DNA from: Bacteroidales bacterium
Lineage (GTDB): Bacteria; Bacteroidota; Bacteroidia; Bacteroidales; UBA932
DNA length: 64,000 nucleotides
NCBI GenBank assembly: GCA_016288055.1
Contig: JAEEXZ010000004.1
Coordinates: 1-64,000, forward strand
Reading direction: 5' to 3'
A program made the translations under genes and the position numbers. This document shows positions 1 through 64,000 of the stretch, piece after piece. The notes below the pieces were generated by a model that searched no databases, was not told where the DNA came from, and saw only the letters and a list, made by a program, of their open reading frames with translations. Every line of letters starts with the position of its first letter. The first letter of the stretch is position 1.

Positions 1-2
1 CC

Positions 3-209
3 AACGACGCCTGCGCCGAGGCGATCGGCCAGTTCATGCATCCCGGGCTCCGGAATCTGTTCCTGTGCCACCTCAGCGGCAACAACAACACACCCGAACT
101 GGCCTACGACAGCGCCCGCGCCGCCCTTCAGGCCGCCGGCGTGAAGCCCGGCACCATCTCTCTGCGCGTACTCAAGCGGGGCATCGCCTCTCCCCTGCTG
201 GTGCTTTAG
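3..209 (+). CDS. MBL-fold metallo-hydrolase, C-terminal fragment (5' end outside window)
   Basis: Open frame from base 3 to TAG at 207-209: NDACAEAIGQFMHPGLRNLFLCHLSGNNNTPELAYDSARAALQAAGVKPGTISLRVLKRGIASPLLVL*. The HLSGNNNTPELA segment resembles YycJ/WalJ-like MBL proteins. Confidence 0.6.
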   Translation, partial: NDACAEAIGQFMHPGLRNLFLCHLSGNNNTPELAYDSARAALQAAGVKPGTISLRVLKRGIASPLLVL

Positions 210-793
210 AAGCGGTAACCCACACCCAGGGCGAAGAGGCCGGCGGTCCAGCCGTAGCCTAAGACCATATTGGCATAGACATTTCCGCCGATTTCCATGC
301 CGAAGGGCGATATCTGCCAGCTGAAGCGGCAGTCGGTCTTGCTCACCGTGTCGCCGGACAGGGTTTCCTCGAAGGTACGGGTACGGAGACCAGCGCTCAC
401 GCTGCCGTACAGGCTCAGGAAGGAGGCCTTGTGGTAATACACACGGAATTCCGGCATCACGTATAGGATGGTTTCGCGCTCCTGCAGCAGGGCGGGGCCG
501 CCTTCCAGTGTATTGAAGGCAAAGTTGGCATACACATTCATACGCACGCAGAAGGGCGTATTGTTAAATGAATAGCCGGCCGACAGCCCTACAGTCGGAA
601 GAATGACGGCGTGCTGGCGGGAGGAATGTGCAAAAGTGATTTCGGAGTTGCTATAGACACGGCCGGAGACATCATCATCACTCCCGCGGTCCAGCAGGGG
701 GTACGACAGGCCGATTTCGACGTTCCAATTCTGGGCCGATGCCGCCGTGAACGCACCCAGCAGCACGATAATGGAAAGGATAAATCTCTTCAT
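206..793 (-). CDS. Outer-membrane beta-barrel-like hypothetical protein
   Basis: 195 aa with signal peptide (MKRFILSIIVLLGAFTAASAQ), alternating beta-strand pattern and terminal aromatic GVGYRF. Confidence 0.6.
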   Translation of the reverse strand: MKRFILSIIVLLGAFTAASAQNWNVEIGLSYPLLDRGSDDDVSGRVYSNSEITFAHSSRQHAVILPTVGLSAGYSFNNTPFCVRMNVYANFAFNTLEGGPALLQERETILYVMPEFRVYYHKASFLSLYGSVSAGLRTRTFEETLSGDTVSKTDCRFSWQISPFGMEIGGNVYANMVLGYGWTAGLFALGVGYRF

Positions 794-795
794 GG

Positions 796-1236
796 CTAGT
801 ACCTGGGAATTACACGGAAAAAGCCGTGCCTTACTTCAAATCCTTCTTCAAACACTTCGAATCTGGCGGAAATCCCTCCGCCTATTGCCGTAAACTCAAT
901 CCAGCCCGTCGGATAAACGGTGCGGGTATCCCGAAACACAAACTTCACCGACTCCTGCTGCAGGGGATATACCTTGCCCGTCGTCAGCGGCTCACTATCT
1001 TCCAGGGCCAGGGTAAAAATATACGGCTCTTTCTCCGGAAGGGCGGAAGCGACCGTCCCCGTTAAAGAAAACATGTTGCCGGAATAGCTGACAGAGTAGT
1101 CATTATACATCAGGTACTTGTCCCCGTTGATGTTCATCCTGGCCCCGTCGTTTCCCACACTCTCGTATGGATCCAATTGATACCGGCATCCCGTCAACGA
1201 CAGCGCCGCCAACACAACAAGCAGAATCTTTTTCAT
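796..1236 (-). CDS. Hypothetical lipoprotein
   Basis: MKKILLVVLAALSLTGC lipobox; ATG chosen 4 codons inside the ORF-track start. Confidence 0.55.
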   Translation of the reverse strand: MKKILLVVLAALSLTGCRYQLDPYESVGNDGARMNINGDKYLMYNDYSVSYSGNMFSLTGTVASALPEKEPYIFTLALEDSEPLTTGKVYPLQQESVKFVFRDTRTVYPTGWIEFTAIGGGISARFEVFEEGFEVRHGFFRVIPRY

Positions 1237-1257
1237 ATCGAACAACATTCAATTATC

Positions 1258-4155
1258 CTAAAACTTTTCCAGCACCACCCGGAGCAGGCTCTCCATCTCC
1301 GGAGAGGTTTCCAGCGGGAACCCGAAGGCGGCCACCTTGTAGCCGGGGCCGTTGTACCAGGTAGCGGCTCCGATGTGGGCGCTGTCTCCGTAACGCATGA
1401 GAACAGAGGCCCCGGGGCCGGCAGGCTTGATGCCGTCCGGGCTCTCCACCCGATACACGGAAGGGCTCCAGGAACGGTTGTAATGCACCAGGGGCAGGCC
1501 GCTGCCCCGGACAGGCAGAACGGAACCGGACCGGCTGCCGACATTGGTCACCCACTCGTACCCCAACACGGTTCGCACAAACTGACGCGTCGCTTCGGGC
1601 GCCGCCGGAACGCCCTGGTACACATGGTCCCAGGCATCGGTGCCGATATATGCTCCGGAAATGAGCACATGCCCGCCGGAAGCCGTAAAGCGGCGAAGGG
1701 CAGTCTGCAAGGAATCGGGGAAAACCGGATAACGGTCCGGTACGGCACCGCGGCCCACCCGCGTCGTGACCTGCTTGCCACAAATCACATCCACGGCAAA
1801 GGCACCGCCAAGCCCGTCAAACGCATCGGCGCTGGAAGACTCCACGGCATAACCAGCCTTCAGGATGGCCGCTCCGTGGGCCGCAGCGAAGTCGAAGCTG
1901 TTGCCGGCGACCGGTTTCCCGGCCTGGTCCATATAGCTGCCGCCGAAGCCGGGATTGTCATCGTCGGTCCAGGCACGGCTGCGGTCGAACTCGTTCACGG
2001 GGCCCGCAAAATGAATGTCCCGGCCCCACGGAACGCCGCTGTCGGTTTCGTCCAGGAAGCCTGCATACTGGGGCGTATCAAACCACACAGGGGGTGCCAC
2101 GCGGGTGAAATCGTTCACAACCTGCACCCGGCGGGCCTGCAGGGAAGGATACCCCGCACAGAGAATCTCCGAGGGGAAACTCTCGCCGCCCTCGTTACAG
2201 GCCGTAATCTTATAGGAATACAACTTTCCCGCCTCCATGGGAAGCGTGACCGAAGTCCCCTTCACATCAAAACCGGCATCAAAACCGCCGTCCCCTACGC
2301 GGGTGTAAACCCTGTAAAAGCCGGGCTTTGCAGTAGGTTCCAGCTCATCCTCCGTGGGTTCCCAGCTAAGGACGGCCTTGCCCTGCACCAAATCTACCTT
2401 GAAGGCATGCACCGGCAGCGGCTGCACGGCATAGTCGCAGCCGTAGCGCGCGCTCAGGTACTTGAGCATGCCTTTGTACACGGCACGGGCGGCCGTGAAG
2501 CGGAACGAGGGATCCAGCCCGTAGCGCATATCGGCAAAATTCAGGTGCGAAAGCAGTTCCAGCAGGAGGGCCGGCACGTTGGGCGTCCGGCTCTCGCTGT
2601 AGGAACGGTCCCACAGCTGGCGGCGCGTCCAGGAAGGTTCGTAAAGCGCACGGATGTCGTTCACAACTTGTGTCTGCACCAGATCGCTGTACAGACGGCT
2701 GTTCATGCGGTCCTCGCCGCCGGGGAAGCGGACCTCCCCCTTGTTCGTCCGGGTATAGATGGCCAGCGTGCCGATGATAGAATCGTTCGGCGTCGTGCCA
2801 GCGTCGGTGTGCCAGGCCAGCGAAAGGTCCACGGGCACCTTGCGGGAAACCATTTCCTGCACCCAGGCGCCCCGGCCCGCATAATCTTTCGTATAGTCGT
2901 CGTTCCAGTCGTCGAAGAGGGTGCTGTCGATGCCGGCGTACTGCAGTTGGTACAACGCGCCCTCCACGAAAGAAGGCATGCCGGAAATCTCACCGCCGCG
3001 CTCGACCTTTCCCATTCCGCCGCCGAAGCGGACGGCATCGGCCGACACAACCCCCTTGGCGCTGCTGCGGGCCGATAATTCCACGTACCCGTCCGTCCCT
3101 TTGTCAAAGAGGTAGGTGCCCAGATAAACCCAGGTGCCGCCACCCATCTGCTGGTTGACGTGCAGCAGCCGGCGGCCGCCCAGACAGTGGACGGTGTAAC
3201 GCGCGTCGGTGGTGCTGCCGGGAAGGCTCCTGTAGGAGACGTAAACGGCATATTCGCCCTTTTCGGGGATGTCGGGGCGCCAGACGGCGCGGGGGGCATC
3301 GGCCTTGTCGGAGACTACGGCGTCGGTCTTTCGGGCCGATCCCATCGTGAAGGGATTCTCCCCGAACGCGTACACCTCCTTCGCATCGGCGAATCCGGTG
3401 CCGGCGTCGGTCCATCGGCCCGTCTCGCTGTAGCGGCCCTTGCGGCGGACGCTTTCTCCGCGGGGGCCGTCGAAGGCTTCGTCGTTGTCACAGACGACCT
3501 CCCGGGTCTGGATATCGCGCTCGCGGGGGCACAGGAGGACGGCACCGGCGTTCTCCAGCATGGGCATGAGGAACGGGACCACATAGCTTTGCGTATAGAT
3601 GTCCTCAAGGGTACGGTGATTGGGCGAACGCTGCCACTCCCAGCGGCCGTTTTCTTCCTCGTAGTAATAGCCGTGGCTCTGCCAGAGGGCGATGTGGCGG
3701 CCGCTGAGGCCTTTCGTCCAGGCCTTGTCTCCCCGCACGAGGGCAGGGGTCTTTCCACGCTGATCGGCTACGCGGAACCTGGTAGGGAGCGGTTTTCCAT
3801 CGGCCTTCAGCTCGGGCATGGGAAGGTCCGCGAAGAGCTGCTTTCCGGCGTAGAGATTGCCCAGCTTATAACCGTGGCGGATGCCGCGGGAGAGCGACTC
3901 CACCTGCGCACGGAACCACTCGGGGTCCCCTTCGCGCCAGGGGAAAGCGCTGGAGTTCTGGGAGAAATACAGGTCCAGGGTGTTGCCACGCACCAGGGCC
4001 TTGTCCACCTTGAAATAGCTCACGACGCCGGTGCGGCGGAAGAGGCGCTGTTGAAGGGAATCACAGACCGGGTTGAAGTCTTTTGCACGTGGTTTTTGGG
4101 CCTGGAGAGGCAGGAAGGCTGCGGCCAGGGCGATGGTCAGAAGAAAACGCTTCAT
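1258..4155 (-). CDS. N-acetylmuramoyl-L-alanine amidase-like protein with golvesin/xanthan-lyase-type domain and fibronectin-like C-terminal regions
   Basis: Signal peptide start MKRFLLTIALAAAFLPLQAQ at 4155. Amidase_3-like segments (ALWQSHGYYY..., VDLSLAWHTDAGTTPNDSIIGTLAIYTR) surround a golvesin-like block (YAVYVSYRSLPGSTTDARYTVHCLGG). Confidence 0.65.
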   Translation of the reverse strand: MKRFLLTIALAAAFLPLQAQKPRAKDFNPVCDSLQQRLFRRTGVVSYFKVDKALVRGNTLDLYFSQNSSAFPWREGDPEWFRAQVESLSRGIRHGYKLGNLYAGKQLFADLPMPELKADGKPLPTRFRVADQRGKTPALVRGDKAWTKGLSGRHIALWQSHGYYYEEENGRWEWQRSPNHRTLEDIYTQSYVVPFLMPMLENAGAVLLCPRERDIQTREVVCDNDEAFDGPRGESVRRKGRYSETGRWTDAGTGFADAKEVYAFGENPFTMGSARKTDAVVSDKADAPRAVWRPDIPEKGEYAVYVSYRSLPGSTTDARYTVHCLGGRRLLHVNQQMGGGTWVYLGTYLFDKGTDGYVELSARSSAKGVVSADAVRFGGGMGKVERGGEISGMPSFVEGALYQLQYAGIDSTLFDDWNDDYTKDYAGRGAWVQEMVSRKVPVDLSLAWHTDAGTTPNDSIIGTLAIYTRTNKGEVRFPGGEDRMNSRLYSDLVQTQVVNDIRALYEPSWTRRQLWDRSYSESRTPNVPALLLELLSHLNFADMRYGLDPSFRFTAARAVYKGMLKYLSARYGCDYAVQPLPVHAFKVDLVQGKAVLSWEPTEDELEPTAKPGFYRVYTRVGDGGFDAGFDVKGTSVTLPMEAGKLYSYKITACNEGGESFPSEILCAGYPSLQARRVQVVNDFTRVAPPVWFDTPQYAGFLDETDSGVPWGRDIHFAGPVNEFDRSRAWTDDDNPGFGGSYMDQAGKPVAGNSFDFAAAHGAAILKAGYAVESSSADAFDGLGGAFAVDVICGKQVTTRVGRGAVPDRYPVFPDSLQTALRRFTASGGHVLISGAYIGTDAWDHVYQGVPAAPEATRQFVRTVLGYEWVTNVGSRSGSVLPVRGSGLPLVHYNRSWSPSVYRVESPDGIKPAGPGASVLMRYGDSAHIGAATWYNGPGYKVAAFGFPLETSPEMESLLRVVLEKF

Positions 4156-4553
4156 TTTTTCTGTTTTCGGATATCCCAGATGGTTATCAGAATAGAACCG
4201 AGGAGAAGGGCGGCGGAGTCGGCGACAAAGTCCAGCGCATCTCCGCTGCGATAGTCGGTCAGGGAAGCCTGGCCCCATTCCGTTCCGACGGCGATGATCA
4301 GGCCAACAACAAGGGTTACCCCCACGAACATCAGGGTATGGGGAACCGTCTTGGTGTACTGGTCAAAGGCAAGGAAGGCCAGGATGGGGAAAGGGAAGAA
4401 CATGCAAAAATGCACCAGTTTGTCGGTGGGGATGCCCCAGAGGTTCAGTTCGATGGACGGTGCGTTGTCAAAGCGGCCGAAGCACAGGTACAGCACGGCT
4501 GCGATGTACAGGAAAAACAGGATGCGGAAGGCTATTTTCTGCTTCTGGCTCAT
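4152..4553 (-). CDS. VanZ family protein
   Basis: 133 aa, 4 hydrophobic segments, DKLVHFCMFFPFPILAF and TEWGQ...R.GDALDFVAD typical of VanZ-like proteins. Confidence 0.7.
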   Translation of the reverse strand: MSQKQKIAFRILFFLYIAAVLYLCFGRFDNAPSIELNLWGIPTDKLVHFCMFFPFPILAFLAFDQYTKTVPHTLMFVGVTLVVGLIIAVGTEWGQASLTDYRSGDALDFVADSAALLLGSILITIWDIRKQKK

Positions 4554-6406
4554 TACAACGCCTGCATGTCATTGAGTTTCTTATAGTAGCCGCCAAGGGC
4601 GATGAGTTCTTCGTGGCGTCCGCGCTCCACGATGTGTCCTTCATGCATGACGATGATTTCATCGGCATTCTTGATGGTGGAGAGACGGTGGGCGATGGCG
4701 ATGGTGGTGCGGCTGCTCATGAGCTTGTCCAGGGCGTCCTGCACCATACGTTCGCTCTCGGTATCAAGGGATGCGGTGGCCTCGTCCAGGATGAGGATGG
4801 GCGGATTCTTGAGGATGGCGCGGGCGATGGAAAGCCGCTGGCGCTGCCCGCCGGAGAGTTTGCTGCCGCGGTCGCCGATGTTGGTCTGGTAGCCGTCTTC
4901 CTTCTCCATGATGAAATCGTGGGCGTTGGCAATCTTGGCGGCGGCGATGACCTGTTCCTCGGTGGCGCCTTCGACGCCGAAGGCAATGTTGTTGAAGATG
5001 GTGTCGTTGAACAAGATGGGCTCCTGGTTCACATTGCCCATCAGGGCGCGGAGGTCTTTCACATTCACCTCGCGAAGGTCCTTCCCGTCTATGGTGATGC
5101 GGCCGCCGGTCACGTCCCAGAAACGGGGAATGAGGTCCACCAGGGTGGATTTGCCGGCGCCGGACTCACCCACGATGGCTATCATCTTGCCGCGGGGAAT
5201 CTCCAGGTTCACATGGTCCAGGATCTGGCGGGAACCGTCGTAGGAGAAGGAGACGTCTTCCAGCCGGATGCTGTGCTCAAAAGCGGTGAGGGGCTTGGGC
5301 TGGGCGGGATCCTTGATGGGGTTCTCGGCCTCCAGCACCTTGTTGATGCGTTCCATGGAAGCCAGGCCCTTACGCACGCCGTATGCGGCGCGGGACAGTT
5401 CCTTGATGGGCTCGATGACGGAGTAGAGAATCACCAGGAAATAGATAAAGGTGGAGGCGTCCATGAAATTGCTCTGGCCGAAGAGGCCCTTGCCGTTGAT
5501 GATCATGACGCCGCCTACGCAGAGCACGATCATGAGCATGACCGTGCCCAGGAACTCGCTCACGGGGTGTGCGGTCGCCTGCCGGGTGCTCACGCGGGCA
5601 ATCTTGCGGCGCATGCGGTCCGTGATATCCTGGAAGCGGGCACGCATGGTCTTTTCGGCATTGAAGGCCTTGATGACGCGCAGGCCGCCCAGGGTTTCGT
5701 CCACCTGGCTCATGGTGTCCGACCACAGGGCCTGCGCCTCAAGCGAGCTGCGCTTGAGCTGCTTGCCGATGAGGCCCATCACCCATACGAAGGCCGGTGC
5801 GAACACAATGGTGAAGGCCATCATCTCCGGGCTCACCCAGGTGAGGAAGCCAAAGTAAATGACAATGAGGATGGGATCCTTGATGAGCATGGAAATGGAT
5901 GCCAGGATGGAGTTTTCCACTTCCGACACGTCCCCGGTGATGCGGGCCACGATGTCGCCCTTCCGTTCCTCGGTGAAGAAGCCGATGGGCAGGCTTAGGA
6001 TGCGGTTGTAGATGCGGCAACGGAGTTCCTTCACGATTCCCGTGGAGATGGGGATCATCACGGCGTTGGATCCGAAGTAGCAGCTGGTTTTGAGGGCAGT
6101 GAAGAAAATCATGATACCCGCCAGCATAAACAGGGTGGCGCCGGCTCCGTACGTGGCGGCGATATCCGACACGTAGTAGTAGAAGTTGTTGATGGCCTTG
6201 TCCTTGAAAGCCAGGTCGCTGTCCCAGGGAATGAACTCATAGACCGTGCTGTCCACCCTGAACAGGATATTGAGGATGGGCACCAGCAGGGCGAACGAGA
6301 AAATATTGAACACGGCGCTGAGAATGTTGAGCACGACGGCTCCCGCCAGATGTCCCTTATACGGAGCGGCATACTGCCGCATGATTTTCGTGAAGTCTTT
6401 TAACAT
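4553..6406 (-). CDS. ABC transporter, permease/ATP-binding fusion (MsbA-like)
   Basis: N-terminal TM region plus Walker A GESGAGKST, signature LSGGQRQR, Walker B ILILDEATASLD. Confidence 0.85.
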   Translation of the reverse strand: MLKDFTKIMRQYAAPYKGHLAGAVVLNILSAVFNIFSFALLVPILNILFRVDSTVYEFIPWDSDLAFKDKAINNFYYYVSDIAATYGAGATLFMLAGIMIFFTALKTSCYFGSNAVMIPISTGIVKELRCRIYNRILSLPIGFFTEERKGDIVARITGDVSEVENSILASISMLIKDPILIVIYFGFLTWVSPEMMAFTIVFAPAFVWVMGLIGKQLKRSSLEAQALWSDTMSQVDETLGGLRVIKAFNAEKTMRARFQDITDRMRRKIARVSTRQATAHPVSEFLGTVMLMIVLCVGGVMIINGKGLFGQSNFMDASTFIYFLVILYSVIEPIKELSRAAYGVRKGLASMERINKVLEAENPIKDPAQPKPLTAFEHSIRLEDVSFSYDGSRQILDHVNLEIPRGKMIAIVGESGAGKSTLVDLIPRFWDVTGGRITIDGKDLREVNVKDLRALMGNVNQEPILFNDTIFNNIAFGVEGATEEQVIAAAKIANAHDFIMEKEDGYQTNIGDRGSKLSGGQRQRLSIARAILKNPPILILDEATASLDTESERMVQDALDKLMSSRTTIAIAHRLSTIKNADEIIVMHEGHIVERGRHEELIALGGYYKKLNDMQAL

Positions 6407-6491
6407 AACTTGCAAAGATACGAAAAATCGGGCAAAAGCGATAGCCATCGGCCCTGCTTCGCAACTCCCTGTCTTTCAGACCGATACGCAA

Positions 6492-6521
6492 CCACGGGTG
6501 CACCGTACGGTGCACCCGTGG
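6492..6521. repeat. 30-bp perfect palindrome
   Basis: CCACGGGTGCACCGTACGGTGCACCCGTGG equals its own reverse complement. Confidence 0.95.
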
Positions 6522-6565
6522 AGTTATAAAGCGCTGAGGAGCAGCAACTTACGCACCAGCGAAAG

Positions 6566-8293
6566 TTACATGCGCTCAGGGAGGTCGATGCCCAGGAGGG
6601 CCATGGCGCTTCTGAGGACGCGGGCCATGAGGGCGATGAGGGCGAGGCGGTATTTGAGGACGGCCTCGTCGGATTCCTTCAGGATGGGAGTGTCGTGATA
6701 GTACTGGTTAAACTCCTTGGCCAGGTCGTAGGCGTAGTTGGCGATGACGGCAGGGCTCAGCGCGGCGCCGGCCTCGGCCACCTTGGCGGGATAGAGGCCC
6801 AGCAGCTTCACCAGACGCACTTCTTTGGCCGAGGGCTCGACGCCCAGGACATCGGCCGGGCCGAAGGACACGGTAGCCTTGCGCAGAATGCTGCAGATAC
6901 GGGCGTGCGTGTACTGGATGAAGGGACCTGTGTTGCCGTTGAAGTCGATAGACTCCTTGGGGTTGAAGAGCATGGTCTTCTTGGGATCCACCTTGATGAT
7001 GAAATACTTCAGGGCGCCCAGGCCGATCATGTGATACAGACGGTCCTTCTCCTCTTCGGACATATCGGCCAGCTTGCCGCTTTCCTCGGAGGTCTTTTTG
7101 GCTTCCTCGTACATGCTCTGGATGAGGTCGTCGGCATCGACGACTGTCCCCTCGCGGGATTTCATCTTGCCTTCCGGAAGCTCCACCATGCCGTAGGAGA
7201 GGTGGTAGATCTGGCTGGCCCAGTCAAAGCCCAGCTTGGCCAGGATGAGCTTGAGCACCTGGAAGTGGTAGTCCTGCTCATTACCCACCACATACACGTG
7301 GGAATCCAGATTGTAGTTAGCGAAGCGGCGCTCGGCGGTGCCCAGGTCCTGGGTGATATAGACGGAGGTTCCGTCTCCGCGGAGAACGAGCTTGCGGTCC
7401 AGGCCGTCGGCGGTGAGGTCGCACCATACGGAGCCGTCGGGATCTTTCACGAAGGCGCCCATATCCAGGCCCTTCTGGACCAATTCCTTACCCAGAAGGT
7501 AAGTATCGTGCTCATAGTCCACCTTGTCAAAGGAAATGCCCAGAGCCTTGTAGGTCTCGTCAAATCCCTTGAACACCCAGCCGTTCATCATGGTCCAGAG
7601 CTCCCGTACATGCGGGTCCCCGGCTTCCCAGTCCACCAGCATCTTGTGCACCTCGTCAATGATTTCCGGGTGCTCCTTTTCCATTTTGGCATAGGCCACA
7701 TAGCAGTCTCCCACCAGGTGGTCGCCTTTCTTGCCGGTGCTTTCGGGGGTGGCGCCGTCAAACAGCTTCTCCCAGGCATACATGCTCTTGCAGATATGTA
7801 CGCCGCGGTCATTCACCAGCGTTGCCTTGATGACCTCGTTGCCGCACGCCTTGAGGATGCGGGACACGCTGTCTCCCAAAAGATTATTACGGATATGGCC
7901 CAGGTGAAGGGGCTTGTTCGTGTTGGGGGAAGAGAACTCCACCATGATACGCTTGCCGGTGGAGGGCAGCTGGCCAAAGGCTTCGTCGGAAGCCATGGCC
8001 TGAAGACTCTCATTCCAGTAAACCGGCGAGAACGACAGGTTCAGGAAACCTTTCACGCTGTTAAAGGCCGATATCTCCGGCACATTGTCCACCAGCCACT
8101 GGCCGATGGCATTGCCGGTGGCGTCGGGAGCCTGACGGGTGATCTTCAGAAGAGGGAACGTGACCAGCGTGTAATCTCCCTCGAACTCCTTGCGGGTAAC
8201 AGAAACCTGAAGTGACGTTTCCGCCACTTCAGTTCCATAGATTGCCAGAATGGCCGCTGCGGCCTTCTGCTGAATAAACTGCTCTGCGCTCAT
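6566..8293 (-). CDS. argS: Arginine--tRNA ligase
   Basis: 575 aa; VEFSSPNTNKPLHLGHIRNNLLGDS (class I HIGH motif of ArgRS) and DALR-type C-terminus. Confidence 0.93.
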   Translation of the reverse strand: MSAEQFIQQKAAAAILAIYGTEVAETSLQVSVTRKEFEGDYTLVTFPLLKITRQAPDATGNAIGQWLVDNVPEISAFNSVKGFLNLSFSPVYWNESLQAMASDEAFGQLPSTGKRIMVEFSSPNTNKPLHLGHIRNNLLGDSVSRILKACGNEVIKATLVNDRGVHICKSMYAWEKLFDGATPESTGKKGDHLVGDCYVAYAKMEKEHPEIIDEVHKMLVDWEAGDPHVRELWTMMNGWVFKGFDETYKALGISFDKVDYEHDTYLLGKELVQKGLDMGAFVKDPDGSVWCDLTADGLDRKLVLRGDGTSVYITQDLGTAERRFANYNLDSHVYVVGNEQDYHFQVLKLILAKLGFDWASQIYHLSYGMVELPEGKMKSREGTVVDADDLIQSMYEEAKKTSEESGKLADMSEEEKDRLYHMIGLGALKYFIIKVDPKKTMLFNPKESIDFNGNTGPFIQYTHARICSILRKATVSFGPADVLGVEPSAKEVRLVKLLGLYPAKVAEAGAALSPAVIANYAYDLAKEFNQYYHDTPILKESDEAVLKYRLALIALMARVLRSAMALLGIDLPERM

Positions 8294-9153
8294 TATCCCA
8301 GGTAGCTCTTAAGAAGTTTGCTGCGGGACGGGCTCTTGAGACGGCGGATAGCCTTCTCCTTGATCTGGCGCACACGCTCGCGGGTGAGGCCGAAACGCTC
8401 GCCGATTTCCTCAAGCGTCATTTCCTGGCAGCCGATGCCGAAGAAACTCTTGATGATTTCACGCTCACGGTCCGTGAGGGTGCTCAGGGCGCGCTCGATT
8501 TCTGTATTGAGGCTTTCGTTTACCAGGCCACGGTCTGCGGACGGGGAGTCATCGTTGGGAATGACATCCAGCAGGCTGTTGTCCTCTCCTTCCACGAAGG
8601 GAGCGTCCACGCTGACGTGACGGGAGCCCACACGCAGGGTATCGGAAATCTTGTCCTTGGGGACGTCGATCATCTCGGAGAGTTCCTCGTTCGTAGGCTG
8701 GCGTTCGTTTTCCTGCTCAAAACGGGTGAGGGCCTTGTTGATCTTATTCAGGGAACCCACCTGGTTGAGGGGCAGACGGACGATACGGCTCTGCTCTGCG
8801 AGGGCCTGCAGAATGCTCTGGCGAATCCACCACACGGCGTAGGAGATGAACTTGAAACCACGGGTTTCATCGAACTTCTCGGCGGCTTTGATCAGACCCA
8901 GGTTGCCTTCGTTGATAAGGTCCGGAAGACTGAGACCCTGGTTCTGGTACTGCTTGGCCACGGACACCACGAAACGCAGATTTGCGCGGGTAAGTTTCTC
9001 AAGGGCTTCCTGGTCTCCTTTACGGATCCTCTGTGCCAGTTCCACTTCTTCGTCCGGGGTGACCAGCTCTTCGCGGCCGATCTCCTGCAGGTACTTGTCC
9101 AGCGACGCGCTTTCGCGGTTGGTGATGGACTTGGTAATTTTTAATTGCCTCAT
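8293..9153 (-). CDS. rpoD: RNA polymerase primary sigma factor (RpoD/SigA family)
   Basis: 286 aa; regions 2-4: [36 protein letters not shown] and [17 protein letters not shown]. Confidence 0.93.
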
Positions 9154-9181
9154 TCGTTTAACGGTTACGGTTTCTTTCTAC

Positions 9182-10627
9182 TTACTTGCCGAAGCCGAAG
9201 TAGAAAGTCCGTCCGTTTTGATCCACACCCTCCACATAGATGGCGCGGGTTGCTTTCTTCGCCTTGGCAACGACATCTTCGGGTTTTGAAACGGGTTCGC
9301 CGTTCACGTACAGGATGATACTCCCCTGCTGGGCTCCGGCTTCCATCATTTTGCCGCTGGCCAGGGAGACAATCTCCACACCGCCTTTGAGGCCTCTGGT
9401 CTTCAGCGTTTCGGGGCTGACTGCCTTAAGCCGGGCGCCATAGAATGCAATGGTGCCATCTACATCCGTTTCGCCGTTTTGCAGGGCAGAGCTCTGGAAC
9501 GTAACCGTGGCCTGCTGCTGCTTGCCGTTGCGGATGAAGGTGATGACTGCTTTGTCTCCGGGGTGATAACTGCCCACCTTGGCCTGCACCGAAGAAGCGT
9601 CCGTAATCTTCTGACCGTCAATGGAGATGATGACGTCGTTCTTCTTGAGGCCGGCCTTTTCGGCGGCACTTCCCTTCAAAACCTCGTTAATATATACGCC
9701 GGACACGGCGGAAAGTTTCATTTCATCGGCAAACTTTTTATCGACGGAACCCATCGAAATGCCAAGGACAGCGCGCTTTACGCTGCCGAAGTCCATGAGG
9801 TCCTCGGCCACACGCTTGACGATGTTCACGGGGACGGCGAAGGAGTAGCCGGTATAGGAACCCGTCTGGGAAACGATGGCGGTGTTGATACCCACCAGTT
9901 CGCCCTTCTTGTTCACCAGGGCGCCACCGGAGTTGCCGGGGTTCACCGCCGCATCCGTCTGGATGAAGGACTCGATCTTGAACTCACCGGAATAGTCGGG
10001 CATGCTGCGGCCCTTGGCGCTGACGATGCCGGCGGTGATCGTGGAGCGCAGCTGCGCGCCCAGAGGTGAGCCGATGGCCAGCACCCACTCTCCCAGGCGC
10101 AGTTTGTCGGAGTCCCCCATCGGGATGGTGGGAAGGCCGGCGGCGTCCACCTTGATGATGGCGACATCCGTTACAGGGTCCGTACCCACGACGGTAGCTT
10201 CGTACTGCTGGTTGTTATTGAGCGTAACCTGGATGCTGGTAGCGCCGGAGACAACATGGTTGTTGGTCACGATATAGCCGTCCGGGCGGATGATGACACC
10301 GCTGCCGCTGCCTTTCTGCTCGCGGGACTGCGGCTTGGCGTATTCATCGCCGAAGAAGAAGCGGAAGAAGGGATCGTTCAGCTGATACTGCTGACGGACG
10401 GTCACCTCCACGTAAACGACAGCTTCCACGGCGCTCTCCGCCGCATAAGTGAAATCCGGGTAATCGCTTTCTGCCAAATTGACAGTCCGGTATTCTACCG
10501 TATTGCCTTCTGCATCTTTGACCTGCTGGGCCGGAACCAGCTCGGGAACGGTAGCTCTCACCACTGCGTAGGCGGCAATTCCACCTGCCAGTACCGAGAG
10601 CATAACGGTCATAAATCCTCTTTTCAT
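9182..10627 (-). CDS. Do/DegQ-family (HtrA) periplasmic serine protease
   Basis: GSGSGVIIRPDGYIVTNNHVV, DAAVNPGNSGGALV catalytic motif, two PDZ-like regions. Confidence 0.9.
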   Translation of the reverse strand: MKRGFMTVMLSVLAGGIAAYAVVRATVPELVPAQQVKDAEGNTVEYRTVNLAESDYPDFTYAAESAVEAVVYVEVTVRQQYQLNDPFFRFFFGDEYAKPQSREQKGSGSGVIIRPDGYIVTNNHVVSGATSIQVTLNNNQQYEATVVGTDPVTDVAIIKVDAAGLPTIPMGDSDKLRLGEWVLAIGSPLGAQLRSTITAGIVSAKGRSMPDYSGEFKIESFIQTDAAVNPGNSGGALVNKKGELVGINTAIVSQTGSYTGYSFAVPVNIVKRVAEDLMDFGSVKRAVLGISMGSVDKKFADEMKLSAVSGVYINEVLKGSAAEKAGLKKNDVIISIDGQKITDASSVQAKVGSYHPGDKAVITFIRNGKQQQATVTFQSSALQNGETDVDGTIAFYGARLKAVSPETLKTRGLKGGVEIVSLASGKMMEAGAQQGSIILYVNGEPVSKPEDVVAKAKKATRAIYVEGVDQNGRTFYFGFGK

Positions 10628-10740
10628 ACTATATAGGTTTTAATTTTTTTCCGGGCGGGATAAGTTTCAAAACCTATGCCAACCATTCTACAGCCGGCAG
10701 GACAAGGATAATTGCGAAATCTTTCGTAATTTTGTAAGCT

Positions 10741-11634
10741 ATGGTTCCGGAACTGGTGGAAAAATACATTTTCATGGTGCAGACCTTCGTGGAAGCGGGG
10801 GATGCAGGCCTTACCTGGCCCCAGTTCCAGAGCCGTTGGGAGTCCCGCTACGGGACTGTCTATCCGCGCAGGAGCTTTGTCAATCACCGGGCGGCGGTGG
10901 AAGAAGTGTTCGGGGTGGCCATCACCTGCGACCGCAGCACCAACCGCTACCGGATAGACCGGGGAGAAAGCGCGGTGGACAAGCGCGAAGCCGTGGACTA
11001 TCTTATCAATACTTTTACCGTCAACAGCCTGCTCACCCTGGGGAAGGAGCGCCTGAGCGGACGCGTGGCCGTAGAGGATGTCCCCTCCGGCCAGAAGTGG
11101 CTCACCGTGGCCATGCAGGCCATGCTGGACAACGCCGTCCTCCGGATTGAATACCGGAAATACCTCTCCCGGGAAACAGACGCCAGGACCATCCGGCCGT
11201 ATGCCGTGAAGGAGTTTGAAAAACGCTGGTATCTGGTGGCCTGGAGTGAGGAAGCCGGGCAGCTGCGCACCTATGCGCTGGACCGCATCAAGGCCCTGGA
11301 ACGCACGGGAGGCAGCTTCAAGATGCCCCGGGACTTCGACGTGGATGAACTCTTCCGGGACAGCTACGGCATTTATCTGCCGGAAGGGGAAACGCCGGTG
11401 CTGGTCAAGCTCCGGGCGACGGAGCGTGAATCGGCCTATCTGCAGGATCTGCCGCTGCACCCGAGCCAGGTGTCCATCGGCCCGAATCTCTTTGCGCTCC
11501 GCGTCATTCCCAACCCCAACTTCCTGATGGAGCTTTGCAAACGGGCCGACCGGCTGGAAGTGCTGGAACCTGCGGAGCTGCGCGAGGCTGTCCGGCAAGC
11601 ATTGAACAACGCAATTCAATTATATGAAAACTAA
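10741..11634 (+). CDS. WYL-domain transcriptional regulator
   Basis: 297 aa; central IRPYAVKEFEKRWYLVAWSEEAGQLRTYALDRIKALE is typical of a WYL domain. Confidence 0.8.
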   Translation: MVPELVEKYIFMVQTFVEAGDAGLTWPQFQSRWESRYGTVYPRRSFVNHRAAVEEVFGVAITCDRSTNRYRIDRGESAVDKREAVDYLINTFTVNSLLTLGKERLSGRVAVEDVPSGQKWLTVAMQAMLDNAVLRIEYRKYLSRETDARTIRPYAVKEFEKRWYLVAWSEEAGQLRTYALDRIKALERTGGSFKMPRDFDVDELFRDSYGIYLPEGETPVLVKLRATERESAYLQDLPLHPSQVSIGPNLFALRVIPNPNFLMELCKRADRLEVLEPAELREAVRQALNNAIQLYEN

Positions 11635-13822
11635 CATCTTTGCGACGGCGGCGGCTGCGCTCGCCCTCGTCGCCTGCTCGAGCAACGAAATGAAACCGCA
11701 GAAAGGCTACATCGGCCCCTCCGATCTCCAGATTACGGACGGGCACATGACTCCGGAGGTTCTCCTCTCCCTGGGACGCCTGTCCGACCCTCAGCTCTCC
11801 CCCGACGGCAAGACCATCCTCTACGGAGTGAGCTACACGGACATCGCCGCCAACCGCAGCGTCCGCAACCTTTTCACCATCCCCGTGACGGGCGGAGACC
11901 CTACCCAGCTCACCATGGACGGGAAGAGCATCGCATCGGCCCGGTGGAGCAAGGACGGGAAGAGCATCTTCTTCCTGCAGGGCGGCCAGCTTTACAAGGC
12001 GGCCTACAATGACGGAAAACTGGGCAAGCGCACGCAGCTCACGGACGTGGAGAAAGGCATCGACGACTACCTCCTCTCCCCCGACGAATCCCAGCTGCTG
12101 TACGTCTCCACGGTACACAGCGCCGTGGAAGTGCCCTCCGACACGGACCCTGCCCTGGACAAGGCCGAGGCCTACGCCACCGAGGACCTGATGTACCGCC
12201 ACTGGGACCATTGGCGCACGGACATCAACCACACCTTCCTGGCTACGCTGGGCAACGGCGTGGTGAAAGAAGGCCTGGACATCCTGGACGGCGAGCTCTT
12301 TGAACTGCCCAACGGCCCCTTCGGGGATATCGCGGACCTCTCCTGGAGCCCCGACGGCCGATACATCGCCTACAGCTGCAAGAAGCTCACCGGCAAGCAG
12401 TACGCCTTCTCCACCAATACCTGCATCTACATCTACTGCCCCCTCACCGGCGAGACTTCTCAGGTTACGTTTGCAGGCGGATATGACACGCATCCCGTAT
12501 GGAGCCCGGACGGCAGCCGTCTGCTGTGGCTTTCCATGGAGCGCGACGGCTATGAGGCCGACAAAGTGCGCCTGATGATGGGCGAGGTCGCATACGAAGA
12601 GGAAGGGGAAGGCCAGAGCGCCAATCCCCTCGTGACCGATATCTGCGACCTCTCCGCTTCCTTCAAGTACAACGTGGATGGTCCCGTATGGGCGGCCGAC
12701 GGCCAGTCCATCTTCTTTGCCGCCCTGGCCGAGGGTATCCAGGGGATCTTCAATGTCATTCCCGGCCAGGAGCCTGTGCGCCTCACGTCCGACACCCTCT
12801 GGTTCGACTTCGGCTCCCCGTTCGGCGTCCTGCAGGACGGAACGCTCCTTACCACCTACGCTTCCATGGACTTCCCCACGGAGCTGGTGGCCGTGACCGA
12901 CAATTCCGTAAAGCAGCTCACCTACGAGAACGAGCACCTGCTGAACCAGCTGGACAAACACGAGACCGAGGCCCGATGGCTCACGACTGTGGACGGCCAG
13001 AAGATGCTCACCTGGGTGCTGTATCCCCCGAAATTCGACGCTTCCAAGACATACCCCGCCATTGAGATCTGCCTGGGCGGCCCCCAGGGCACGCTTTCGC
13101 AGGGTTGGAGTTACCGCTGGAACTACATGCTCATGGCCCATCAGGGTTATGTGGTGGTCCTTCCCAACCGCCGCGGAACCACGGCATTCGGCCAGCCCTG
13201 GTGCGAGCAGATTTCCGGAGACTACATCGGCCTGAACATGCAGGACTATCTCACCGCGGCGCGGAATATCAAGGCCGAGCCGTATGTTTCCGGCGTGGCT
13301 GCCTGCGGCGCCTCCTATGGCGGCTACAGCGTTTATTACCTGGCCGGTATCCACAAGGATGTGTACGACTGCTTCATCGCCCATGCCGGCATCTTCAACG
13401 AGGAGCACATGTACATGACCACCGAGGAAATGTGGTTCCCCAACTGGGACAATGGCGGAATCCCCATGGAATACGCCTATGAGGAAGGCCAGACAGGTCC
13501 CGCCGCGGACGGCATCACATTCGGCGGCCTCAAGCAGCCCGGCTCTCCCTGGAGCAAGAAGGCCGAGGCCATCCGCCACTACGCCAACTCTCCCCATAAA
13601 CTGGTCCGTAACTGGCATACGCCCATCCTCTGCATCCATGGCGGTTCCGACTTCCGTGTCCCTTACGACGAGGGCATGGCCGCCTTCAATGCCGCCCAGA
13701 TGATGGGTGTTCCCTCCAAACTGATTGTATTCCCCGGAGAGAACCACTGGATCCTGAAGCCCCAGAACGCCCTCTACTGGCACCGCTCCTACTTCGACTG
13801 GCTCGACCGCTGGATGAAGTAA
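11624..13822 (+). CDS. S9 family prolyl oligopeptidase / acylaminoacyl peptidase
   Basis: 732 aa lipoprotein-like N-terminus, beta-propeller repeats, catalytic CGASYGGYS and C-terminal ENHWI. Confidence 0.88.
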   Translation: MKTNIFATAAAALALVACSSNEMKPQKGYIGPSDLQITDGHMTPEVLLSLGRLSDPQLSPDGKTILYGVSYTDIAANRSVRNLFTIPVTGGDPTQLTMDGKSIASARWSKDGKSIFFLQGGQLYKAAYNDGKLGKRTQLTDVEKGIDDYLLSPDESQLLYVSTVHSAVEVPSDTDPALDKAEAYATEDLMYRHWDHWRTDINHTFLATLGNGVVKEGLDILDGELFELPNGPFGDIADLSWSPDGRYIAYSCKKLTGKQYAFSTNTCIYIYCPLTGETSQVTFAGGYDTHPVWSPDGSRLLWLSMERDGYEADKVRLMMGEVAYEEEGEGQSANPLVTDICDLSASFKYNVDGPVWAADGQSIFFAALAEGIQGIFNVIPGQEPVRLTSDTLWFDFGSPFGVLQDGTLLTTYASMDFPTELVAVTDNSVKQLTYENEHLLNQLDKHETEARWLTTVDGQKMLTWVLYPPKFDASKTYPAIEICLGGPQGTLSQGWSYRWNYMLMAHQGYVVVLPNRRGTTAFGQPWCEQISGDYIGLNMQDYLTAARNIKAEPYVSGVAACGASYGGYSVYYLAGIHKDVYDCFIAHAGIFNEEHMYMTTEEMWFPNWDNGGIPMEYAYEEGQTGPAADGITFGGLKQPGSPWSKKAEAIRHYANSPHKLVRNWHTPILCIHGGSDFRVPYDEGMAAFNAAQMMGVPSKLIVFPGENHWILKPQNALYWHRSYFDWLDRWMK

Positions 13823-13847
13823 ATGTTTTGATACTTGTTTTTGTTTT

Positions 13848-13872
13848 GCCCGGCCCATGGTCGGGCTTTTTT
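13848..13872 (+). terminator. Rho-independent terminator after S9 peptidase
   Basis: GCCCGGCC-CAT-GGTCGGGC stem followed by TTTTTT. Confidence 0.75.
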
Positions 13873-13930
13873 GTCAATTTCTCCGGCCATCGCAACGCCA
13901 GCGCGCAGCATCATGCCGTCTCCAGCACCC

Positions 13931-14019
13931 CGCCAGGACCAAAATCGCCATTTTTGGTCCTGGCGAATTCGATTTGTGTCTGGCGAAGACCAAAATCGCC
14001 GTTTTTGGTCCTGACCAGA
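13931..14019 (+). repeat. BIME-like double-hairpin repeat, copy A
   Basis: Hairpin 13931-13965 is CGCCAGGACCAAAA-TCGCCAT-TTTTGGTCCTGGCG (14/14 bp). Hairpin 13979-14019 is an imperfect 17-bp stem with loop TCGCCGT. It ends one base before the RAYT stop codon. Confidence 0.9.
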
Positions 14020-14940
14020 TTACCTTTTTCGAAAGCCGTAGTCCTTGGAGTTGATGGCTTGCCGGATAATGTATTCGGAGATGTAGAGTATCCTGGCCAG
14101 CAGATGGGTTGGAATGTGATACTTGTCATCGGCCTGCACGGCAAGACGACATTTCTCTTCCGGGGTCAGGTGATAGAGGCGTTTTTGAGGGAACAGCACG
14201 TCACACAGGCGTGACAGGACATCCTTCACCTCCGGTTCGGACCATTCCATCGTTTCGCCGGTGGATTCGGAAATGCGGACGAAAGATTCGTAGTCTTTCA
14301 CCATGGCGGTCATGAAGTCTTTGACCGTGGGAAACAAGTCAAGGATTCGCCTCACATCAACATAGTTGGACGGAAGTATTCCCAGGACGGGATGGACTAC
14401 CCATTCTTCCGGCAGGGGAATGCGCGAACCGATTCTTCGCTCCAACCATCTGACCTTCATGTCTTTAACTCTTGTACCGGTAATCACCTCCGCAAGTTGA
14501 TTGTAAACCAGATAGCCGGTTCCCCACATGTGGCCACAGGGCGTGCATACCCCCTTCTCATACTTGTTGCGCATGAGGTAAATAATGTGACGGCGAAGGG
14601 AATGGTCGTCTTCGATGGGAATTAGTTTGAATCCATAATCTGGCGGCAAGGGCGGATATCCGTCCGCTTTCAGCTTTTTATTGATTCTCTTGACCAGATA
14701 ATAATAACAATCAAGACACTGCTGACCGGTTCCGGTCAACAGCATGTGAACATGGTTCGGCATGAGTTCGAACGAACAAACCTTCACGCCGAATTTAAGT
14801 GTCATTAGAGCAATAGTCGCCATACCAAAGGCATATTGCTCTGCAGTGTGGAATAGTTTTCCTTCCGACCACCCGTTTGTACACAGGTGGTAGTCCCCTA
14901 AGGGCATGGAGCGGTGCTCCTCAATTTGTTTAATATTCAT
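14020..14940 (-). mobile_element. RAYT-like (REP-associated tyrosine transposase, Y1/HUH superfamily) with C-terminal HTH-like extension
   Basis: CDS of 306 aa from ATG at 14940. HUH motif in SFELMPNHVHMLLTG, plus YLVKRINKKLKADG and HIIYLMRNKYEKGV...WGTGYLVYN typical of Y1_Tnp proteins. C-terminal HLLARILYISEYIIRQAI looks helix-turn-helix-like. Flanked by BIME-like palindromes. Confidence 0.8.
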
Positions 14941-15044
14941 TGGGCACAAAAAAGTGCTCTTCTTCTTCTGCGCCTACTCACAACAAATATGTGAATATAA
15001 ATCCGTCTATCAAAGACTTTTGATAAAAAGTTGGTCCTCCATAT

Positions 15045-15136
15045 TCTGGTCAGGACCAAAATCGCCATTTTTGGTCTTGGCGAATTCGATTTGTGTCTGG
15101 CGAAGACCAAAATCGCCATTTTTGGTCCTGACCAGA
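15045..15136 (+). repeat. BIME-like double-hairpin repeat, copy B
   Basis: TCTGGTCAGGACCAAAATCGCCATTTTTGGTCTTGGCGAATTCGATTTGTGTCTGGCGAAGACCAAAATCGCCATTTTTGGTCCTGACCAGA. Outer 17-nt arms TCTGGTCAGGACCAAAA / TTTTGGTCCTGACCAGA are perfect inverted repeats. Confidence 0.92.
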
Positions 15137-15195
15137 AAGAGGCGAGCCGATGGGAGCGATGGCGCGGGCCGAGGGCGGGGCCGATGGGGGGGGCG

Positions 15196-17325
15196 TCAGG
15201 AAATCCGGGAGTAATCCTTCGTTTGATATTTGTCCCGCTGGAGTTCATGCGCGAGCGGGGCGTTGACAGGTTCCGACAAAGCAGGGTCCCGGTCCAGGAT
15301 GTGCTGTGCATAGCCGCGGGCGTCATTGAGGATGAGACCGTCCTTGGCCAGGGAGGCAATGTTCAGGGAAATGGGCAGACCGCTCTGCATGGTGCCTTCG
15401 AGGTCTCCGGGACCACGGAGCTTCATGTCTTCCTCGGCCAGTTCGAATCCGTTCTCCGTAGAGACCAGGAGATCCAGGCGCTTCTGACTTTCCTTGGAAA
15501 CCTTGGTCCCCTTCATGAGGATGCAATAGGAGCGTTCCGCGCCTCGTCCCACACGTCCGCGCAACTGATGCAACTGGCTGAGACCGAAGCGCTCGGCACT
15601 CTCGATCACCATCACGGAGGCATTGGGCACGTCCACGCCCACTTCGATCACCGTAGTGGAGACCAGGATGTTGGCGCGCCCGGCCACGAAAGCATCCATG
15701 TTGAACGCCTTCTCCTGGGCACTCTGCTGCCCGTGCACGATGGCAACCTTGTATTGCGGTAGCGGGAAAGCCTTGACGATTTCCTCGTACCCCAGTTCCA
15801 GGTTCTTGTAATCCAGTTTTTCGCTCTCGAAGATGAGCGGATACACGATAAACGCCTGCCGGCCCTTGGCAATCTCGTCGCGGATGAAGTTGTGCATCGC
15901 GTGACGCTTGCCTTCTCCTACGCAGAGGGTGGTGACGGGTTTTCGGCCCGGAGGCATCTCGTCGATCACGGAGACGTCGAGGTCTCCGTACAGGGTCATG
16001 GCAAGGGTTCGCGGGATGGGCGTCGCCGTCATCACCAGTACGTGCGGGGGAATCTGCCGATACCCCTTGTTCCACAGCCGGGCCCGCTGGTCCACGCCGA
16101 AGCGGTGCTGCTCGTCGATGATGGCCAGCCCCAACGCCCAGAAATTCACCGTATCCTCGATGAGCGCATGCGTGCCGATAAGTATGCCGATGCTTCCGTC
16201 TTCCAGCCCGGCGTGAATCTCCCTCCGCTGCGCCGCGGTGGTGGTGCCGGTGAGAAGGGCTGCTTTCACGCCCGTAGGCCTGAGGTATTTGGATATATTC
16301 GCAAAATGCTGCTGGGCCAGGACTTCGGTGGGAGCCATGATGCAGGCCTGATAGCCGTTGCCCACGGCGAGGAGGGCGCTCAGGACGGCGACCATGGTTT
16401 TGCCGGAGCCCACGTCTCCCTGCAACAGACGGTTCATCTGGTGCCCGCTGCGCATATCTTCCCGGATCTCCCGGATCACGCGTTTCTGGGCACCGGTGAG
16501 GTCATAGGGCAGGGACTTGTAACAGGCGTTGAAGGCATCCCCGACCACATCCATCTTCAGGCCCACGGCGTTGCGGCTGCGGACGTATTTCTGCTTGAGA
16601 AGGGAAAGTTGCAGCAGGAACAGTTCCTCGAACTTGAGCCGATAGGATGCCTTGGCCAGGGCGTTCTGGTCCACCGGGAAATGGATTTGTCTCAACGCGA
16701 ATGTGAGAGGAACCAGGCCCTTTTCCTTTAATATATAATCCGGAAGGGTCTCCTGCACGACGGGAAGGACCTCCTGCAGGGCGGTGCCCATCATGCGCAA
16801 CATTACTTTACCCGTGATGCCGGAGTTTTTCAATTTCTCTGTCGAGGGATAAACGCCCGTGAGCACGCCGCTGTTGCTGTTGTCCGGGGCGTCCACCTCC
16901 GGGTGCACCATGTTGAGACGATTGTTGAAGACGGAAGGTTTCCCGAAGAAAATGAACGTGGAACCGGGCCTGAGCCTCTCATACATCCACTTCACGCCCT
17001 TGAAGAAAACCGCTTCCATCTCCCCGGAATCATCGGCCACCATGACGCTCATGCGGCTCACGACATTGAATTTGAGTTTCTCGGGGGGAAGTTCGGCACC
17101 GTTCTTGGCGAAGAGGCGGACCTTGGTAACCATGGCTTTCACCTGCACCTGGGCCAGGTCCGGATGGATGTCCGCGATGCGGACGACCGTGCTTCGGTCG
17201 ATATAGCGGAACGGATACAGATGCACCAGGTCTCCCACCGTAACGATGCCCAACTCTTTTTGAAGGAGTTCGGCCCGTTTGGGACCCACCCCGGGCAAAT
17301 ACTGTATGCTCGTTTCCAATGTCAT
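15196..17325 (-). CDS. recG: ATP-dependent DNA helicase RecG
   Basis: 709 aa; N-terminal wedge, LLQGDVGSGKTMVA Walker A, IIDEQHRFGVDQRA, QLRGRVGRGAERSYC. Confidence 0.95.
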   Translation of the reverse strand: MTLETSIQYLPGVGPKRAELLQKELGIVTVGDLVHLYPFRYIDRSTVVRIADIHPDLAQVQVKAMVTKVRLFAKNGAELPPEKLKFNVVSRMSVMVADDSGEMEAVFFKGVKWMYERLRPGSTFIFFGKPSVFNNRLNMVHPEVDAPDNSNSGVLTGVYPSTEKLKNSGITGKVMLRMMGTALQEVLPVVQETLPDYILKEKGLVPLTFALRQIHFPVDQNALAKASYRLKFEELFLLQLSLLKQKYVRSRNAVGLKMDVVGDAFNACYKSLPYDLTGAQKRVIREIREDMRSGHQMNRLLQGDVGSGKTMVAVLSALLAVGNGYQACIMAPTEVLAQQHFANISKYLRPTGVKAALLTGTTTAAQRREIHAGLEDGSIGILIGTHALIEDTVNFWALGLAIIDEQHRFGVDQRARLWNKGYRQIPPHVLVMTATPIPRTLAMTLYGDLDVSVIDEMPPGRKPVTTLCVGEGKRHAMHNFIRDEIAKGRQAFIVYPLIFESEKLDYKNLELGYEEIVKAFPLPQYKVAIVHGQQSAQEKAFNMDAFVAGRANILVSTTVIEVGVDVPNASVMVIESAERFGLSQLHQLRGRVGRGAERSYCILMKGTKVSKESQKRLDLLVSTENGFELAEEDMKLRGPGDLEGTMQSGLPISLNIASLAKDGLILNDARGYAQHILDRDPALSEPVNAPLAHELQRDKYQTKDYSRIS

Positions 17326-17404
17326 ATCTCCACAAAATTACGAAAGTTTTCGCAATAATCCTTGCCCCGCGCCCCGGTCTATGCCCCCACCATCGCCCAC
17401 CCAT

Positions 17405-17495
17405 TCTGGCCAGGACCAAAAATGGCGATTTCGGTCTTCGCCAGACACAAATCGAACTCGCCAAGACCAAAAATGGCGATTTTGGTCTTCGCCAG
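17405..17495 (-). repeat. BIME-like double-hairpin repeat, copy C (inverted relative to A and B)
   Basis: The reverse complement of TCTGGCCAGGACCAAAAATGGCGATTTCGGTCTTCGCCAGACACAAATCGAACTCGCCAAGACCAAAAATGGCGATTTTGGTCTTCGCCAG aligns with copies A and B throughout. Confidence 0.92.
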
Positions 17496-17510
17496 TTTAA
17501 TGATCACAAA

Positions 17511-18146
17511 CTAGAAGTGGAAAGAGAGGCCGGCGCCGAAGGAGAAGAACCAAGATAGCGGTTGGTCGAAAGTACTTCTGGGGTATTTGTAAAGATCCAG
17601 CACGCTATAGTGGACAGCCGGCATCAGTTTCAGTTCAAAACGCCAAATACTGAAGTTCATACTAACCCCGGCATCGAGCGTAAGAGAAAACGCCGATTTT
17701 GAAGAGGCGACCTCGGTAACATACCCGGGAGTGACGCCGGCCGAAAACTCCATCTGGTCATACAGGCCTAATAGAAATCCCCAGAAAGGACTCCCACCGT
17801 TGACGAACGACGCGGCGGAACTGTTTATCCCAGAATATAACTTATCCTCATCCGAATGAGACCGGGTCCTGTAAGTCAAAGCCAGAGGAAGGCCGATGGT
17901 GTTGTAGCGATCAGCCAGGGAAGAAGAATACTCCAGACCAGCCCGGAAGCCCAGCCCGCTGAAATAGCTATGGCCATAATACACCCCATAGTAGCTGTTG
18001 GCGCCAATGTTATCGTAGAGAGGAACATTGATACCGCCAGACACATAAACCTCCTGCGGATACTTCATCTGAGCCTGCGACGATTGAGCATGGAAAAGGC
18101 CGGCTGCGACGGCCATCAAAGCGACACAATAGAATAATCTTTTCAT
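17511..18146 (-). CDS. Outer-membrane beta-barrel-like hypothetical protein
   Basis: 211 aa, signal peptide, terminal FGAGLSFHF. Confidence 0.6.
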   Translation of the reverse strand: MKRLFYCVALMAVAAGLFHAQSSQAQMKYPQEVYVSGGINVPLYDNIGANSYYGVYYGHSYFSGLGFRAGLEYSSSLADRYNTIGLPLALTYRTRSHSDEDKLYSGINSSAASFVNGGSPFWGFLLGLYDQMEFSAGVTPGYVTEVASSKSAFSLTLDAGVSMNFSIWRFELKLMPAVHYSVLDLYKYPRSTFDQPLSWFFSFGAGLSFHF

Positions 18147-18230
18147 AGGTAATCAGAGTACAACGCCTTCCCCGTACACAAAACATGTACCAGCCAGACA
18201 CAAACGCAAAATAATCGTTATATTTGCGGT

Positions 18231-19274
18231 ATGAGAAAGATCGTTATGGCAATCGGCGCATTGATGGCGGCAGCTTGCGGACAGCCGTCACAGACCCTGT
18301 TTATCGGAACCTACACGGACGGCTTCTACGCCTATGATTACAAGAACGGAGAACAGATAGCCAAGGCGGAGATGCCAAATCCCTCTTTCCTGGCCATAGA
18401 CGGAACGCACATCTATGCCGTGAGCGAGATGCCGGACGAGACCGCCTCCGTCTATGCCTGGCACTGGTGCGGAAACGGTTTTGAACTTATCAACAAAGAA
18501 TTCACCGGACTGCCGCAAAACGGCGAAGACCCCTGCCACGTGGCGACGGACGGAATGCATCTGGCCGTTTCCAATTACAGCGGCGGTACGCTGGCCCTCT
18601 ACACCCTTGACTCCCTGGGGAAAATCAATCCCCTGGACTCGCTCATCGTGAGCCGTACGGGCGGCCCGGACCAGAGCCGTCAGGACAAGCCGCACGTACA
18701 CTGCGCCGCCTTCACCCCCGACGGCAGGCACATCCTTTTCAGTGAGTTCAGCGCCGATGCCATCGGAGAGATCACCCTCACCCCCACCGGCGTAACGGAC
18801 CTGAGGACCGCCGCCGAGCTTCCGGCCGACTTCGGCCCCCGCCACCTCCTTTTTGACAAAAGCGGAAGCCACTTTTACGTCATCGGGGAGCTTTCCGGAG
18901 ACATCGCCGTCTTCGACTACGCTGCCGGGAAACTCAGCCTGAAGCAGATCGTCAAGGCAGACCAGGCCGATGCCCGCGGCGCCGCCGACATCCACCTCTC
19001 CCCCGACGGAAAATACCTCTACGCCAGCCTCCGCCTCCGCAATGACGGCATCGCCGTCTTCGGGGTGGCCGATGACGGAACCCTCTCCTACAAAGGCTAT
19101 CAGCTCACCGGTCCCCACCCGCGCAATTTCGCCGTAACGGACACCGAAGTGCTCGTAGCCTGCCGCGACAACGACTCCGTGGAAATCTACAGCCGGGACC
19201 GCAAAACCGGCCTTCTCCAGGACAGCGGGCGCCGCATAAATGTCCCCAAGCCGGTGTTCGTCGCCCTCCGCTAA
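18231..19274 (+). CDS. Lactonase family protein (6-phosphogluconolactonase-like beta-propeller)
   Basis: 347 aa; LFIGTYTDGFYAYDY, PHVHCAAFTPDGRHI, GAADIHLSPDGKYLYASLR, GPHPRNFAV. Confidence 0.85.
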   Translation: MRKIVMAIGALMAAACGQPSQTLFIGTYTDGFYAYDYKNGEQIAKAEMPNPSFLAIDGTHIYAVSEMPDETASVYAWHWCGNGFELINKEFTGLPQNGEDPCHVATDGMHLAVSNYSGGTLALYTLDSLGKINPLDSLIVSRTGGPDQSRQDKPHVHCAAFTPDGRHILFSEFSADAIGEITLTPTGVTDLRTAAELPADFGPRHLLFDKSGSHFYVIGELSGDIAVFDYAAGKLSLKQIVKADQADARGAADIHLSPDGKYLYASLRLRNDGIAVFGVADDGTLSYKGYQLTGPHPRNFAVTDTEVLVACRDNDSVEIYSRDRKTGLLQDSGRRINVPKPVFVALR

Positions 19275-19281
19275 AAAAAGT

Positions 19282-19312
19282 TTTGCATAGCGCGTAAAAT
19301 TCCGTAAATTTG
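19282..19312 (+). promoter_or_regulatory. Bacteroidetes-type promoter (-33 TTTG / -7 TAAATTTG) for gdhA
   Basis: TTTG at 19282-19285, 19-nt gap, TAAATTTG at 19305-19312, 31 nt before the gdhA ATG. Confidence 0.55.
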
Positions 19313-19343
19313 CGGGTAGTAGTGTATAAACCCCTTAACAATT

Positions 19344-20699
19344 ATGGATGCTTTTACCCGCAATTACATTGAGGGTTTCATGGGACAGGTCATATCCCGA
19401 AACCCTGGAGAATCTGAGTTCCACCAGGCCGTCCGCGAGGTCGTGGAGAGCGTAGCCCCCTACATCACCGCAAACCCGCAGCTGATGGACCAGAAAATTC
19501 TGGAGCGCATCGTCGAGCCGGAGCGCATCATCATCTTCCGAGTCCCCTGGATGGACGACCGGGGAGAAGTTCACGTCAACCGCGGTTTCCGCGTACAGTG
19601 CAACAGCGCCATCGGCCCCTACAAAGGAGGCATCCGTTTCCACGCCAGCGTCAACCTCTCCATCATGAAGTTCCTGGCTTTCGAGCAAACCTTCAAGAAC
19701 GCCCTGACCACCCTCCCCATGGGCGGTGCCAAGGGCGGTTCTGATTTTAATCCCCGCGGCAAATCCGACACCGAAGTCATGCGCTTCTGCCAGAGCTTCA
19801 TGACGGAGCTGCAGCGCCACATCGGCGCAGACACCGACGTTCCCGCCGGCGACATCGGCGTGGGCGGCCGCGAAATCGGCTTCCTCTTCGGCCAGTACAA
19901 GCGCCTGAGAGACGAGTTCACCGGCACCCTCACCGGAAAAGGCCTCGCCTGGGGCGGCTCCCTGCTGCGTCCGGAGGCCACCGGCTACGGCCTGTGCTAC
20001 TTCGCCGAGCAGATGCTCGCCACCCGCGGCGAAAGCTTCAAAGGCAAGAAAGTGAACATCTCCGGCGCCGGCAACGTGGCCCAGTACGCTGCCCAGAAAG
20101 CCATGCGCCTGGGCGCCACCGTCCAGACCCTCTCCGACTCCGACGGTTTCATCTACGATCCCGAGGGCCTCAACGAGGAGAAGATGGCCTACGTGCTGGA
20201 ACTCAAGAACATCCGTCGCGGCCGCATCAAGGAATATGTCCAGAAATATCCGCAGGCCCAGTACTTCCCCGGCGAACGTCCCTGGAAGATCGCCTGCGAC
20301 ATTGCCCTCCCCTGCGCCACGCAGAACGAAATAGAAAAGGCCGATGCCGAGAACATCGTCAAGGGCGGCGCCATCTGCGTAGCGGAAGGTGCCAACATGC
20401 CCTCCACCCCGGAAGCCATCCACATCTTCCAGGGCGCCGGCCTGCTGTATTCCCCCGGTAAGGCCTCCAACGCCGGTGGCGTAGCCACCTCCGGACTGGA
20501 GATGAGCCAGAACTCCATGCGCCAGCACTGGACTGCCGAGGAAGTGGACCAGTACCTGCACCGCATCATGCAGGATATCCATTCCGCCTGCCTCAAATAC
20601 GGAAAGGAGGAAGACGGCACCGTCAATTACGTCAAGGGCGCCAACCTGGCCGGATTCATCAAGGTCGCAGGCGCCATGTCAGACCAAGGACTCGTATGA
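19344..20699 (+). CDS. gdhA: NADP-type glutamate dehydrogenase
   Basis: 451 aa; GPYKGGIRFHASVNLSIMKFLAFEQTFKNALTTLPMGGAKGGSDFNPRGKSD. Confidence 0.95.
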   Translation: MDAFTRNYIEGFMGQVISRNPGESEFHQAVREVVESVAPYITANPQLMDQKILERIVEPERIIIFRVPWMDDRGEVHVNRGFRVQCNSAIGPYKGGIRFHASVNLSIMKFLAFEQTFKNALTTLPMGGAKGGSDFNPRGKSDTEVMRFCQSFMTELQRHIGADTDVPAGDIGVGGREIGFLFGQYKRLRDEFTGTLTGKGLAWGGSLLRPEATGYGLCYFAEQMLATRGESFKGKKVNISGAGNVAQYAAQKAMRLGATVQTLSDSDGFIYDPEGLNEEKMAYVLELKNIRRGRIKEYVQKYPQAQYFPGERPWKIACDIALPCATQNEIEKADAENIVKGGAICVAEGANMPSTPEAIHIFQGAGLLYSPGKASNAGGVATSGLEMSQNSMRQHWTAEEVDQYLHRIMQDIHSACLKYGKEEDGTVNYVKGANLAGFIKVAGAMSDQGLV

Positions 20700-23605
20700 C
20701 CCCTACCACCCCGCTCATGGCCCGACGCATCCGCAGGATACTGCTGGTATGCAACAACTACGACAATTTCTCCCTCGAGGAAGACGGCCGCCTGGACATG
20801 CGTATCGCCCAGGAATACGCCGACCTCAACCTGAGCGGACCGCCCGTCTTCGAACGGGTGTCCTCTACGCTGGAAGCGCTGGAGAAGTCGGCGGCCGGTG
20901 AGCACTGGGACCTGGTCATCACCCTGTATAACGTGGGCGAAGTGGACGTGTTCGACTTCGCCGCCAGAATGAAGGAGGCGAACCCCGGCATGCCGGTGGT
21001 TCTCCTCACTTCTTTTTCCAAGGAGGTTTACCGGCAGCTGGAAAACCGGGACACCTCCGGCATGGACTATATCTTCAACTGGAACGGCAGCACGGACCTG
21101 ATCATCGCCATCATCAAACTGCTGGAAGACAGCATGAACGCCCCGGCCGACATCCTGGAATCCGGCGTGCAGTGCATCCTGCTGGTGGAGGATTCCGTGC
21201 GTTACTATTCCACCTATCTCCCGCTGCTGTACAAGATGGTACTGCAGCAGAACGTAGCTTCCGTCAGGGACGCCCTCAACGAGGAGCAGATGATCTTCCG
21301 AAAGAGAGCCCGTCCGAAAATCCTGATGGCCACCAACTACGAGGATGCCGTAGCCCTGTACAACCGCTACAAGGGCAATCTGCTGGGCGTCATCTCGGAT
21401 ATCGGCTTCGTTCTGCACCGCGGAGACAAGCCCGCCACGGAAAAACTGGACGCCGGCGTGGACCTGTGCCAGCTCATCCGTTCCGAGCTCCCCAAAATGC
21501 CCATCCTCATGCAGAGCTCCCAGGAAAGCATGCGCAGCGTAGCCCAGGGGCTGCGCGCCGGCTTCCTCAAGAAAAGCTCCAAGACCCTTACCCACGACCT
21601 CTCCGAATACATCGGCCGGGAATTCGGCTTCGGAGATTTTGTCGCCCTGGACGAAAAGGGGCACGTCATCGCCCGCGCGAATGACCTGCAGGGGGCCGAG
21701 GAAATCATCGCCCGCCTCAAGGCCGACGACATAGACCGCCTGCGCAGCAAGAACTACGTTTCCCGCTGGATGCTGGCCCGAGGCCTCTTCGACGAAGGCA
21801 GCGTCATCAAGAAGACCAACTTCGAGAATGCCGAGACCTTCCGCCAGCACGCCGTCCAGAGCATCCACAGCTACCGGGTGCGGCAGAGCCTGGGCGTCGT
21901 GGCCCGTTTCAATCCCGAGACCTACAACGACACCATCTGGTTCTCCCGTATCGGCGAAGGCTCCCTGGGCGGAAAAGCCCGCGGCCTGGCGTTCCTCAAC
22001 CACGTGCTGTACAAACACAACCTGTACGAGGAATGGGAAGGCGTAAAGCTCACCGTTCCCAGAACCCTGGTCATCGCCACCGAGTACTTCGACCGCTTCA
22101 TCCTGGAGAACGGCCTGCAGTATGTCATCAACGCGGATATCACCGACGCCGAGATCCTCTCCGAGTTCGTCTCCTCCACCCTGCCGACAGACCTCACCGA
22201 GGCCCTCAGGGCATTTATCCGGGTGGTGAAGAAACCGCTGGCCGTACGCTCTTCCTCCAAGCTGGAAGACTCTTACTACCAGCCGTTTGCCGGCGTCTAT
22301 TCCACCTACATGATTCCTTCGGTGGAGAACGAGGACCAGCAGCTGCGCCTTATCTCCAAAGCCATCAAGAGCGTATATGCGTCCGTGTACTTCGGCGCAT
22401 CCAGAAGCTACATCACCGCCACGGCCAACGTCATCTCCGAGGAAAAAATGGCCATCATCCTCCAGGAGATGTGCGGCTCCGAGGACCAGGGGTACTTCTT
22501 CCCCACCCTGTCGGGCGTGGCGCGCAGCGTGAATTTCTATCCCATCGGCTATGAGAAGGCCGAGGAAGGAATCGTCAAACTGGCCTACGGCCTGGGCAAG
22601 TCGGTGGTCGATGGCGAGCAGGTGCTCCGCTTCTCCCCCGCCTATCCCAAGCACGTGCTGCAGACATCCACTCCGGACCTGGCCCTCCGCGAAACCCAGC
22701 AGGTGATGTACGCCATGAACCTGGCGCCGGAGAAATTCAAGACCTCGGTGGACGACGCCGTGAACCTGGAACGCATCCCCATCATGGACTGCGGCAAGTT
22801 CGGCTCCTTCGGGAAAGTCTGTTCCACCTTCGACTACGAGAACCAGCGCATCACGGACTCTCCCTTCGCCAAAGGGCCCAAGTTCGTGTCTTTCGCCCAC
22901 ATCCTCCGTTATAACACCTACCCGCTCACTTCCATCGTGAACAAGCTGCTGGAAATCTGCTGTACGGAGATGCAGTGCAGCGTAGAGCTGGAGTTCGCCG
23001 CCGACCTTTCCACCGGCATCTTCAACGCCCTGCAGATCCGCCCCATATCGGCCGACAGCCTGGACACCCAGGTGGACTGGACGCAGATAGACTGCTCCGG
23101 CGCCATGGTTCGCTCCGGCAGCGCGCTCGGCACCGGCTGGCTTGGCGACCTCCGCGACGTCGTGTACCTCAAGGCCGATGCCTTCGACAAGATGAAAACC
23201 CTGGAAATGGCCGCCCAGCTCAAGCAGCTGAACGCCCGCATGCAGAAAGAACACCGGCAGTACGTGCTTATCGGCTATGGCCGATGGGGATCCAGCATCC
23301 CCACCCTGGGCGTACCGGTGGCCTGGAGCGACATCTCCGAGGCCCGCGTGCTGGTGGAGTCATCCCTGCCCGAGTTCCGCGTGGACCCCAGCCAGGGCAC
23401 GCATTTCTTCCAGAACCTGACTTCCTTCAACGCCGGATACGTGAACGTAGATCCCTACACCCGTCCCGGAGACGTCCTGGACCTGAGCGCCCTGGATGCA
23501 ATGGAAGCCCTCGAAGAAACGGAGTTCCTGCGCCATGTACGCATGGAGCAGCCCCTTTCCGTATGCGTTGACGGCCGAACCGGCCAGGCGCTCATCAAGA
23601 TTTGA
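20696..23605 (+). CDS. Two response-regulator-like domains fused to a PEP/pyruvate-binding (PPDK_N) domain
   Basis: 969 aa; N-terminal IRRILLVCNNYDNF...WDLVITL and ILLVEDS...LLGVISDIGF, then GGKARGLAFLNHVL, KPLAVRSSSKLEDSYYQPFAGVYSTYMI typical of PPDK N-terminal domains. Overlaps gdhA stop (ATGA). Confidence 0.75.
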   Translation: MTPTTPLMARRIRRILLVCNNYDNFSLEEDGRLDMRIAQEYADLNLSGPPVFERVSSTLEALEKSAAGEHWDLVITLYNVGEVDVFDFAARMKEANPGMPVVLLTSFSKEVYRQLENRDTSGMDYIFNWNGSTDLIIAIIKLLEDSMNAPADILESGVQCILLVEDSVRYYSTYLPLLYKMVLQQNVASVRDALNEEQMIFRKRARPKILMATNYEDAVALYNRYKGNLLGVISDIGFVLHRGDKPATEKLDAGVDLCQLIRSELPKMPILMQSSQESMRSVAQGLRAGFLKKSSKTLTHDLSEYIGREFGFGDFVALDEKGHVIARANDLQGAEEIIARLKADDIDRLRSKNYVSRWMLARGLFDEGSVIKKTNFENAETFRQHAVQSIHSYRVRQSLGVVARFNPETYNDTIWFSRIGEGSLGGKARGLAFLNHVLYKHNLYEEWEGVKLTVPRTLVIATEYFDRFILENGLQYVINADITDAEILSEFVSSTLPTDLTEALRAFIRVVKKPLAVRSSSKLEDSYYQPFAGVYSTYMIPSVENEDQQLRLISKAIKSVYASVYFGASRSYITATANVISEEKMAIILQEMCGSEDQGYFFPTLSGVARSVNFYPIGYEKAEEGIVKLAYGLGKSVVDGEQVLRFSPAYPKHVLQTSTPDLALRETQQVMYAMNLAPEKFKTSVDDAVNLERIPIMDCGKFGSFGKVCSTFDYENQRITDSPFAKGPKFVSFAHILRYNTYPLTSIVNKLLEICCTEMQCSVELEFAADLSTGIFNALQIRPISADSLDTQVDWTQIDCSGAMVRSGSALGTGWLGDLRDVVYLKADAFDKMKTLEMAAQLKQLNARMQKEHRQYVLIGYGRWGSSIPTLGVPVAWSDISEARVLVESSLPEFRVDPSQGTHFFQNLTSFNAGYVNVDPYTRPGDVLDLSALDAMEALEETEFLRHVRMEQPLSVCVDGRTGQALIKI

Positions 23606-25136
23606 CAGCGCGGGCGACGTTGATTCCGTCCATCGCCGAAGAGACGATTCCCCCGGCATATCCGGCACCTTCCCCGCAGGGATAGAGGCCGGGCACATCC
23701 ACATGTTCGAATGTTTCCGGATTACGGGGCAGGCGGATGGGTGAAGACGTGCGGGACTCCACGCCCAGCAGAAGGGCGTCGTTGGTGTAGTACCCATGCA
23801 TGCTGCGGTCCACCTGCGGAAGGGCACGGCGCAGACGCATGGAGACATGCTCCGGCAGCAGCTCGTGCAGCGGGGCCGAAAGGGCGCCCGGATGATAGGA
23901 AGTCTTGGGAAGGTCCTTGGAAACGATGCCGCGGCAGAAGTCCTTCATACGCTGGGCCGGCGCGGTGAACGGATGTCTGGCGCCATGCTCCTGGGCCCAC
24001 TTGTACATGGCCCGTTCCACATCCCGCTGGAAGTCCATCAGCGCAAAGGGACCCTGATACTCCGAAGGCTGGTCTCCCGGTTCGATCTGGACCACCACGC
24101 CGGAATTGGCCCACTTGGAATTACGGGCCGCATTGGACATGCCGTTGAGAACCACGGTGCCCTCCTCGGTGGAAGAGGGAACCAGGATGCCGCCCGGGCA
24201 CATGCAGAAGGAAAACACGCCGCGCTCCTCCACCTGCTGGACAAAAGAGTACTCCGCCGTAGGCATGAACGGCTGGTATTTTCCATGGTAACGGATCTGG
24301 TTGATAAGCCACTGGGGATGCTCCACCCGGACACCCAGGGCAAAGCCCTTGGCTTCCAGCGCCCAGCCCCTGGCTGCAAACAGTTCGTACAGGTCACGGG
24401 CGGAGTGCCCGCAGGCAAGAATGACCTTGGAGGCCCTGTAAACCGTTTCCGAGCAGTGTACCTCGAACCCGCCGGCAACGGGGACGATGTCCGTTACACG
24501 GCTGTCAAAGTTGTATTCCCCGCCGTGCTCTTCGATGCAGCGGCGGATATTCTTCACCACCTCCGGAAGGCGGTCCGTGCCGATATGGGGATGTGCGTCA
24601 ATGAGGATGTCCTCGCTGGCGCCGAAGGCCACCAGCTGATGCAGCACCTCGCGGATGTCTCCTCGCTTGGAGGAACGCGTATAGAGCTTGCCGTCACTGA
24701 ATGCCCCGGCTCCGCCCTCTCCGTAGCAGTAGTTGGAATCCGGATCCAGGATCCCGTCGAGGGAAAGCCTGGCCATGTCCACCTTACGGCGTTCCACGTC
24801 CTTTCCGCGTTCCAGCACCACGGGTTTGAGACCGCACTGGAGCAGCGTAAGGGCGGCGAACATGCCGGCGGGACCGGCGCCGATGACAATAACCGGTGCG
24901 GCCTGGCGGACATCCTGGTAAGGAGGGATGGTGAATTGTTCCAGCTTTTCCGAGCTGCGGCAGGCCTGTACGCGATAACGGTACAGGATTTCCTGGCGGG
25001 CATCGATGCTGCGGCGAACCACGCGTACCTCGCCCACCATTTCCGGGCGGACGCCCAGCGCCTTGGCGGCAGCTTCCCGTAACTGACTTTCAGTTAGCTC
25101 TTTACCTATTTTCTGTGCAATCTCGAATTCCTTCAT
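23595..25136 (-). CDS. NAD(P)/FAD-dependent oxidoreductase (FAD-dependent dehydrogenase family)
   Basis: 513 aa; APVIVIGAGPAGMFAALTLLQ Rossmann motif, C-terminal GLYPCGEGAGYAGGIVSSAMDGI. Confidence 0.85.
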   Translation of the reverse strand: MKEFEIAQKIGKELTESQLREAAAKALGVRPEMVGEVRVVRRSIDARQEILYRYRVQACRSSEKLEQFTIPPYQDVRQAAPVIVIGAGPAGMFAALTLLQCGLKPVVLERGKDVERRKVDMARLSLDGILDPDSNYCYGEGGAGAFSDGKLYTRSSKRGDIREVLHQLVAFGASEDILIDAHPHIGTDRLPEVVKNIRRCIEEHGGEYNFDSRVTDIVPVAGGFEVHCSETVYRASKVILACGHSARDLYELFAARGWALEAKGFALGVRVEHPQWLINQIRYHGKYQPFMPTAEYSFVQQVEERGVFSFCMCPGGILVPSSTEEGTVVLNGMSNAARNSKWANSGVVVQIEPGDQPSEYQGPFALMDFQRDVERAMYKWAQEHGARHPFTAPAQRMKDFCRGIVSKDLPKTSYHPGALSAPLHELLPEHVSMRLRRALPQVDRSMHGYYTNDALLLGVESRTSSPIRLPRNPETFEHVDVPGLYPCGEGAGYAGGIVSSAMDGINVARAVKS

Positions 25137-25215
25137 ATCGGGGCAAAAGTAGCAATAATCGGGATAATATCCTAAAAATTGTTAACTTTGTAAAATATAC
25201 ATTTTACAAGCATAC

Positions 25216-26238
25216 ATGGCAGATATCATACTCGGAATCGAATCCTCCTGCGACGACACATCGGCGGCCGTAATCTGCGACGGCGTCCTGCTGTCCAACG
25301 TGATCGCATCGCAACAAGTGCATAAAGACTTTGGCGGCGTGGTGCCGGAACTGGCATCCCGTGCGCATGAACAGAACATCGTACCGGTGGTCTCGGAAGC
25401 CCTGAAACGGGCCGGCGTCAAGCCCGAAGACCTCACGGCCATCGCATTCACCCGCGGTCCCGGCCTGCTGGGCTCGCTCCTGGTGGGCACCTCCTTCGCC
25501 AAGGCCCTGTCCCTTTCCCTGGACATTCCCATGGTCATGGTGAATCACCTGCAGGGACATATCCTCGCCAACTTCATCCGGCAGAAAGACGTCCCCGTAA
25601 GGGAGCCGGCCTTCCCGTACCTGTGCCTGCTGGTTTCCGGCGGCAATTCCCAGATCGTGAAAGTGAACAGTCCCCTGGATTATGAAATCCTGGGCCAGAC
25701 CATAGACGACGCCGTTGGAGAGGCCTTCGACAAATGCTCCAAGATGCTGGGCCTGGGTTATCCCGGAGGTCCCGTCATCGACCGCCTGGCCAAGCTCGGG
25801 AACCCGGACCGTTTCCAGTTCGCCAAGCCCAACATCCCGGGCCTGGACTACAGCTTCAGCGGCGTCAAGACTTCCCTGCTGTACTTCGTCAGGGACGAAA
25901 TGGCCAAAGACCCCGACTTCCTGGAAAAGAACAAGGAGGACATCTGCGCCAGCTTCCAGAAAACCCTCATCGACGTACTCATGGGCAAGCTCATCCGGGC
26001 CGCCAAGGAAACCCGTATCCGGGAAATCACCATCGGCGGCGGCGTGAGCGCCAACAGCGGCCTGCGCAACCGCATCCTCGAAGAGGGCGAAAAACGTCAC
26101 TGGAACACATATCTTCCGGAATTCAAATTCACCACGGACAACGCCGCCATGATTGCCGTCGCCGGCTGGTTCCAGTACAAGGCCGGCGTACGCACGCCGC
26201 TGGACATCGCTCCCGTCTCCCGCATGGCAGATTTTTAA
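25216..26238 (+). CDS. tsaD: tRNA N6-adenosine threonylcarbamoyltransferase TsaD
   Basis: 340 aa; ILGIESSCDDTSAAVI, VNHLQGHI, GGVSANSGLR, TDNAAMIA. Confidence 0.96.
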   Translation: MADIILGIESSCDDTSAAVICDGVLLSNVIASQQVHKDFGGVVPELASRAHEQNIVPVVSEALKRAGVKPEDLTAIAFTRGPGLLGSLLVGTSFAKALSLSLDIPMVMVNHLQGHILANFIRQKDVPVREPAFPYLCLLVSGGNSQIVKVNSPLDYEILGQTIDDAVGEAFDKCSKMLGLGYPGGPVIDRLAKLGNPDRFQFAKPNIPGLDYSFSGVKTSLLYFVRDEMAKDPDFLEKNKEDICASFQKTLIDVLMGKLIRAAKETRIREITIGGGVSANSGLRNRILEEGEKRHWNTYLPEFKFTTDNAAMIAVAGWFQYKAGVRTPLDIAPVSRMADF

Positions 26239-26244
26239 TTCCGC

Positions 26245-29200
26245 GTGAAAAAAGCCGTCCGCATAACCGCCTGGATCCTGGGCCTGCTCCTCCTGCTGCA
26301 AGTGGGAGGAATGGTCCTGCTGCAGTCCTCCCGCGTACAGACTTACCTGGGCAGGAAGGTTATCGGAATGTTGCAGGACCGTATGGACGCGGAAATCACG
26401 TTCCAATCGGCCACCGTCCGTCCCTTCGACGCCATCGTCCTGGACGGAGTCCTGGTCAAGGACCTCGCCCCCACGGTAGAAGGCATGGACACCCTGCTCT
26501 ACGTGCGGCACCTGAGCGCCCGCTTCTCCATTCTGGGTTACTTCCGCGGAGAGCAGGTCAGCGTGAGCCGCGCCCATCTGGACGGAGGGTGCTTCAACCT
26601 GGTCATAGAGCCGGACCCCCAGCGTCCCGACCACGTTTCCACCAACCTCCAGCGCATCTTCCGCATGGAGCATAAGGACACGGACCAGACTCCGGAGTAT
26701 CACTGGGGAAATATCCTGGAGGCCCGCAGGCTGGAGGTAAGCGACGTACACTTCCGCATGGAAAACCTTGTCGCCGCCGCCCGGTACGCAGAGAGGGGCT
26801 ACGTGGTCCCGGAAGGCACCATCGACTGGAACCACCTGAACCTCGTCCTGGAGCACATCAAGGTGAACCATCTCCGCCTTTCCGACGACCTCATCACCGC
26901 CTCCGTGCAGGATTTCAATATCCAGGAACTTGAGACGCGGCTGCGCCTGGAGAACCTGAGCGCCAGGAAAGTGCGCGTGGGCAAGGGCAACGTCCACCTC
27001 GAGGACTTCCTGGCCCAGCTCGACCCCCTCACCTACCTGGACATTCCCAGCCTGGACATGGACGGCGCCCTGGATGAGTATGACGATTTCGTCGAAAACG
27101 TCTGCCTGGACATTGTCCTGAAGGAAGGTACCTTCGTGGACATGCAGACCATCAGCCACTTCGCGCCGCACATGGAGGACATGTGCTTCCGGGGCCGCAT
27201 CAAAGGCCACCTGAAGGGCACCGTGAGCGACTTCACGCTCTCCGACATAGCCGTCGAGGACCTGGACCGGGATGTCACCCTCCGCACCAGCGGCCGCATG
27301 GCCGGCCTGCCGGACGCGGAAACCACCCGCCTGGACTTCCAGATCCGGGAGTTCAGCTTCGGGCTCAAAGACCTGGCCGGGTTCATCGGCACATGGGCCC
27401 CCGACACACGGCTGGACATGGACCGCATGGCCCCCGGCGAACGTTTCACCCTCACGGGAAGCGTCAACGGGACGCTCAACCGCATGAGCTGCGTCGCGGA
27501 CATCGGATCGGACATCGGATCGGCCCGGGCCGATATCACCCTGGACAACGTCATCGATCGCCGGCCCATTTCCATCGGCGGAAAAGTAGAGACGCAGGGC
27601 CTGCACCTGGGACGCATCCTGGGCAACAAGGACCTGGGTGCGGTCACGGTGGCCACCCGTCTCGCCGCCACCTTCGCGCCGGGCAATCCCCGCATCGAGA
27701 TTGACAGCCTGGGCATCCACCGCCTCCACGCCCTGGGCTACGACTACAGCGGCATCACCGCCCGCGGTCACTACCAGCACAACGACTACGACCTCCACCT
27801 GCGCTCCACGGACCCGAACCTCCAGCTGCAGGCCGACGGCACCTACGCCGAGACCTCCCGTCGCGACGGCACCCTGGAAGCCTCCCTGCACCTGGCCCAT
27901 GCCAACCTCCAGGCGCTGAACCTGGACAGGCGCGGCCGTTCGCAGATAGCCCTGGACATGCAGGCCGATGTCGTCCGCACGGACGGACATGCCACCGGAA
28001 GGATTTCCACCTCCAATACAGTCCTGGAGAACGGGGAAGGCATCCACCGCATCCCGGACATCAACCTTGACATCGACGAGACGGACAGCCTCCATCTCCT
28101 CGCCCTGCGGAGCGGCCTCCTGGAAGCCGACTACAAGGGAGACCGTCCCGTCACCGAATTCATCGCCGAGCTCGGGAACCTCGTCCTCGGAAAGGACCTC
28201 GCGGCCCTAGCCTCCGAAAAATCCGAACCTTATAGCGGCGCCACGTATATGGCCGATATCCGCACCCTGCGCCTGCAGGAACTGCTGGCCTTCGTCGCTC
28301 CCGGCGTCTATGTGGAGAGCGGCACCGGCGTCCACATTTCCGTAAGCCCGGAAGGCCTGTTCGACGCAGACCTCACCTCCGGCCGCCTGGCACTGCGCGA
28401 GCAGTACATCAAGGACCTGAAGCTGCACGCCGGGAACCGGGATTCCCTCAGCGCAGAGGTCACCAGTTCCGTCGTCTCCCTCTCGGCCGGCACGCATCTG
28501 GACAACAACCGGCTGGTCTTCTCCGCCCTGGACAACCGGGTGGGGCTGGGATACACCTTCAACAACGAGTCCGACGACACCCATGCGTCCCTCAACGTGT
28601 CCGGCCTGCTGGGCCGTGCAGGAAAAGACCTCTGCATCACGGGGCGCGCCCTGCCTTCCGACATCTCCTACAAGGGAGAAAGCTGGGAGCTGGGCTCCGG
28701 AGACATCACCTGGTGCGGCGGCAGCCTCACCGTGGACAGGCTCCTGGCCCGCCACGGCAGCGAACGGCTGCTGGTGGAAGGCGGCTATTCCAGCGTAAGG
28801 CCGGATTCCCTGTCTTTCACCATGGACCAGTTCGACATCGGCCTGGTGAACACCATCGCGGGAGACCGCATTCCCCGGCTGCAGGGACGCGCTACGGGAC
28901 GGGCACTGCTGGTTTCCTCGGCATCGGCCCGGACGGGTCTTCTGGCGGGGATCGTCTGCGACTCCACGGCCATCGCCGGCCGCAGGCTGGGCCAGCTCAC
29001 CCTTAACAGCGTCTGGGACGACGAACATCAGCGCTTCAGCGCCCGGCTTCACAACATGCTGGACGGGCATAGCAGCATCCAGGCCGATGCCTTCCTGGTC
29101 CCCTCGACGGACCAGCTCCAGGCATCCATGCTGCTGGACCGCTTCGAACTGGGATACGCCGAGCATTACCTGAACTCCATCTTCCATGAATTCAGCGGCT

Positions 29201-30840
29201 CCCTTTCCGGAGAAATCCGTCTGGACGGGAAGACGAAAGACATACGCCTGAGCAGCCAGGACCTCTGGCTGGACGACGGCAGGCTCACGCTGGACTTCAC
29301 CCGCGTGCCCTACCAGGTGAACGGTCCCCTTTCCCTGGACCGCCGGGGACTGCACTTCAACGACATGTATGTTACGGACGGAGAAGGAGGTACGGGTAGC
29401 GTCACGGGCGGCATCTACCTGAACCTTTCCCGGCTGGACGACATCCGCATGGACACGCATGTGAGCATCCGCAACATGCGCGCGCTCGCCCTCCCCCGCG
29501 GGGTGAACCCCCTGGCCTTCGGCGACGTTTACGCCACCGGCAACGTGGACATCACGGGGCCCATGAACAAACTCACGCTCGCCATCGACGCCACCTGTTC
29601 CAAGGCCAGCGAGTTCCATCTGCCGCTGGGTTCCGCATCCGCCGGCAGCTCCCGCGAACTGCTCACCTTCAAGGATGCAGCTTCCGGACAGGAGGAAGAC
29701 CCGTATGAGCAGATGATGGCCGGCACGCGCCAGACCCTCAAGCAGCTGAACGACTTCCGCTTCACCGCCCGCATCAAGGCTACGCCGGACCTGCGCGTGT
29801 ACATCGACATCGGCGACGACAATTCGCTCAACGCCGTGGGCAGCGGTATCATCGACCTGGAATCCCGGTCGGCCCAGGACAGCTTTACCCTGGGAGGCGA
29901 CTACACCATCCAGGACGGCAACTTCCACTTCAGCGCCCTGAACCTCGTTTCCCGCAACTTCACCATCCAGGACGGCAGTTCCATCCGCTTCAACGGAGAC
30001 ATCTGGGACACAGACCTGAACGTGATGGGCCGCTATACCACCAAGGCCAACCTGTCCAACCTGCTCACCTCCTATGACGAGGAAAGTAGCGCGGGCGTCA
30101 GTTCCCGCCACACCGTGTACTGCGGCATCAACATCTCCGGCAAGATCCGTAATCCGGAGGTTGATTTCGACATCGAAGTGCCGGACCTGAACCCCCGTGT
30201 CCAGGCCGAGGTGGAGAGCGCCCTCAATTCGGAGGACAAGATCCAGAAGCAGTTCGTGTATCTGCTCATCGCCGGCAACTTCCTGCCCACGGAAGAGTCC
30301 GGGGTCACCTCCAGCGGCTCCGACGTGCTGCTGTCCAACGTCACCTCCATCATGACAGGCCAGCTTAACAACATCTTCCAGAAATTGGACATCCCGCTGG
30401 ACCTGGGCCTGAACTACCAGACCACCCAGACAGGCAGGGACCTGTTTGACGTGGCCGTCAGCACGCAGCTGTTCAACAAACGCGTCATCGTGAACGGAAC
30501 GGTGGGCAACAAGCAGCTGGTGGGCGGAGCCACCACCAACGAGGTGGCCGGAGACCTGGATATCGAAATCAAGCTGAACCGGAGCGGCACGCTGCGCCTG
30601 AGCCTGTTCTCCCATTCGGCCGACGACTATAACTACTACATCGACAACAGCCAGCGCAACGGCGGCGGTATCGCCTACCAGCGGGAGTTCAACTCCTTCG
30701 GGCAGTTCTTCCGCGAAATCTTCGCCACCCGCAGGGAACGGCAGGCCATGGCCCAGGAGGCGGCTCGCCGGCAGCAGGAAAGCGTCGTGCTGCAGATCGA
30801 CACAAGCGGAAAATCGAATACAGTCCATGAAATACGGTAA
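26245..30840 (+). CDS. Translocation/assembly module TamB-like protein (GTG start)
   Basis: 1531 aa; single N-terminal TM, long beta-helical repeats, C-terminal DUF490-like VLLSNVTSIMTGQLNNIFQKLDIPLDLGLNYQ...GTVGNKQLVGG. Confidence 0.85.
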   Translation: MKKAVRITAWILGLLLLLQVGGMVLLQSSRVQTYLGRKVIGMLQDRMDAEITFQSATVRPFDAIVLDGVLVKDLAPTVEGMDTLLYVRHLSARFSILGYFRGEQVSVSRAHLDGGCFNLVIEPDPQRPDHVSTNLQRIFRMEHKDTDQTPEYHWGNILEARRLEVSDVHFRMENLVAAARYAERGYVVPEGTIDWNHLNLVLEHIKVNHLRLSDDLITASVQDFNIQELETRLRLENLSARKVRVGKGNVHLEDFLAQLDPLTYLDIPSLDMDGALDEYDDFVENVCLDIVLKEGTFVDMQTISHFAPHMEDMCFRGRIKGHLKGTVSDFTLSDIAVEDLDRDVTLRTSGRMAGLPDAETTRLDFQIREFSFGLKDLAGFIGTWAPDTRLDMDRMAPGERFTLTGSVNGTLNRMSCVADIGSDIGSARADITLDNVIDRRPISIGGKVETQGLHLGRILGNKDLGAVTVATRLAATFAPGNPRIEIDSLGIHRLHALGYDYSGITARGHYQHNDYDLHLRSTDPNLQLQADGTYAETSRRDGTLEASLHLAHANLQALNLDRRGRSQIALDMQADVVRTDGHATGRISTSNTVLENGEGIHRIPDINLDIDETDSLHLLALRSGLLEADYKGDRPVTEFIAELGNLVLGKDLAALASEKSEPYSGATYMADIRTLRLQELLAFVAPGVYVESGTGVHISVSPEGLFDADLTSGRLALREQYIKDLKLHAGNRDSLSAEVTSSVVSLSAGTHLDNNRLVFSALDNRVGLGYTFNNESDDTHASLNVSGLLGRAGKDLCITGRALPSDISYKGESWELGSGDITWCGGSLTVDRLLARHGSERLLVEGGYSSVRPDSLSFTMDQFDIGLVNTIAGDRIPRLQGRATGRALLVSSASARTGLLAGIVCDSTAIAGRRLGQLTLNSVWDDEHQRFSARLHNMLDGHSSIQADAFLVPSTDQLQASMLLDRFELGYAEHYLNSIFHEFSGSLSGEIRLDGKTKDIRLSSQDLWLDDGRLTLDFTRVPYQVNGPLSLDRRGLHFNDMYVTDGEGGTGSVTGGIYLNLSRLDDIRMDTHVSIRNMRALALPRGVNPLAFGDVYATGNVDITGPMNKLTLAIDATCSKASEFHLPLGSASAGSSRELLTFKDAASGQEEDPYEQMMAGTRQTLKQLNDFRFTARIKATPDLRVYIDIGDDNSLNAVGSGIIDLESRSAQDSFTLGGDYTIQDGNFHFSALNLVSRNFTIQDGSSIRFNGDIWDTDLNVMGRYTTKANLSNLLTSYDEESSAGVSSRHTVYCGINISGKIRNPEVDFDIEVPDLNPRVQAEVESALNSEDKIQKQFVYLLIAGNFLPTEESGVTSSGSDVLLSNVTSIMTGQLNNIFQKLDIPLDLGLNYQTTQTGRDLFDVAVSTQLFNKRVIVNGTVGNKQLVGGATTNEVAGDLDIEIKLNRSGTLRLSLFSHSADDYNYYIDNSQRNGGGIAYQREFNSFGQFFREIFATRRERQAMAQEAARRQQESVVLQIDTSGKSNTVHEIR

Positions 30841-31549
30841 ACTCTATCTGATCCCCACGCCTCTGGGGGAGGGAAATCCGGCCGATGTGCTGCCCGCCTC
30901 CGTCCTCGCCGTCCTGCCCACGCTGGACCGCTTTGTCGTGGAAGAGACGCGTACCGCGCGCCGCTTCCTGTCATCGGCAGGACTGAAGGGCCACATCGGG
31001 GAACTGGAGTTCCACGAGCTCAACGAGCACACCGCCCCCGCCCAGGTGGAGGCCTTCCTTCCCCTGTTTGCCGACGGCCACTCCGTAGGTCTCCTCTCCG
31101 AGGCCGGCCTCCCCGCCGTGGCAGACCCGGGCGCGCTGCTGGTTGCGCTTTGCCATCGGCATGGCATCGAAGTGGTTCCTCTGGTGGGTCCGTCCTCGCT
31201 GATGATGGCGCTCATGGGCTCCGGCCTCAACGGCCAGTCCTTCGCCTTCGTGGGATACATCCCCGCCAAGACGGAGGAGCGCCGCGCGGCCCTTCGTACC
31301 CTGGAAAAGAGGTCGGCCGCCGCCCGCCAGACCCAGATCCTCATCGAAACCCCTTACAGGAACGACTCCCTCTTCGCAGACATGCTGCAAAGCCTCTCCG
31401 CCAACACGAAGCTGTGCGTTGCCGCGAACCTCACCTGTGAAGACCAGTTCATCTGCACCCGTCGCATCGCCGAGTGGAAGCAGCATCCCGTCACCATCGG
31501 GAAACGTCCCTGTGTATTTGTCATTCTGAGCGAAGCGAAGAATCTATGA
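30827..31549 (+). CDS. SAM-dependent methyltransferase, RsmI-like
   Basis: 240 aa; YLIPTPLGEGNPADVLPASV, LLSEAGLPAVADPGALLV, VPLVGPSSLMMALMGSGLNGQ. The last residues VILSEAKNL are encoded by an inserted repeat. Confidence 0.82.
   Translation: MKYGKLYLIPTPLGEGNPADVLPASVLAVLPTLDRFVVEETRTARRFLSSAGLKGHIGELEFHELNEHTAPAQVEAFLPLFADGHSVGLLSEAGLPAVADPGALLVALCHRHGIEVVPLVGPSSLMMALMGSGLNGQSFAFVGYIPAKTEERRAALRTLEKRSAAARQTQILIETPYRNDSLFADMLQSLSANTKLCVAANLTCEDQFICTRRIAEWKQHPVTIGKRPCVFVILSEAKNL
31520..31545 (+). repeat. 26-bp dispersed-type repeat GTCATTCTGAGCGAAGCGAAGAATCT
   Basis: Exact string, translated as ...VILSEAKN in the rsmI frame and ...CHSERSEES in frame with mtaB. I recognise this string as one often seen as a dispersed repeat in bacterial genomes. 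Confidence 0.7.
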
Positions 31550-32895
31550 AGATAGCATTTACCACATTGGGCTGCAAGCTCAACTACGCCGAGACCTCCA
31601 CCTACGAAAGGGGGTTCAAGGAAGCCGGCTGGGATGTCGTTCCCTGGTCGCAGCAGGCCGATGTGTACCTGATCAATACCTGCGCCGTCACCGAGACGGC
31701 CGAGAAAAAATCCCGCAACCTCATCCGACGGGCACACAAAACCGCCCCGGATGCCCGCATCGTCGTCACCGGCTGCTACGCCCAGCTCCGCAAGGAGCGG
31801 CTCCTCACCATCGACGGCGTCTGGAAAGTCTTTGGGGCCGAGGAAAAGAAACAGATATTGGATTTGCCCGGAGAGGCAGCGGAGGAGGTACTCTCCCCCG
31901 AATCCATGGCCACCCTCGGCCGTGTAAGAGGGAGGGGCCCAGAGTCGGGGCTCGAAGAGCCCGACGCATGGGAGGGGTCGCGAAGCGACGATTCGGGGAA
32001 GAGTACTTCCTCCGCTGCCGAAACATTTGGTGCATATAGCACAGGCGAAAGAACACGTAGTTTTTTGAAAGTGCAGGATGGTTGTAATAACTTCTGCGCA
32101 TATTGCACGGTGCCCTATGCCAGGGGCCGGAGCCGGAACATTCCCATTTGCGAATGCGTGAAGATGGCCCGGGATATCGCCGCAGAGGGCGTGAAGGAAG
32201 TAGTGCTGACGGGCGTGAATACCGGAGACTTCGGCCGAACGACCGGGGAGAGTTTCCTGGACCTGTTGAAGGCCCTCAACGAAGTGCAAGGTATAGAACG
32301 GTACCGGATTTCCTCCATCGAGCCCAACCTTATTACGCCGGAAATTGTGGACTGGATTGCCTCCGGGACCAAATTCCAGCGGCATTTCCATATTCCGCTG
32401 CAGAGTGGAAGCGACACGCTGCTGCGCCGGGTGGGCCGCCGCTATGACACTGCGCTGTTCGCCTCCCGCATCGAATACATCCGCCAGGCTATGGAGCATC
32501 CCGGAGAGCCCAGGGTCTTCTTCGGCATCGACGTCATCGTGGGTCTCCCCGGAGAGACCGAGGAACTGTTCCAGGAGACGGTCAGTTTCCTGGAGCGCAT
32601 ACGGCCGGCATTCATCCACGTATTCCCCTACTCCCGCCGTCCCGGGACCCGGGCTGCCGAATGGAAAGACCAGGTACAGGACAGCGTGAAGACCGCGCGC
32701 GTCGCTGCCCTGGAAAAGCTTTGCGAACGCCTGCATGAAGAATTTATCGAGGCCAACAAAGGCCTGAAGGAAACCGTGCTGTGGGAATCCTCCGTCAAGG
32801 ACGGTCTCATGAGCGGCTATACCGGAAACTACATCCGCATGGAAAGGCCCTACGATCCCGCACGCGTGAACACTTTGGAGGAAGTTGAGCTATGA
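31546..32895 (+). CDS. mtaB: tRNA N6-threonylcarbamoyladenosine(37) methylthiotransferase MtaB, with in-frame inserted segment
   Basis: MKIAFTTLGCKLNYAETS; radical SAM VQDGCNNFCAYCTVPYARGRSRN. Inserted block LSPESMATLGRVRGRGPESGLEEPDAWEGSRSDDSGKSTSSAAE precedes the radical-SAM domain. Confidence 0.9.
   Translation: MKIAFTTLGCKLNYAETSTYERGFKEAGWDVVPWSQQADVYLINTCAVTETAEKKSRNLIRRAHKTAPDARIVVTGCYAQLRKERLLTIDGVWKVFGAEEKKQILDLPGEAAEEVLSPESMATLGRVRGRGPESGLEEPDAWEGSRSDDSGKSTSSAAETFGAYSTGERTRSFLKVQDGCNNFCAYCTVPYARGRSRNIPICECVKMARDIAAEGVKEVVLTGVNTGDFGRTTGESFLDLLKALNEVQGIERYRISSIEPNLITPEIVDWIASGTKFQRHFHIPLQSGSDTLLRRVGRRYDTALFASRIEYIRQAMEHPGEPRVFFGIDVIVGLPGETEELFQETVSFLERIRPAFIHVFPYSRRPGTRAAEWKDQVQDSVKTARVAALEKLCERLHEEFIEANKGLKETVLWESSVKDGLMSGYTGNYIRMERPYDPARVNTLEEVEL
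31875..32019. repeat. 145-bp palindromic/MITE-like element inside mtaB with 30-bp terminal inverted repeats
   Basis: Left arm GGCAGCGGAGGAGGTACTCTCCCCCGAATC (31875-31904) matches the reverse complement of right arm 31990-32019 at 28/30 positions. Internal GAA-loop hairpins at 31944-31965 and 31977-31989. Confidence 0.8.
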
Positions 32896-33770
32896 CATCG
32901 CTGACTTTTCTCGGAACTGGAACATCACAAGGCGTTCCCATCATCAGCTGCCACTGCCCTACCTGCAGCAGCGCCGACCCGCGGGACAAGCGCTTCCGCA
33001 GCGCTGCACTCGTCCACATGGACGGCCTCACCATCCTGGTGGACGCCGGCCCCGACTTCCGTTCCCAGATGCTTGCACAGGATGTCTGCCACCTGGACGC
33101 CATCCTGCTCACGCATAACCACAAGGACCACACCGGCGGCATCGACGACGTGCGTGCCTTCAACTACGTGGACCGCAAGGCCGTGGACATCTACTGCGAA
33201 CCGCTTGTGCTGGATACGCTGCGCAACGACTACGGCTACGCCTTCGCCGAGCACAAATACCCCGGTTCTCCGGAATGGCGCATCCACCTCATTGACGAAC
33301 GTCCTTTCCGCGTGAACCCCACGGGAGATGACGGCATCCTGGAATGGGTGCACGACAAAGGCTACTTCTACCGGCAGCCCGACGGCAGCCTGAAACCTTC
33401 GGACAACGCCATCGGCGAAGCGTCCCATGAGCAGCCCAACATCATCCCCATCCGGGGCATGCACGGCGCCATGCCGGTACTGGGTTTCCGCTTCGGGGAC
33501 ATCGCCTACATCACCGACGTGAACCGAATTCCGGAAAGCGAGTTCTCCAAGCTCCAGGGCCTGGAGCACGTCACGCTCAACACGGTTGGCTACAAACCGC
33601 ATCACTCGCATCTTTCCCTGGACGAGGCCATCGGCCTGGCCCGCAGGATTGGCGCCAGGCATACCTGGCTCACCCACCTGAGCCACGTATTCCCGCCCCA
33701 CGCGGAGTTCTGCAGACAGCTTCCTCCCGATATCCAGCCCGCCTACGACGGCTTAACTATCACCGACTAA
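32892..33770 (+). CDS. MBL-fold metallo-hydrolase (PhnP-like)
   Basis: 292 aa; FLGTGTSQGVPIISCHCPTC, LLTHNHKDHTGGIDDVR. Confidence 0.88.
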   Translation: MTSLTFLGTGTSQGVPIISCHCPTCSSADPRDKRFRSAALVHMDGLTILVDAGPDFRSQMLAQDVCHLDAILLTHNHKDHTGGIDDVRAFNYVDRKAVDIYCEPLVLDTLRNDYGYAFAEHKYPGSPEWRIHLIDERPFRVNPTGDDGILEWVHDKGYFYRQPDGSLKPSDNAIGEASHEQPNIIPIRGMHGAMPVLGFRFGDIAYITDVNRIPESEFSKLQGLEHVTLNTVGYKPHHSHLSLDEAIGLARRIGARHTWLTHLSHVFPPHAEFCRQLPPDIQPAYDGLTITD

Positions 33771-33783
33771 AACCTACCCTCCT

Positions 33784-34728
33784 ATGACACAAGAAGTAAT
33801 GCAAACCATCGACAGCATTCAGGTGAACCTGAACGCCGGCGGCATGAACACCATCAACATCATCCTGGCGTTCGTGATGTACGGCGTGGCCCTGGGCATC
33901 AAGCCCCACATCTTCGTGGAGGTCTTCCAAAAGCCCAAGTCCGTGTTCCTCGGCATGCTATGCCAGCTCATCCTGCTGCCTGCCCTCACCTGCATCCTGG
34001 CGATTCTCCTTACGGGGTGGATATCACCCATGATGGGCCTGGGCATGATTCTGGTGGCGGCCTGCCCCGGTGGCAACATTTCCAACTTCATGAGCTCCCT
34101 GGGCAAAGCCAATATCGAGCTTTCCGTATCGCTCACCGCCATTTCCACCGCCCTCGCCGTCATCCTCACCCCGTTCAACTTCTGGCTGTGGGGTTCCATC
34201 TACCTGCACAGCGCAGCCGTATCGGCCGAGATTCCCACCCTCGTCATCCCGTTGTGGGATGTGTTCAAGACCATCTTCATCCTGCTGGGCATCCCGCTTA
34301 TCGCCGGCATCTGCACCAGCCATTTCCTCCCCAAGGTGGCCGAAGCCCTCAAGAAACCCCTGCAGTGGCTGTCCATCATCATCTTCCTGGCTATGGTGGT
34401 ACTCTCCTTCAGCAGCAACATCGACGCGTTCCTTCTGAGCGTGAAATATATCTTCCTGGTGGTGCTCATCCACAACCTGCTGGCCCTCGCCATCGGCTTC
34501 ACCGTAGGGACGGTCGGAAAGGTTCCCTTCCGCGACCGCCGCACGCTTACCATCGAAACCGGAATCCAGAACAGCGGTCTGGGCCTGGCCCTCATGCTGG
34601 GAACTTCCCTGTTCTCCGGATTCCCGCCCCACGGCGGCATGCTGGTCATCACGGCCTGGTGGGGTATCTGGCACATTATCTCCGGCCTCACCGTAGCAAC
34701 GGTATTCAACCACTGCAAACATGCGTAA
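33784..34728 (+). CDS. Bile acid:sodium symporter family (BASS) transporter
   Basis: 314 aa, about 9 TM segments; LVAACPGGNISNFMSSLGKANIELS, IETGIQNSGLGLAL. Confidence 0.85.
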   Translation: MTQEVMQTIDSIQVNLNAGGMNTINIILAFVMYGVALGIKPHIFVEVFQKPKSVFLGMLCQLILLPALTCILAILLTGWISPMMGLGMILVAACPGGNISNFMSSLGKANIELSVSLTAISTALAVILTPFNFWLWGSIYLHSAAVSAEIPTLVIPLWDVFKTIFILLGIPLIAGICTSHFLPKVAEALKKPLQWLSIIIFLAMVVLSFSSNIDAFLLSVKYIFLVVLIHNLLALAIGFTVGTVGKVPFRDRRTLTIETGIQNSGLGLALMLGTSLFSGFPPHGGMLVITAWWGIWHIISGLTVATVFNHCKHA

Positions 34729-35671
34729 GATTTGGGAAAGGGACAGTGTCTATTCTGTCCTTCGATACTATGTAGATTTCTGCACGCGGTCCAGCTACCG
34801 CCGGCTCTCGACGGAGGGCGCCATCCCCGCCGAGCAGGCCGTACTCATCTGCCCCAACCACACGAACACCCTCATGGATGCGCTGGTGGTGCTGCAGAGC
34901 CGCCACGCGCCCACCGTATTCGGTGCCCGGGCCGATATCTTCGCGCAGCCCACCGTCGCCAAAATCCTCCGCTTCCTGAAAATCCTGCCGATGGTGCGCC
35001 GCCGGGACGGCATCCGGAATGTGCTGCGTAATTACGAGACGATGGACGAGGTGCAGGATGTCCTGAGCAACAACACGCCGTTCTGCATGTTCCCGGAAGG
35101 CCGTCATACGCCGGGCCGCGAACTGCAGCCCCTGCAGAAAGGCGTCGCCCGCATGGCCTTCCAGAGCGCGCTTGCCCGGCCTACGCAGGTGGTGCCGGTG
35201 GGCATCAACTATAGCAACTTCTTTACATACCGCGGAACCTGCGATATCATCTATGGCGCGCCGATGGATGTAAACGCCTTCCTGGCCTCGACCCAGGACC
35301 TGGCCGAAGGCGCCCGATACCAGGCCTTCCTGGAGGAACTGCACCGGCGCATGAGCGCCCTCATCCAGCCCTCCTGCCCGGAACCCGCCAGGTTCCCGGC
35401 CTGGCTCTTCCCCGTCTGGGTGGCGGCAGCCCTGCTGGCCCTTCCCATCTGGCTTCCGGCCGAACTGATGTGCAAGCGCAAAGTGAAGGACCGCGCCTTC
35501 CACAACACCGTCCGCTTCGGGTTCAAGCTTATTCTGTCCCCGATTGTGTTCGCCCTCTGGGCCGTCGTCTTCTTCCTGACGATGCCCTGGTGGCTGGCCC
35601 TGGCCCTGCTCGTCGCCTACCTTCCCTCCTACAGCATCTTCCACGACGGGCTCACCCTGTTTCGCCGTTAA
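34721..35671 (+). CDS. 1-acyl-sn-glycerol-3-phosphate acyltransferase-like protein
   Basis: 316 aa; ICPNHTNTLMDALVV (NHx4D variant), FPEGRHTPGRELQPLQKGVARMAF. Confidence 0.8.
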   Translation: MRKIWERDSVYSVLRYYVDFCTRSSYRRLSTEGAIPAEQAVLICPNHTNTLMDALVVLQSRHAPTVFGARADIFAQPTVAKILRFLKILPMVRRRDGIRNVLRNYETMDEVQDVLSNNTPFCMFPEGRHTPGRELQPLQKGVARMAFQSALARPTQVVPVGINYSNFFTYRGTCDIIYGAPMDVNAFLASTQDLAEGARYQAFLEELHRRMSALIQPSCPEPARFPAWLFPVWVAAALLALPIWLPAELMCKRKVKDRAFHNTVRFGFKLILSPIVFALWAVVFFLTMPWWLALALLVAYLPSYSIFHDGLTLFRR

Positions 35672-36834
35672 TTGACGGTCAGTTTGCCGCGGAAACGGAG
35701 AGAGGCGTCCTTGTAACGGATGCGAATCCGGGAACCGGGTAACAGTTCTGCTCCGGAAGGAATATCCGCAGACCACACGTGCGGGGATTTTGCACGGAGC
35801 ATGGGGATGAACAGCGGGTTGCCGGAACGGCGGCCCGTTATGGTTTTGTTGAACTCGTAGGTCTCCAGCACCTCGGGTGCAGGTTCGGCACGTCGCTGAA
35901 GTCCCACCCAGCCCCGATGGCCGGGCAGTTTCACCTCAACGTTTCCTTCCAGAGAACCGCCATACACATTCACCAGCAGGCGCGATCCGTCCACGATGGT
36001 GGCCGATGCCTTCACGGAAGCCGGTTCCCCTATCACTTTATAATCCAGCTTATAGGAGCCGTCCTTGAAATCTACTACATAATAGCAGCGGGGAGCGCCG
36101 CAGTTCTGCGTGGCGCAGGGGATGCCGTAGCGGTCCGGACGACCACGCCACCAGGAACCGCAGGCGGCGCCGGTCAGGACCTCTTCCACTTCCAGCCCGG
36201 CGGGAAACCGCAACATGCGCCGGGCCATGGTATGGGTATGGCCACACATCAACAGCATTTTCGGATGGCGGGAAAGGATGGTTTCCAGTGAATCCTGAGC
36301 CTTGAATTCATTGAACGGGATATGGGCGCAGAGTACAGCCAGACGGGCGGACGGCATGGCATCCAGTACATCCTTCAGCCAGGCTTTCTGGTCTTCACGG
36401 AAGCCGGCTTCATAATCGGCCTTTCCCTTCAGGCGTACGTCGTCCATCAGGATAAACTGCACGCCGGACAGCACGAAACTGGTGTCCGGCGTATGAATCA
36501 CCCTGGAGTAGCTGGCCATGTCGCGCGCCTTGCCGGTGCCCTTATAGACATCCCTGTCGTGATTGCCGGGCACGCAGGCCCAACTGTGCGGCAAGGAGTC
36601 CAGCGAAGCGCGGGTAGGGGCCAGAAGCTCCGGCTTGTCGTTCACCAGGTCTCCCAGAAAGATGGATAGTTTCACATCGGCCCTTTCCCGCAACTCCTTA
36701 TAGATGGAGAGGCGCGCATAGGTGAGTTCGGTCTCATTGTCCACCTGCGGGTCCCCCACAAACGCCACCCTCAGTTTCTGGGCAGAAACGGGCAGCGTCA
36801 GCGACAGGGCCAGAAGTGCGATCAATTTCTTCAT
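35668..36834 (-). CDS. Secreted calcineurin-like metallophosphoesterase
   Basis: 388 aa; signal peptide, GDPQVDNETEL, FLGDLVND, VPGNHDRD, LMCGHTHT. Confidence 0.87.
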   Translation of the reverse strand: MKKLIALLALSLTLPVSAQKLRVAFVGDPQVDNETELTYARLSIYKELRERADVKLSIFLGDLVNDKPELLAPTRASLDSLPHSWACVPGNHDRDVYKGTGKARDMASYSRVIHTPDTSFVLSGVQFILMDDVRLKGKADYEAGFREDQKAWLKDVLDAMPSARLAVLCAHIPFNEFKAQDSLETILSRHPKMLLMCGHTHTMARRMLRFPAGLEVEEVLTGAACGSWWRGRPDRYGIPCATQNCGAPRCYYVVDFKDGSYKLDYKVIGEPASVKASATIVDGSRLLVNVYGGSLEGNVEVKLPGHRGWVGLQRRAEPAPEVLETYEFNKTITGRRSGNPLFIPMLRAKSPHVWSADIPSGAELLPGSRIRIRYKDASLRFRGKLTVN

Positions 36835-39617
36835 TTCGATTCGGGATAAAATACGGCCTTCACCAGCGGCTGACGGATGATACCGGCAATACGTGCCGCG
36901 ATGCGCTCCGGTGTAAGGCTGTCAACCATTGCGGGATAGCGTCCGGGAAGCGTCCAGTCTTCCTCTCCGTAATAAACAGCGTCGCGGATGTAGGAAGCGT
37001 ACCAGGAACTCTTCTGCAGGTTCATGGCATGTTCCTTCTTCAGGTTGGCCCGGACGTCGGCCAGGGACTGAGCCATGCGGGAGGGCTCGGCCACGAGTTC
37101 CTGCATTACGCGGAGGCTTTCCCCGACCAGCAGTTCGGCGTCTTCTTCCTTGCAGGAGAACTGGATGCCGGTACGCTCCAGATAAGAGGGAAGCGCAGTG
37201 CTGGAGGAGGACACTCCCACGCTGTACACCTTTCCCATATCCTCGCGCAGACGGGCCATCAGGGCCGTGCGGAGCACCGCTTTCACGGCTCCCAGCTCCA
37301 TCTGGTTCTCCACATGCGACAGACCGGGGCGTTCTTCACTCTGGAAATACAGAGATACCAGCGTACGCTCTGTCCGGGAAGTATGGCGTACCAGGGACGT
37401 GTCCTTCTGCGGAATCACCCTGCCGGGAGCCACGCGTCCGGTGCAGGCCGGTCCGCCGGGAAGGGCGGCGAGATACCGTTCCACACAGGGACGGATTTCT
37501 TCGGGTTCCATATCTGCCGTTACCACGAACACATAGCCGTCGGCGCTGCCGTACAGCTGGTTGAAGACAGTCAGGAAGCGCTCCGGCTGCACCCGGGAAA
37601 GGATGAGCGAATCCGTCATCCGGGCATTCGTATAGTTGGAACCGTTCAGCAGCCAGCCCAGTTCGCGGGAGAACTCCTCCTCGGGATTGGGTTCCTTCGT
37701 GCGGTAGCCTTCCACGCTCTTCTGGATTAACAGGCGGGCATATTCCTCGTCCATGCGCGGCTGTGTCCAGCGCAGGTACAGAAGGCGGAACATCGTCTCC
37801 ATGTCCTCCTTCTCCGCCGATGCCAGGACGCCCGTACGGGAACCTGCGCCCACAAAGAGGGCCGATGCCGAACTGCCCGACAGGAAAAAGCGCAGCCCGT
37901 CGCGCGAGAAAGCGCCGGCACCGCTGCCCGGGACCACCTTGTCGGCAAAGATACCGTTATAGTAGTCCGCGGAATCCAGAGCTTCGAAACCGCCCGCCCT
38001 GCAGCCTGATATCCCCACTTTATTCCTGCTCAGGGCCGACTTCCTGTACAGCACGCGGGCGCCGTTGGACAGCGTCCAGTCCACCAGGCCCAGTTCGGGG
38101 AGGAATTGTTCTTTCACGATGCGGCCGGGGGTAGGGATTTCGCCCAGATCGGCCGGAATGTCCATCGCAATGCGATAGGGGCCGGTCTTCTTCGCGAAGG
38201 ACGTCCGGATGAGGGAGTCCAGTCCTCCGCACTCCCCGCGAAGGGATTCGGGGGCGCACAGGATGGCATGGAAAGCCCCCCGCGCGTAGATGTCTTGAAT
38301 AAAGGATACGAGCGAGAGCGAGTCCACCGTAGGCAGATACTTCTGCGTGAGCTCGTATTCCGTCCGGGGCAAAAGGAGGGCGTCGCCCACGTAAAAGGCG
38401 TTGTACACCTCTTCCATCAGCGAGGCCGATGCAGTACGGTTCTGCGGATGGGTCCGGTTCCGCGCCGCGAGCAGAAGGCTGCGCCGGACCTGCTCGATTT
38501 CGGTCTCCGTAAAGCCGTAGTCCAGAATCTGCCGGGCGGCGGCGAGGGCCTGGGCGATGCCATCGGCCACCTTTCCCCTTTGCAGCTGGACGGAGAGGTC
38601 GGTGACGTCGGTCACGCCCAGAAGGCCGGAAACACCCAGGCTCACGTCCTTGTAGGCCTTGCCTTCGAAGGACAGGCGGGAGAGGCGCTGCTTGCACAGG
38701 CGGTTGGCTACCGCGCGCAGCAGGTAGGTGCGATAATCGGCCTCGGTCACTACCGGGCGGCGAAAAGGGGCCTTCTGGAGGATGTCCAGTTCAATATCCG
38801 TGAGGGTGGAGTCGAAAACCGTCTTCACCTCGAAGTCCTTGTACGGAGGGATGCCGTACCGGGCGGGCTTCGGTCGACGGACATTCTTCATCGAGGAGAA
38901 ATGCTCCTTGATGCGGGCCTCCACCAGGTCCGGGTCCACATCTCCCACCACCGCGACGGCCATCAGGGAAGGCCGATACCAGCACTCGTAAAAGTCACGG
39001 ATGTCTTTCACCGTGCAATGCTGGATGACGGAAGTATCGCCGATGGTGCGGCGGAAAGTATAGCGGGAGTCTCCCAGCAACTCCTCCAGGAAAGCATCGC
39101 TGGCGGCCTGGCCGGCCTTGCGGCGCTGCAGACGTTCGGAAAGGATGACGCCTCTCTCCTTCTCCACCTGCAGGGAATCGATGGTGAGGCCTCTGGCCCA
39201 GTCCCTCAAAATAAGCAGCGTAGTGTCCACCAGGGCCGGATTATTGGACGGCAGCTGGAGCTTGTATACCGTTTCGCCGTAGGATGTGTGGGCGTTCAGG
39301 TCCTTGCCGAAGGAGGCGCCATGCCTCTCCAGCACACGGACTATACCATCCTCCGGAAAGTGTTCGGTCCCGTTGAAGGCCAGGTGCTCCAGGAAGTGGG
39401 CCAGGCCCCGCTGCCGGTCTTCTTCATACAGGGAGCCGGCCTTGACGAAGAGCCGATACACAGCTTCTCCTTTGGGAAAAGAATTGGGAAGGATGTAGTA
39501 GGTTAATCCGTTTTTTAGTTTTCCCACCCGCAGGGAGTCCCGCTGGGGAAGAGACTTTTGCCGCGCCGGTAAAGCCAGCGCGGCAAAAAGCAATACAAAA
39601 GTCAGTAAACGCTTCAA
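36831..39617 (-). CDS. M16 family metallopeptidase (zinc protease)
   Basis: 928 aa; HFLEHLAFNGTEHFPEDG (HxxEH), second M16-like half. Confidence 0.9.
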   Translation of the reverse strand: MKRLLTFVLLFAALALPARQKSLPQRDSLRVGKLKNGLTYYILPNSFPKGEAVYRLFVKAGSLYEEDRQRGLAHFLEHLAFNGTEHFPEDGIVRVLERHGASFGKDLNAHTSYGETVYKLQLPSNNPALVDTTLLILRDWARGLTIDSLQVEKERGVILSERLQRRKAGQAASDAFLEELLGDSRYTFRRTIGDTSVIQHCTVKDIRDFYECWYRPSLMAVAVVGDVDPDLVEARIKEHFSSMKNVRRPKPARYGIPPYKDFEVKTVFDSTLTDIELDILQKAPFRRPVVTEADYRTYLLRAVANRLCKQRLSRLSFEGKAYKDVSLGVSGLLGVTDVTDLSVQLQRGKVADGIAQALAAARQILDYGFTETEIEQVRRSLLLAARNRTHPQNRTASASLMEEVYNAFYVGDALLLPRTEYELTQKYLPTVDSLSLVSFIQDIYARGAFHAILCAPESLRGECGGLDSLIRTSFAKKTGPYRIAMDIPADLGEIPTPGRIVKEQFLPELGLVDWTLSNGARVLYRKSALSRNKVGISGCRAGGFEALDSADYYNGIFADKVVPGSGAGAFSRDGLRFFLSGSSASALFVGAGSRTGVLASAEKEDMETMFRLLYLRWTQPRMDEEYARLLIQKSVEGYRTKEPNPEEEFSRELGWLLNGSNYTNARMTDSLILSRVQPERFLTVFNQLYGSADGYVFVVTADMEPEEIRPCVERYLAALPGGPACTGRVAPGRVIPQKDTSLVRHTSRTERTLVSLYFQSEERPGLSHVENQMELGAVKAVLRTALMARLREDMGKVYSVGVSSSSTALPSYLERTGIQFSCKEEDAELLVGESLRVMQELVAEPSRMAQSLADVRANLKKEHAMNLQKSSWYASYIRDAVYYGEEDWTLPGRYPAMVDSLTPERIAARIAGIIRQPLVKAVFYPESK

Positions 39618-39628
39618 CGTAATATCGA

Positions 39629-41410
39629 CTATTCAAAGTTGTACATAACCAGCGCGTTGCCAGCTACCCAGGTCACGTAGCCCTTACCCTTTGAATCGAA
39701 CACGAAACTCAGATTCGGGTCGGCGGAATACTCTTCGCCGGGCAGGGCGACGGGAGCGGACCACTGCTTGGTCTCGGAATCGAAATAGACAACGTCAATC
39801 GTCTTGGGATTGGCATTTTCGTTGGGATAAGCCACGAAAGGTGTTCCATCCGGGGCCACGGCAATCTTGGAGTAGCAGCGGGAAGACAGGACATAGTCGA
39901 TGGTGGAGCCCACCTGGGACCAGGTCCCGTCGGCATTGTACTTCTCCACACGGTTATGATACTGCTCGTTATTCCCGGCATTGTCGCCGGTCAGCAGATA
40001 TACGGTTCCGTCAGGGGCTACGGTGATGTCAAAACCGACGGTGCTGGTCTGCGTTGCTCCTTCCCGAACGAAATTCTGGCGAAGTCCGGACCATTCCGTA
40101 CCGTTGAACTTCATCACGTTGTGGCCATAATTCACATTATCCAGCGCCTTACCGCGATTGATGCTGAACATATAGGCGTTGGAGCCATCTCCGGCCATTC
40201 TGATCTCATACGGACGCGGATTTCCAGTCAAGGCCTCGACGCCGCCGGTGGTCCAGGAAGTGCCATCCCAGTAACCAACAAACGTTTTATTGGAAACAAT
40301 CTGGCACACCAGCACCTTGTCATCCTTCATTGCCTGCAGATGAACCTTGCTGGTAGCGGCGGTCCCCACATTATCGCCCACATTGGACCAGGAGCCACCG
40401 GAATATTTCATTACTGTAGTAACGGCAGGGCTCACAGAAGTGTTTTTGTAAGCGACGAAAGGCGTGCCTTCGGGAGAAATGGTGAAATCGTATTCGCCAA
40501 GGCTAATCTTTTCACTGAAAGCCTCACCAATCATTTCCCAGGCGCCACTGACAAGTTTCATGGCGTACATTTTCTCGTCCTTTTCGGCATCCCTGAGGGA
40601 GGCGTCGGTCGGTTCAAAACGTTTGAAAGCCACGTAAGGGACATCATTGACGGGATTGATCAGAATGCGGGAACCGCCATGGACCCGGACGGCGTCAAAG
40701 CCAACGCCCTTGGTCCACTCGCCCTTCTGGCGGTTCAGCGTCACGGAATAGATGGCATTCACTGAGCCGTCCAGGTTAGTGACCACATAATCGACCGGAG
40801 CGGAGAAGTCGTTCACCGTCTCACCGCTGACCTGCTCCACACCGTTCACGGTAACCTTATTTCCGGCGCCAGTCGTAAAGGTGGCGGCAAGAGCGGTAAT
40901 ATCGGCCAGTTGAGGAACGGCCACAGCGATATCGGTACCGCTGATTACGCCTTCGATGGTCTTGGCAAAGGCCGTATTGTTCTCCACCTCAAAGGAGAAC
41001 GAGAGCAGGGACGGGTGCTTGTCAGGAGCCAGTGTCACGTTCACTTTATAGGAAACGGAATTCTCGCCCTTGGCATCCGTTACGACATAGGTCACTTCGG
41101 AAGAGAAATCGTTCGCTGTCTTTCCGCTGGTCTGAACGGTGCCGTTCACCTTGACGACATTTCCTTCAGCCACGGTATAGGTGGCGACGAGAGACGTCTT
41201 ATCCACATCGGGGAGAGCTACGCTTACGTTCGTTCCAGAAACAGTAGCAACATAATCTTCAGTGAGGACTGCGTTATCCGCAGCCTTGAAGCTAAAGGCG
41301 GTCAGGGAAGGAGCGTTGATGATTTCCTTCTTCTGACAGGAGACAGTGAGTGCAGCCACGCCCACCAGGGCGGCCGCAACTAACGAAAAACTTCTCGTTG
41401 ACATAAGCAT
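39629..41410 (-). CDS. Surface lipoprotein with two tandem DUF5018-like domains and a beta-propeller-like C-terminal region
   Basis: VAALTVSCQKKE lipobox; two similar about 85-aa blocks (LTAFSFKAADNAVL... and LLSFSFEVENNTAF...). Confidence 0.65.
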   Translation of the reverse strand: MLMSTRSFSLVAAALVGVAALTVSCQKKEIINAPSLTAFSFKAADNAVLTEDYVATVSGTNVSVALPDVDKTSLVATYTVAEGNVVKVNGTVQTSGKTANDFSSEVTYVVTDAKGENSVSYKVNVTLAPDKHPSLLSFSFEVENNTAFAKTIEGVISGTDIAVAVPQLADITALAATFTTGAGNKVTVNGVEQVSGETVNDFSAPVDYVVTNLDGSVNAIYSVTLNRQKGEWTKGVGFDAVRVHGGSRILINPVNDVPYVAFKRFEPTDASLRDAEKDEKMYAMKLVSGAWEMIGEAFSEKISLGEYDFTISPEGTPFVAYKNTSVSPAVTTVMKYSGGSWSNVGDNVGTAATSKVHLQAMKDDKVLVCQIVSNKTFVGYWDGTSWTTGGVEALTGNPRPYEIRMAGDGSNAYMFSINRGKALDNVNYGHNVMKFNGTEWSGLRQNFVREGATQTSTVGFDITVAPDGTVYLLTGDNAGNNEQYHNRVEKYNADGTWSQVGSTIDYVLSSRCYSKIAVAPDGTPFVAYPNENANPKTIDVVYFDSETKQWSAPVALPGEEYSADPNLSFVFDSKGKGYVTWVAGNALVMYNFE

Positions 41411-41425
41411 TCGTTTTATAAAGTG

Positions 41426-41893
41426 TTAAAGATTCTTCTTGGTAATGACCAGCTTGCTTCCCTTGGCTGCGGGTCCGGGATATCCCAGGGTAAACGTATC
41501 CGGCTGCGTCCCGGTCAGGGCGATGGTCAGTGTATTGTCTTTCGACTCGTCAATGGCGTGTTCCTTCCACTGGATACGGACAGGCATCCGCCAGATTCCC
41601 GGAAGGAACGAGACCGCGCGTCCCGCCGTCAGGACCGTGTAATCCACGCCTTCCGTCAAACCGTCACCACAGATGATGTCATACGACACCTCTATGGGCT
41701 CCGTGAAAGCGGGGCAGCTCAGGCGGATATAATATGTCGCGACGGCTTTTGAGTCGGCCCCAACAACGGCGACGTCGGTGCCGGTGGACGTCTCAATATA
41801 GACGAACGGTTCGTCAAAAAGCGGCAGCGGGTTCTTGGCGCATCCGGCCATCAGGACCGATGCGACGGCCACGATAAGATATTTCAGTTTCAT
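41426..41893 (-). CDS. Hypothetical lipoprotein (DUF4843-like)
   Basis: 155 aa, VLMAGCAKN lipobox, downstream of SusD; FLPGIWRMPVRIQWKE...DNTLTIALT. Confidence 0.5.
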   Translation of the reverse strand: MKLKYLIVAVASVLMAGCAKNPLPLFDEPFVYIETSTGTDVAVVGADSKAVATYYIRLSCPAFTEPIEVSYDIICGDGLTEGVDYTVLTAGRAVSFLPGIWRMPVRIQWKEHAIDESKDNTLTIALTGTQPDTFTLGYPGPAAKGSKLVITKKNL

Positions 41894-43320
41894 AAGTCTG
41901 CGTTGCTTGTGGGATTCTGCTGGATATCAGGGTTGGCCTCCGTCTCGATGATGGGAATCTGGAGGACGAAACGATAGTCCGGATAGTTGATGGTAAGCAC
42001 CTGGGTATTGAAGCCGGAATCCCGTTTCAGAGCATCGTGCCGGCGGGTGATGTCATACAGGCGGTGTCCCTCGAAGCAAAGCTCTTTCATGCGCTCCTTG
42101 TCAATGAGTTCCATCAGCTGGTCCGCACCAGAATAGGAGAGCTGGACAGCCGTTTCCGAGATACCAAGCGCACGGGCTTCCAGCTTGCGGATATACCCTT
42201 CCGCTTCCTGCAGACGGTTCAGTTTACAGGCACTTTCGGCTGCAATCAGATACATCTCGGAAGCACGGAAAACCACGGGATCATAATGTTTCTCCTCATC
42301 AACGATATCCTCCGTGCAATAGAACTTCATGCAGATGTCCGAATAATGGGCGCCGTCCTTGGCGTCATAGCGGAAAAGACGGGCCCTCACATCCGATGCG
42401 TCGAACAGCGACTTCAGTTTCTGGGAAGGGCGGGCCGACGGATTGTCGTACTTATATAGCTTCTGAAGCGTATTTCCGGTCTGCTGATAGCCGTTAAGAC
42501 GGAAAATATCCTCTTCGGGGCTTCCCGCACGCGTGGTGAACATGGCAACATATTGATCACGCGGTGCCAAGGAGAAACGGCCGATCAGACCGGAAGCCAA
42601 CCTGTATGCCTCTTCATAGTCTCCCATGTAAAGACGGATGCGGGCTTCGAGAGCATCACAGGCATACGGGGATGCCTTATAACGGTCAAAGGTGTAGTTA
42701 TCCGTAAATAACTCCCGTGCAGACTGGATATCAGAAAGTATCTGCGCGTATGTGTCCTTCACGGAGGCGCGCACCATATGGTCTGTGATGGTAGGGATGG
42801 AGGTCATCAGGCCGATACCCCAATGGGATGCGTCGTTGGTAAAAGAGTAAGTCTGACCGTAAACGTTGCAAAGCTGGAAGAAGGTCAGTGCGCGGATAAA
42901 ATAGGCCTGAGCCAACGCGTTATCCACCAGTTCCTGGTTCTGTTCCCGAAGTTTCGGGGCCAGGGTCAGCATATAGTCCAGGTCCATTACGAGGTTGTAA
43001 CCGCGTTTCCAGATAACGCCTACCGGCGAGGTCTCTTCTTCAAAGGAGGAAGTAAACTCGTATTGCTTCCACCACTCGGTATTGGTGGCCGAAAGATACA
43101 GCAGGTCCCCTGTCACTTCCGGATAAGTAATCAGGTAGTGGTCATATAGGGAGTACAAAAGATTATAAGCTCCTCGGACAGCCGGGTCCACCGAATCGAT
43201 ATCGGAGAAGAAAGACGGGATATCACTCTTGCCAAGCTGTTCCACTTCCAGGAAATGACAGGAAACGAACAGGGACGACAGGGAAAATGTCAGGAGAAGG
43301 GTTTTGATAAACTTTTTCAT
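41890..43320 (-). CDS. RagB/SusD family nutrient-uptake outer-membrane lipoprotein
   Basis: SusD-like RALTFFQLCNVYGQTYSF, C-terminal ELCFEGHRLYDITRRHD. Confidence 0.92.
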   Translation of the reverse strand: MKKFIKTLLLTFSLSSLFVSCHFLEVEQLGKSDIPSFFSDIDSVDPAVRGAYNLLYSLYDHYLITYPEVTGDLLYLSATNTEWWKQYEFTSSFEEETSPVGVIWKRGYNLVMDLDYMLTLAPKLREQNQELVDNALAQAYFIRALTFFQLCNVYGQTYSFTNDASHWGIGLMTSIPTITDHMVRASVKDTYAQILSDIQSARELFTDNYTFDRYKASPYACDALEARIRLYMGDYEEAYRLASGLIGRFSLAPRDQYVAMFTTRAGSPEEDIFRLNGYQQTGNTLQKLYKYDNPSARPSQKLKSLFDASDVRARLFRYDAKDGAHYSDICMKFYCTEDIVDEEKHYDPVVFRASEMYLIAAESACKLNRLQEAEGYIRKLEARALGISETAVQLSYSGADQLMELIDKERMKELCFEGHRLYDITRRHDALKRDSGFNTQVLTINYPDYRFVLQIPIIETEANPDIQQNPTSNADL

Positions 43321-43333
43321 ATGGCAATTCCTC

Positions 43334-46300
43334 TTAGAATGATGCATTGAGACCCAGCGTGAAGTTCCGGTTTACGGGGAAACCGTTTGACAGCGTCTTG
43401 TAGGAATTGAGCGTACGGCTCTGGTCCGGCGTAAACAAATACACATTGTAACCGGTGAGCGAAAGGGAGAGGCTATCCATTTTGAGGCGGTCCAGCCACC
43501 TGCGGGGCAGTGTCCAGGTCAAGGTAAAAGTCGAGAGATTGAACTTGGTCATGCTGTATAGGAAGCGGGAGGAATTCATACCGGACTTGGTCGAGGTCTG
43601 GGACACCTTGGGGTAGGTAGCCACGTCTCCGGGCTCTCGCCAACGGTACAGGTAAGTCTCCACCGCCTGATTCCCCGACGTGATACTATAACCGTCATCG
43701 AAGTACCGCGATGCATAGGAAGGGAGGTCCCATCCGCCGATATTGTAGTTAATCTGGAAGGAGAAGGAAAGATTCTTCCAGGTGAAGGAGTTAACCAGGC
43801 CGCCATATACAACCGGCGTCCGGGACAACCCGGTAATCTGCCGGTTGTCATAAGAAAACGTCTTGGTCACATTCCCCTCTTTGTCATACCACATCGGCAT
43901 GCCGTCGGCCGGATCCACGCCGGCCCATTTCACCAGATACCAGGTATGGGAATCGTATCCGGGCGCGTAAAGGTACTCGTTGAAACCGGTGGTCATGTCC
44001 CCGTGCAGTTCCAGGATCTTGTTTTCGTTGTGAGTGGCATTGAGCGTCGTGGTCCAGGAAAAGTCGGAAGTCCTGATATTGTGACTGGTCAGGTTGAGTT
44101 CAAAACCGGTATTCTGCATGGAACCCACATTGGCATAGATACGGTCATCAGAAATCATACGGGAAACGTAGATTTTGCTGATCATATCCTTCGTCAGGTT
44201 GTGATAATACTCCACTTCACCTTCGAGTATCCCTCCCAGATTGAATGCCAGACCGACATTGCTCCTGTTCACGGTTTCCCAGGTCAGGCCCTCCGTAGGG
44301 ATAGCGGACAGGACGGCGCCAGCCGAATCTCCGTACGAATAGGAATTGGAGTATGTATAAGTTCCCGCCTTGTAGGAGTTATCCACACGGGAGTTACCGA
44401 CAATACCGAATGAGCCCTTGAGTTTAAGCATCTTGATCCAGTCCACATGGAAGAAAGGCTCCTTGTGGATATTCCAAGATCCACCCACAGACCAGAAATT
44501 GTTCCACTGCTGATAGATGCTGAAGCCGGAACTGCCGTCGCGTCGGAAATTGGCCGACAGGTAATAGCGGGAATTGTACGAATACTGTGTACGTGCGAAG
44601 TAGGACATGGTCCTGCTTATGTTATAGCTGGAGGAACCCTTCCGGGTGCTTTCATCGGCATACTGTATCTCGCGGACATTGTCGCTCATGAAACCGTTAC
44701 CCGAAGCAGAAGTAGATTTATTCAGGACTTCGTGCATTTCCAAACCGGCATAGGCCATGAGTTTATGTTTCCCGAAAGCTTTCTCGTAGGAGATCTTGTT
44801 CACGTTGGTCCAGTTGGTATAACTGGCTTCGTACTTGGAAGAGTAGCCGCGAGGCTGGCGACTGTCGTTTATGCCACTCAGCGTTTTGCGCGAATTGTAA
44901 ACGTCCTCGTGAGAATGCTGATAATCGATCTCAAAGGTACTGGTTACCTTCAAGCCCTTGATAATCTCCCAGTCCATATCCACGTTAAGGGTGGTCTTGA
45001 CGGATTTCTGGTTATTCTGATTATATTCCCTTTCCGGAAGTTTGTTCGCGTTGAATTTCTGCATTACCCACGTTCCCTTCACATCGTCCCAGACATTGTT
45101 ATAAAGACGATAGGTCTTCCCGTCCTCCAGATAAGGAGAAAAGATGGGCTGAATATCCAAATAGGTGTGCCCAATCTGGAACATGTCGTCATCCGTGAGG
45201 ATGGCGCCGAGGGACAGGCCCAGTTTGAAGTTATCACGCGGCGTGTAGGTATTGTTCATACGGACGTAATACCGTTCGCTCAGGTCCTCCTTCACGATAT
45301 TGGCATTCCGGTAATAGGACCCTGTCACGTAGGTTTTCGCCCGCTTGGTCCCGGTCGTGGCCGACAAGGAGGCATAGAGCGTGGACCCCGTGCCGATATA
45401 AGTATCAAACCAATCGGTAGAAGTCGTACTATAACTATTATAGTAGTTATCCTGATACGGGAAGTTGGAAAGGAGATTGCCCGCATTCGTCCAGGCTTCC
45501 TTTGCGACTTCCATGTACTGTTCGGCGTTCATCATCTTCACCATGGTGCTCTTGTCCGGCATGGAAACGCCAAAATTGAGCGTCGCGCTGAGCTTCAGGG
45601 GCTCGTTCCCAGCAGCACCTTTCTTGGTGGTCACAAGGATGACACCGCCGGCGGCATTGGCGCCGTAGATGGTGGTCTGGTCCGCATCCTTCAGAACCGT
45701 GATGCTCTCGATATCGTTCGGGTCCAGCATCCCCAGGGGCGAAACCGTCTGCGAGACGCCCGGCATCAGTCCGGTGGCGCCGCCGGTGTACATCGGCACG
45801 CCATCCACCACCCACAGGGGGGCGCTGGAGCCATACAGGGATGATTGACCGCGGATACGGACATTGAGGCGGTCGCGCGTATTGCCGCCGGAATCCGACG
45901 TGTTCTCCACGGACATGCCGGGGACAAGCCCCTCGAGCAGATTGTCCACGCGCGCCTTGGGCTTGTATTTCAGTTCACTGGAATTCACCTGGAAAGCGCT
46001 GCCCACCATGTCCTCCCTGCGCTGCTTGGTACCGTAAGCCCCTACGACCAGCGCGTTCTCCAGCACTTCTGCATCCTCTTCGAGCGTTACGGACACGAAA
46101 TGATCTCCACTGAGACGGTAATCCAGCGTCTTGTATCCCATGAAAGAAAACTGCAGCACGGACGTACCCGATGCCGCCAGAATGGTATAATTGCCATCCA
46201 CGTCGGTAATTGTCCCCTGCTTGTTGGCAGGAGCAACTACGGAGACACCCACGATGGGTTCTCCCTGCACGTCGGTCACCGTACCGGAAACCTTGAAGCC

Positions 46301-46375
46301 CTTCTGGGCAAAAGACAGGCTGCCATCCAGCAGCACAAAAATGACTAAAAGAAGAGTTGACAGACACTTCCTCAT
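43334..46375 (-). CDS. SusC/RagA family TonB-linked outer-membrane protein
   Basis: 1013 aa; carboxypeptidase-like N-domain GTVTDVQGEPIVGVSVV, plug PLWVVDGVPM, DIESITVLKDADQTTIYGANAAGGVILVTTKKG. Confidence 0.95.
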   Translation of the reverse strand: MRKCLSTLLLVIFVLLDGSLSFAQKGFKVSGTVTDVQGEPIVGVSVVAPANKQGTITDVDGNYTILAASGTSVLQFSFMGYKTLDYRLSGDHFVSVTLEEDAEVLENALVVGAYGTKQRREDMVGSAFQVNSSELKYKPKARVDNLLEGLVPGMSVENTSDSGGNTRDRLNVRIRGQSSLYGSSAPLWVVDGVPMYTGGATGLMPGVSQTVSPLGMLDPNDIESITVLKDADQTTIYGANAAGGVILVTTKKGAAGNEPLKLSATLNFGVSMPDKSTMVKMMNAEQYMEVAKEAWTNAGNLLSNFPYQDNYYNSYSTTSTDWFDTYIGTGSTLYASLSATTGTKRAKTYVTGSYYRNANIVKEDLSERYYVRMNNTYTPRDNFKLGLSLGAILTDDDMFQIGHTYLDIQPIFSPYLEDGKTYRLYNNVWDDVKGTWVMQKFNANKLPEREYNQNNQKSVKTTLNVDMDWEIIKGLKVTSTFEIDYQHSHEDVYNSRKTLSGINDSRQPRGYSSKYEASYTNWTNVNKISYEKAFGKHKLMAYAGLEMHEVLNKSTSASGNGFMSDNVREIQYADESTRKGSSSYNISRTMSYFARTQYSYNSRYYLSANFRRDGSSGFSIYQQWNNFWSVGGSWNIHKEPFFHVDWIKMLKLKGSFGIVGNSRVDNSYKAGTYTYSNSYSYGDSAGAVLSAIPTEGLTWETVNRSNVGLAFNLGGILEGEVEYYHNLTKDMISKIYVSRMISDDRIYANVGSMQNTGFELNLTSHNIRTSDFSWTTTLNATHNENKILELHGDMTTGFNEYLYAPGYDSHTWYLVKWAGVDPADGMPMWYDKEGNVTKTFSYDNRQITGLSRTPVVYGGLVNSFTWKNLSFSFQINYNIGGWDLPSYASRYFDDGYSITSGNQAVETYLYRWREPGDVATYPKVSQTSTKSGMNSSRFLYSMTKFNLSTFTLTWTLPRRWLDRLKMDSLSLSLTGYNVYLFTPDQSRTLNSYKTLSNGFPVNRNFTLGLNASF

Positions 46376-46599
46376 AAGGTAAGAAATTTTAGGAGCGCAA
46401 ATTACTACATATTTTTACTAAATCCAAGAAAATCGCAAAAATGCTTACATTTTGTTACCATCGACCAAAACCCATAACAAACTCATTCAAGCAACAATCC
46501 ATAAGAGCACAAAGATCATTTTCCGTCAAAAATAGACAAGAATTTCAACCACAACTTACAGTTTTAAACCAAGCCGACCCTTTTCACCCGCTTCCGAAC

Positions 46600-46808
46600 C
46601 CTACCAGGTCCAAGGGTTGTCACCAACCCGTGGACCAGGTCCAGGGCATTTTTGGACCAGGTCACAAAATAGGGGTTGGACCAGGTCCAGGGAGTATGCC
46701 CCAGAACACCCTGGAAGGCACATGTGGTGGACCAGGTCCAAGGGGTAAAATGTGACCTAGTCCAAATGTTGCCAAGACCTCGTCCAAATTAGCGTTGGAC
46801 CAGGTCCA
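46600..46808. repeat. Array 1: eight spaced copies of TGGACCAGGTCCA-like motif
   Basis: Motif copies start at 46600, 46631, 46653, 46677, 46728, 46752, 46774, 46796. AGGT/ACC(T/A) cores fall at 46606, 46637, 46659, 46680, 46734, 46755, 46777, 46799. Confidence 0.88.
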
Positions 46809-46834
46809 GGGGGTGAGGGGCGGCTACGGACAGC

Positions 46835-46869
46835 CATTTTCCGGGAGCCATGGGGGCTCCTGGAAAATG
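46835..46869. repeat. Strong 15-bp inverted repeat/hairpin
   Basis: CATTTTCCGGGAGCC-ATGGG-GGCTCCTGGAAAATG, 14/15 paired. Confidence 0.8.
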
Positions 46870-46912
46870 AGTGCCGTTACCTCCTAGTTAGGGGACATAA
46901 TGGAGAAAGCAG

Positions 46913-47014
46913 ATGCAAGCATCTACGCACTTTTCCCGCAAAAGTGCGTAAGTGGTTGCATTGCGATGTAAGCATCTACACGCTTTCCCAGGAAAAACGC
47001 GTAGGTGGTTGCAT
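46913..47014. repeat. Two tandem 49-nt imperfect palindromes (period 53)
   Basis: 46913-46961 ATGCAAGCATCTACGCACTTTTCCCGCAAAAGTGCGTAAGTGGTTGCAT and 46966-47014 ATGTAAGCATCTACACGCTTTCCCAGGAAAAACGCGTAGGTGGTTGCAT. Confidence 0.85.
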
Positions 47015-47030
47015 GATGACGGTGGAAACA

Positions 47031-47061
47031 AAAAAAGGTCAACCCCGGAGGATTGACCTTT
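47031..47061 (-). terminator. Rho-independent terminator of pckA
   Basis: Minus strand: AAAGGTCAA-TCCTCCGGGG-TTGACCTTT followed by a T run. Confidence 0.8.
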
Positions 47062-47081
47062 AATTATTATGTCAACAAGGA

Positions 47082-48698
47082 CTAGAGGGCGGGACCGGCC
47101 TTCACGAGGGCCTTGCCGGCCTTGTTGGACTCGTACTTGTGGAAGTTCTTGATGAAGCGGGCGGCGAGGTCCTTGGCCTTCTCTTCCCACTCGGCGGCGT
47201 TCTTGTAGGTGTCGCGAGGATCGAGGATGCCGGTGTCAACACCTTCCAGCTTGGTGGGAACGGTGAAGTTGAAGTAAGGGATAACCTTGGTCGGGGCCTT
47301 GTCGATGGCACCGCTCAGGATGGCGTCGATGATACCGCGGGTGTCGCGGATGGAGATACGCTTGCCGGTACCGTTCCAACCGGTGTTCACGAGGTAAGCC
47401 TTGGCGCCGGACTTCTTCATCTTCTTCACCAGCTCTTCAGCGTACTTGGTCGGGTGCAGCTCCAGGAAGGCCTGGCCGAAGCAAGCGGAGAAAGTAGGAG
47501 TGGGCTCGGTGATACCGCGCTCGGTACCGGCCAGCTTGGCGGTGAAGCCGGAGAGGAAGTAGTACTTGGTCTGCTCGGGGGTGAGGATGCTCACCGGAGG
47601 CAGCACGCCGAAGGCGTCGGCAGAAAGGAAGATCACCTGCTTGGCTGCGGGGCCGTGGCTGTCCGGACGCACGATCTTCTCGATGTGGTAGATAGGATAG
47701 CTCACGCGGGTGTTCTCGGTGACGGACTTGTCATTGAAGTCGATCTTGCCGGCAGCGTCAACGGTCACGTTCTCCAGGAGAGCGTCACGACGGATGGCGT
47801 TGTAGATATCGGGTTCGGACTCCTTGTCCAGCTTGATAACCTTGGCGTAGCAGCCGCCTTCGAAGTTGAACACGCCCTTGTTGTCCCAGCCGTGCTCGTC
47901 GTCGCCGATCAGGAGACGTTTCGGGTCGGTGGAAAGGGTGGTCTTACCGGTACCGGAAAGGCCGAAGAAGATGGCGGTGTTCTCACCGTTCATATCCGTG
48001 TTGGCGGAGCAGTGCATGGCGGCGATGCCCTTCAGCGGGAGGTAGTAGTTCATCATGGAGAACATACCCTTCTTCATCTCACCGCCGTACCAGGTGTTCA
48101 GGATAACCTGCTCACGGGAGGTAACGTTGAAGGCGACGCAGGTTTCGCTGCGGAGGCCGAGTTCTGCGTAGTTCTCAACCTTGGCCTTGGCGGCGCAGTA
48201 AACCACGAAGTCCGGCTCCTGGTCAAACTCTTTCTGGTTCTTGGGGCGGATGAACATGTTGGTCACGAAGTGAGCCTGCCATGCCACCTCCATGATGAAG
48301 CGGACCTTCATGCGGGTATCCTTGTGCGTACCGCAGAAGCCATCCACGACGAACAGGCGCTTGCCGCTGAGCTGCTCCTGGGCGAGCTTCTTGACAACCT
48401 TCCAGGTAGCGACGGACATTTTGTGGTTATCGTTGTGATACTCCTCGGTATCCCACCAAATCTCACCGGGCTTGCCCTCCTTGGTGGTGTTGTCGTACAC
48501 GATGTACTTATCTTTAGGAGAACGGCCGGTGTACACGCCGGTCATAACGTTGATAGCACCCAGCTCGGTCACCTGGCCTTTGTCGTAGCCTTCCAGACCG
48601 GGTTTGGTCTCTTCATTGAAAAGAACTTCGTACGTGGGGTTGTAAAGGATTTCCTTCACGCCCTTGATGCCGTACTTGTGCAGATTGATGTTTGCCAT
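47082..48698 (-). CDS. pckA: Phosphoenolpyruvate carboxykinase (ATP)
   Basis: 538 aa; [44 protein letters not shown]. Confidence 0.96.
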
Positions 48699-48758
48699 AA
48701 ACTGTGTATGTGTTAAAAATAAATTTTTAAAATTTTTATTTGAGCGCGCAAATATACT

Positions 48759-49589
48759 CTATTTTTGCATCTTTTCCAAATGATTGGCCAGCCGCTTGTG
48801 CAGGCCGTCACTCAGCGGAAGCTTCCCCACCCGATCCGACAAATCCAGCCAGTGGGAGCTCATCCGGTAATCTTCAGACAGATAGAACGCCATGGCCATA
48901 TTGTAGGCGGCGCAGGCACGGACAGTCGTATTCCCGTCCTTGGCCAGCCGCATCCACTCATCCATCGCCTTGGACATCTTCCCTTCCTGAAGATATTCCA
49001 GCGCACGCATCCAGCTTTCATCCAGACCGTCGATGTAGTAGAAGCTGAAGCTTTCCGTTTGCCACTGGGAGAGGAAACGGCGGGAAATGCGCTTTCCGGC
49101 AACCTCGGCCTGAGACGGTTCTCCCTCACCGGCGGCAGGAAGGACATTGCTGCCCGTGTAAGTGCGGATACGGTCCTCCCCCATGCTGTCGTACACCATC
49201 AGGCGGGACGAGACCGGCAGGCCTCCATCGGCCGTCTTCTCTCCCAGATGGGAGGAAAGGACGAACACGACGTCCCGGTTAGTGTCCATCACCAGCGAGT
49301 GCATGTAGTCCAAGGAAAGGGAATCAGCCGCGGGAATGTGGTACAGGCCCACTTCTTCCTCGCCGCCGAAGTAATCCTCCTCCAGCGAACGGGCCAGGGC
49401 CGATGCGACGGAACGGTCGAAGGCGGAATCAGCCGGGGCGGCGCTGTCCATGAAGACGATGCCCATGGTCTTGCGGGCCAGGTCCAGGCCGGATTTGGAA
49501 GGTTGACGAACGTCAAGATACAGGGGATAAACCTGAGGGGAACAGGCCGTCACAAGCAGGACGGCCGACAGCCATGCGAAATGTTTCAT
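48759..49589 (-). CDS. DUF6340-like lipoprotein
   Basis: 276 aa; LLVTACSPQ lipobox, conserved VRQPSKSGLDLARKTMGIVFMD. Confidence 0.65.
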   Translation of the reverse strand: MKHFAWLSAVLLVTACSPQVYPLYLDVRQPSKSGLDLARKTMGIVFMDSAAPADSAFDRSVASALARSLEEDYFGGEEEVGLYHIPAADSLSLDYMHSLVMDTNRDVVFVLSSHLGEKTADGGLPVSSRLMVYDSMGEDRIRTYTGSNVLPAAGEGEPSQAEVAGKRISRRFLSQWQTESFSFYYIDGLDESWMRALEYLQEGKMSKAMDEWMRLAKDGNTTVRACAAYNMAMAFYLSEDYRMSSHWLDLSDRVGKLPLSDGLHKRLANHLEKMQK

Positions 49590-50899
49590 ATTACTTCTGC
49601 CGTAAGGTCATACTCGTCGGCAGCCGTAATGCGGACCTGGAGGAATTTTCCGATGAGGGACTGAGGCTCCACGCCGTCAAAGGCAGCCGGCACATATTTC
49701 ACCAGGATCTCACCGTCCACCTCCGGGCTTTCAAACTCACTGCGGCATACCAGGACGCCGTCCGTGAAGTCGTCCACCAGGACACGGACTTCCGTGCCGA
49801 TCCGGGACTGATTGTATGCAAGTGATATGCCACGCTGAACCTCCATCAGCTTATCCAGGCGCTGTTTCTTGACGGAAGGTTTCACCGTGTCCGGGAAGTG
49901 TTCTGCGTCGTAGGTTCCCTCCTCTTCCGAATAGGTAAAGGCACCCATCCGCTGGAAGGCGGCATCCTTGACGAAATCCACCAGTTCCTTGAAGTCTACG
50001 GCCGATTCGCCGGGATGTCCCACGATGAGGGTCGTACGGAGCGCGACGCCCGGAACCCGTTCCCGCATGCGGCGGATGAGTTCCCGCGTCCAGGCCCCGT
50101 CCACACCGCGGTGCATCTTTTCGAGCACCTTGTCGGACACATGTTGCAGGGGGATGTCCATGTAGCGGCAGACCTTGGGATTGGAGGCCATCTCGTCCAG
50201 GACATCCTCCGGGAAATCGGCCGGATAGGAATAGTGCAGGCGCAGCCACTCGATGCCCTCGACGGCCGACAGCTTTCTCAGAAGCTCCGCCAGGCAACGC
50301 TTGCCATACAGGTCCAGGCCATAGTAGGTGGTGTCCTGAGCGATGATCACCAGCTCCTTCACCCCCTGGGCAGCCAGGGCGGCGGCCTCCTTCACCAGCA
50401 CCTCCATGGGTACGGATTTGTGAGCGCCGCGGATAAACGGGATGGCGCAGTACGAGCAGCGGCGGTTGCAGCCTTCCGAAATCTTGAGGAAGGCATAGGG
50501 ATGACGGCCGTCCGTGCGCACCCGGCAATGAGCCTTGGACGCATCCGGACGGCAGCCCAGGGCCTCCACCAGCGGATCCAGTTCCCGCGCGCCGAACCAG
50601 CCGTCCACCTCGGGGATGAGGGAAGGCATCTCGTCCATATAGCGCTGGGAAAGACAGCCGAACACCAGCAACCGGCCCACCTGGCCCGCCTGCTTGCGCT
50701 GGGCGGCTTCCAGGATGTACTGGATGCTCTGTTCCTTGGCGTCGCCTATGAAACCGCAGGTGTTGACCGCCAGCACATCCACGGGACGCATTTCCCCTTC
50801 AGGCACAATCTCGTAGGCGTGCTGTACCTGGGAAAGGAGATGCTCGGTGTCAACGGTATTTTTGGAGCACCCGAGGGTTATAACCTGCAGGCTGGGCAT
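49586..50899 (-). CDS. rimO: Ribosomal protein S12 methylthiotransferase RimO
   Basis: 437 aa; VITLGCSKNTVDTEHLL, ISEGCNRRCSYCAIPFIRG. Confidence 0.95.
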   Translation of the reverse strand: MPSLQVITLGCSKNTVDTEHLLSQVQHAYEIVPEGEMRPVDVLAVNTCGFIGDAKEQSIQYILEAAQRKQAGQVGRLLVFGCLSQRYMDEMPSLIPEVDGWFGARELDPLVEALGCRPDASKAHCRVRTDGRHPYAFLKISEGCNRRCSYCAIPFIRGAHKSVPMEVLVKEAAALAAQGVKELVIIAQDTTYYGLDLYGKRCLAELLRKLSAVEGIEWLRLHYSYPADFPEDVLDEMASNPKVCRYMDIPLQHVSDKVLEKMHRGVDGAWTRELIRRMRERVPGVALRTTLIVGHPGESAVDFKELVDFVKDAAFQRMGAFTYSEEEGTYDAEHFPDTVKPSVKKQRLDKLMEVQRGISLAYNQSRIGTEVRVLVDDFTDGVLVCRSEFESPEVDGEILVKYVPAAFDGVEPQSLIGKFLQVRITAADEYDLTAEVI

Positions 50900-50902
50900 G
50901 AA

Positions 50903-51334
50903 TTAAGCCTCCTTCTTGGCCTCGGCCTCACGCTCCTCGTCGGTGAGGAACTCCAGGGAGGCATAGTGCTTCAGGCAGTTGTACCACTCCACCACTTTCT
51001 TCATGTGGGACACATAGAAGCGGTCTGCGTCGTAGTTCGGGACAGCCTTGGCGAAGACGTCCTTCAGCTCCTTCTCGGCGGCCTTTGCGCCGGGGGCATC
51101 GGCCTCACCCAGCACGCCGTGCATCTTCTCGAAGACCTCGGAGAGTTTCATCTCGCCTTCGTCGGTGTAGATGGAGATATCGGCCAGGGTGGTGATACCG
51201 GCGCTGGCGCTGAAGTTGTAACGCTTCTTGTCTTCCAGGGATTCCACGATGGCGCCGCCGCGGGACTGGGCGATATAATTGAACAGACCGTGCTGACCAC
51301 GGATAGAAAGGGTTCTTGCTAAATCGGTTTTCAT
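50903..51334 (-). CDS. DUF5606 domain-containing protein
   Basis: 143 aa; LSIRGQHGLFNYIAQSRGGAIVESLEDKKR, in the usual Bacteroidetes gene neighbourhood. Confidence 0.75.
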   Translation of the reverse strand: MKTDLARTLSIRGQHGLFNYIAQSRGGAIVESLEDKKRYNFSASAGITTLADISIYTDEGEMKLSEVFEKMHGVLGEADAPGAKAAEKELKDVFAKAVPNYDADRFYVSHMKKVVEWYNCLKHYASLEFLTDEEREAEAKKEA

Positions 51335-51340
51335 AATGCT

Positions 51341-51958
51341 TTATTCTTCTTCTAAAATCTTACAAATATACGAATTTTTGCGGAAAAAGACCGCGTCCAC
51401 GGCCTGGCGGAGCGCCTCCTCAGTGCCGTCGTTGGACAGTTCCACGCTCACCTTTCCGGAGGGGATACGCTGGGCCGACATCCGCGCGCGCACAGCCTCC
51501 TCCGACAGGGAGTCGCGCTCCCTCACGCGAGAGAGACGGACCTCTTCGGGGGCCGTGACCAGGACGACCGCATCGGCCAGCCCGTCGAAAAGGGGCTTCG
51601 AGAGGATGACGGCCGATTCCAGCGCCACGAACGGCGCGCCCTTCTGCCGCGCCCGCCAGCGCTTGAAGTCCTCCAGGACGGCAGGATAAACGATGCCTTC
51701 GAGCGTTTCCCTCGCGGCGGAGTCCGAGAAAATCCGGGCGGCGAGGGCCTTGCGGTCCAGGCGGCCGTCCTCTCCGCGGAGCCCGATGCCGAGCGCCGCC
51801 TCCAGCCGTTCCACCAGGACGGGACTGCTGTCGTAGAGCCGCTTGGTGCGGGCGTCGGAATCATAGACAGGAATGCCCCGCTCACGGAGCAGGGCGCACA
51901 CGGCCGATTTGCCGCTGCCGATAAGACCGGTGACGATGACGGTTTTGCGACGCATCAC
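51341..51958 (-). CDS. coaE: Dephospho-CoA kinase
   Basis: 205 aa; VTGLIGSGKSAVCALLRERGIPVYDSDARTK. Confidence 0.9.
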   Translation of the reverse strand: MMRRKTVIVTGLIGSGKSAVCALLRERGIPVYDSDARTKRLYDSSPVLVERLEAALGIGLRGEDGRLDRKALAARIFSDSAARETLEGIVYPAVLEDFKRWRARQKGAPFVALESAVILSKPLFDGLADAVVLVTAPEEVRLSRVRERDSLSEEAVRARMSAQRIPSGKVSVELSNDGTEEALRQAVDAVFFRKNSYICKILEEE

Positions 51959-52920
51959 AGTTCCACGCAGTCGAATACTTCCGGTTCCACCCGGTACTCC
52001 AGTACGCCGGCCGGCAGGTTGGAGACATGCGGGGCGCAGCGACCGGTCAGGGAATTGCTGAAGTCCCGCCAGTCCACATACAGCTTAAAGGAAGACAGCG
52101 GGTCCTTCGCGATGGGAAATACACAGCGCATCACAACCTTGGCCACGGCCGGATATACCTGCAGTTGCCGGCCGACGGGAACGTGCCGGGCCTCGACGGG
52201 AAGGGTTGCCTGGAGTTCCACATAACGGGAAACCGGGACTTCGTAGCTTACCTGGTCGTGGGAAAGACGGACGCCTTCCGGTGCGACGAGCCGGAGCACG
52301 CCGTGCTGGGATTCCGACAGGTTGGACATGACCAGCCGGGGCGTCGTGACCTTTTCTATGGCGGCCAGTTTGGAGGCCTCTCCGTAAACGGTCACCGTAT
52401 CCGGAGAGACGGTGACGGGACCGGACAGCATGTACTGCGTATGGTAAGAAAGGGAATGCGGAACCACAACGGGAACCCGTTTGTGATTCTCTACCGGGAA
52501 TACGAACTTGAGGGTGTCCGTGATGAACGCCTCCAGGTGTACGTTTTCCCCGAAAAACTGTGTTGTATAGGAGTTTTTGGCACCGCCGATGATGCCGTAC
52601 GTGTCCGGGCCCAGGCGGCGCATGTCTCCGCTGTCGAAGCGGACCTTCACCACCTTGCGCTCCTGCCGGCTGGCTTCCCGCACCAGGCGGAAACCGTCCG
52701 TACGGCAGCGCGCGCTCACCAGGACCGCGTTGGACGACTCCACGCCATGGCCCTCAATATTGCACTGGGCCACGACCGGAACGCTCACGGTGCCGGAATA
52801 ATCCTTGGAAAGATTGATGAGCACCCATACCAAAAAAGCCAGGATAAGGGACAGGACCAGGAAAATCCATTCCCGGCCCAGTTCCCCTTTCTTCGGGCGG
52901 ATGTGCTCGATACCGGACAT
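51955..52920 (-). CDS. YbbR-like domain-containing protein
   Basis: 321 aa; one TM, VSVPVVAQCNIEGHGVESSNAVLVSARC; adjacent to coaE and yajC. Confidence 0.7.
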   Translation of the reverse strand: MSGIEHIRPKKGELGREWIFLVLSLILAFLVWVLINLSKDYSGTVSVPVVAQCNIEGHGVESSNAVLVSARCRTDGFRLVREASRQERKVVKVRFDSGDMRRLGPDTYGIIGGAKNSYTTQFFGENVHLEAFITDTLKFVFPVENHKRVPVVVPHSLSYHTQYMLSGPVTVSPDTVTVYGEASKLAAIEKVTTPRLVMSNLSESQHGVLRLVAPEGVRLSHDQVSYEVPVSRYVELQATLPVEARHVPVGRQLQVYPAVAKVVMRCVFPIAKDPLSSFKLYVDWRDFSNSLTGRCAPHVSNLPAGVLEYRVEPEVFDCVEL

Positions 52921-52926
52921 GGCAGC

Positions 52927-53268
52927 TTACTGCTGCTGGCCAGCCTCGGTGTAATCCTTGACCAGACCCTGCTTGTCCACGCGGAGTTTCACGTCTCCGT
53001 CCACCTTGATGAGGCAGGTTTTCTCGTTCACTTCCACGATTTCACCGTAGATACCGCCGACGGTAACCACTTTGTCACCTTTCTTGAGGCCATTGCGGAA
53101 ATTCTGCAGTTCTTTCTGCTGCTTGCGCTGGGGACGGATCATGAAAAGCCACATCACGAGGATGATGGCGCCGAACATGATGATGGTGGGCATGGCGCTG
53201 GCCTGCTGGCCTGCAGCACCGGCGGGTGCGCCGGCGGGAGACATGAGGAAGGAGAAAATTAAGTTCAT
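52927..53268 (-). CDS. yajC: Preprotein translocase subunit YajC
   Basis: 113 aa; ILVMWLFMIRPQRKQQKELQNFRNGLKKGDKVVTVGGIYGEIVEV. Confidence 0.93.
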   Translation of the reverse strand: MNLIFSFLMSPAGAPAGAAGQQASAMPTIIMFGAIILVMWLFMIRPQRKQQKELQNFRNGLKKGDKVVTVGGIYGEIVEVNEKTCLIKVDGDVKLRVDKQGLVKDYTEAGQQQ

Positions 53269-54221
53269 AAGCTTTTGTTAATAATGCCCTGGGCCATACG
53301 CTCCTTCACGAGACGGTCCAGCAGACCGTTCACGAAACCGTGGCTCTTGGGCGTTGAATAATACTTGGAAATTTCTACGTATTCGTTGATGGTCACTCTC
53401 ACGGGGATGGAGGGGAAGGTTTCCGCCTCTGCCAGGCCCATGGAGATGAGCACGATATCCGTGGTGTAGAGACGGTCGCGGTCCCACTTGGAGACCGAGC
53501 CGGCGATGAGGGCGTCGTACTCCTTGAATCGGCCGTAAGTGGCGGTGACCAGCGCGCGGACAAAGTCCCGGTCGCTGTCCACATCCGTCTTGCCGCGGGC
53601 GGCAAGCACGTCGCTCTGGTACAGCGGAGGAAAGCTCCATCGGCCCGTACGCGCCATTTCCTCAAAAGAGGAGATGCACGTGTTGAGCACGTAAGGGAGT
53701 TCGTCGGCCCAGTAGATGGAGGAATCCTCCAGGATGGCGGCGAGGGTTTCGTTATCCTCGAACTCACTGGCATAGATTTCCTTCCACAGGGCTGCGTCCG
53801 CGGCCAGGGAGTTTTCCCCGGAAGCCATGTATGCGGCGTAGTAATCGCGGGTCTTGAGGTCTTCGTAGAGCTTGTGCAGGAAAGCGTCCTGCTGCTCCCA
53901 GGAAATCTTCTTCTTTTCTATCAGGCGCTGGAAATCGGGGTCCTTCTCCAGAAGGGCCGATATGCCGTTGTTGACGAATTTCAGGTTGGGATTGAGGTCT
54001 TCCTCGGTGGGATTGAACTTGCCGCGGGCGGCTTCCACCCTTTTGGCTGCTTCCGCCGTAAGGGCGGGCACCACGGCCAGCATATTCAGATACAAGTCAC
54101 GGGTGGCTTCTGCCGATGTCTCCAGGGCGGAGAGCACTTCCTTGAGGGAAAGGCCGGGATTTTCCGCGTAGGCGTACAGCACTTTGAAGGCTTTTACCCG
54201 TAGAATGCGTCGATTTAACAT
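53265..54221 (-). CDS. nusB: Transcription antitermination protein NusB
   Basis: MLNRRILRVKAFKVLYAYAEN..., C-terminal PVRVTINEYVEISKYYSTPKSHGFVNGLLD. Confidence 0.9.
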   Translation of the reverse strand: MLNRRILRVKAFKVLYAYAENPGLSLKEVLSALETSAEATRDLYLNMLAVVPALTAEAAKRVEAARGKFNPTEEDLNPNLKFVNNGISALLEKDPDFQRLIEKKKISWEQQDAFLHKLYEDLKTRDYYAAYMASGENSLAADAALWKEIYASEFEDNETLAAILEDSSIYWADELPYVLNTCISSFEEMARTGRWSFPPLYQSDVLAARGKTDVDSDRDFVRALVTATYGRFKEYDALIAGSVSKWDRDRLYTTDIVLISMGLAEAETFPSIPVRVTINEYVEISKYYSTPKSHGFVNGLLDRLVKERMAQGIINKSL

Positions 54222-54305
54222 AGAACAAATAAATTTATGCAAAGTTAGTGTTTTTTAAATTATTTCCCTAAATTTGTCTCAATAAAACACAAAAACGGAT
54301 TACGT

Positions 54306-54653
54306 ATGTACAGTGAAGATTTCGAGCGCGGCCACAACGTGGAGCGCAACGCAGAAGATGTTTATTCCAAACCCGTACGGGCCGGAAAACGTACGTATTT
54401 CTTCGACGTCAAGAGCACGAAGGGAAACAACGACTTTTACCTGACCATCACGGAAAGCAAGCGCCGCCAGGAACGCGACGGTTCTTTCACGTTCGACAAA
54501 CATAAAATCTTCCTGTACAAAGAAGATTTCGAGAAATTCCAGGAAGGGCTTCAGGATGCAGTGAAGTACATCATGCACGACCTCCTGCACGACGCCCCCA
54601 TCCGCAATTATTCTTCCCGCGAAGAAGACAGTGCCGAAGAAGGCACGTTCTGA
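54306..54653 (+). CDS. PUR family DNA/RNA-binding protein (DUF3276)
   Basis: 115 aa; [31 protein letters not shown]...[16 protein letters not shown]. Confidence 0.88.
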
Positions 54654-54661
54654 TCCACACC

Positions 54662-55495
54662 ATGGACCCAAGAATTGAAACCATCAACAGGCTTGCCAGC
54701 CTTGTCAAAAGCCGGATCGGTGACAAGAAACCCGTTCTGGGCATTGTCCTCGGCAGCGGCCTGGGCAGTCTTGCAAACAGCATCCAGGACCCTGTGGTCA
54801 TCCCCTACCGTGAGCTGCCGGAATTCCCGGTTTCCACGGCCGTAGGGCACAAAGGCAATTTCATTGTCGGAGAGCTGGGCGGCAAAACCGTCATCGCCAT
54901 GCAGGGCCGCATCCACTATTATGAAGGCTACGGCATGGACCAGGTGGTCCTTCCCATCCGCGTCATGATCGGCGTGGGTATCAAGACGCTCATCGTCTCC
55001 AACGCCGCAGGCGGCACCAACCTCGCCTACCATGTGGGAGACCTCATGATCATCCGGGACCACATCAACCTGCTTCCGAACCCCCTCATCGGCCCGAATT
55101 TCGACGACTTCGGTCCGCGTTTTCCCGATATGACGCGTCCCTACGACCCCGCCCTCATCCGGCTGGCGGTCCAGGTGGGCGACGAACTGGGCATCAAGAT
55201 GCACCGCGGCGTGTACGTGGGCGGCACCGGCCCCTCCTACGAGACTCCGGCCGAATACAAGTATTTCCGCACCATCGGCGGTGACGCCGTGGGCATGTCC
55301 ACCATTCCGGAGGTCATCGTCGCCCGTCATGCCGGCGTGCCCGTCTTCGGCATCTCCGTCATCACCAACGAGGCGCACGACGATTATGCCGATGATTTCG
55401 TCAACGACGGAGACGACGTGGTGAAAGCCGCGAACGCAGCCGCAGAACGCATGAGCCGGCTCATCACCCATATGATTGAAAAGATGTCATTATGA
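54662..55495 (+). CDS. Purine-nucleoside phosphorylase (copy 1)
   Basis: 277 aa; [49 protein letters not shown]. Confidence 0.93.
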
Positions 55496-56316
55496 GTTAT
55501 CTGGAGACCATACACCTTGCCGCAGACCTTGTCAAGTCGCGTCTGAACGGCAGGCAGCCGCTGGTGGGTATCATCCTGGGAAGCGGTCTGGGAAAACTGG
55601 CCGACCAAATCGAGGATCCCGTCGTCATTCCCTATAAGGAGATTCCCGGATTCCCGGTGAGCACGGCCATCGGCCACAAAGGCAACTTCATCGTGGGAAC
55701 CCTGGCCGGGAAGACGGTCATCGCCATGCAGGGCCGCATCCACTTCTACGAGGGATACGGCATGAACATGAGCGTACTCCCTACGCGCGTAATGGTCTGC
55801 CTGGGCATCAAGTACCTGTTCGTTTCCAACGCCGCAGGCGGCACCAACCTCGCCTACAAGGTGGGAGACCTCATGATCATCAAAGACCACATCAACCTGC
55901 TGCCTAACCCGCTCATCGGCCCCAACCTGGACGAGTTCGGTCCGCGCTTCCCCGACATGACGCGCCCCTACGACCCTGCCCTCATCCGCCAGGCCGTGAA
56001 GATTGCCGCCGAGGAAGGCATTTCCCTGCAGCGGGGCGTGTATGTCGCCGTCACGGGTCCCTGCTATGAGACCCCGGCCGAATACCGCTACTTCCGCGGC
56101 ATCGGCGCCGACGCAGTGGGCATGAGCACCACGCCGGAAGTCATCGTGGCCCGCCACAGCAGCATCCCCTGCTTCGGCATCTCCGTCATCACCGACGTCG
56201 CACACGCCACCGACGACGATGACTACGTAACCGACGGCGAAGCCATCGTGAAAGCCGCTGACTCCGCCGCCGATAAAATGACCGTTCTTTTTAAACGGAT
56301 GATCGCCGAACTCTAG
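55492..56316 (+). CDS. Purine-nucleoside phosphorylase (copy 2, tandem paralogue)
   Basis: 274 aa; the same motifs, ATGA overlap with copy 1. Confidence 0.93.
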
Positions 56317-56897
56317 TCGAGAAGATTTCCCTTTTCGTCGTAAAAACGGTAGGATCCGGCCCATTTGACACGGAAAACGCCGTCTCCCATATAGACGATT
56401 TCATCGCCCGAAAGGCCGAAGACATCGTCGCCTTTCTTGTCGGCTACCCGGTAGCTGTTACCCAGTGTCTTGTAAATGAAAAAGCCATTAGGAAGCTGCT
56501 GGATAGGCGATTGGGAAGAGAGGCCGAAGATGCGCTCTCCCCAGGGATCGTAGATGTGCCAGAAGCTCATTTCGCGGACACTGTAATAGCCGCTGGGCAG
56601 GAGCCACACCTCGTCGCCGCTCAGGAGTTTGTCTCCGCTGGGCTTGCAGATGCGCACGGAACCGGCCCATAGACGGACGTGGCATCCGTTCGGAAGCTTC
56701 TGCCATTCCTTCTGGCAGCGGATGCCGCGGGATTTCTTGTTGGACTTGTGAGGTTTGCGATGTCTGAAGTCTTTCTGGTCAAAAACCTGATGCGTCTGGT
56801 GGTGATGACGATTCTGCTGATGATGGGCCTGCCGGGGCTGGCCGTATGCAGTGACGGCTACCAGTATCGTAGCCAGGATAAGAAGAAACTTTTTCAT
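56313..56897 (-). CDS. Hypothetical secreted protein with His-rich N-terminus
   Basis: 194 aa; signal peptide then HHQQNRHHHQTHQ; repeated WxG/YxxDxxGxx-like segments. Confidence 0.55.
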   Translation of the reverse strand: MKKFLLILATILVAVTAYGQPRQAHHQQNRHHHQTHQVFDQKDFRHRKPHKSNKKSRGIRCQKEWQKLPNGCHVRLWAGSVRICKPSGDKLLSGDEVWLLPSGYYSVREMSFWHIYDPWGERIFGLSSQSPIQQLPNGFFIYKTLGNSYRVADKKGDDVFGLSGDEIVYMGDGVFRVKWAGSYRFYDEKGNLLD

Positions 56898-57011
56898 ATC
56901 AGAATAGTTTTACCCCCTACAATTCAACTTTCGCGCCAAATCTTTAGAGGGTTATGTTAAATCATTGAAAGTTTTTTTGTACATTTGCAGATAGGGAAAA
57001 ACAAACCGGCC

Positions 57012-57281
57012 ATGCTGGAAGATATCAGAGAAAATATCAAACAGCTGATTGCGCGTTATGAGGCTGAGAAAGCGGAGAACGAGCGTCTTCGCGAGGAGCT
57101 ACGTACGTGTGAGGAAACCGGAACTTCCCTTAGAAAACAGATAACCGAACTGGAGTCCGAACTGGAGACCCGAAAACTCACCGAGGCCTTTTCTGCCGCC
57201 GCCCCGGCGGATGCCAAGGCCAAGGTCGATAAACTGATTAAGGAGATCGATAAGTGCATCTCCTATTTGGAGGAAGCGTAA
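57012..57281 (+). CDS. Small coiled-coil protein upstream of zapA
   Basis: 89 aa from ATG 57012; heptad-rich ENERLREELRTCEETGTSLRKQITELESELETRK. Confidence 0.6.
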   Translation: MLEDIRENIKQLIARYEAEKAENERLREELRTCEETGTSLRKQITELESELETRKLTEAFSAAAPADAKAKVDKLIKEIDKCISYLEEA

Positions 57282-57565
57282 TGGACCAGAAAATCAGCAT
57301 CAAAATCGCAGGGCGCACCTTCAACCTCACGGCGTCATCGCCGGAAGTGGAAGAAGTGTACCGTCAGGCCGCCGATGCCATCAACAACCGTTTCGCATCC
57401 TTTACCAAAAGCCATCCCGGCCGTACGGTCAACGACCTGCTCTCGCTCGTCGCCCTGAACGAGACCGTCGTGCGCCTGAACATGCAGCGGGAACTGGAGC
57501 AGCGCACCAAGGCAGAACAGCAGCTGCAGTCAGATTTGGATCGCTATTTGAAGGACCTCAGATAA
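57281..57565 (+). CDS. zapA: Cell division protein ZapA
   Basis: MDQKISIKIAGRTFNLTASSPEVEEVYRQAADAINNR. Confidence 0.85.
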   Translation: MDQKISIKIAGRTFNLTASSPEVEEVYRQAADAINNRFASFTKSHPGRTVNDLLSLVALNETVVRLNMQRELEQRTKAEQQLQSDLDRYLKDLR

Positions 57566-57568
57566 AGA

Positions 57569-57756
57569 TTAGCCGTCAACCATCGAAAGCTGAAATCAAC
57601 ACGTTTCAACGCGCCGGGTTGACTCAGGCCGCAGATGGCGGGCCCAGGTTACCTCACGGGATTCTGCCCTCGGGCAGGACGGGGGATACCAGCAAGCGGC
57701 CGGGACCCAAATCTTATACCCATAAGATTTTCTGACTAGATGCTGACGGCTTTTTT
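57569..57756 (+). ncRNA. ssrS: Probable 6S RNA
   Basis: About 185-nt non-coding stretch directly 3' of zapA. 5' AGCCGTCA (57571-57578) pairs with TGACGGCT (57744-57751), followed by a T run. Internal GGGT...GGCCGC / GCGGCC...ACCC pairing gives a rod-like fold, and CTGCCC-TC-GGGCAG forms an apical hairpin. Confidence 0.6.
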
Positions 57757-57759
57757 ACC

Positions 57760-57802
57760 AAAACATGTCTGTTTTCGAAACTGAAAGCAGACATGTTTTT
57801 TG
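57760..57802 (+). terminator. Second hairpin terminator/attenuator ahead of rny
   Basis: AAAACATGTCTG (57760-57771) / CAGACATGTTTT (57788-57799), perfect 12-bp stem followed by T. Confidence 0.7.
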
Positions 57803-57827
57803 TTGACACAAAACCTAACAATATTAT

Positions 57828-59369
57828 ATGGACATCGTAAGTATTATAATTGGATTCGTAGCCGGTGCCGTCATCGCACTGGCCGTGTACATACTCATCC
57901 GCCAGAGCCTGCTCAAGGGGAAGCGCGACGAGATTCTTGAGAAAGCCGAGATTGAAGGCGAAAAAATCAAGAACGAGCGCATTCTCCAGGCCAAGGAGAA
58001 ATACCTTTCCCTCAAGGCCGAGCACGAAAAGACGGTCAATGAAAAGAACGCACAAATTCACGACGCGGAGAACCGCGTACGCCAGAAGGAGAATACCCTG
58101 AACCAGAAACTCTCCGAGGCAGACCGCAAAGCCAAAGAGCTGGAAGCCCAGATGGGCGCCGCCAAGGCCCGCGAGGAAGCCATGCAGGAGAAGGAACAGG
58201 AATACGAACAGTTGCGCACCCAGGTTATCCGTCAGATTGAGACCATCGCCGGCCTCAGCGCTCAGGAAGCCAAGAACCAGCTCATGGAGCAGATGAAGGC
58301 CGAGGCCCGCACCGAGGCCCAGGCCTATATCAACGACACCATGGACGAGGCCCGGCTCAACGCCGCGAAGGAAGCCAAGCGTATCGTGATCAACACCATC
58401 CAGCGCACCGCCACGGAAACCGCCATCGAGAATGCCGTTACCACCTTCCCCATCGAGAATGACGAAATCAAGGGCCGCATCATCGGCCGTGAAGGTCGTA
58501 ACATCCGCGCCCTGGAGGCTGCCACGGGCGTTGAAATCGTTGTGGACGACACACCGGACGCCATCCTCCTCAGCGCCTTTGACCCGGTCCGCCGTGAAGT
58601 TGCCCGTCTGGCCCTGCACCAGCTGGTAGTGGACGGACGTATCCACCCCGCACGTATTGAGGAAGTGGTTACCAAAGTTCAGAAGCAGCTGGAAGAAGAG
58701 ATTCTGGAAACCGGCAAGCGCACCTGCATCGACCTGGGCATCCACGGTCTTTCCATGGAACTCGTACGCCTTATCGGCCGTATGAAATATCGTTCCTCCT
58801 ATGGCCAGAACCTGCTGCAGCACTCCCGCGAAGTGGCCAACATCTGCGCCATCCTGGCTTCTGAACTGGGGCTCAATCCCAAGATCGCCAAACGCGCCGG
58901 CCTCCTGCACGATATCGGCAAGGTCTCAGAGGAAGATCCGGATCTGCCGCACGCCCTGCTGGGTATGAAACTGGCCGAGCAGTACAAGGAAAAGCCCGAA
59001 ATCTGCAACGCTATCGGCGCCCACCACGAGGAAACCGAAATGACTTCCCTCTACGCTCCCCTGGTGCTGGTGGGTGACGCCATCTCCGGTGCCCGTCCCG
59101 GTGCCCGCCGTGAAGTGATTGAAAGCTACATCAAACGTCTCCGCGGCATGGAAAACCTGGCCGGCGCCTATCCGGGCGTCACCAAGGCCTATGCCATCCA
59201 GGCCGGCCGCGAACTGCGTGTCATCGTGGGTGCTGAACAGGTCAGCGACCAGGAGGCCGAGGTCCTCTCCGGAGACATCGCCAAGAAGATTCAGGACGAG
59301 ATGACCTACCCGGGTCAGGTGAAGATTACTGTTATCCGCGAGACCCGTTCTGTGGCCTACGCCAAGTAA
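57828..59369 (+). CDS. rny: Ribonuclease Y
   Basis: 513 aa; N-terminal TM plus coiled coil, KH domain [30 protein letters not shown] domain. Confidence 0.96.
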
Positions 59370-59397
59370 GCATACTATCTTCGCATCACCATAACTG

Positions 59398-59425
59398 GAG
59401 CGGCCATGTGGTCGCTCTTTTTTTT
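59398..59425 (+). terminator. Rho-independent terminator of rny
   Basis: GAGCGGCC-ATGT-GGTCGCTC followed by T8. Confidence 0.8.
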
Positions 59426-59670
59426 GACTGGGAAGGGACGGACGCGAAGGACGTTGGGGCGCCGGTGGGGACGGTCAGTGAGGCGCGAGACGCATCCTGC
59501 GCGTGTTGGTCACGTTTGCCGTGCCGGCAAATCGTGCCCTCGGCAGGAAACTTACGCCGAAGCCGTATCCCAGGGGGAACGTCATCCCACGCGCGGAGGG
59601 ATGGTGGGTGCACACATTGATTCGGGGATGGCCGTGCCCCCGGCTGACGCCGGAAGAAGGTTGGACCGTG

Positions 59671-59877
59671 CGCGAAGGTCGTTGGGGTGTGAAGACGCTG
59701 AGGGGAAGGTGGCAGGAACAAATGGGGAAGGTGTCATTTTAGGGCCGGGACCTTCACCACGGAAATGACACTGGAGAGCGGTGAGGGGCCAGATCAGTGG
59801 GGAAGGTCCCCCCAACGAAATGAGACCTTCCCCAAAAACGCAAGGGACCTTCACCAAACATACCGGGGACCTTCACC
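59671..59877. repeat. Array 3: eight spaced copies of (G)GGGAAGGT / ACCTTC(A/C)CC motif
   Basis: AGGT/ACCT cores at 59676(+), 59707(+), 59729(+), 59750(-), 59804(+), 59825(-), 59847(-), 59869(-). Confidence 0.88.
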
Positions 59878-59916
59878 AGAGGTAACGAAGATGGGCCGGT
59901 AGCAGGCAGTGATGTT

Positions 59917-60073
59917 GCAGGTGGGAGGATGGAACGCTGCAGGTGGGCAAAAACCTTTGCCACCTGCGGCGCCCGAATGCGCCAGTGGCCATTTTGCGTT
60001 GCAGGTGGTGCACAAAAATGCCCACCTGCGACACTTTGTTGTTCCACCTGCGGCAGATTGTTGCGCCACCTGC
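59917..60073. repeat. Array 2: seven spaced copies of GCAGGTGG / CCACCTGC
   Basis: AGGT/ACCT cores at 59919(+), 59941(+), 59962(-), 60003(+), 60024(-), 60046(-), 60068(-). All seven 8-mers are exact. Confidence 0.92.
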
Positions 60074-60080
60074 GGCACTG

Positions 60081-60165
60081 GAGGGAACCGGTGCTAGTCG
60101 CCGAGGAGGAGGCGGGTGCTAGGCGACGAGGAGGGAACCGGGGCTAGTCGCCGAAGAGGAGGCGG
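60081..60165. repeat. 35-bp direct repeat, 50 bp apart, duplicating the 3' end of the 5'-nucleotidase gene
   Basis: GAGGGAACCGGTGCTAGTCGCCGAGGAGGAGGCGG (60081-60115) and GAGGGAACCGGGGCTAGTCGCCGAAGAGGAGGCGG (60131-60165). Confidence 0.9.
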
Positions 60166-61892
60166 AGGTCCCGGGCGAGGGCCGGGGCGGCCAGTTTTTC
60201 GGGGATGAACTTCCAGGAGCCGATGACCGCGGGGTTGCCGATGAGGGCGGGGTCGATGGTGCCGTGCTCCTTGAGGTAGTCGAACAGGATGTTGCGGATC
60301 TCGGGATAACGGGCGACGATGCGCTCGTCAATGAGGTCGGTGTCGATGCCGATCTCACCCAGAAGATTGCCGCCGCCACTTGCACGGTAGGAGGTCATGG
60401 CCACATTGTAAGTGCGGGAGGGGTCGAAGGCGGTGCCGTCGGCCATGGAATGGACGGCGATGCGGCGGCCGCGGGGCTTGGTGACATCGACGGTGTAGTT
60501 GATGCCGGCGGCGGAGTCGAAGTTATAGGGCCTGTCCACAAATGACCATCCTTTCTGCTGGTTGCGGGGGTTGTCCTTGGGCTCGATTTTGAGCACATGG
60601 TCTGCCGGCTTGGAGACGGTGCGGATCCAGCGGTCGTAGGAGGCTTCCAGGTAGCGGACCACCTCGTCACCGGTCATGGTGATTACGTACAGCTGGTTCT
60701 CGAAGGGATAGATGGTGAAAAGATCGTTGAACACAAGCGTACCGGCCTTCACCGTTCCGTTATAGGTAAGCGGGGCGGCGATGGAAATCTGCGCAGGAGC
60801 CATGCCGATGCACAGGGTGTGCACCAGGTTTACATAGTCGCTCATGCCCGTGTAGGCGTCACGGGTACGAAGATCGGCCTTAAGGGTGCCCACCTTCTGA
60901 AGGGTAAAGGCGCGGACGGCCTCGAAGTCTTTGCGGAAGTGCTCGCGCATGACGGGATCGGCCTTGGAGGCATCGACGGGGATGAGGTCAGTCTCGAAGG
61001 ACTTCTTCACCACCTTGCCGCCGGAGACTGTCAAGTGCATCTTGCCGTGGCCCACGAAACGGCTGTGGCTTCCGGAATTGAGAAGCGCCGTGGTATCGCG
61101 GTTTTCCACATAGGGCCGATGGTCGTGGCCGCAGATGAGCCAGTCCACCCCCTTCACCAGATTGAAGGCATCGAGGGCTTCGGCCTCCAGGATGGAGCCG
61201 TCTCCCTGGCCGCAGGCCGAATGCATGGCGGCGACCACTACATCCGGCTGCTCGCGCTGCCGCACATAGTCCACATCCTGCTGGATGCGGGAGGCGATAG
61301 ACTCGAAATGCATGCCGCTCCACAATTCCTCCGAAAGCCAGGCCTTGATGTTGGCGTTATTGTAGCCCAGCACGGCAATGCGGAGACCGGCTTTCACGAC
61401 CATCCTGTAAGCCGGGAAGTAGGACTTTCCATTGTCGTTGCGGATGGCGTTGGCAGCCAGGAAAGGGGCGCCGGCGCGAATGAGGTCCTTCTGTACGCGG
61501 TCGTACACGGGATGGCCGGTTTCCACATCGTGGTTTCCCATGGCGATGGCGTCATAGTTCATGTATTCGATGAGGCGGGGAAACAGGTGCGGCGTGAGCG
61601 TATCCACGTAATTGTAATAGTAGGCGGCATTGTCTCCCTGCAGGCAGTCTCCGGCGTCCACCAGAAGGACGTTGCCGCGGCCGTCGGCCGTGCGGACACT
61701 GTCGATGTAGTAGTTCATGGCAAAAAGGGACTGCTTGATGTCCCCTCCCGTATAGGTAGAGTCGAACCAGGTGCTGTGCACGTCGTTGGTCGATAACACA
61801 GTGAGCGTGTACTCACCGTCTTTGAGCCGATGGCCGCAGCTCCCCAGGAGCAGCAGGCATACGACCGGGATGGCAAGGATGCGGGCTTTCAT
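60144..61892 (-). CDS. Bifunctional metallophosphatase/5'-nucleotidase lipoprotein
   Basis: 582 aa; LTVLSTNDVHSTWF, AMGNHDVETG, ICGHDHRPYV, C-terminal 5'-nucleotidase domain. Confidence 0.9.
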   Translation of the reverse strand: MKARILAIPVVCLLLLGSCGHRLKDGEYTLTVLSTNDVHSTWFDSTYTGGDIKQSLFAMNYYIDSVRTADGRGNVLLVDAGDCLQGDNAAYYYNYVDTLTPHLFPRLIEYMNYDAIAMGNHDVETGHPVYDRVQKDLIRAGAPFLAANAIRNDNGKSYFPAYRMVVKAGLRIAVLGYNNANIKAWLSEELWSGMHFESIASRIQQDVDYVRQREQPDVVVAAMHSACGQGDGSILEAEALDAFNLVKGVDWLICGHDHRPYVENRDTTALLNSGSHSRFVGHGKMHLTVSGGKVVKKSFETDLIPVDASKADPVMREHFRKDFEAVRAFTLQKVGTLKADLRTRDAYTGMSDYVNLVHTLCIGMAPAQISIAAPLTYNGTVKAGTLVFNDLFTIYPFENQLYVITMTGDEVVRYLEASYDRWIRTVSKPADHVLKIEPKDNPRNQQKGWSFVDRPYNFDSAAGINYTVDVTKPRGRRIAVHSMADGTAFDPSRTYNVAMTSYRASGGGNLLGEIGIDTDLIDERIVARYPEIRNILFDYLKEHGTIDPALIGNPAVIGSWKFIPEKLAAPALARDLRLLFGD

Positions 61893-61904
61893 AGTTGAAG
61901 TGTT

Positions 61905-63230
61905 CTATCTGGGTCTGAAGTTTTTCATCTGCTGCATGAGGGTGCCGGTAACGGCGCCCTTCATCATCTTGCGGGTGCCTTCGAACTGCTTGAGCAGGCG
62001 GTTCACTTCCGGGAGGGAGGTGCCGGAACCGTCGGCGATGCGCTTGCGGCGGGAGCCGTTGATAACCTCCGGATGCTCGCGTTCGTAAGGAGTCATGGAA
62101 AGGATGATGGCCTCGGTGGACTTGAAGGCATTGTCGGGGATATCGACATCCTTGATAGCCTTGCCCACACCGGGAATCATGGCAGCCAGGTCCTTGATGT
62201 TGCCCATCTTCTTGACCTGCTGGATCTGGTTATAGAAGTCCCAGAGCGAGAACTGGTCCTTGGCCAGTTTCTTCTTGAGTTCGCGGGCCTCTTTCTCGTC
62301 GAACTGCTCCTGTGCCTTTTCTACCAGGGAGACTACGTCGCCCATGCCCAGGATGCGGTCTGCGATGCGTTCCGGATGGAAGACATCCAGTGCTTCCAGC
62401 TTTTCTCCGGAAGAGACGAACTTGATGGGTTTTCCCACAACGGCCTTGATGGAGAGGGCAGCACCGCCACGGGTATCGCCGTCCATCTTGGTGAGCACTA
62501 CGCCGTCGAAGTCCAGGCGGTCATTGAAGGCGCGGGCGGTTTCCACGGCGTCCTGACCAGTCATGGCGTCCACCACGAAGAGGGTCTCCGTAGGCTGGAC
62601 GGCCTTGTGCAGGGCCGATATTTCATCCATCAGCTCCTGGTCCACGGCCAGACGGCCGGCGGTATCCACGATGACGACGCTGTATCCATCGGCCTTTCCC
62701 TTGGCGATGGCGGCCTTTGCGATCTTCACGGGATCCTTCTCCCCTTCCTCGGTATAAACGGCTACCTCGATGCTTTCTCCCAGCACCTTGAGCTGTTCAA
62801 TAGCGGCGGGACGGAACGTGTCGCAGGCGGCCAGGAGCACCTTCATGCCCTTCTTGGACTTCAGGTACAGGGCCAGTTTGCCGGAGAAAGTGGTTTTACC
62901 GGAACCGTTGAGACCGGCTACCAGCACCACGCCGGGATTGCCCTTGACATTGATTTCCTGGGCGGTGGAACCCATGAATTCCGCCAGCTCGTCGTGCATG
63001 ATCTTGACCATCATCTGCTGAGGCTTCACGGCGGTGAGCACGTTGGCGCCGATGGCTTTGTCCTTTACACGCGTGGTGAAATCCTTGGCGACTTTATAGC
63101 TGACGTCTGCATCCAGGAGAGCTTTTCGGATGTCTTTGACGGTTTCTGCGATATTGATTTCGGTGATCTTTCCCTCACCTTTCAGTATTTTGAAAGACCG
63201 TTCCAGTCTTTCGCTCAGATTCTCGAACAT
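61905..63230 (-). CDS. ffh: Signal recognition particle protein Ffh
   Basis: MFENLSERLERSFKILKGEGKITEINIAE; VAGLNGSGKTTFSGKLA; M domain at C-terminus. Confidence 0.96.
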   Translation of the reverse strand: MFENLSERLERSFKILKGEGKITEINIAETVKDIRKALLDADVSYKVAKDFTTRVKDKAIGANVLTAVKPQQMMVKIMHDELAEFMGSTAQEINVKGNPGVVLVAGLNGSGKTTFSGKLALYLKSKKGMKVLLAACDTFRPAAIEQLKVLGESIEVAVYTEEGEKDPVKIAKAAIAKGKADGYSVVIVDTAGRLAVDQELMDEISALHKAVQPTETLFVVDAMTGQDAVETARAFNDRLDFDGVVLTKMDGDTRGGAALSIKAVVGKPIKFVSSGEKLEALDVFHPERIADRILGMGDVVSLVEKAQEQFDEKEARELKKKLAKDQFSLWDFYNQIQQVKKMGNIKDLAAMIPGVGKAIKDVDIPDNAFKSTEAIILSMTPYEREHPEVINGSRRKRIADGSGTSLPEVNRLLKQFEGTRKMMKGAVTGTLMQQMKNFRPR

Positions 63231-63250
63231 AGTACTACTATTAGGTGCGC

Positions 63251-63258
63251 AAAGATAC
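63251..63258 (-). promoter_or_regulatory. Bacteroidetes -7 element (TATCTTTG) for ffh
   Basis: CAAAGATA on + strand, 20 nt upstream of the ffh ATG. Confidence 0.5.
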
Positions 63259-63268
63259 GAAAAATCCC

Positions 63269-63316
63269 CCATCGGCTAAAAAAAATGACGATTTTTATCT
63301 GTTTTAGCCGATGGGC
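63269..63316. repeat. 14-bp perfect inverted repeat, 20-nt spacer
   Basis: CCCATCGGCTAAAA (63269-63282) / TTTTAGCCGATGGG (63303-63316), between divergent ffh and the lipoprotein gene. Confidence 0.8.
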
Positions 63317-63424
63317 TCAGAAAATGACCGAAAATTTTAATGTTTTGATCGACAGTTAGAAAAAATACATCATATATTAGTGCCCCTCCGGACAACGGTG
63401 TCCGGTCTTAAAATTTTATGCATT

Positions 63425-64000
63425 ATGCGACACTGCAAAAAATGGTTAGGGGCACTGCTGCCCCTGATGCTCGGCCTCGCCGCCTGCGACGACTTCGCTC
63501 CCGCCGGCGGCGACGGCAACGGGCAACTTCGCTGGGTGCTGGATCACGGCGTCCTCACCAAAGCAAACACGGAAGAAATGCCGGACACGAACGATTTCAT
63601 CCTCACTGTCAGGAATGCAGCCGGTAACATCCTCTACGAGGGGACTTACGGAGCATCCCCGCAGGTGCTGGATGTGGAAGAGGGCTATTACACGGTAAGC
63701 ATCGTTTCCGTCAAGTTCGACACGCCCGCCTTCTCCAAGCCGCAGTACGGGGACGAGCAGGTGGTCAGGGTCCCCGGCGGGCAAAGCGTCACGGTAAAAC
63801 TGTGCTGCAGCCTCCAGAATGCAGGTATCCGCTTGCGCACGGGCAGTGACTTCCTCACCGCCTACCCCGACGGCATCCTCTTCGTCAAGCAGGGGGACGT
63901 AAAGCTCAAATACCTGTACCGGGAAACACGGGTAGCCTACGTGAAGCCGGGATCCGTCTCCGTCATCCTCAACGAAAGCGGCAAAGAGCAAACACTTTTC
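63425..64000 (+). CDS. DUF4493-like lipoprotein, N-terminal fragment (runs off window)
   Basis: Open frame from ATG 63425 to the window end: MRHCKKWLGALLPLMLGLAACDDFAPAGGDGNGQLRWVLDHG... Missing from the ORF track because it has no stop codon inside the window. Confidence 0.6.
   Translation, partial: MRHCKKWLGALLPLMLGLAACDDFAPAGGDGNGQLRWVLDHGVLTKANTEEMPDTNDFILTVRNAAGNILYEGTYGASPQVLDVEEGYYTVSIVSVKFDTPAFSKPQYGDEQVVRVPGGQSVTVKLCCSLQNAGIRLRTGSDFLTAYPDGILFVKQGDVKLKYLYRETRVAYVKPGSVSVILNESGKEQTLF

Follow-up and report, generated by a model that had tools for sequence, protein, structure and literature searches.

The window analysed here comprises 64,000 nt (positions 1 to 64,000 of contig JAEEXZ010000004.1) from a Bacteroidales bacterium, the genome of which is represented by a 2.05-Mb MAG (GCA_016288055.1) of 90 contigs that is 87.5% complete. 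The convergent genes for RNase Y and a 5'-nucleotidase are separated in this window by a long intergenic gap that is filled by three modules, these being a repeat designated module B and two arrays of short, phased sites (arrays 3 and 2), and a further array (array 1) is found elsewhere in the window (Table 1). In two congeners the orthologous convergent gap is far shorter, at about 4 bp in G019 and about 14 bp in G001, compared to 774 bp here; this comparison defined neither an exact junction nor a target duplication. The DNA beside array 1 also contains a hairpin that resembles a terminator and a palindromic repeat of two units (GATGCAAGCATCTACGCACTTTT...), at 46835-46869 and 46912-46996.

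Table 1. Features of the arrays and of the RNase Y/5'-nucleotidase gap. Sites are given as motif centres (the A of AGGT) with their orientation.
Feature	Position	Strand	Description	Site centres
Array 1	46631..46808	.	24/51 type, word TGGACCAGGTCCA, 7 in-phase sites	46637+, 46659+, 46683-, 46734+, 46758-, 46780-, 46802-
Array 1 centre	46690..46727	.	38 nt between inner sites; one instance of the conserved, directional centre	
Intergenic gap, convergent RNase Y/5'-nucleotidase	59370..60143	.	774 bp; contains module B, array 3 and array 2	
Module B	59434..59692	+	adjacent repeat of ~260 bp, three genome copies	
Array 3	59701..59878	.	24/51 type, word TGGGGAAGGTCCC	59707+, 59729+, 59753-, 59804+, 59828-, 59850-, 59872-
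Array 3 centre	59760..59797	.	38 nt	
Array 2	59913..60077	.	24/38 type, word CGCCGCAGGTGGG	59919+, 59941+, 59965-, 60003+, 60027-, 60049-, 60071-
Array 2 centre	59972..59996	.	25 nt	

Layout of the arrays and of module B

An earlier note on this DNA had described three arrays that carry different words on a common spacing and orientation, and this was borne out both by alignment of the sites, which are 13-bp words, and by motif-free scans, which only require the sites of an array to agree with each other. With a seven-copy motif-free model the three arrays scored 42, 43 and 39 (best score 17 in the shuffled window), and a stricter six-copy scan returned exactly these three arrays in the window. 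The shuffled control that the note had named yielded no comparable arrays (0 in 396,703 shuffled bases), and the layout stands. The steps from site to site are 22 and 24 bp in all three arrays. Relative to their midpoints (46708.5 and 59778.5), the sites of arrays 1 and 3 are found at -71.5+, -49.5+, -25.5-, +25.5+, +49.5-, +71.5- and +93.5-, and array 2 repeats this layout around 59984 with the central distance changed from 51 to 38 bp, in agreement with the 13-bp shorter centre that had been reported for it.

Some details of the earlier description had to be revised. The identical first interval of 31 bp reported for arrays 1 and 3 falls outside the layout of both. The first copy proposed for array 3 (59671-59687) instead forms the end of module B, which carries a 17-bp direct repeat, 228 bp apart, with its near-identical upstream member at 59443-59459, while the copy of array 1 at 46606 is a genuine motif match that is out of phase and is absent from the nearest relative (L002). 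Array 2, which had been considered to have no clear first copy, does carry a single outer + site, but elements differ in how many outer sites they have, so nothing is missing from it.

Module B has three copies in the genome, one in the window and two on other contigs (C52:67772-68032 and C78:3795-4054), which are 94% conserved and each of which neighbours arrays of the array-3 and array-2 types. The linear orders at these copies, B-A3-A2, A3-A2-B and A2-B-A3, are cyclic permutations of one order. Module B was also considered as a structured RNA, and this was rejected as its folding is no better than that of shuffles (z -0.44).

Dispersal of the arrays and their association with RAYT genes

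Across genomes the arrays follow one layout: a number of + sites at 22-bp steps, a unit of a + and a - site 24 bp apart (23 bp in one subfamily), then the centre (51 or 38 bp), a second such unit, and a number of - sites at 22-bp steps, with the count of outer sites varying between elements. The spacers of the units usually carry about five consecutive A or T beside the unit's outer site. Whatever the word, the sequence of the centre is conserved and directional, with an information content of 28.4 bits in the 51 type (8.2 in shuffles) and 19.4 bits in the 38 type (4.7 in shuffles). The suggestion, made from the arrays of the window, that the geometry is conserved while the motif varies holds far beyond it. 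The survey of related Bacteroidales that had been proposed as a test returned many arrays of the same geometry. The 22-bp step also agrees with the idea that a step of about two helical turns would fit side-by-side protein binding.

About 22 further arrays were found in the same MAG beyond the window, of which about 13 are of the array-2 type, four of the array-1 type and three of the array-3 type, and a fourth word, CGTCGCAGGTC, occurs at two places. Several of them sit, as is usual for repeats, at the ends of contigs. The array-2 DNA sequence was found, among 61 genomes, in its own genome only, and the array-2 half-core pattern was absent from the searched collection of genome contigs. Elsewhere, a genome (G156) whose RAYT gene is accompanied by TGGGGAAGG arrays carries about ten such arrays across several contigs, while a query with its TGGGGAAGG array gave no match anywhere in the congener G092, which has an array family of its own with the word TGGCGCAGG. 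The array copies thus follow the RAYT of their genome.

Among known elements, a search of the window against Rfam gave nothing at the gathering score, and only sub-threshold chance matches over the arrays. Identities of the attC/integron, tRNA or CRISPR-like kind were rejected, there being no tRNA, neither an integrase nor a cas gene among the neighbouring genes that were checked, and an unsuitable spacing and inverted core. An origin from plasmids, phages or viruses was rejected as well, since searches of plasmid, phage and viral contig sequences gave no match. Spread and homogenisation of a satellite-like repeat by slippage and gene conversion, without involvement of a RAYT, would account for the variable number of outer repeats and for the tandem duplications seen on two contigs of the MAG (C67 and C44), but slippage does not preserve inverted copies, the exact spacing of 22/24/51/38 and the direction of the centre where words and genomes have diverged, and we regard this explanation as scarcely probable.

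Within the MAG, copies of the arrays lie beside genes for RAYT-like proteins. P0001, a 321-aa ORF with an SNHGH motif on contig C67, is enclosed on both sides by clusters of array-2-type arrays. P0002 (315 aa, 40% identical to P0001) is encoded on contig C11, where an array-1-type array is found 77 bp from the start of its gene; the contig itself starts within another array. For the array-3 and array-4 words no close RAYT was detected in this 87.5%-complete MAG, but in other genomes RAYT genes (at L132, L139 and L175) are flanked by TGGGGAAGG, the word of array 3, so the corresponding partner may be unassembled or lost.

Relatives of the RAYT were found in 162 of 300 congeners, and the association was followed in 42 RAYT loci. 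These come from MAGs of other Bacteroidales, for the most part of rumen origin, and some of the loci are near-duplicates, so that they are not fully independent. A free-fit search, in which the step (20-24), the unit (19-29) and the centre (28-61) were all left free, found an adjacent array above the highest score of matched shuffles (77) at 36 of the 42 loci, with 28 scoring at least 95, and recovered the same geometry; eight loci exceed the shuffles only slightly, and the other six have no array above them. The 22-bp step was returned at 29 of these 36 loci, and the sum of unit and centre was 75 or 61-63 at 32, this sum being the invariant because a one-base shift of the word trades unit against centre. 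When the geometry was fixed, 41 arrays were found in the 133.5 kb lying within 1.2 kb of a RAYT gene compared to 8 in the 329 kb farther out, with an array within 1.2 kb at 26/42 loci and on both sides at 11/42. The association between arrays and RAYT genes is strong.

This bears on the possibility that the arrays are the sites of ordinary regulators or of a ParB-like protein, which stand near RAYT genes by chance. Phased double-stranded sites with A/T tracts do resemble operator, nucleoid or partition arrays, and arrays 2 and 3, lying between convergent genes, could act on chromosome structure. The adjacency to a single transposase family and the shared phylogeny with it, seen in many genomes, the dispersed intergenic copies, and the tiny gap at the orthologous place in congeners all argue against such a function, which is in our view very improbable.

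A small conserved ORF of unassigned family lies beside about 27 of the clade-I RAYTs (e.g., L084:2946-3509, - strand), between the RAYT gene and the distal array.

The RAYT-like transposase and its phylogeny

Two motifs, N67-H68-x-H70 and Y128-x-x-x-N132, are invariant over 44 proteins of the family, and from their sequence would represent the HxH motif and a single catalytic tyrosine in a Y---N context. The Pfam domain Y1_Tnp gives a weak match in P0002 and matches 18 of the 44 family members. The AlphaFold model of P0001 (pLDDT 90.1) has as its best PDB match 4er8, the E. coli RAYT bound to a REP hairpin (E 9.5e-5, probability 1.00), followed by the IS200/IS605 transposases ISDra2 and IS608 TnpA, and as modelled, the array-associated RAYT has an HUH core fold of the IS200/IS605-TnpA-REP type. 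Residues 243-302 of P0001 form a C-terminal helical bundle that is predicted with confidence and gives only weak matches to HTH profiles (CENP-B_N, MarR_2 and HTH_PafC); it is probably an HTH domain. The array-associated RAYTs are about 300-320 aa in length, with a distance of 58-60 residues from the HUH motif to the tyrosine. The MAG as a whole contains about ten Y1-type genes, and another RAYT-like ORF is present in the window itself (14020-14949, - strand; Y1_Tnp E 0.003, REP_Tyr_transpos E 0.0018), which is about 22% identical to P0001 and has no array of this geometry nearby.

In a tree of 50 RAYTs, array types were compared for 14 rows of the 51 type and 15 rows with shorter cores, and a branch with 100/99 support separates all of the former from all of the latter. 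The RAYT clade predicts the core length without exception, one clade having the 38 type and the other the 51 type (with P0002/L107, the array of which is truncated, labelled by hand). The word of array 1, TGGACC, is found in one RAYT subclade, to which P0002 belongs. Motif distance correlates with RAYT sequence distance (Mantel r 0.637, 0/2000 permutations), a correlation that is partly shared descent, as related proteins are not independent. A correlation specific to the HTH domain was rejected, the HUH core correlating equally and all domains being alike in the Mantel comparison.

Relation to known repeats and a possible mode of action

Taken together, the arrays are probably non-autonomous, REP/TIR-like repeats that are recognised and dispersed by a clade of Y1/HUH transposases of the RAYT/TIRYT type in rumen Bacteroidales, with a separate branch of these transposases for each word, and the cognate factor of the arrays in the window is likely to be a RAYT-like HUH transposase that is encoded elsewhere in the genome. 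From the computed association and co-phylogeny we infer that the arrays are bound, cut and moved by this protein. It counts against this explanation that neither a transposition event nor a cleavage site was seen in the genomes compared.

A search of the open-access literature, in which papers were compared by passages of their text, found no paper on these arrays. REPs, RAYTs, their co-evolution and the REPtron layout are established in these passages (PMC3116915, PMC6006769, PMC8266576), and the likeness of the arrays to REP/REPIN/BIME repeats and their RAYT (TnpA-REP) includes the dispersal of inverted repeats between genes, a Y1/HUH RAYT gene that is flanked by its own repeat family, and the possibility of several co-evolved RAYT/repeat pairs per genome (PMC6006769, PMC8266576, PMC3116915). 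The arrays are indeed a dispersed intergenic family with copies that flank the cognate RAYT gene. Their sequence differs, as they lack the palindrome or hairpin of 20-50 nt that bears a 5' GTAG/GT[AG]G tetranucleotide, and consist of 6-8 or more 13-bp words in a 22-bp phase, set around a fixed, inverted core with its directional centre, over about 160-200 bp.

The arrays might nevertheless be canonical REP/REPIN elements, in which the HUH domain alone recognises hairpins of single-stranded DNA, formed by each [+ 24 -] unit or by the entire core as one nested cruciform, as in E. coli TnpA-REP. The RAYT fold of the protein is in keeping with this, as are the two [+ -] units, which form an inverted, REPIN-like pair, and the cores, which as single-stranded DNA fold far better than shuffles (z -4.0 to -6.6). 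The fold is not the same for both core types, however: the cores of arrays 1 and 3 fold as one nested structure but that of array 2 (+ strand) as two separate hairpins, so that the nested fold or cruciform envisaged in the earlier note is possible for the 51-type core and finds only partial support as a general principle. The spacers inside the units self-pair less than expected by chance (mostly 0.12-0.18), the outer same-strand copies keep the 22-bp step though they cannot pair together, a single word is used throughout an array, which pairing alone does not require, and a common GTAG-type tetranucleotide is lacking. Canonical REP/REPIN elements are, on balance, unlikely.

The same spacing of outer copies, the word common to all copies of an array and the avoidance of pairing by the spacers favour side-by-side binding to double-stranded DNA by HTH domains. 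HUH enzymes of the TnpA-REP-like fold act on single strands according to the passages compared (PMC6006769, PMC8266576), so a combination of double-stranded loading and single-stranded cutting is the most economical model. The HTH domains would bind the 13-bp words side by side, two helical turns apart, and the two inverted units, with their A/T tracts, would bring the assembled complex onto the conserved directional centre, within which the HUH tyrosine might cut one strand. Mobilised arrays could then settle between genes and be recognised there by the cognate RAYT only, which in this proposal is why a change of word goes along with a change of protein on a constant geometry.

Iteron origins and their HUH Rep initiators likewise combine double-stranded sites in a phase of about 22 bp, a palindromic region and an HUH nuclease that nicks one strand. 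The arrays differ in being dispersed chromosomal repeats with a RAYT and no replicon, and the relation is an analogy of working, not of membership. We tentatively suggest, as a reading that is possible rather than probable, that the arrays represent a distinct kind of HUH-transposase repeat, in which a RAYT that carries an HTH domain is loaded onto double-stranded sites in phase, like an iteron-type Rep initiator, and nicks the conserved centre. In this reading the word would be exchanged as a module from branch to branch of the RAYT tree, on a rigid scaffold of 22/24/51 or 38 that is kept, and the three cyclic permutations of module B with arrays 3 and 2 would be traces of circular intermediates.

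The nearest descriptions in the compared passages concern TIRYTs, which are flanked by inverted repeats able to form families (Di Nocera 2013; PMC3733652), and RAYTs of subclass 2.1, with HTH-like C-termini and no REP-like sequences found nearby (Quentin 2018; PMC6006769). In common with the proteins studied here these are long and RAYT-like, with a C-terminal HTH-like domain (a putative one in the rumen proteins), non-REP flanking repeats that can form families, and an HUH-to-Tyr spacing of about 58-60 residues (PMC3733652, PMC6006769). As far as these passages go, they are reported with TIRs, many of them GGGGWSAS, or with no REP-like sequence, and there is no description of a phased array in which many sites carry swappable words (PMC3733652, PMC6006769). 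Terminal inverted repeats of the GGGGWSAS type found no fit among the words of the arrays (TGGACC, TGGGGAAGG, TGGCGC, CGTCGC, TGTAAA and others), and the flanking arrays are in direct or inverted orientation. The Y motif differs as well: in place of the Y---NP given for class 2 RAYTs in the passages of Quentin 2018, the array-associated proteins have an invariant N that is followed by A in most members (YIPRNA). RAYT subclass 2.6 shares the phylum (Bacteroidetes) and has atypical flanking repeats or structures without GT[AG]G, but its reported median length of 179 aa and HUH-to-Tyr distance of about 82 (PMC6006769) are far from the values found here.

If the rumen proteins belong to the large subclass 2.1, its partner would be a phased multi-site array; this would account for the purpose of the HTH domain and would connect HUH transposases with Rep-type initiators. 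With many natural pairs of RAYT and word on a single fixed scaffold, it becomes directly testable how a single-strand transposase shifts its specificity while keeping the architecture, and also how such repeats persist in compact genomes.

Short GATGCCCGGTCGGGGCCGGGCATGACG-like palindromes are present near some arrays (L002 at about 1840-1870 and 2200-2600; L004; L038), and these resemble ordinary REP-type repeats, perhaps of another RAYT.
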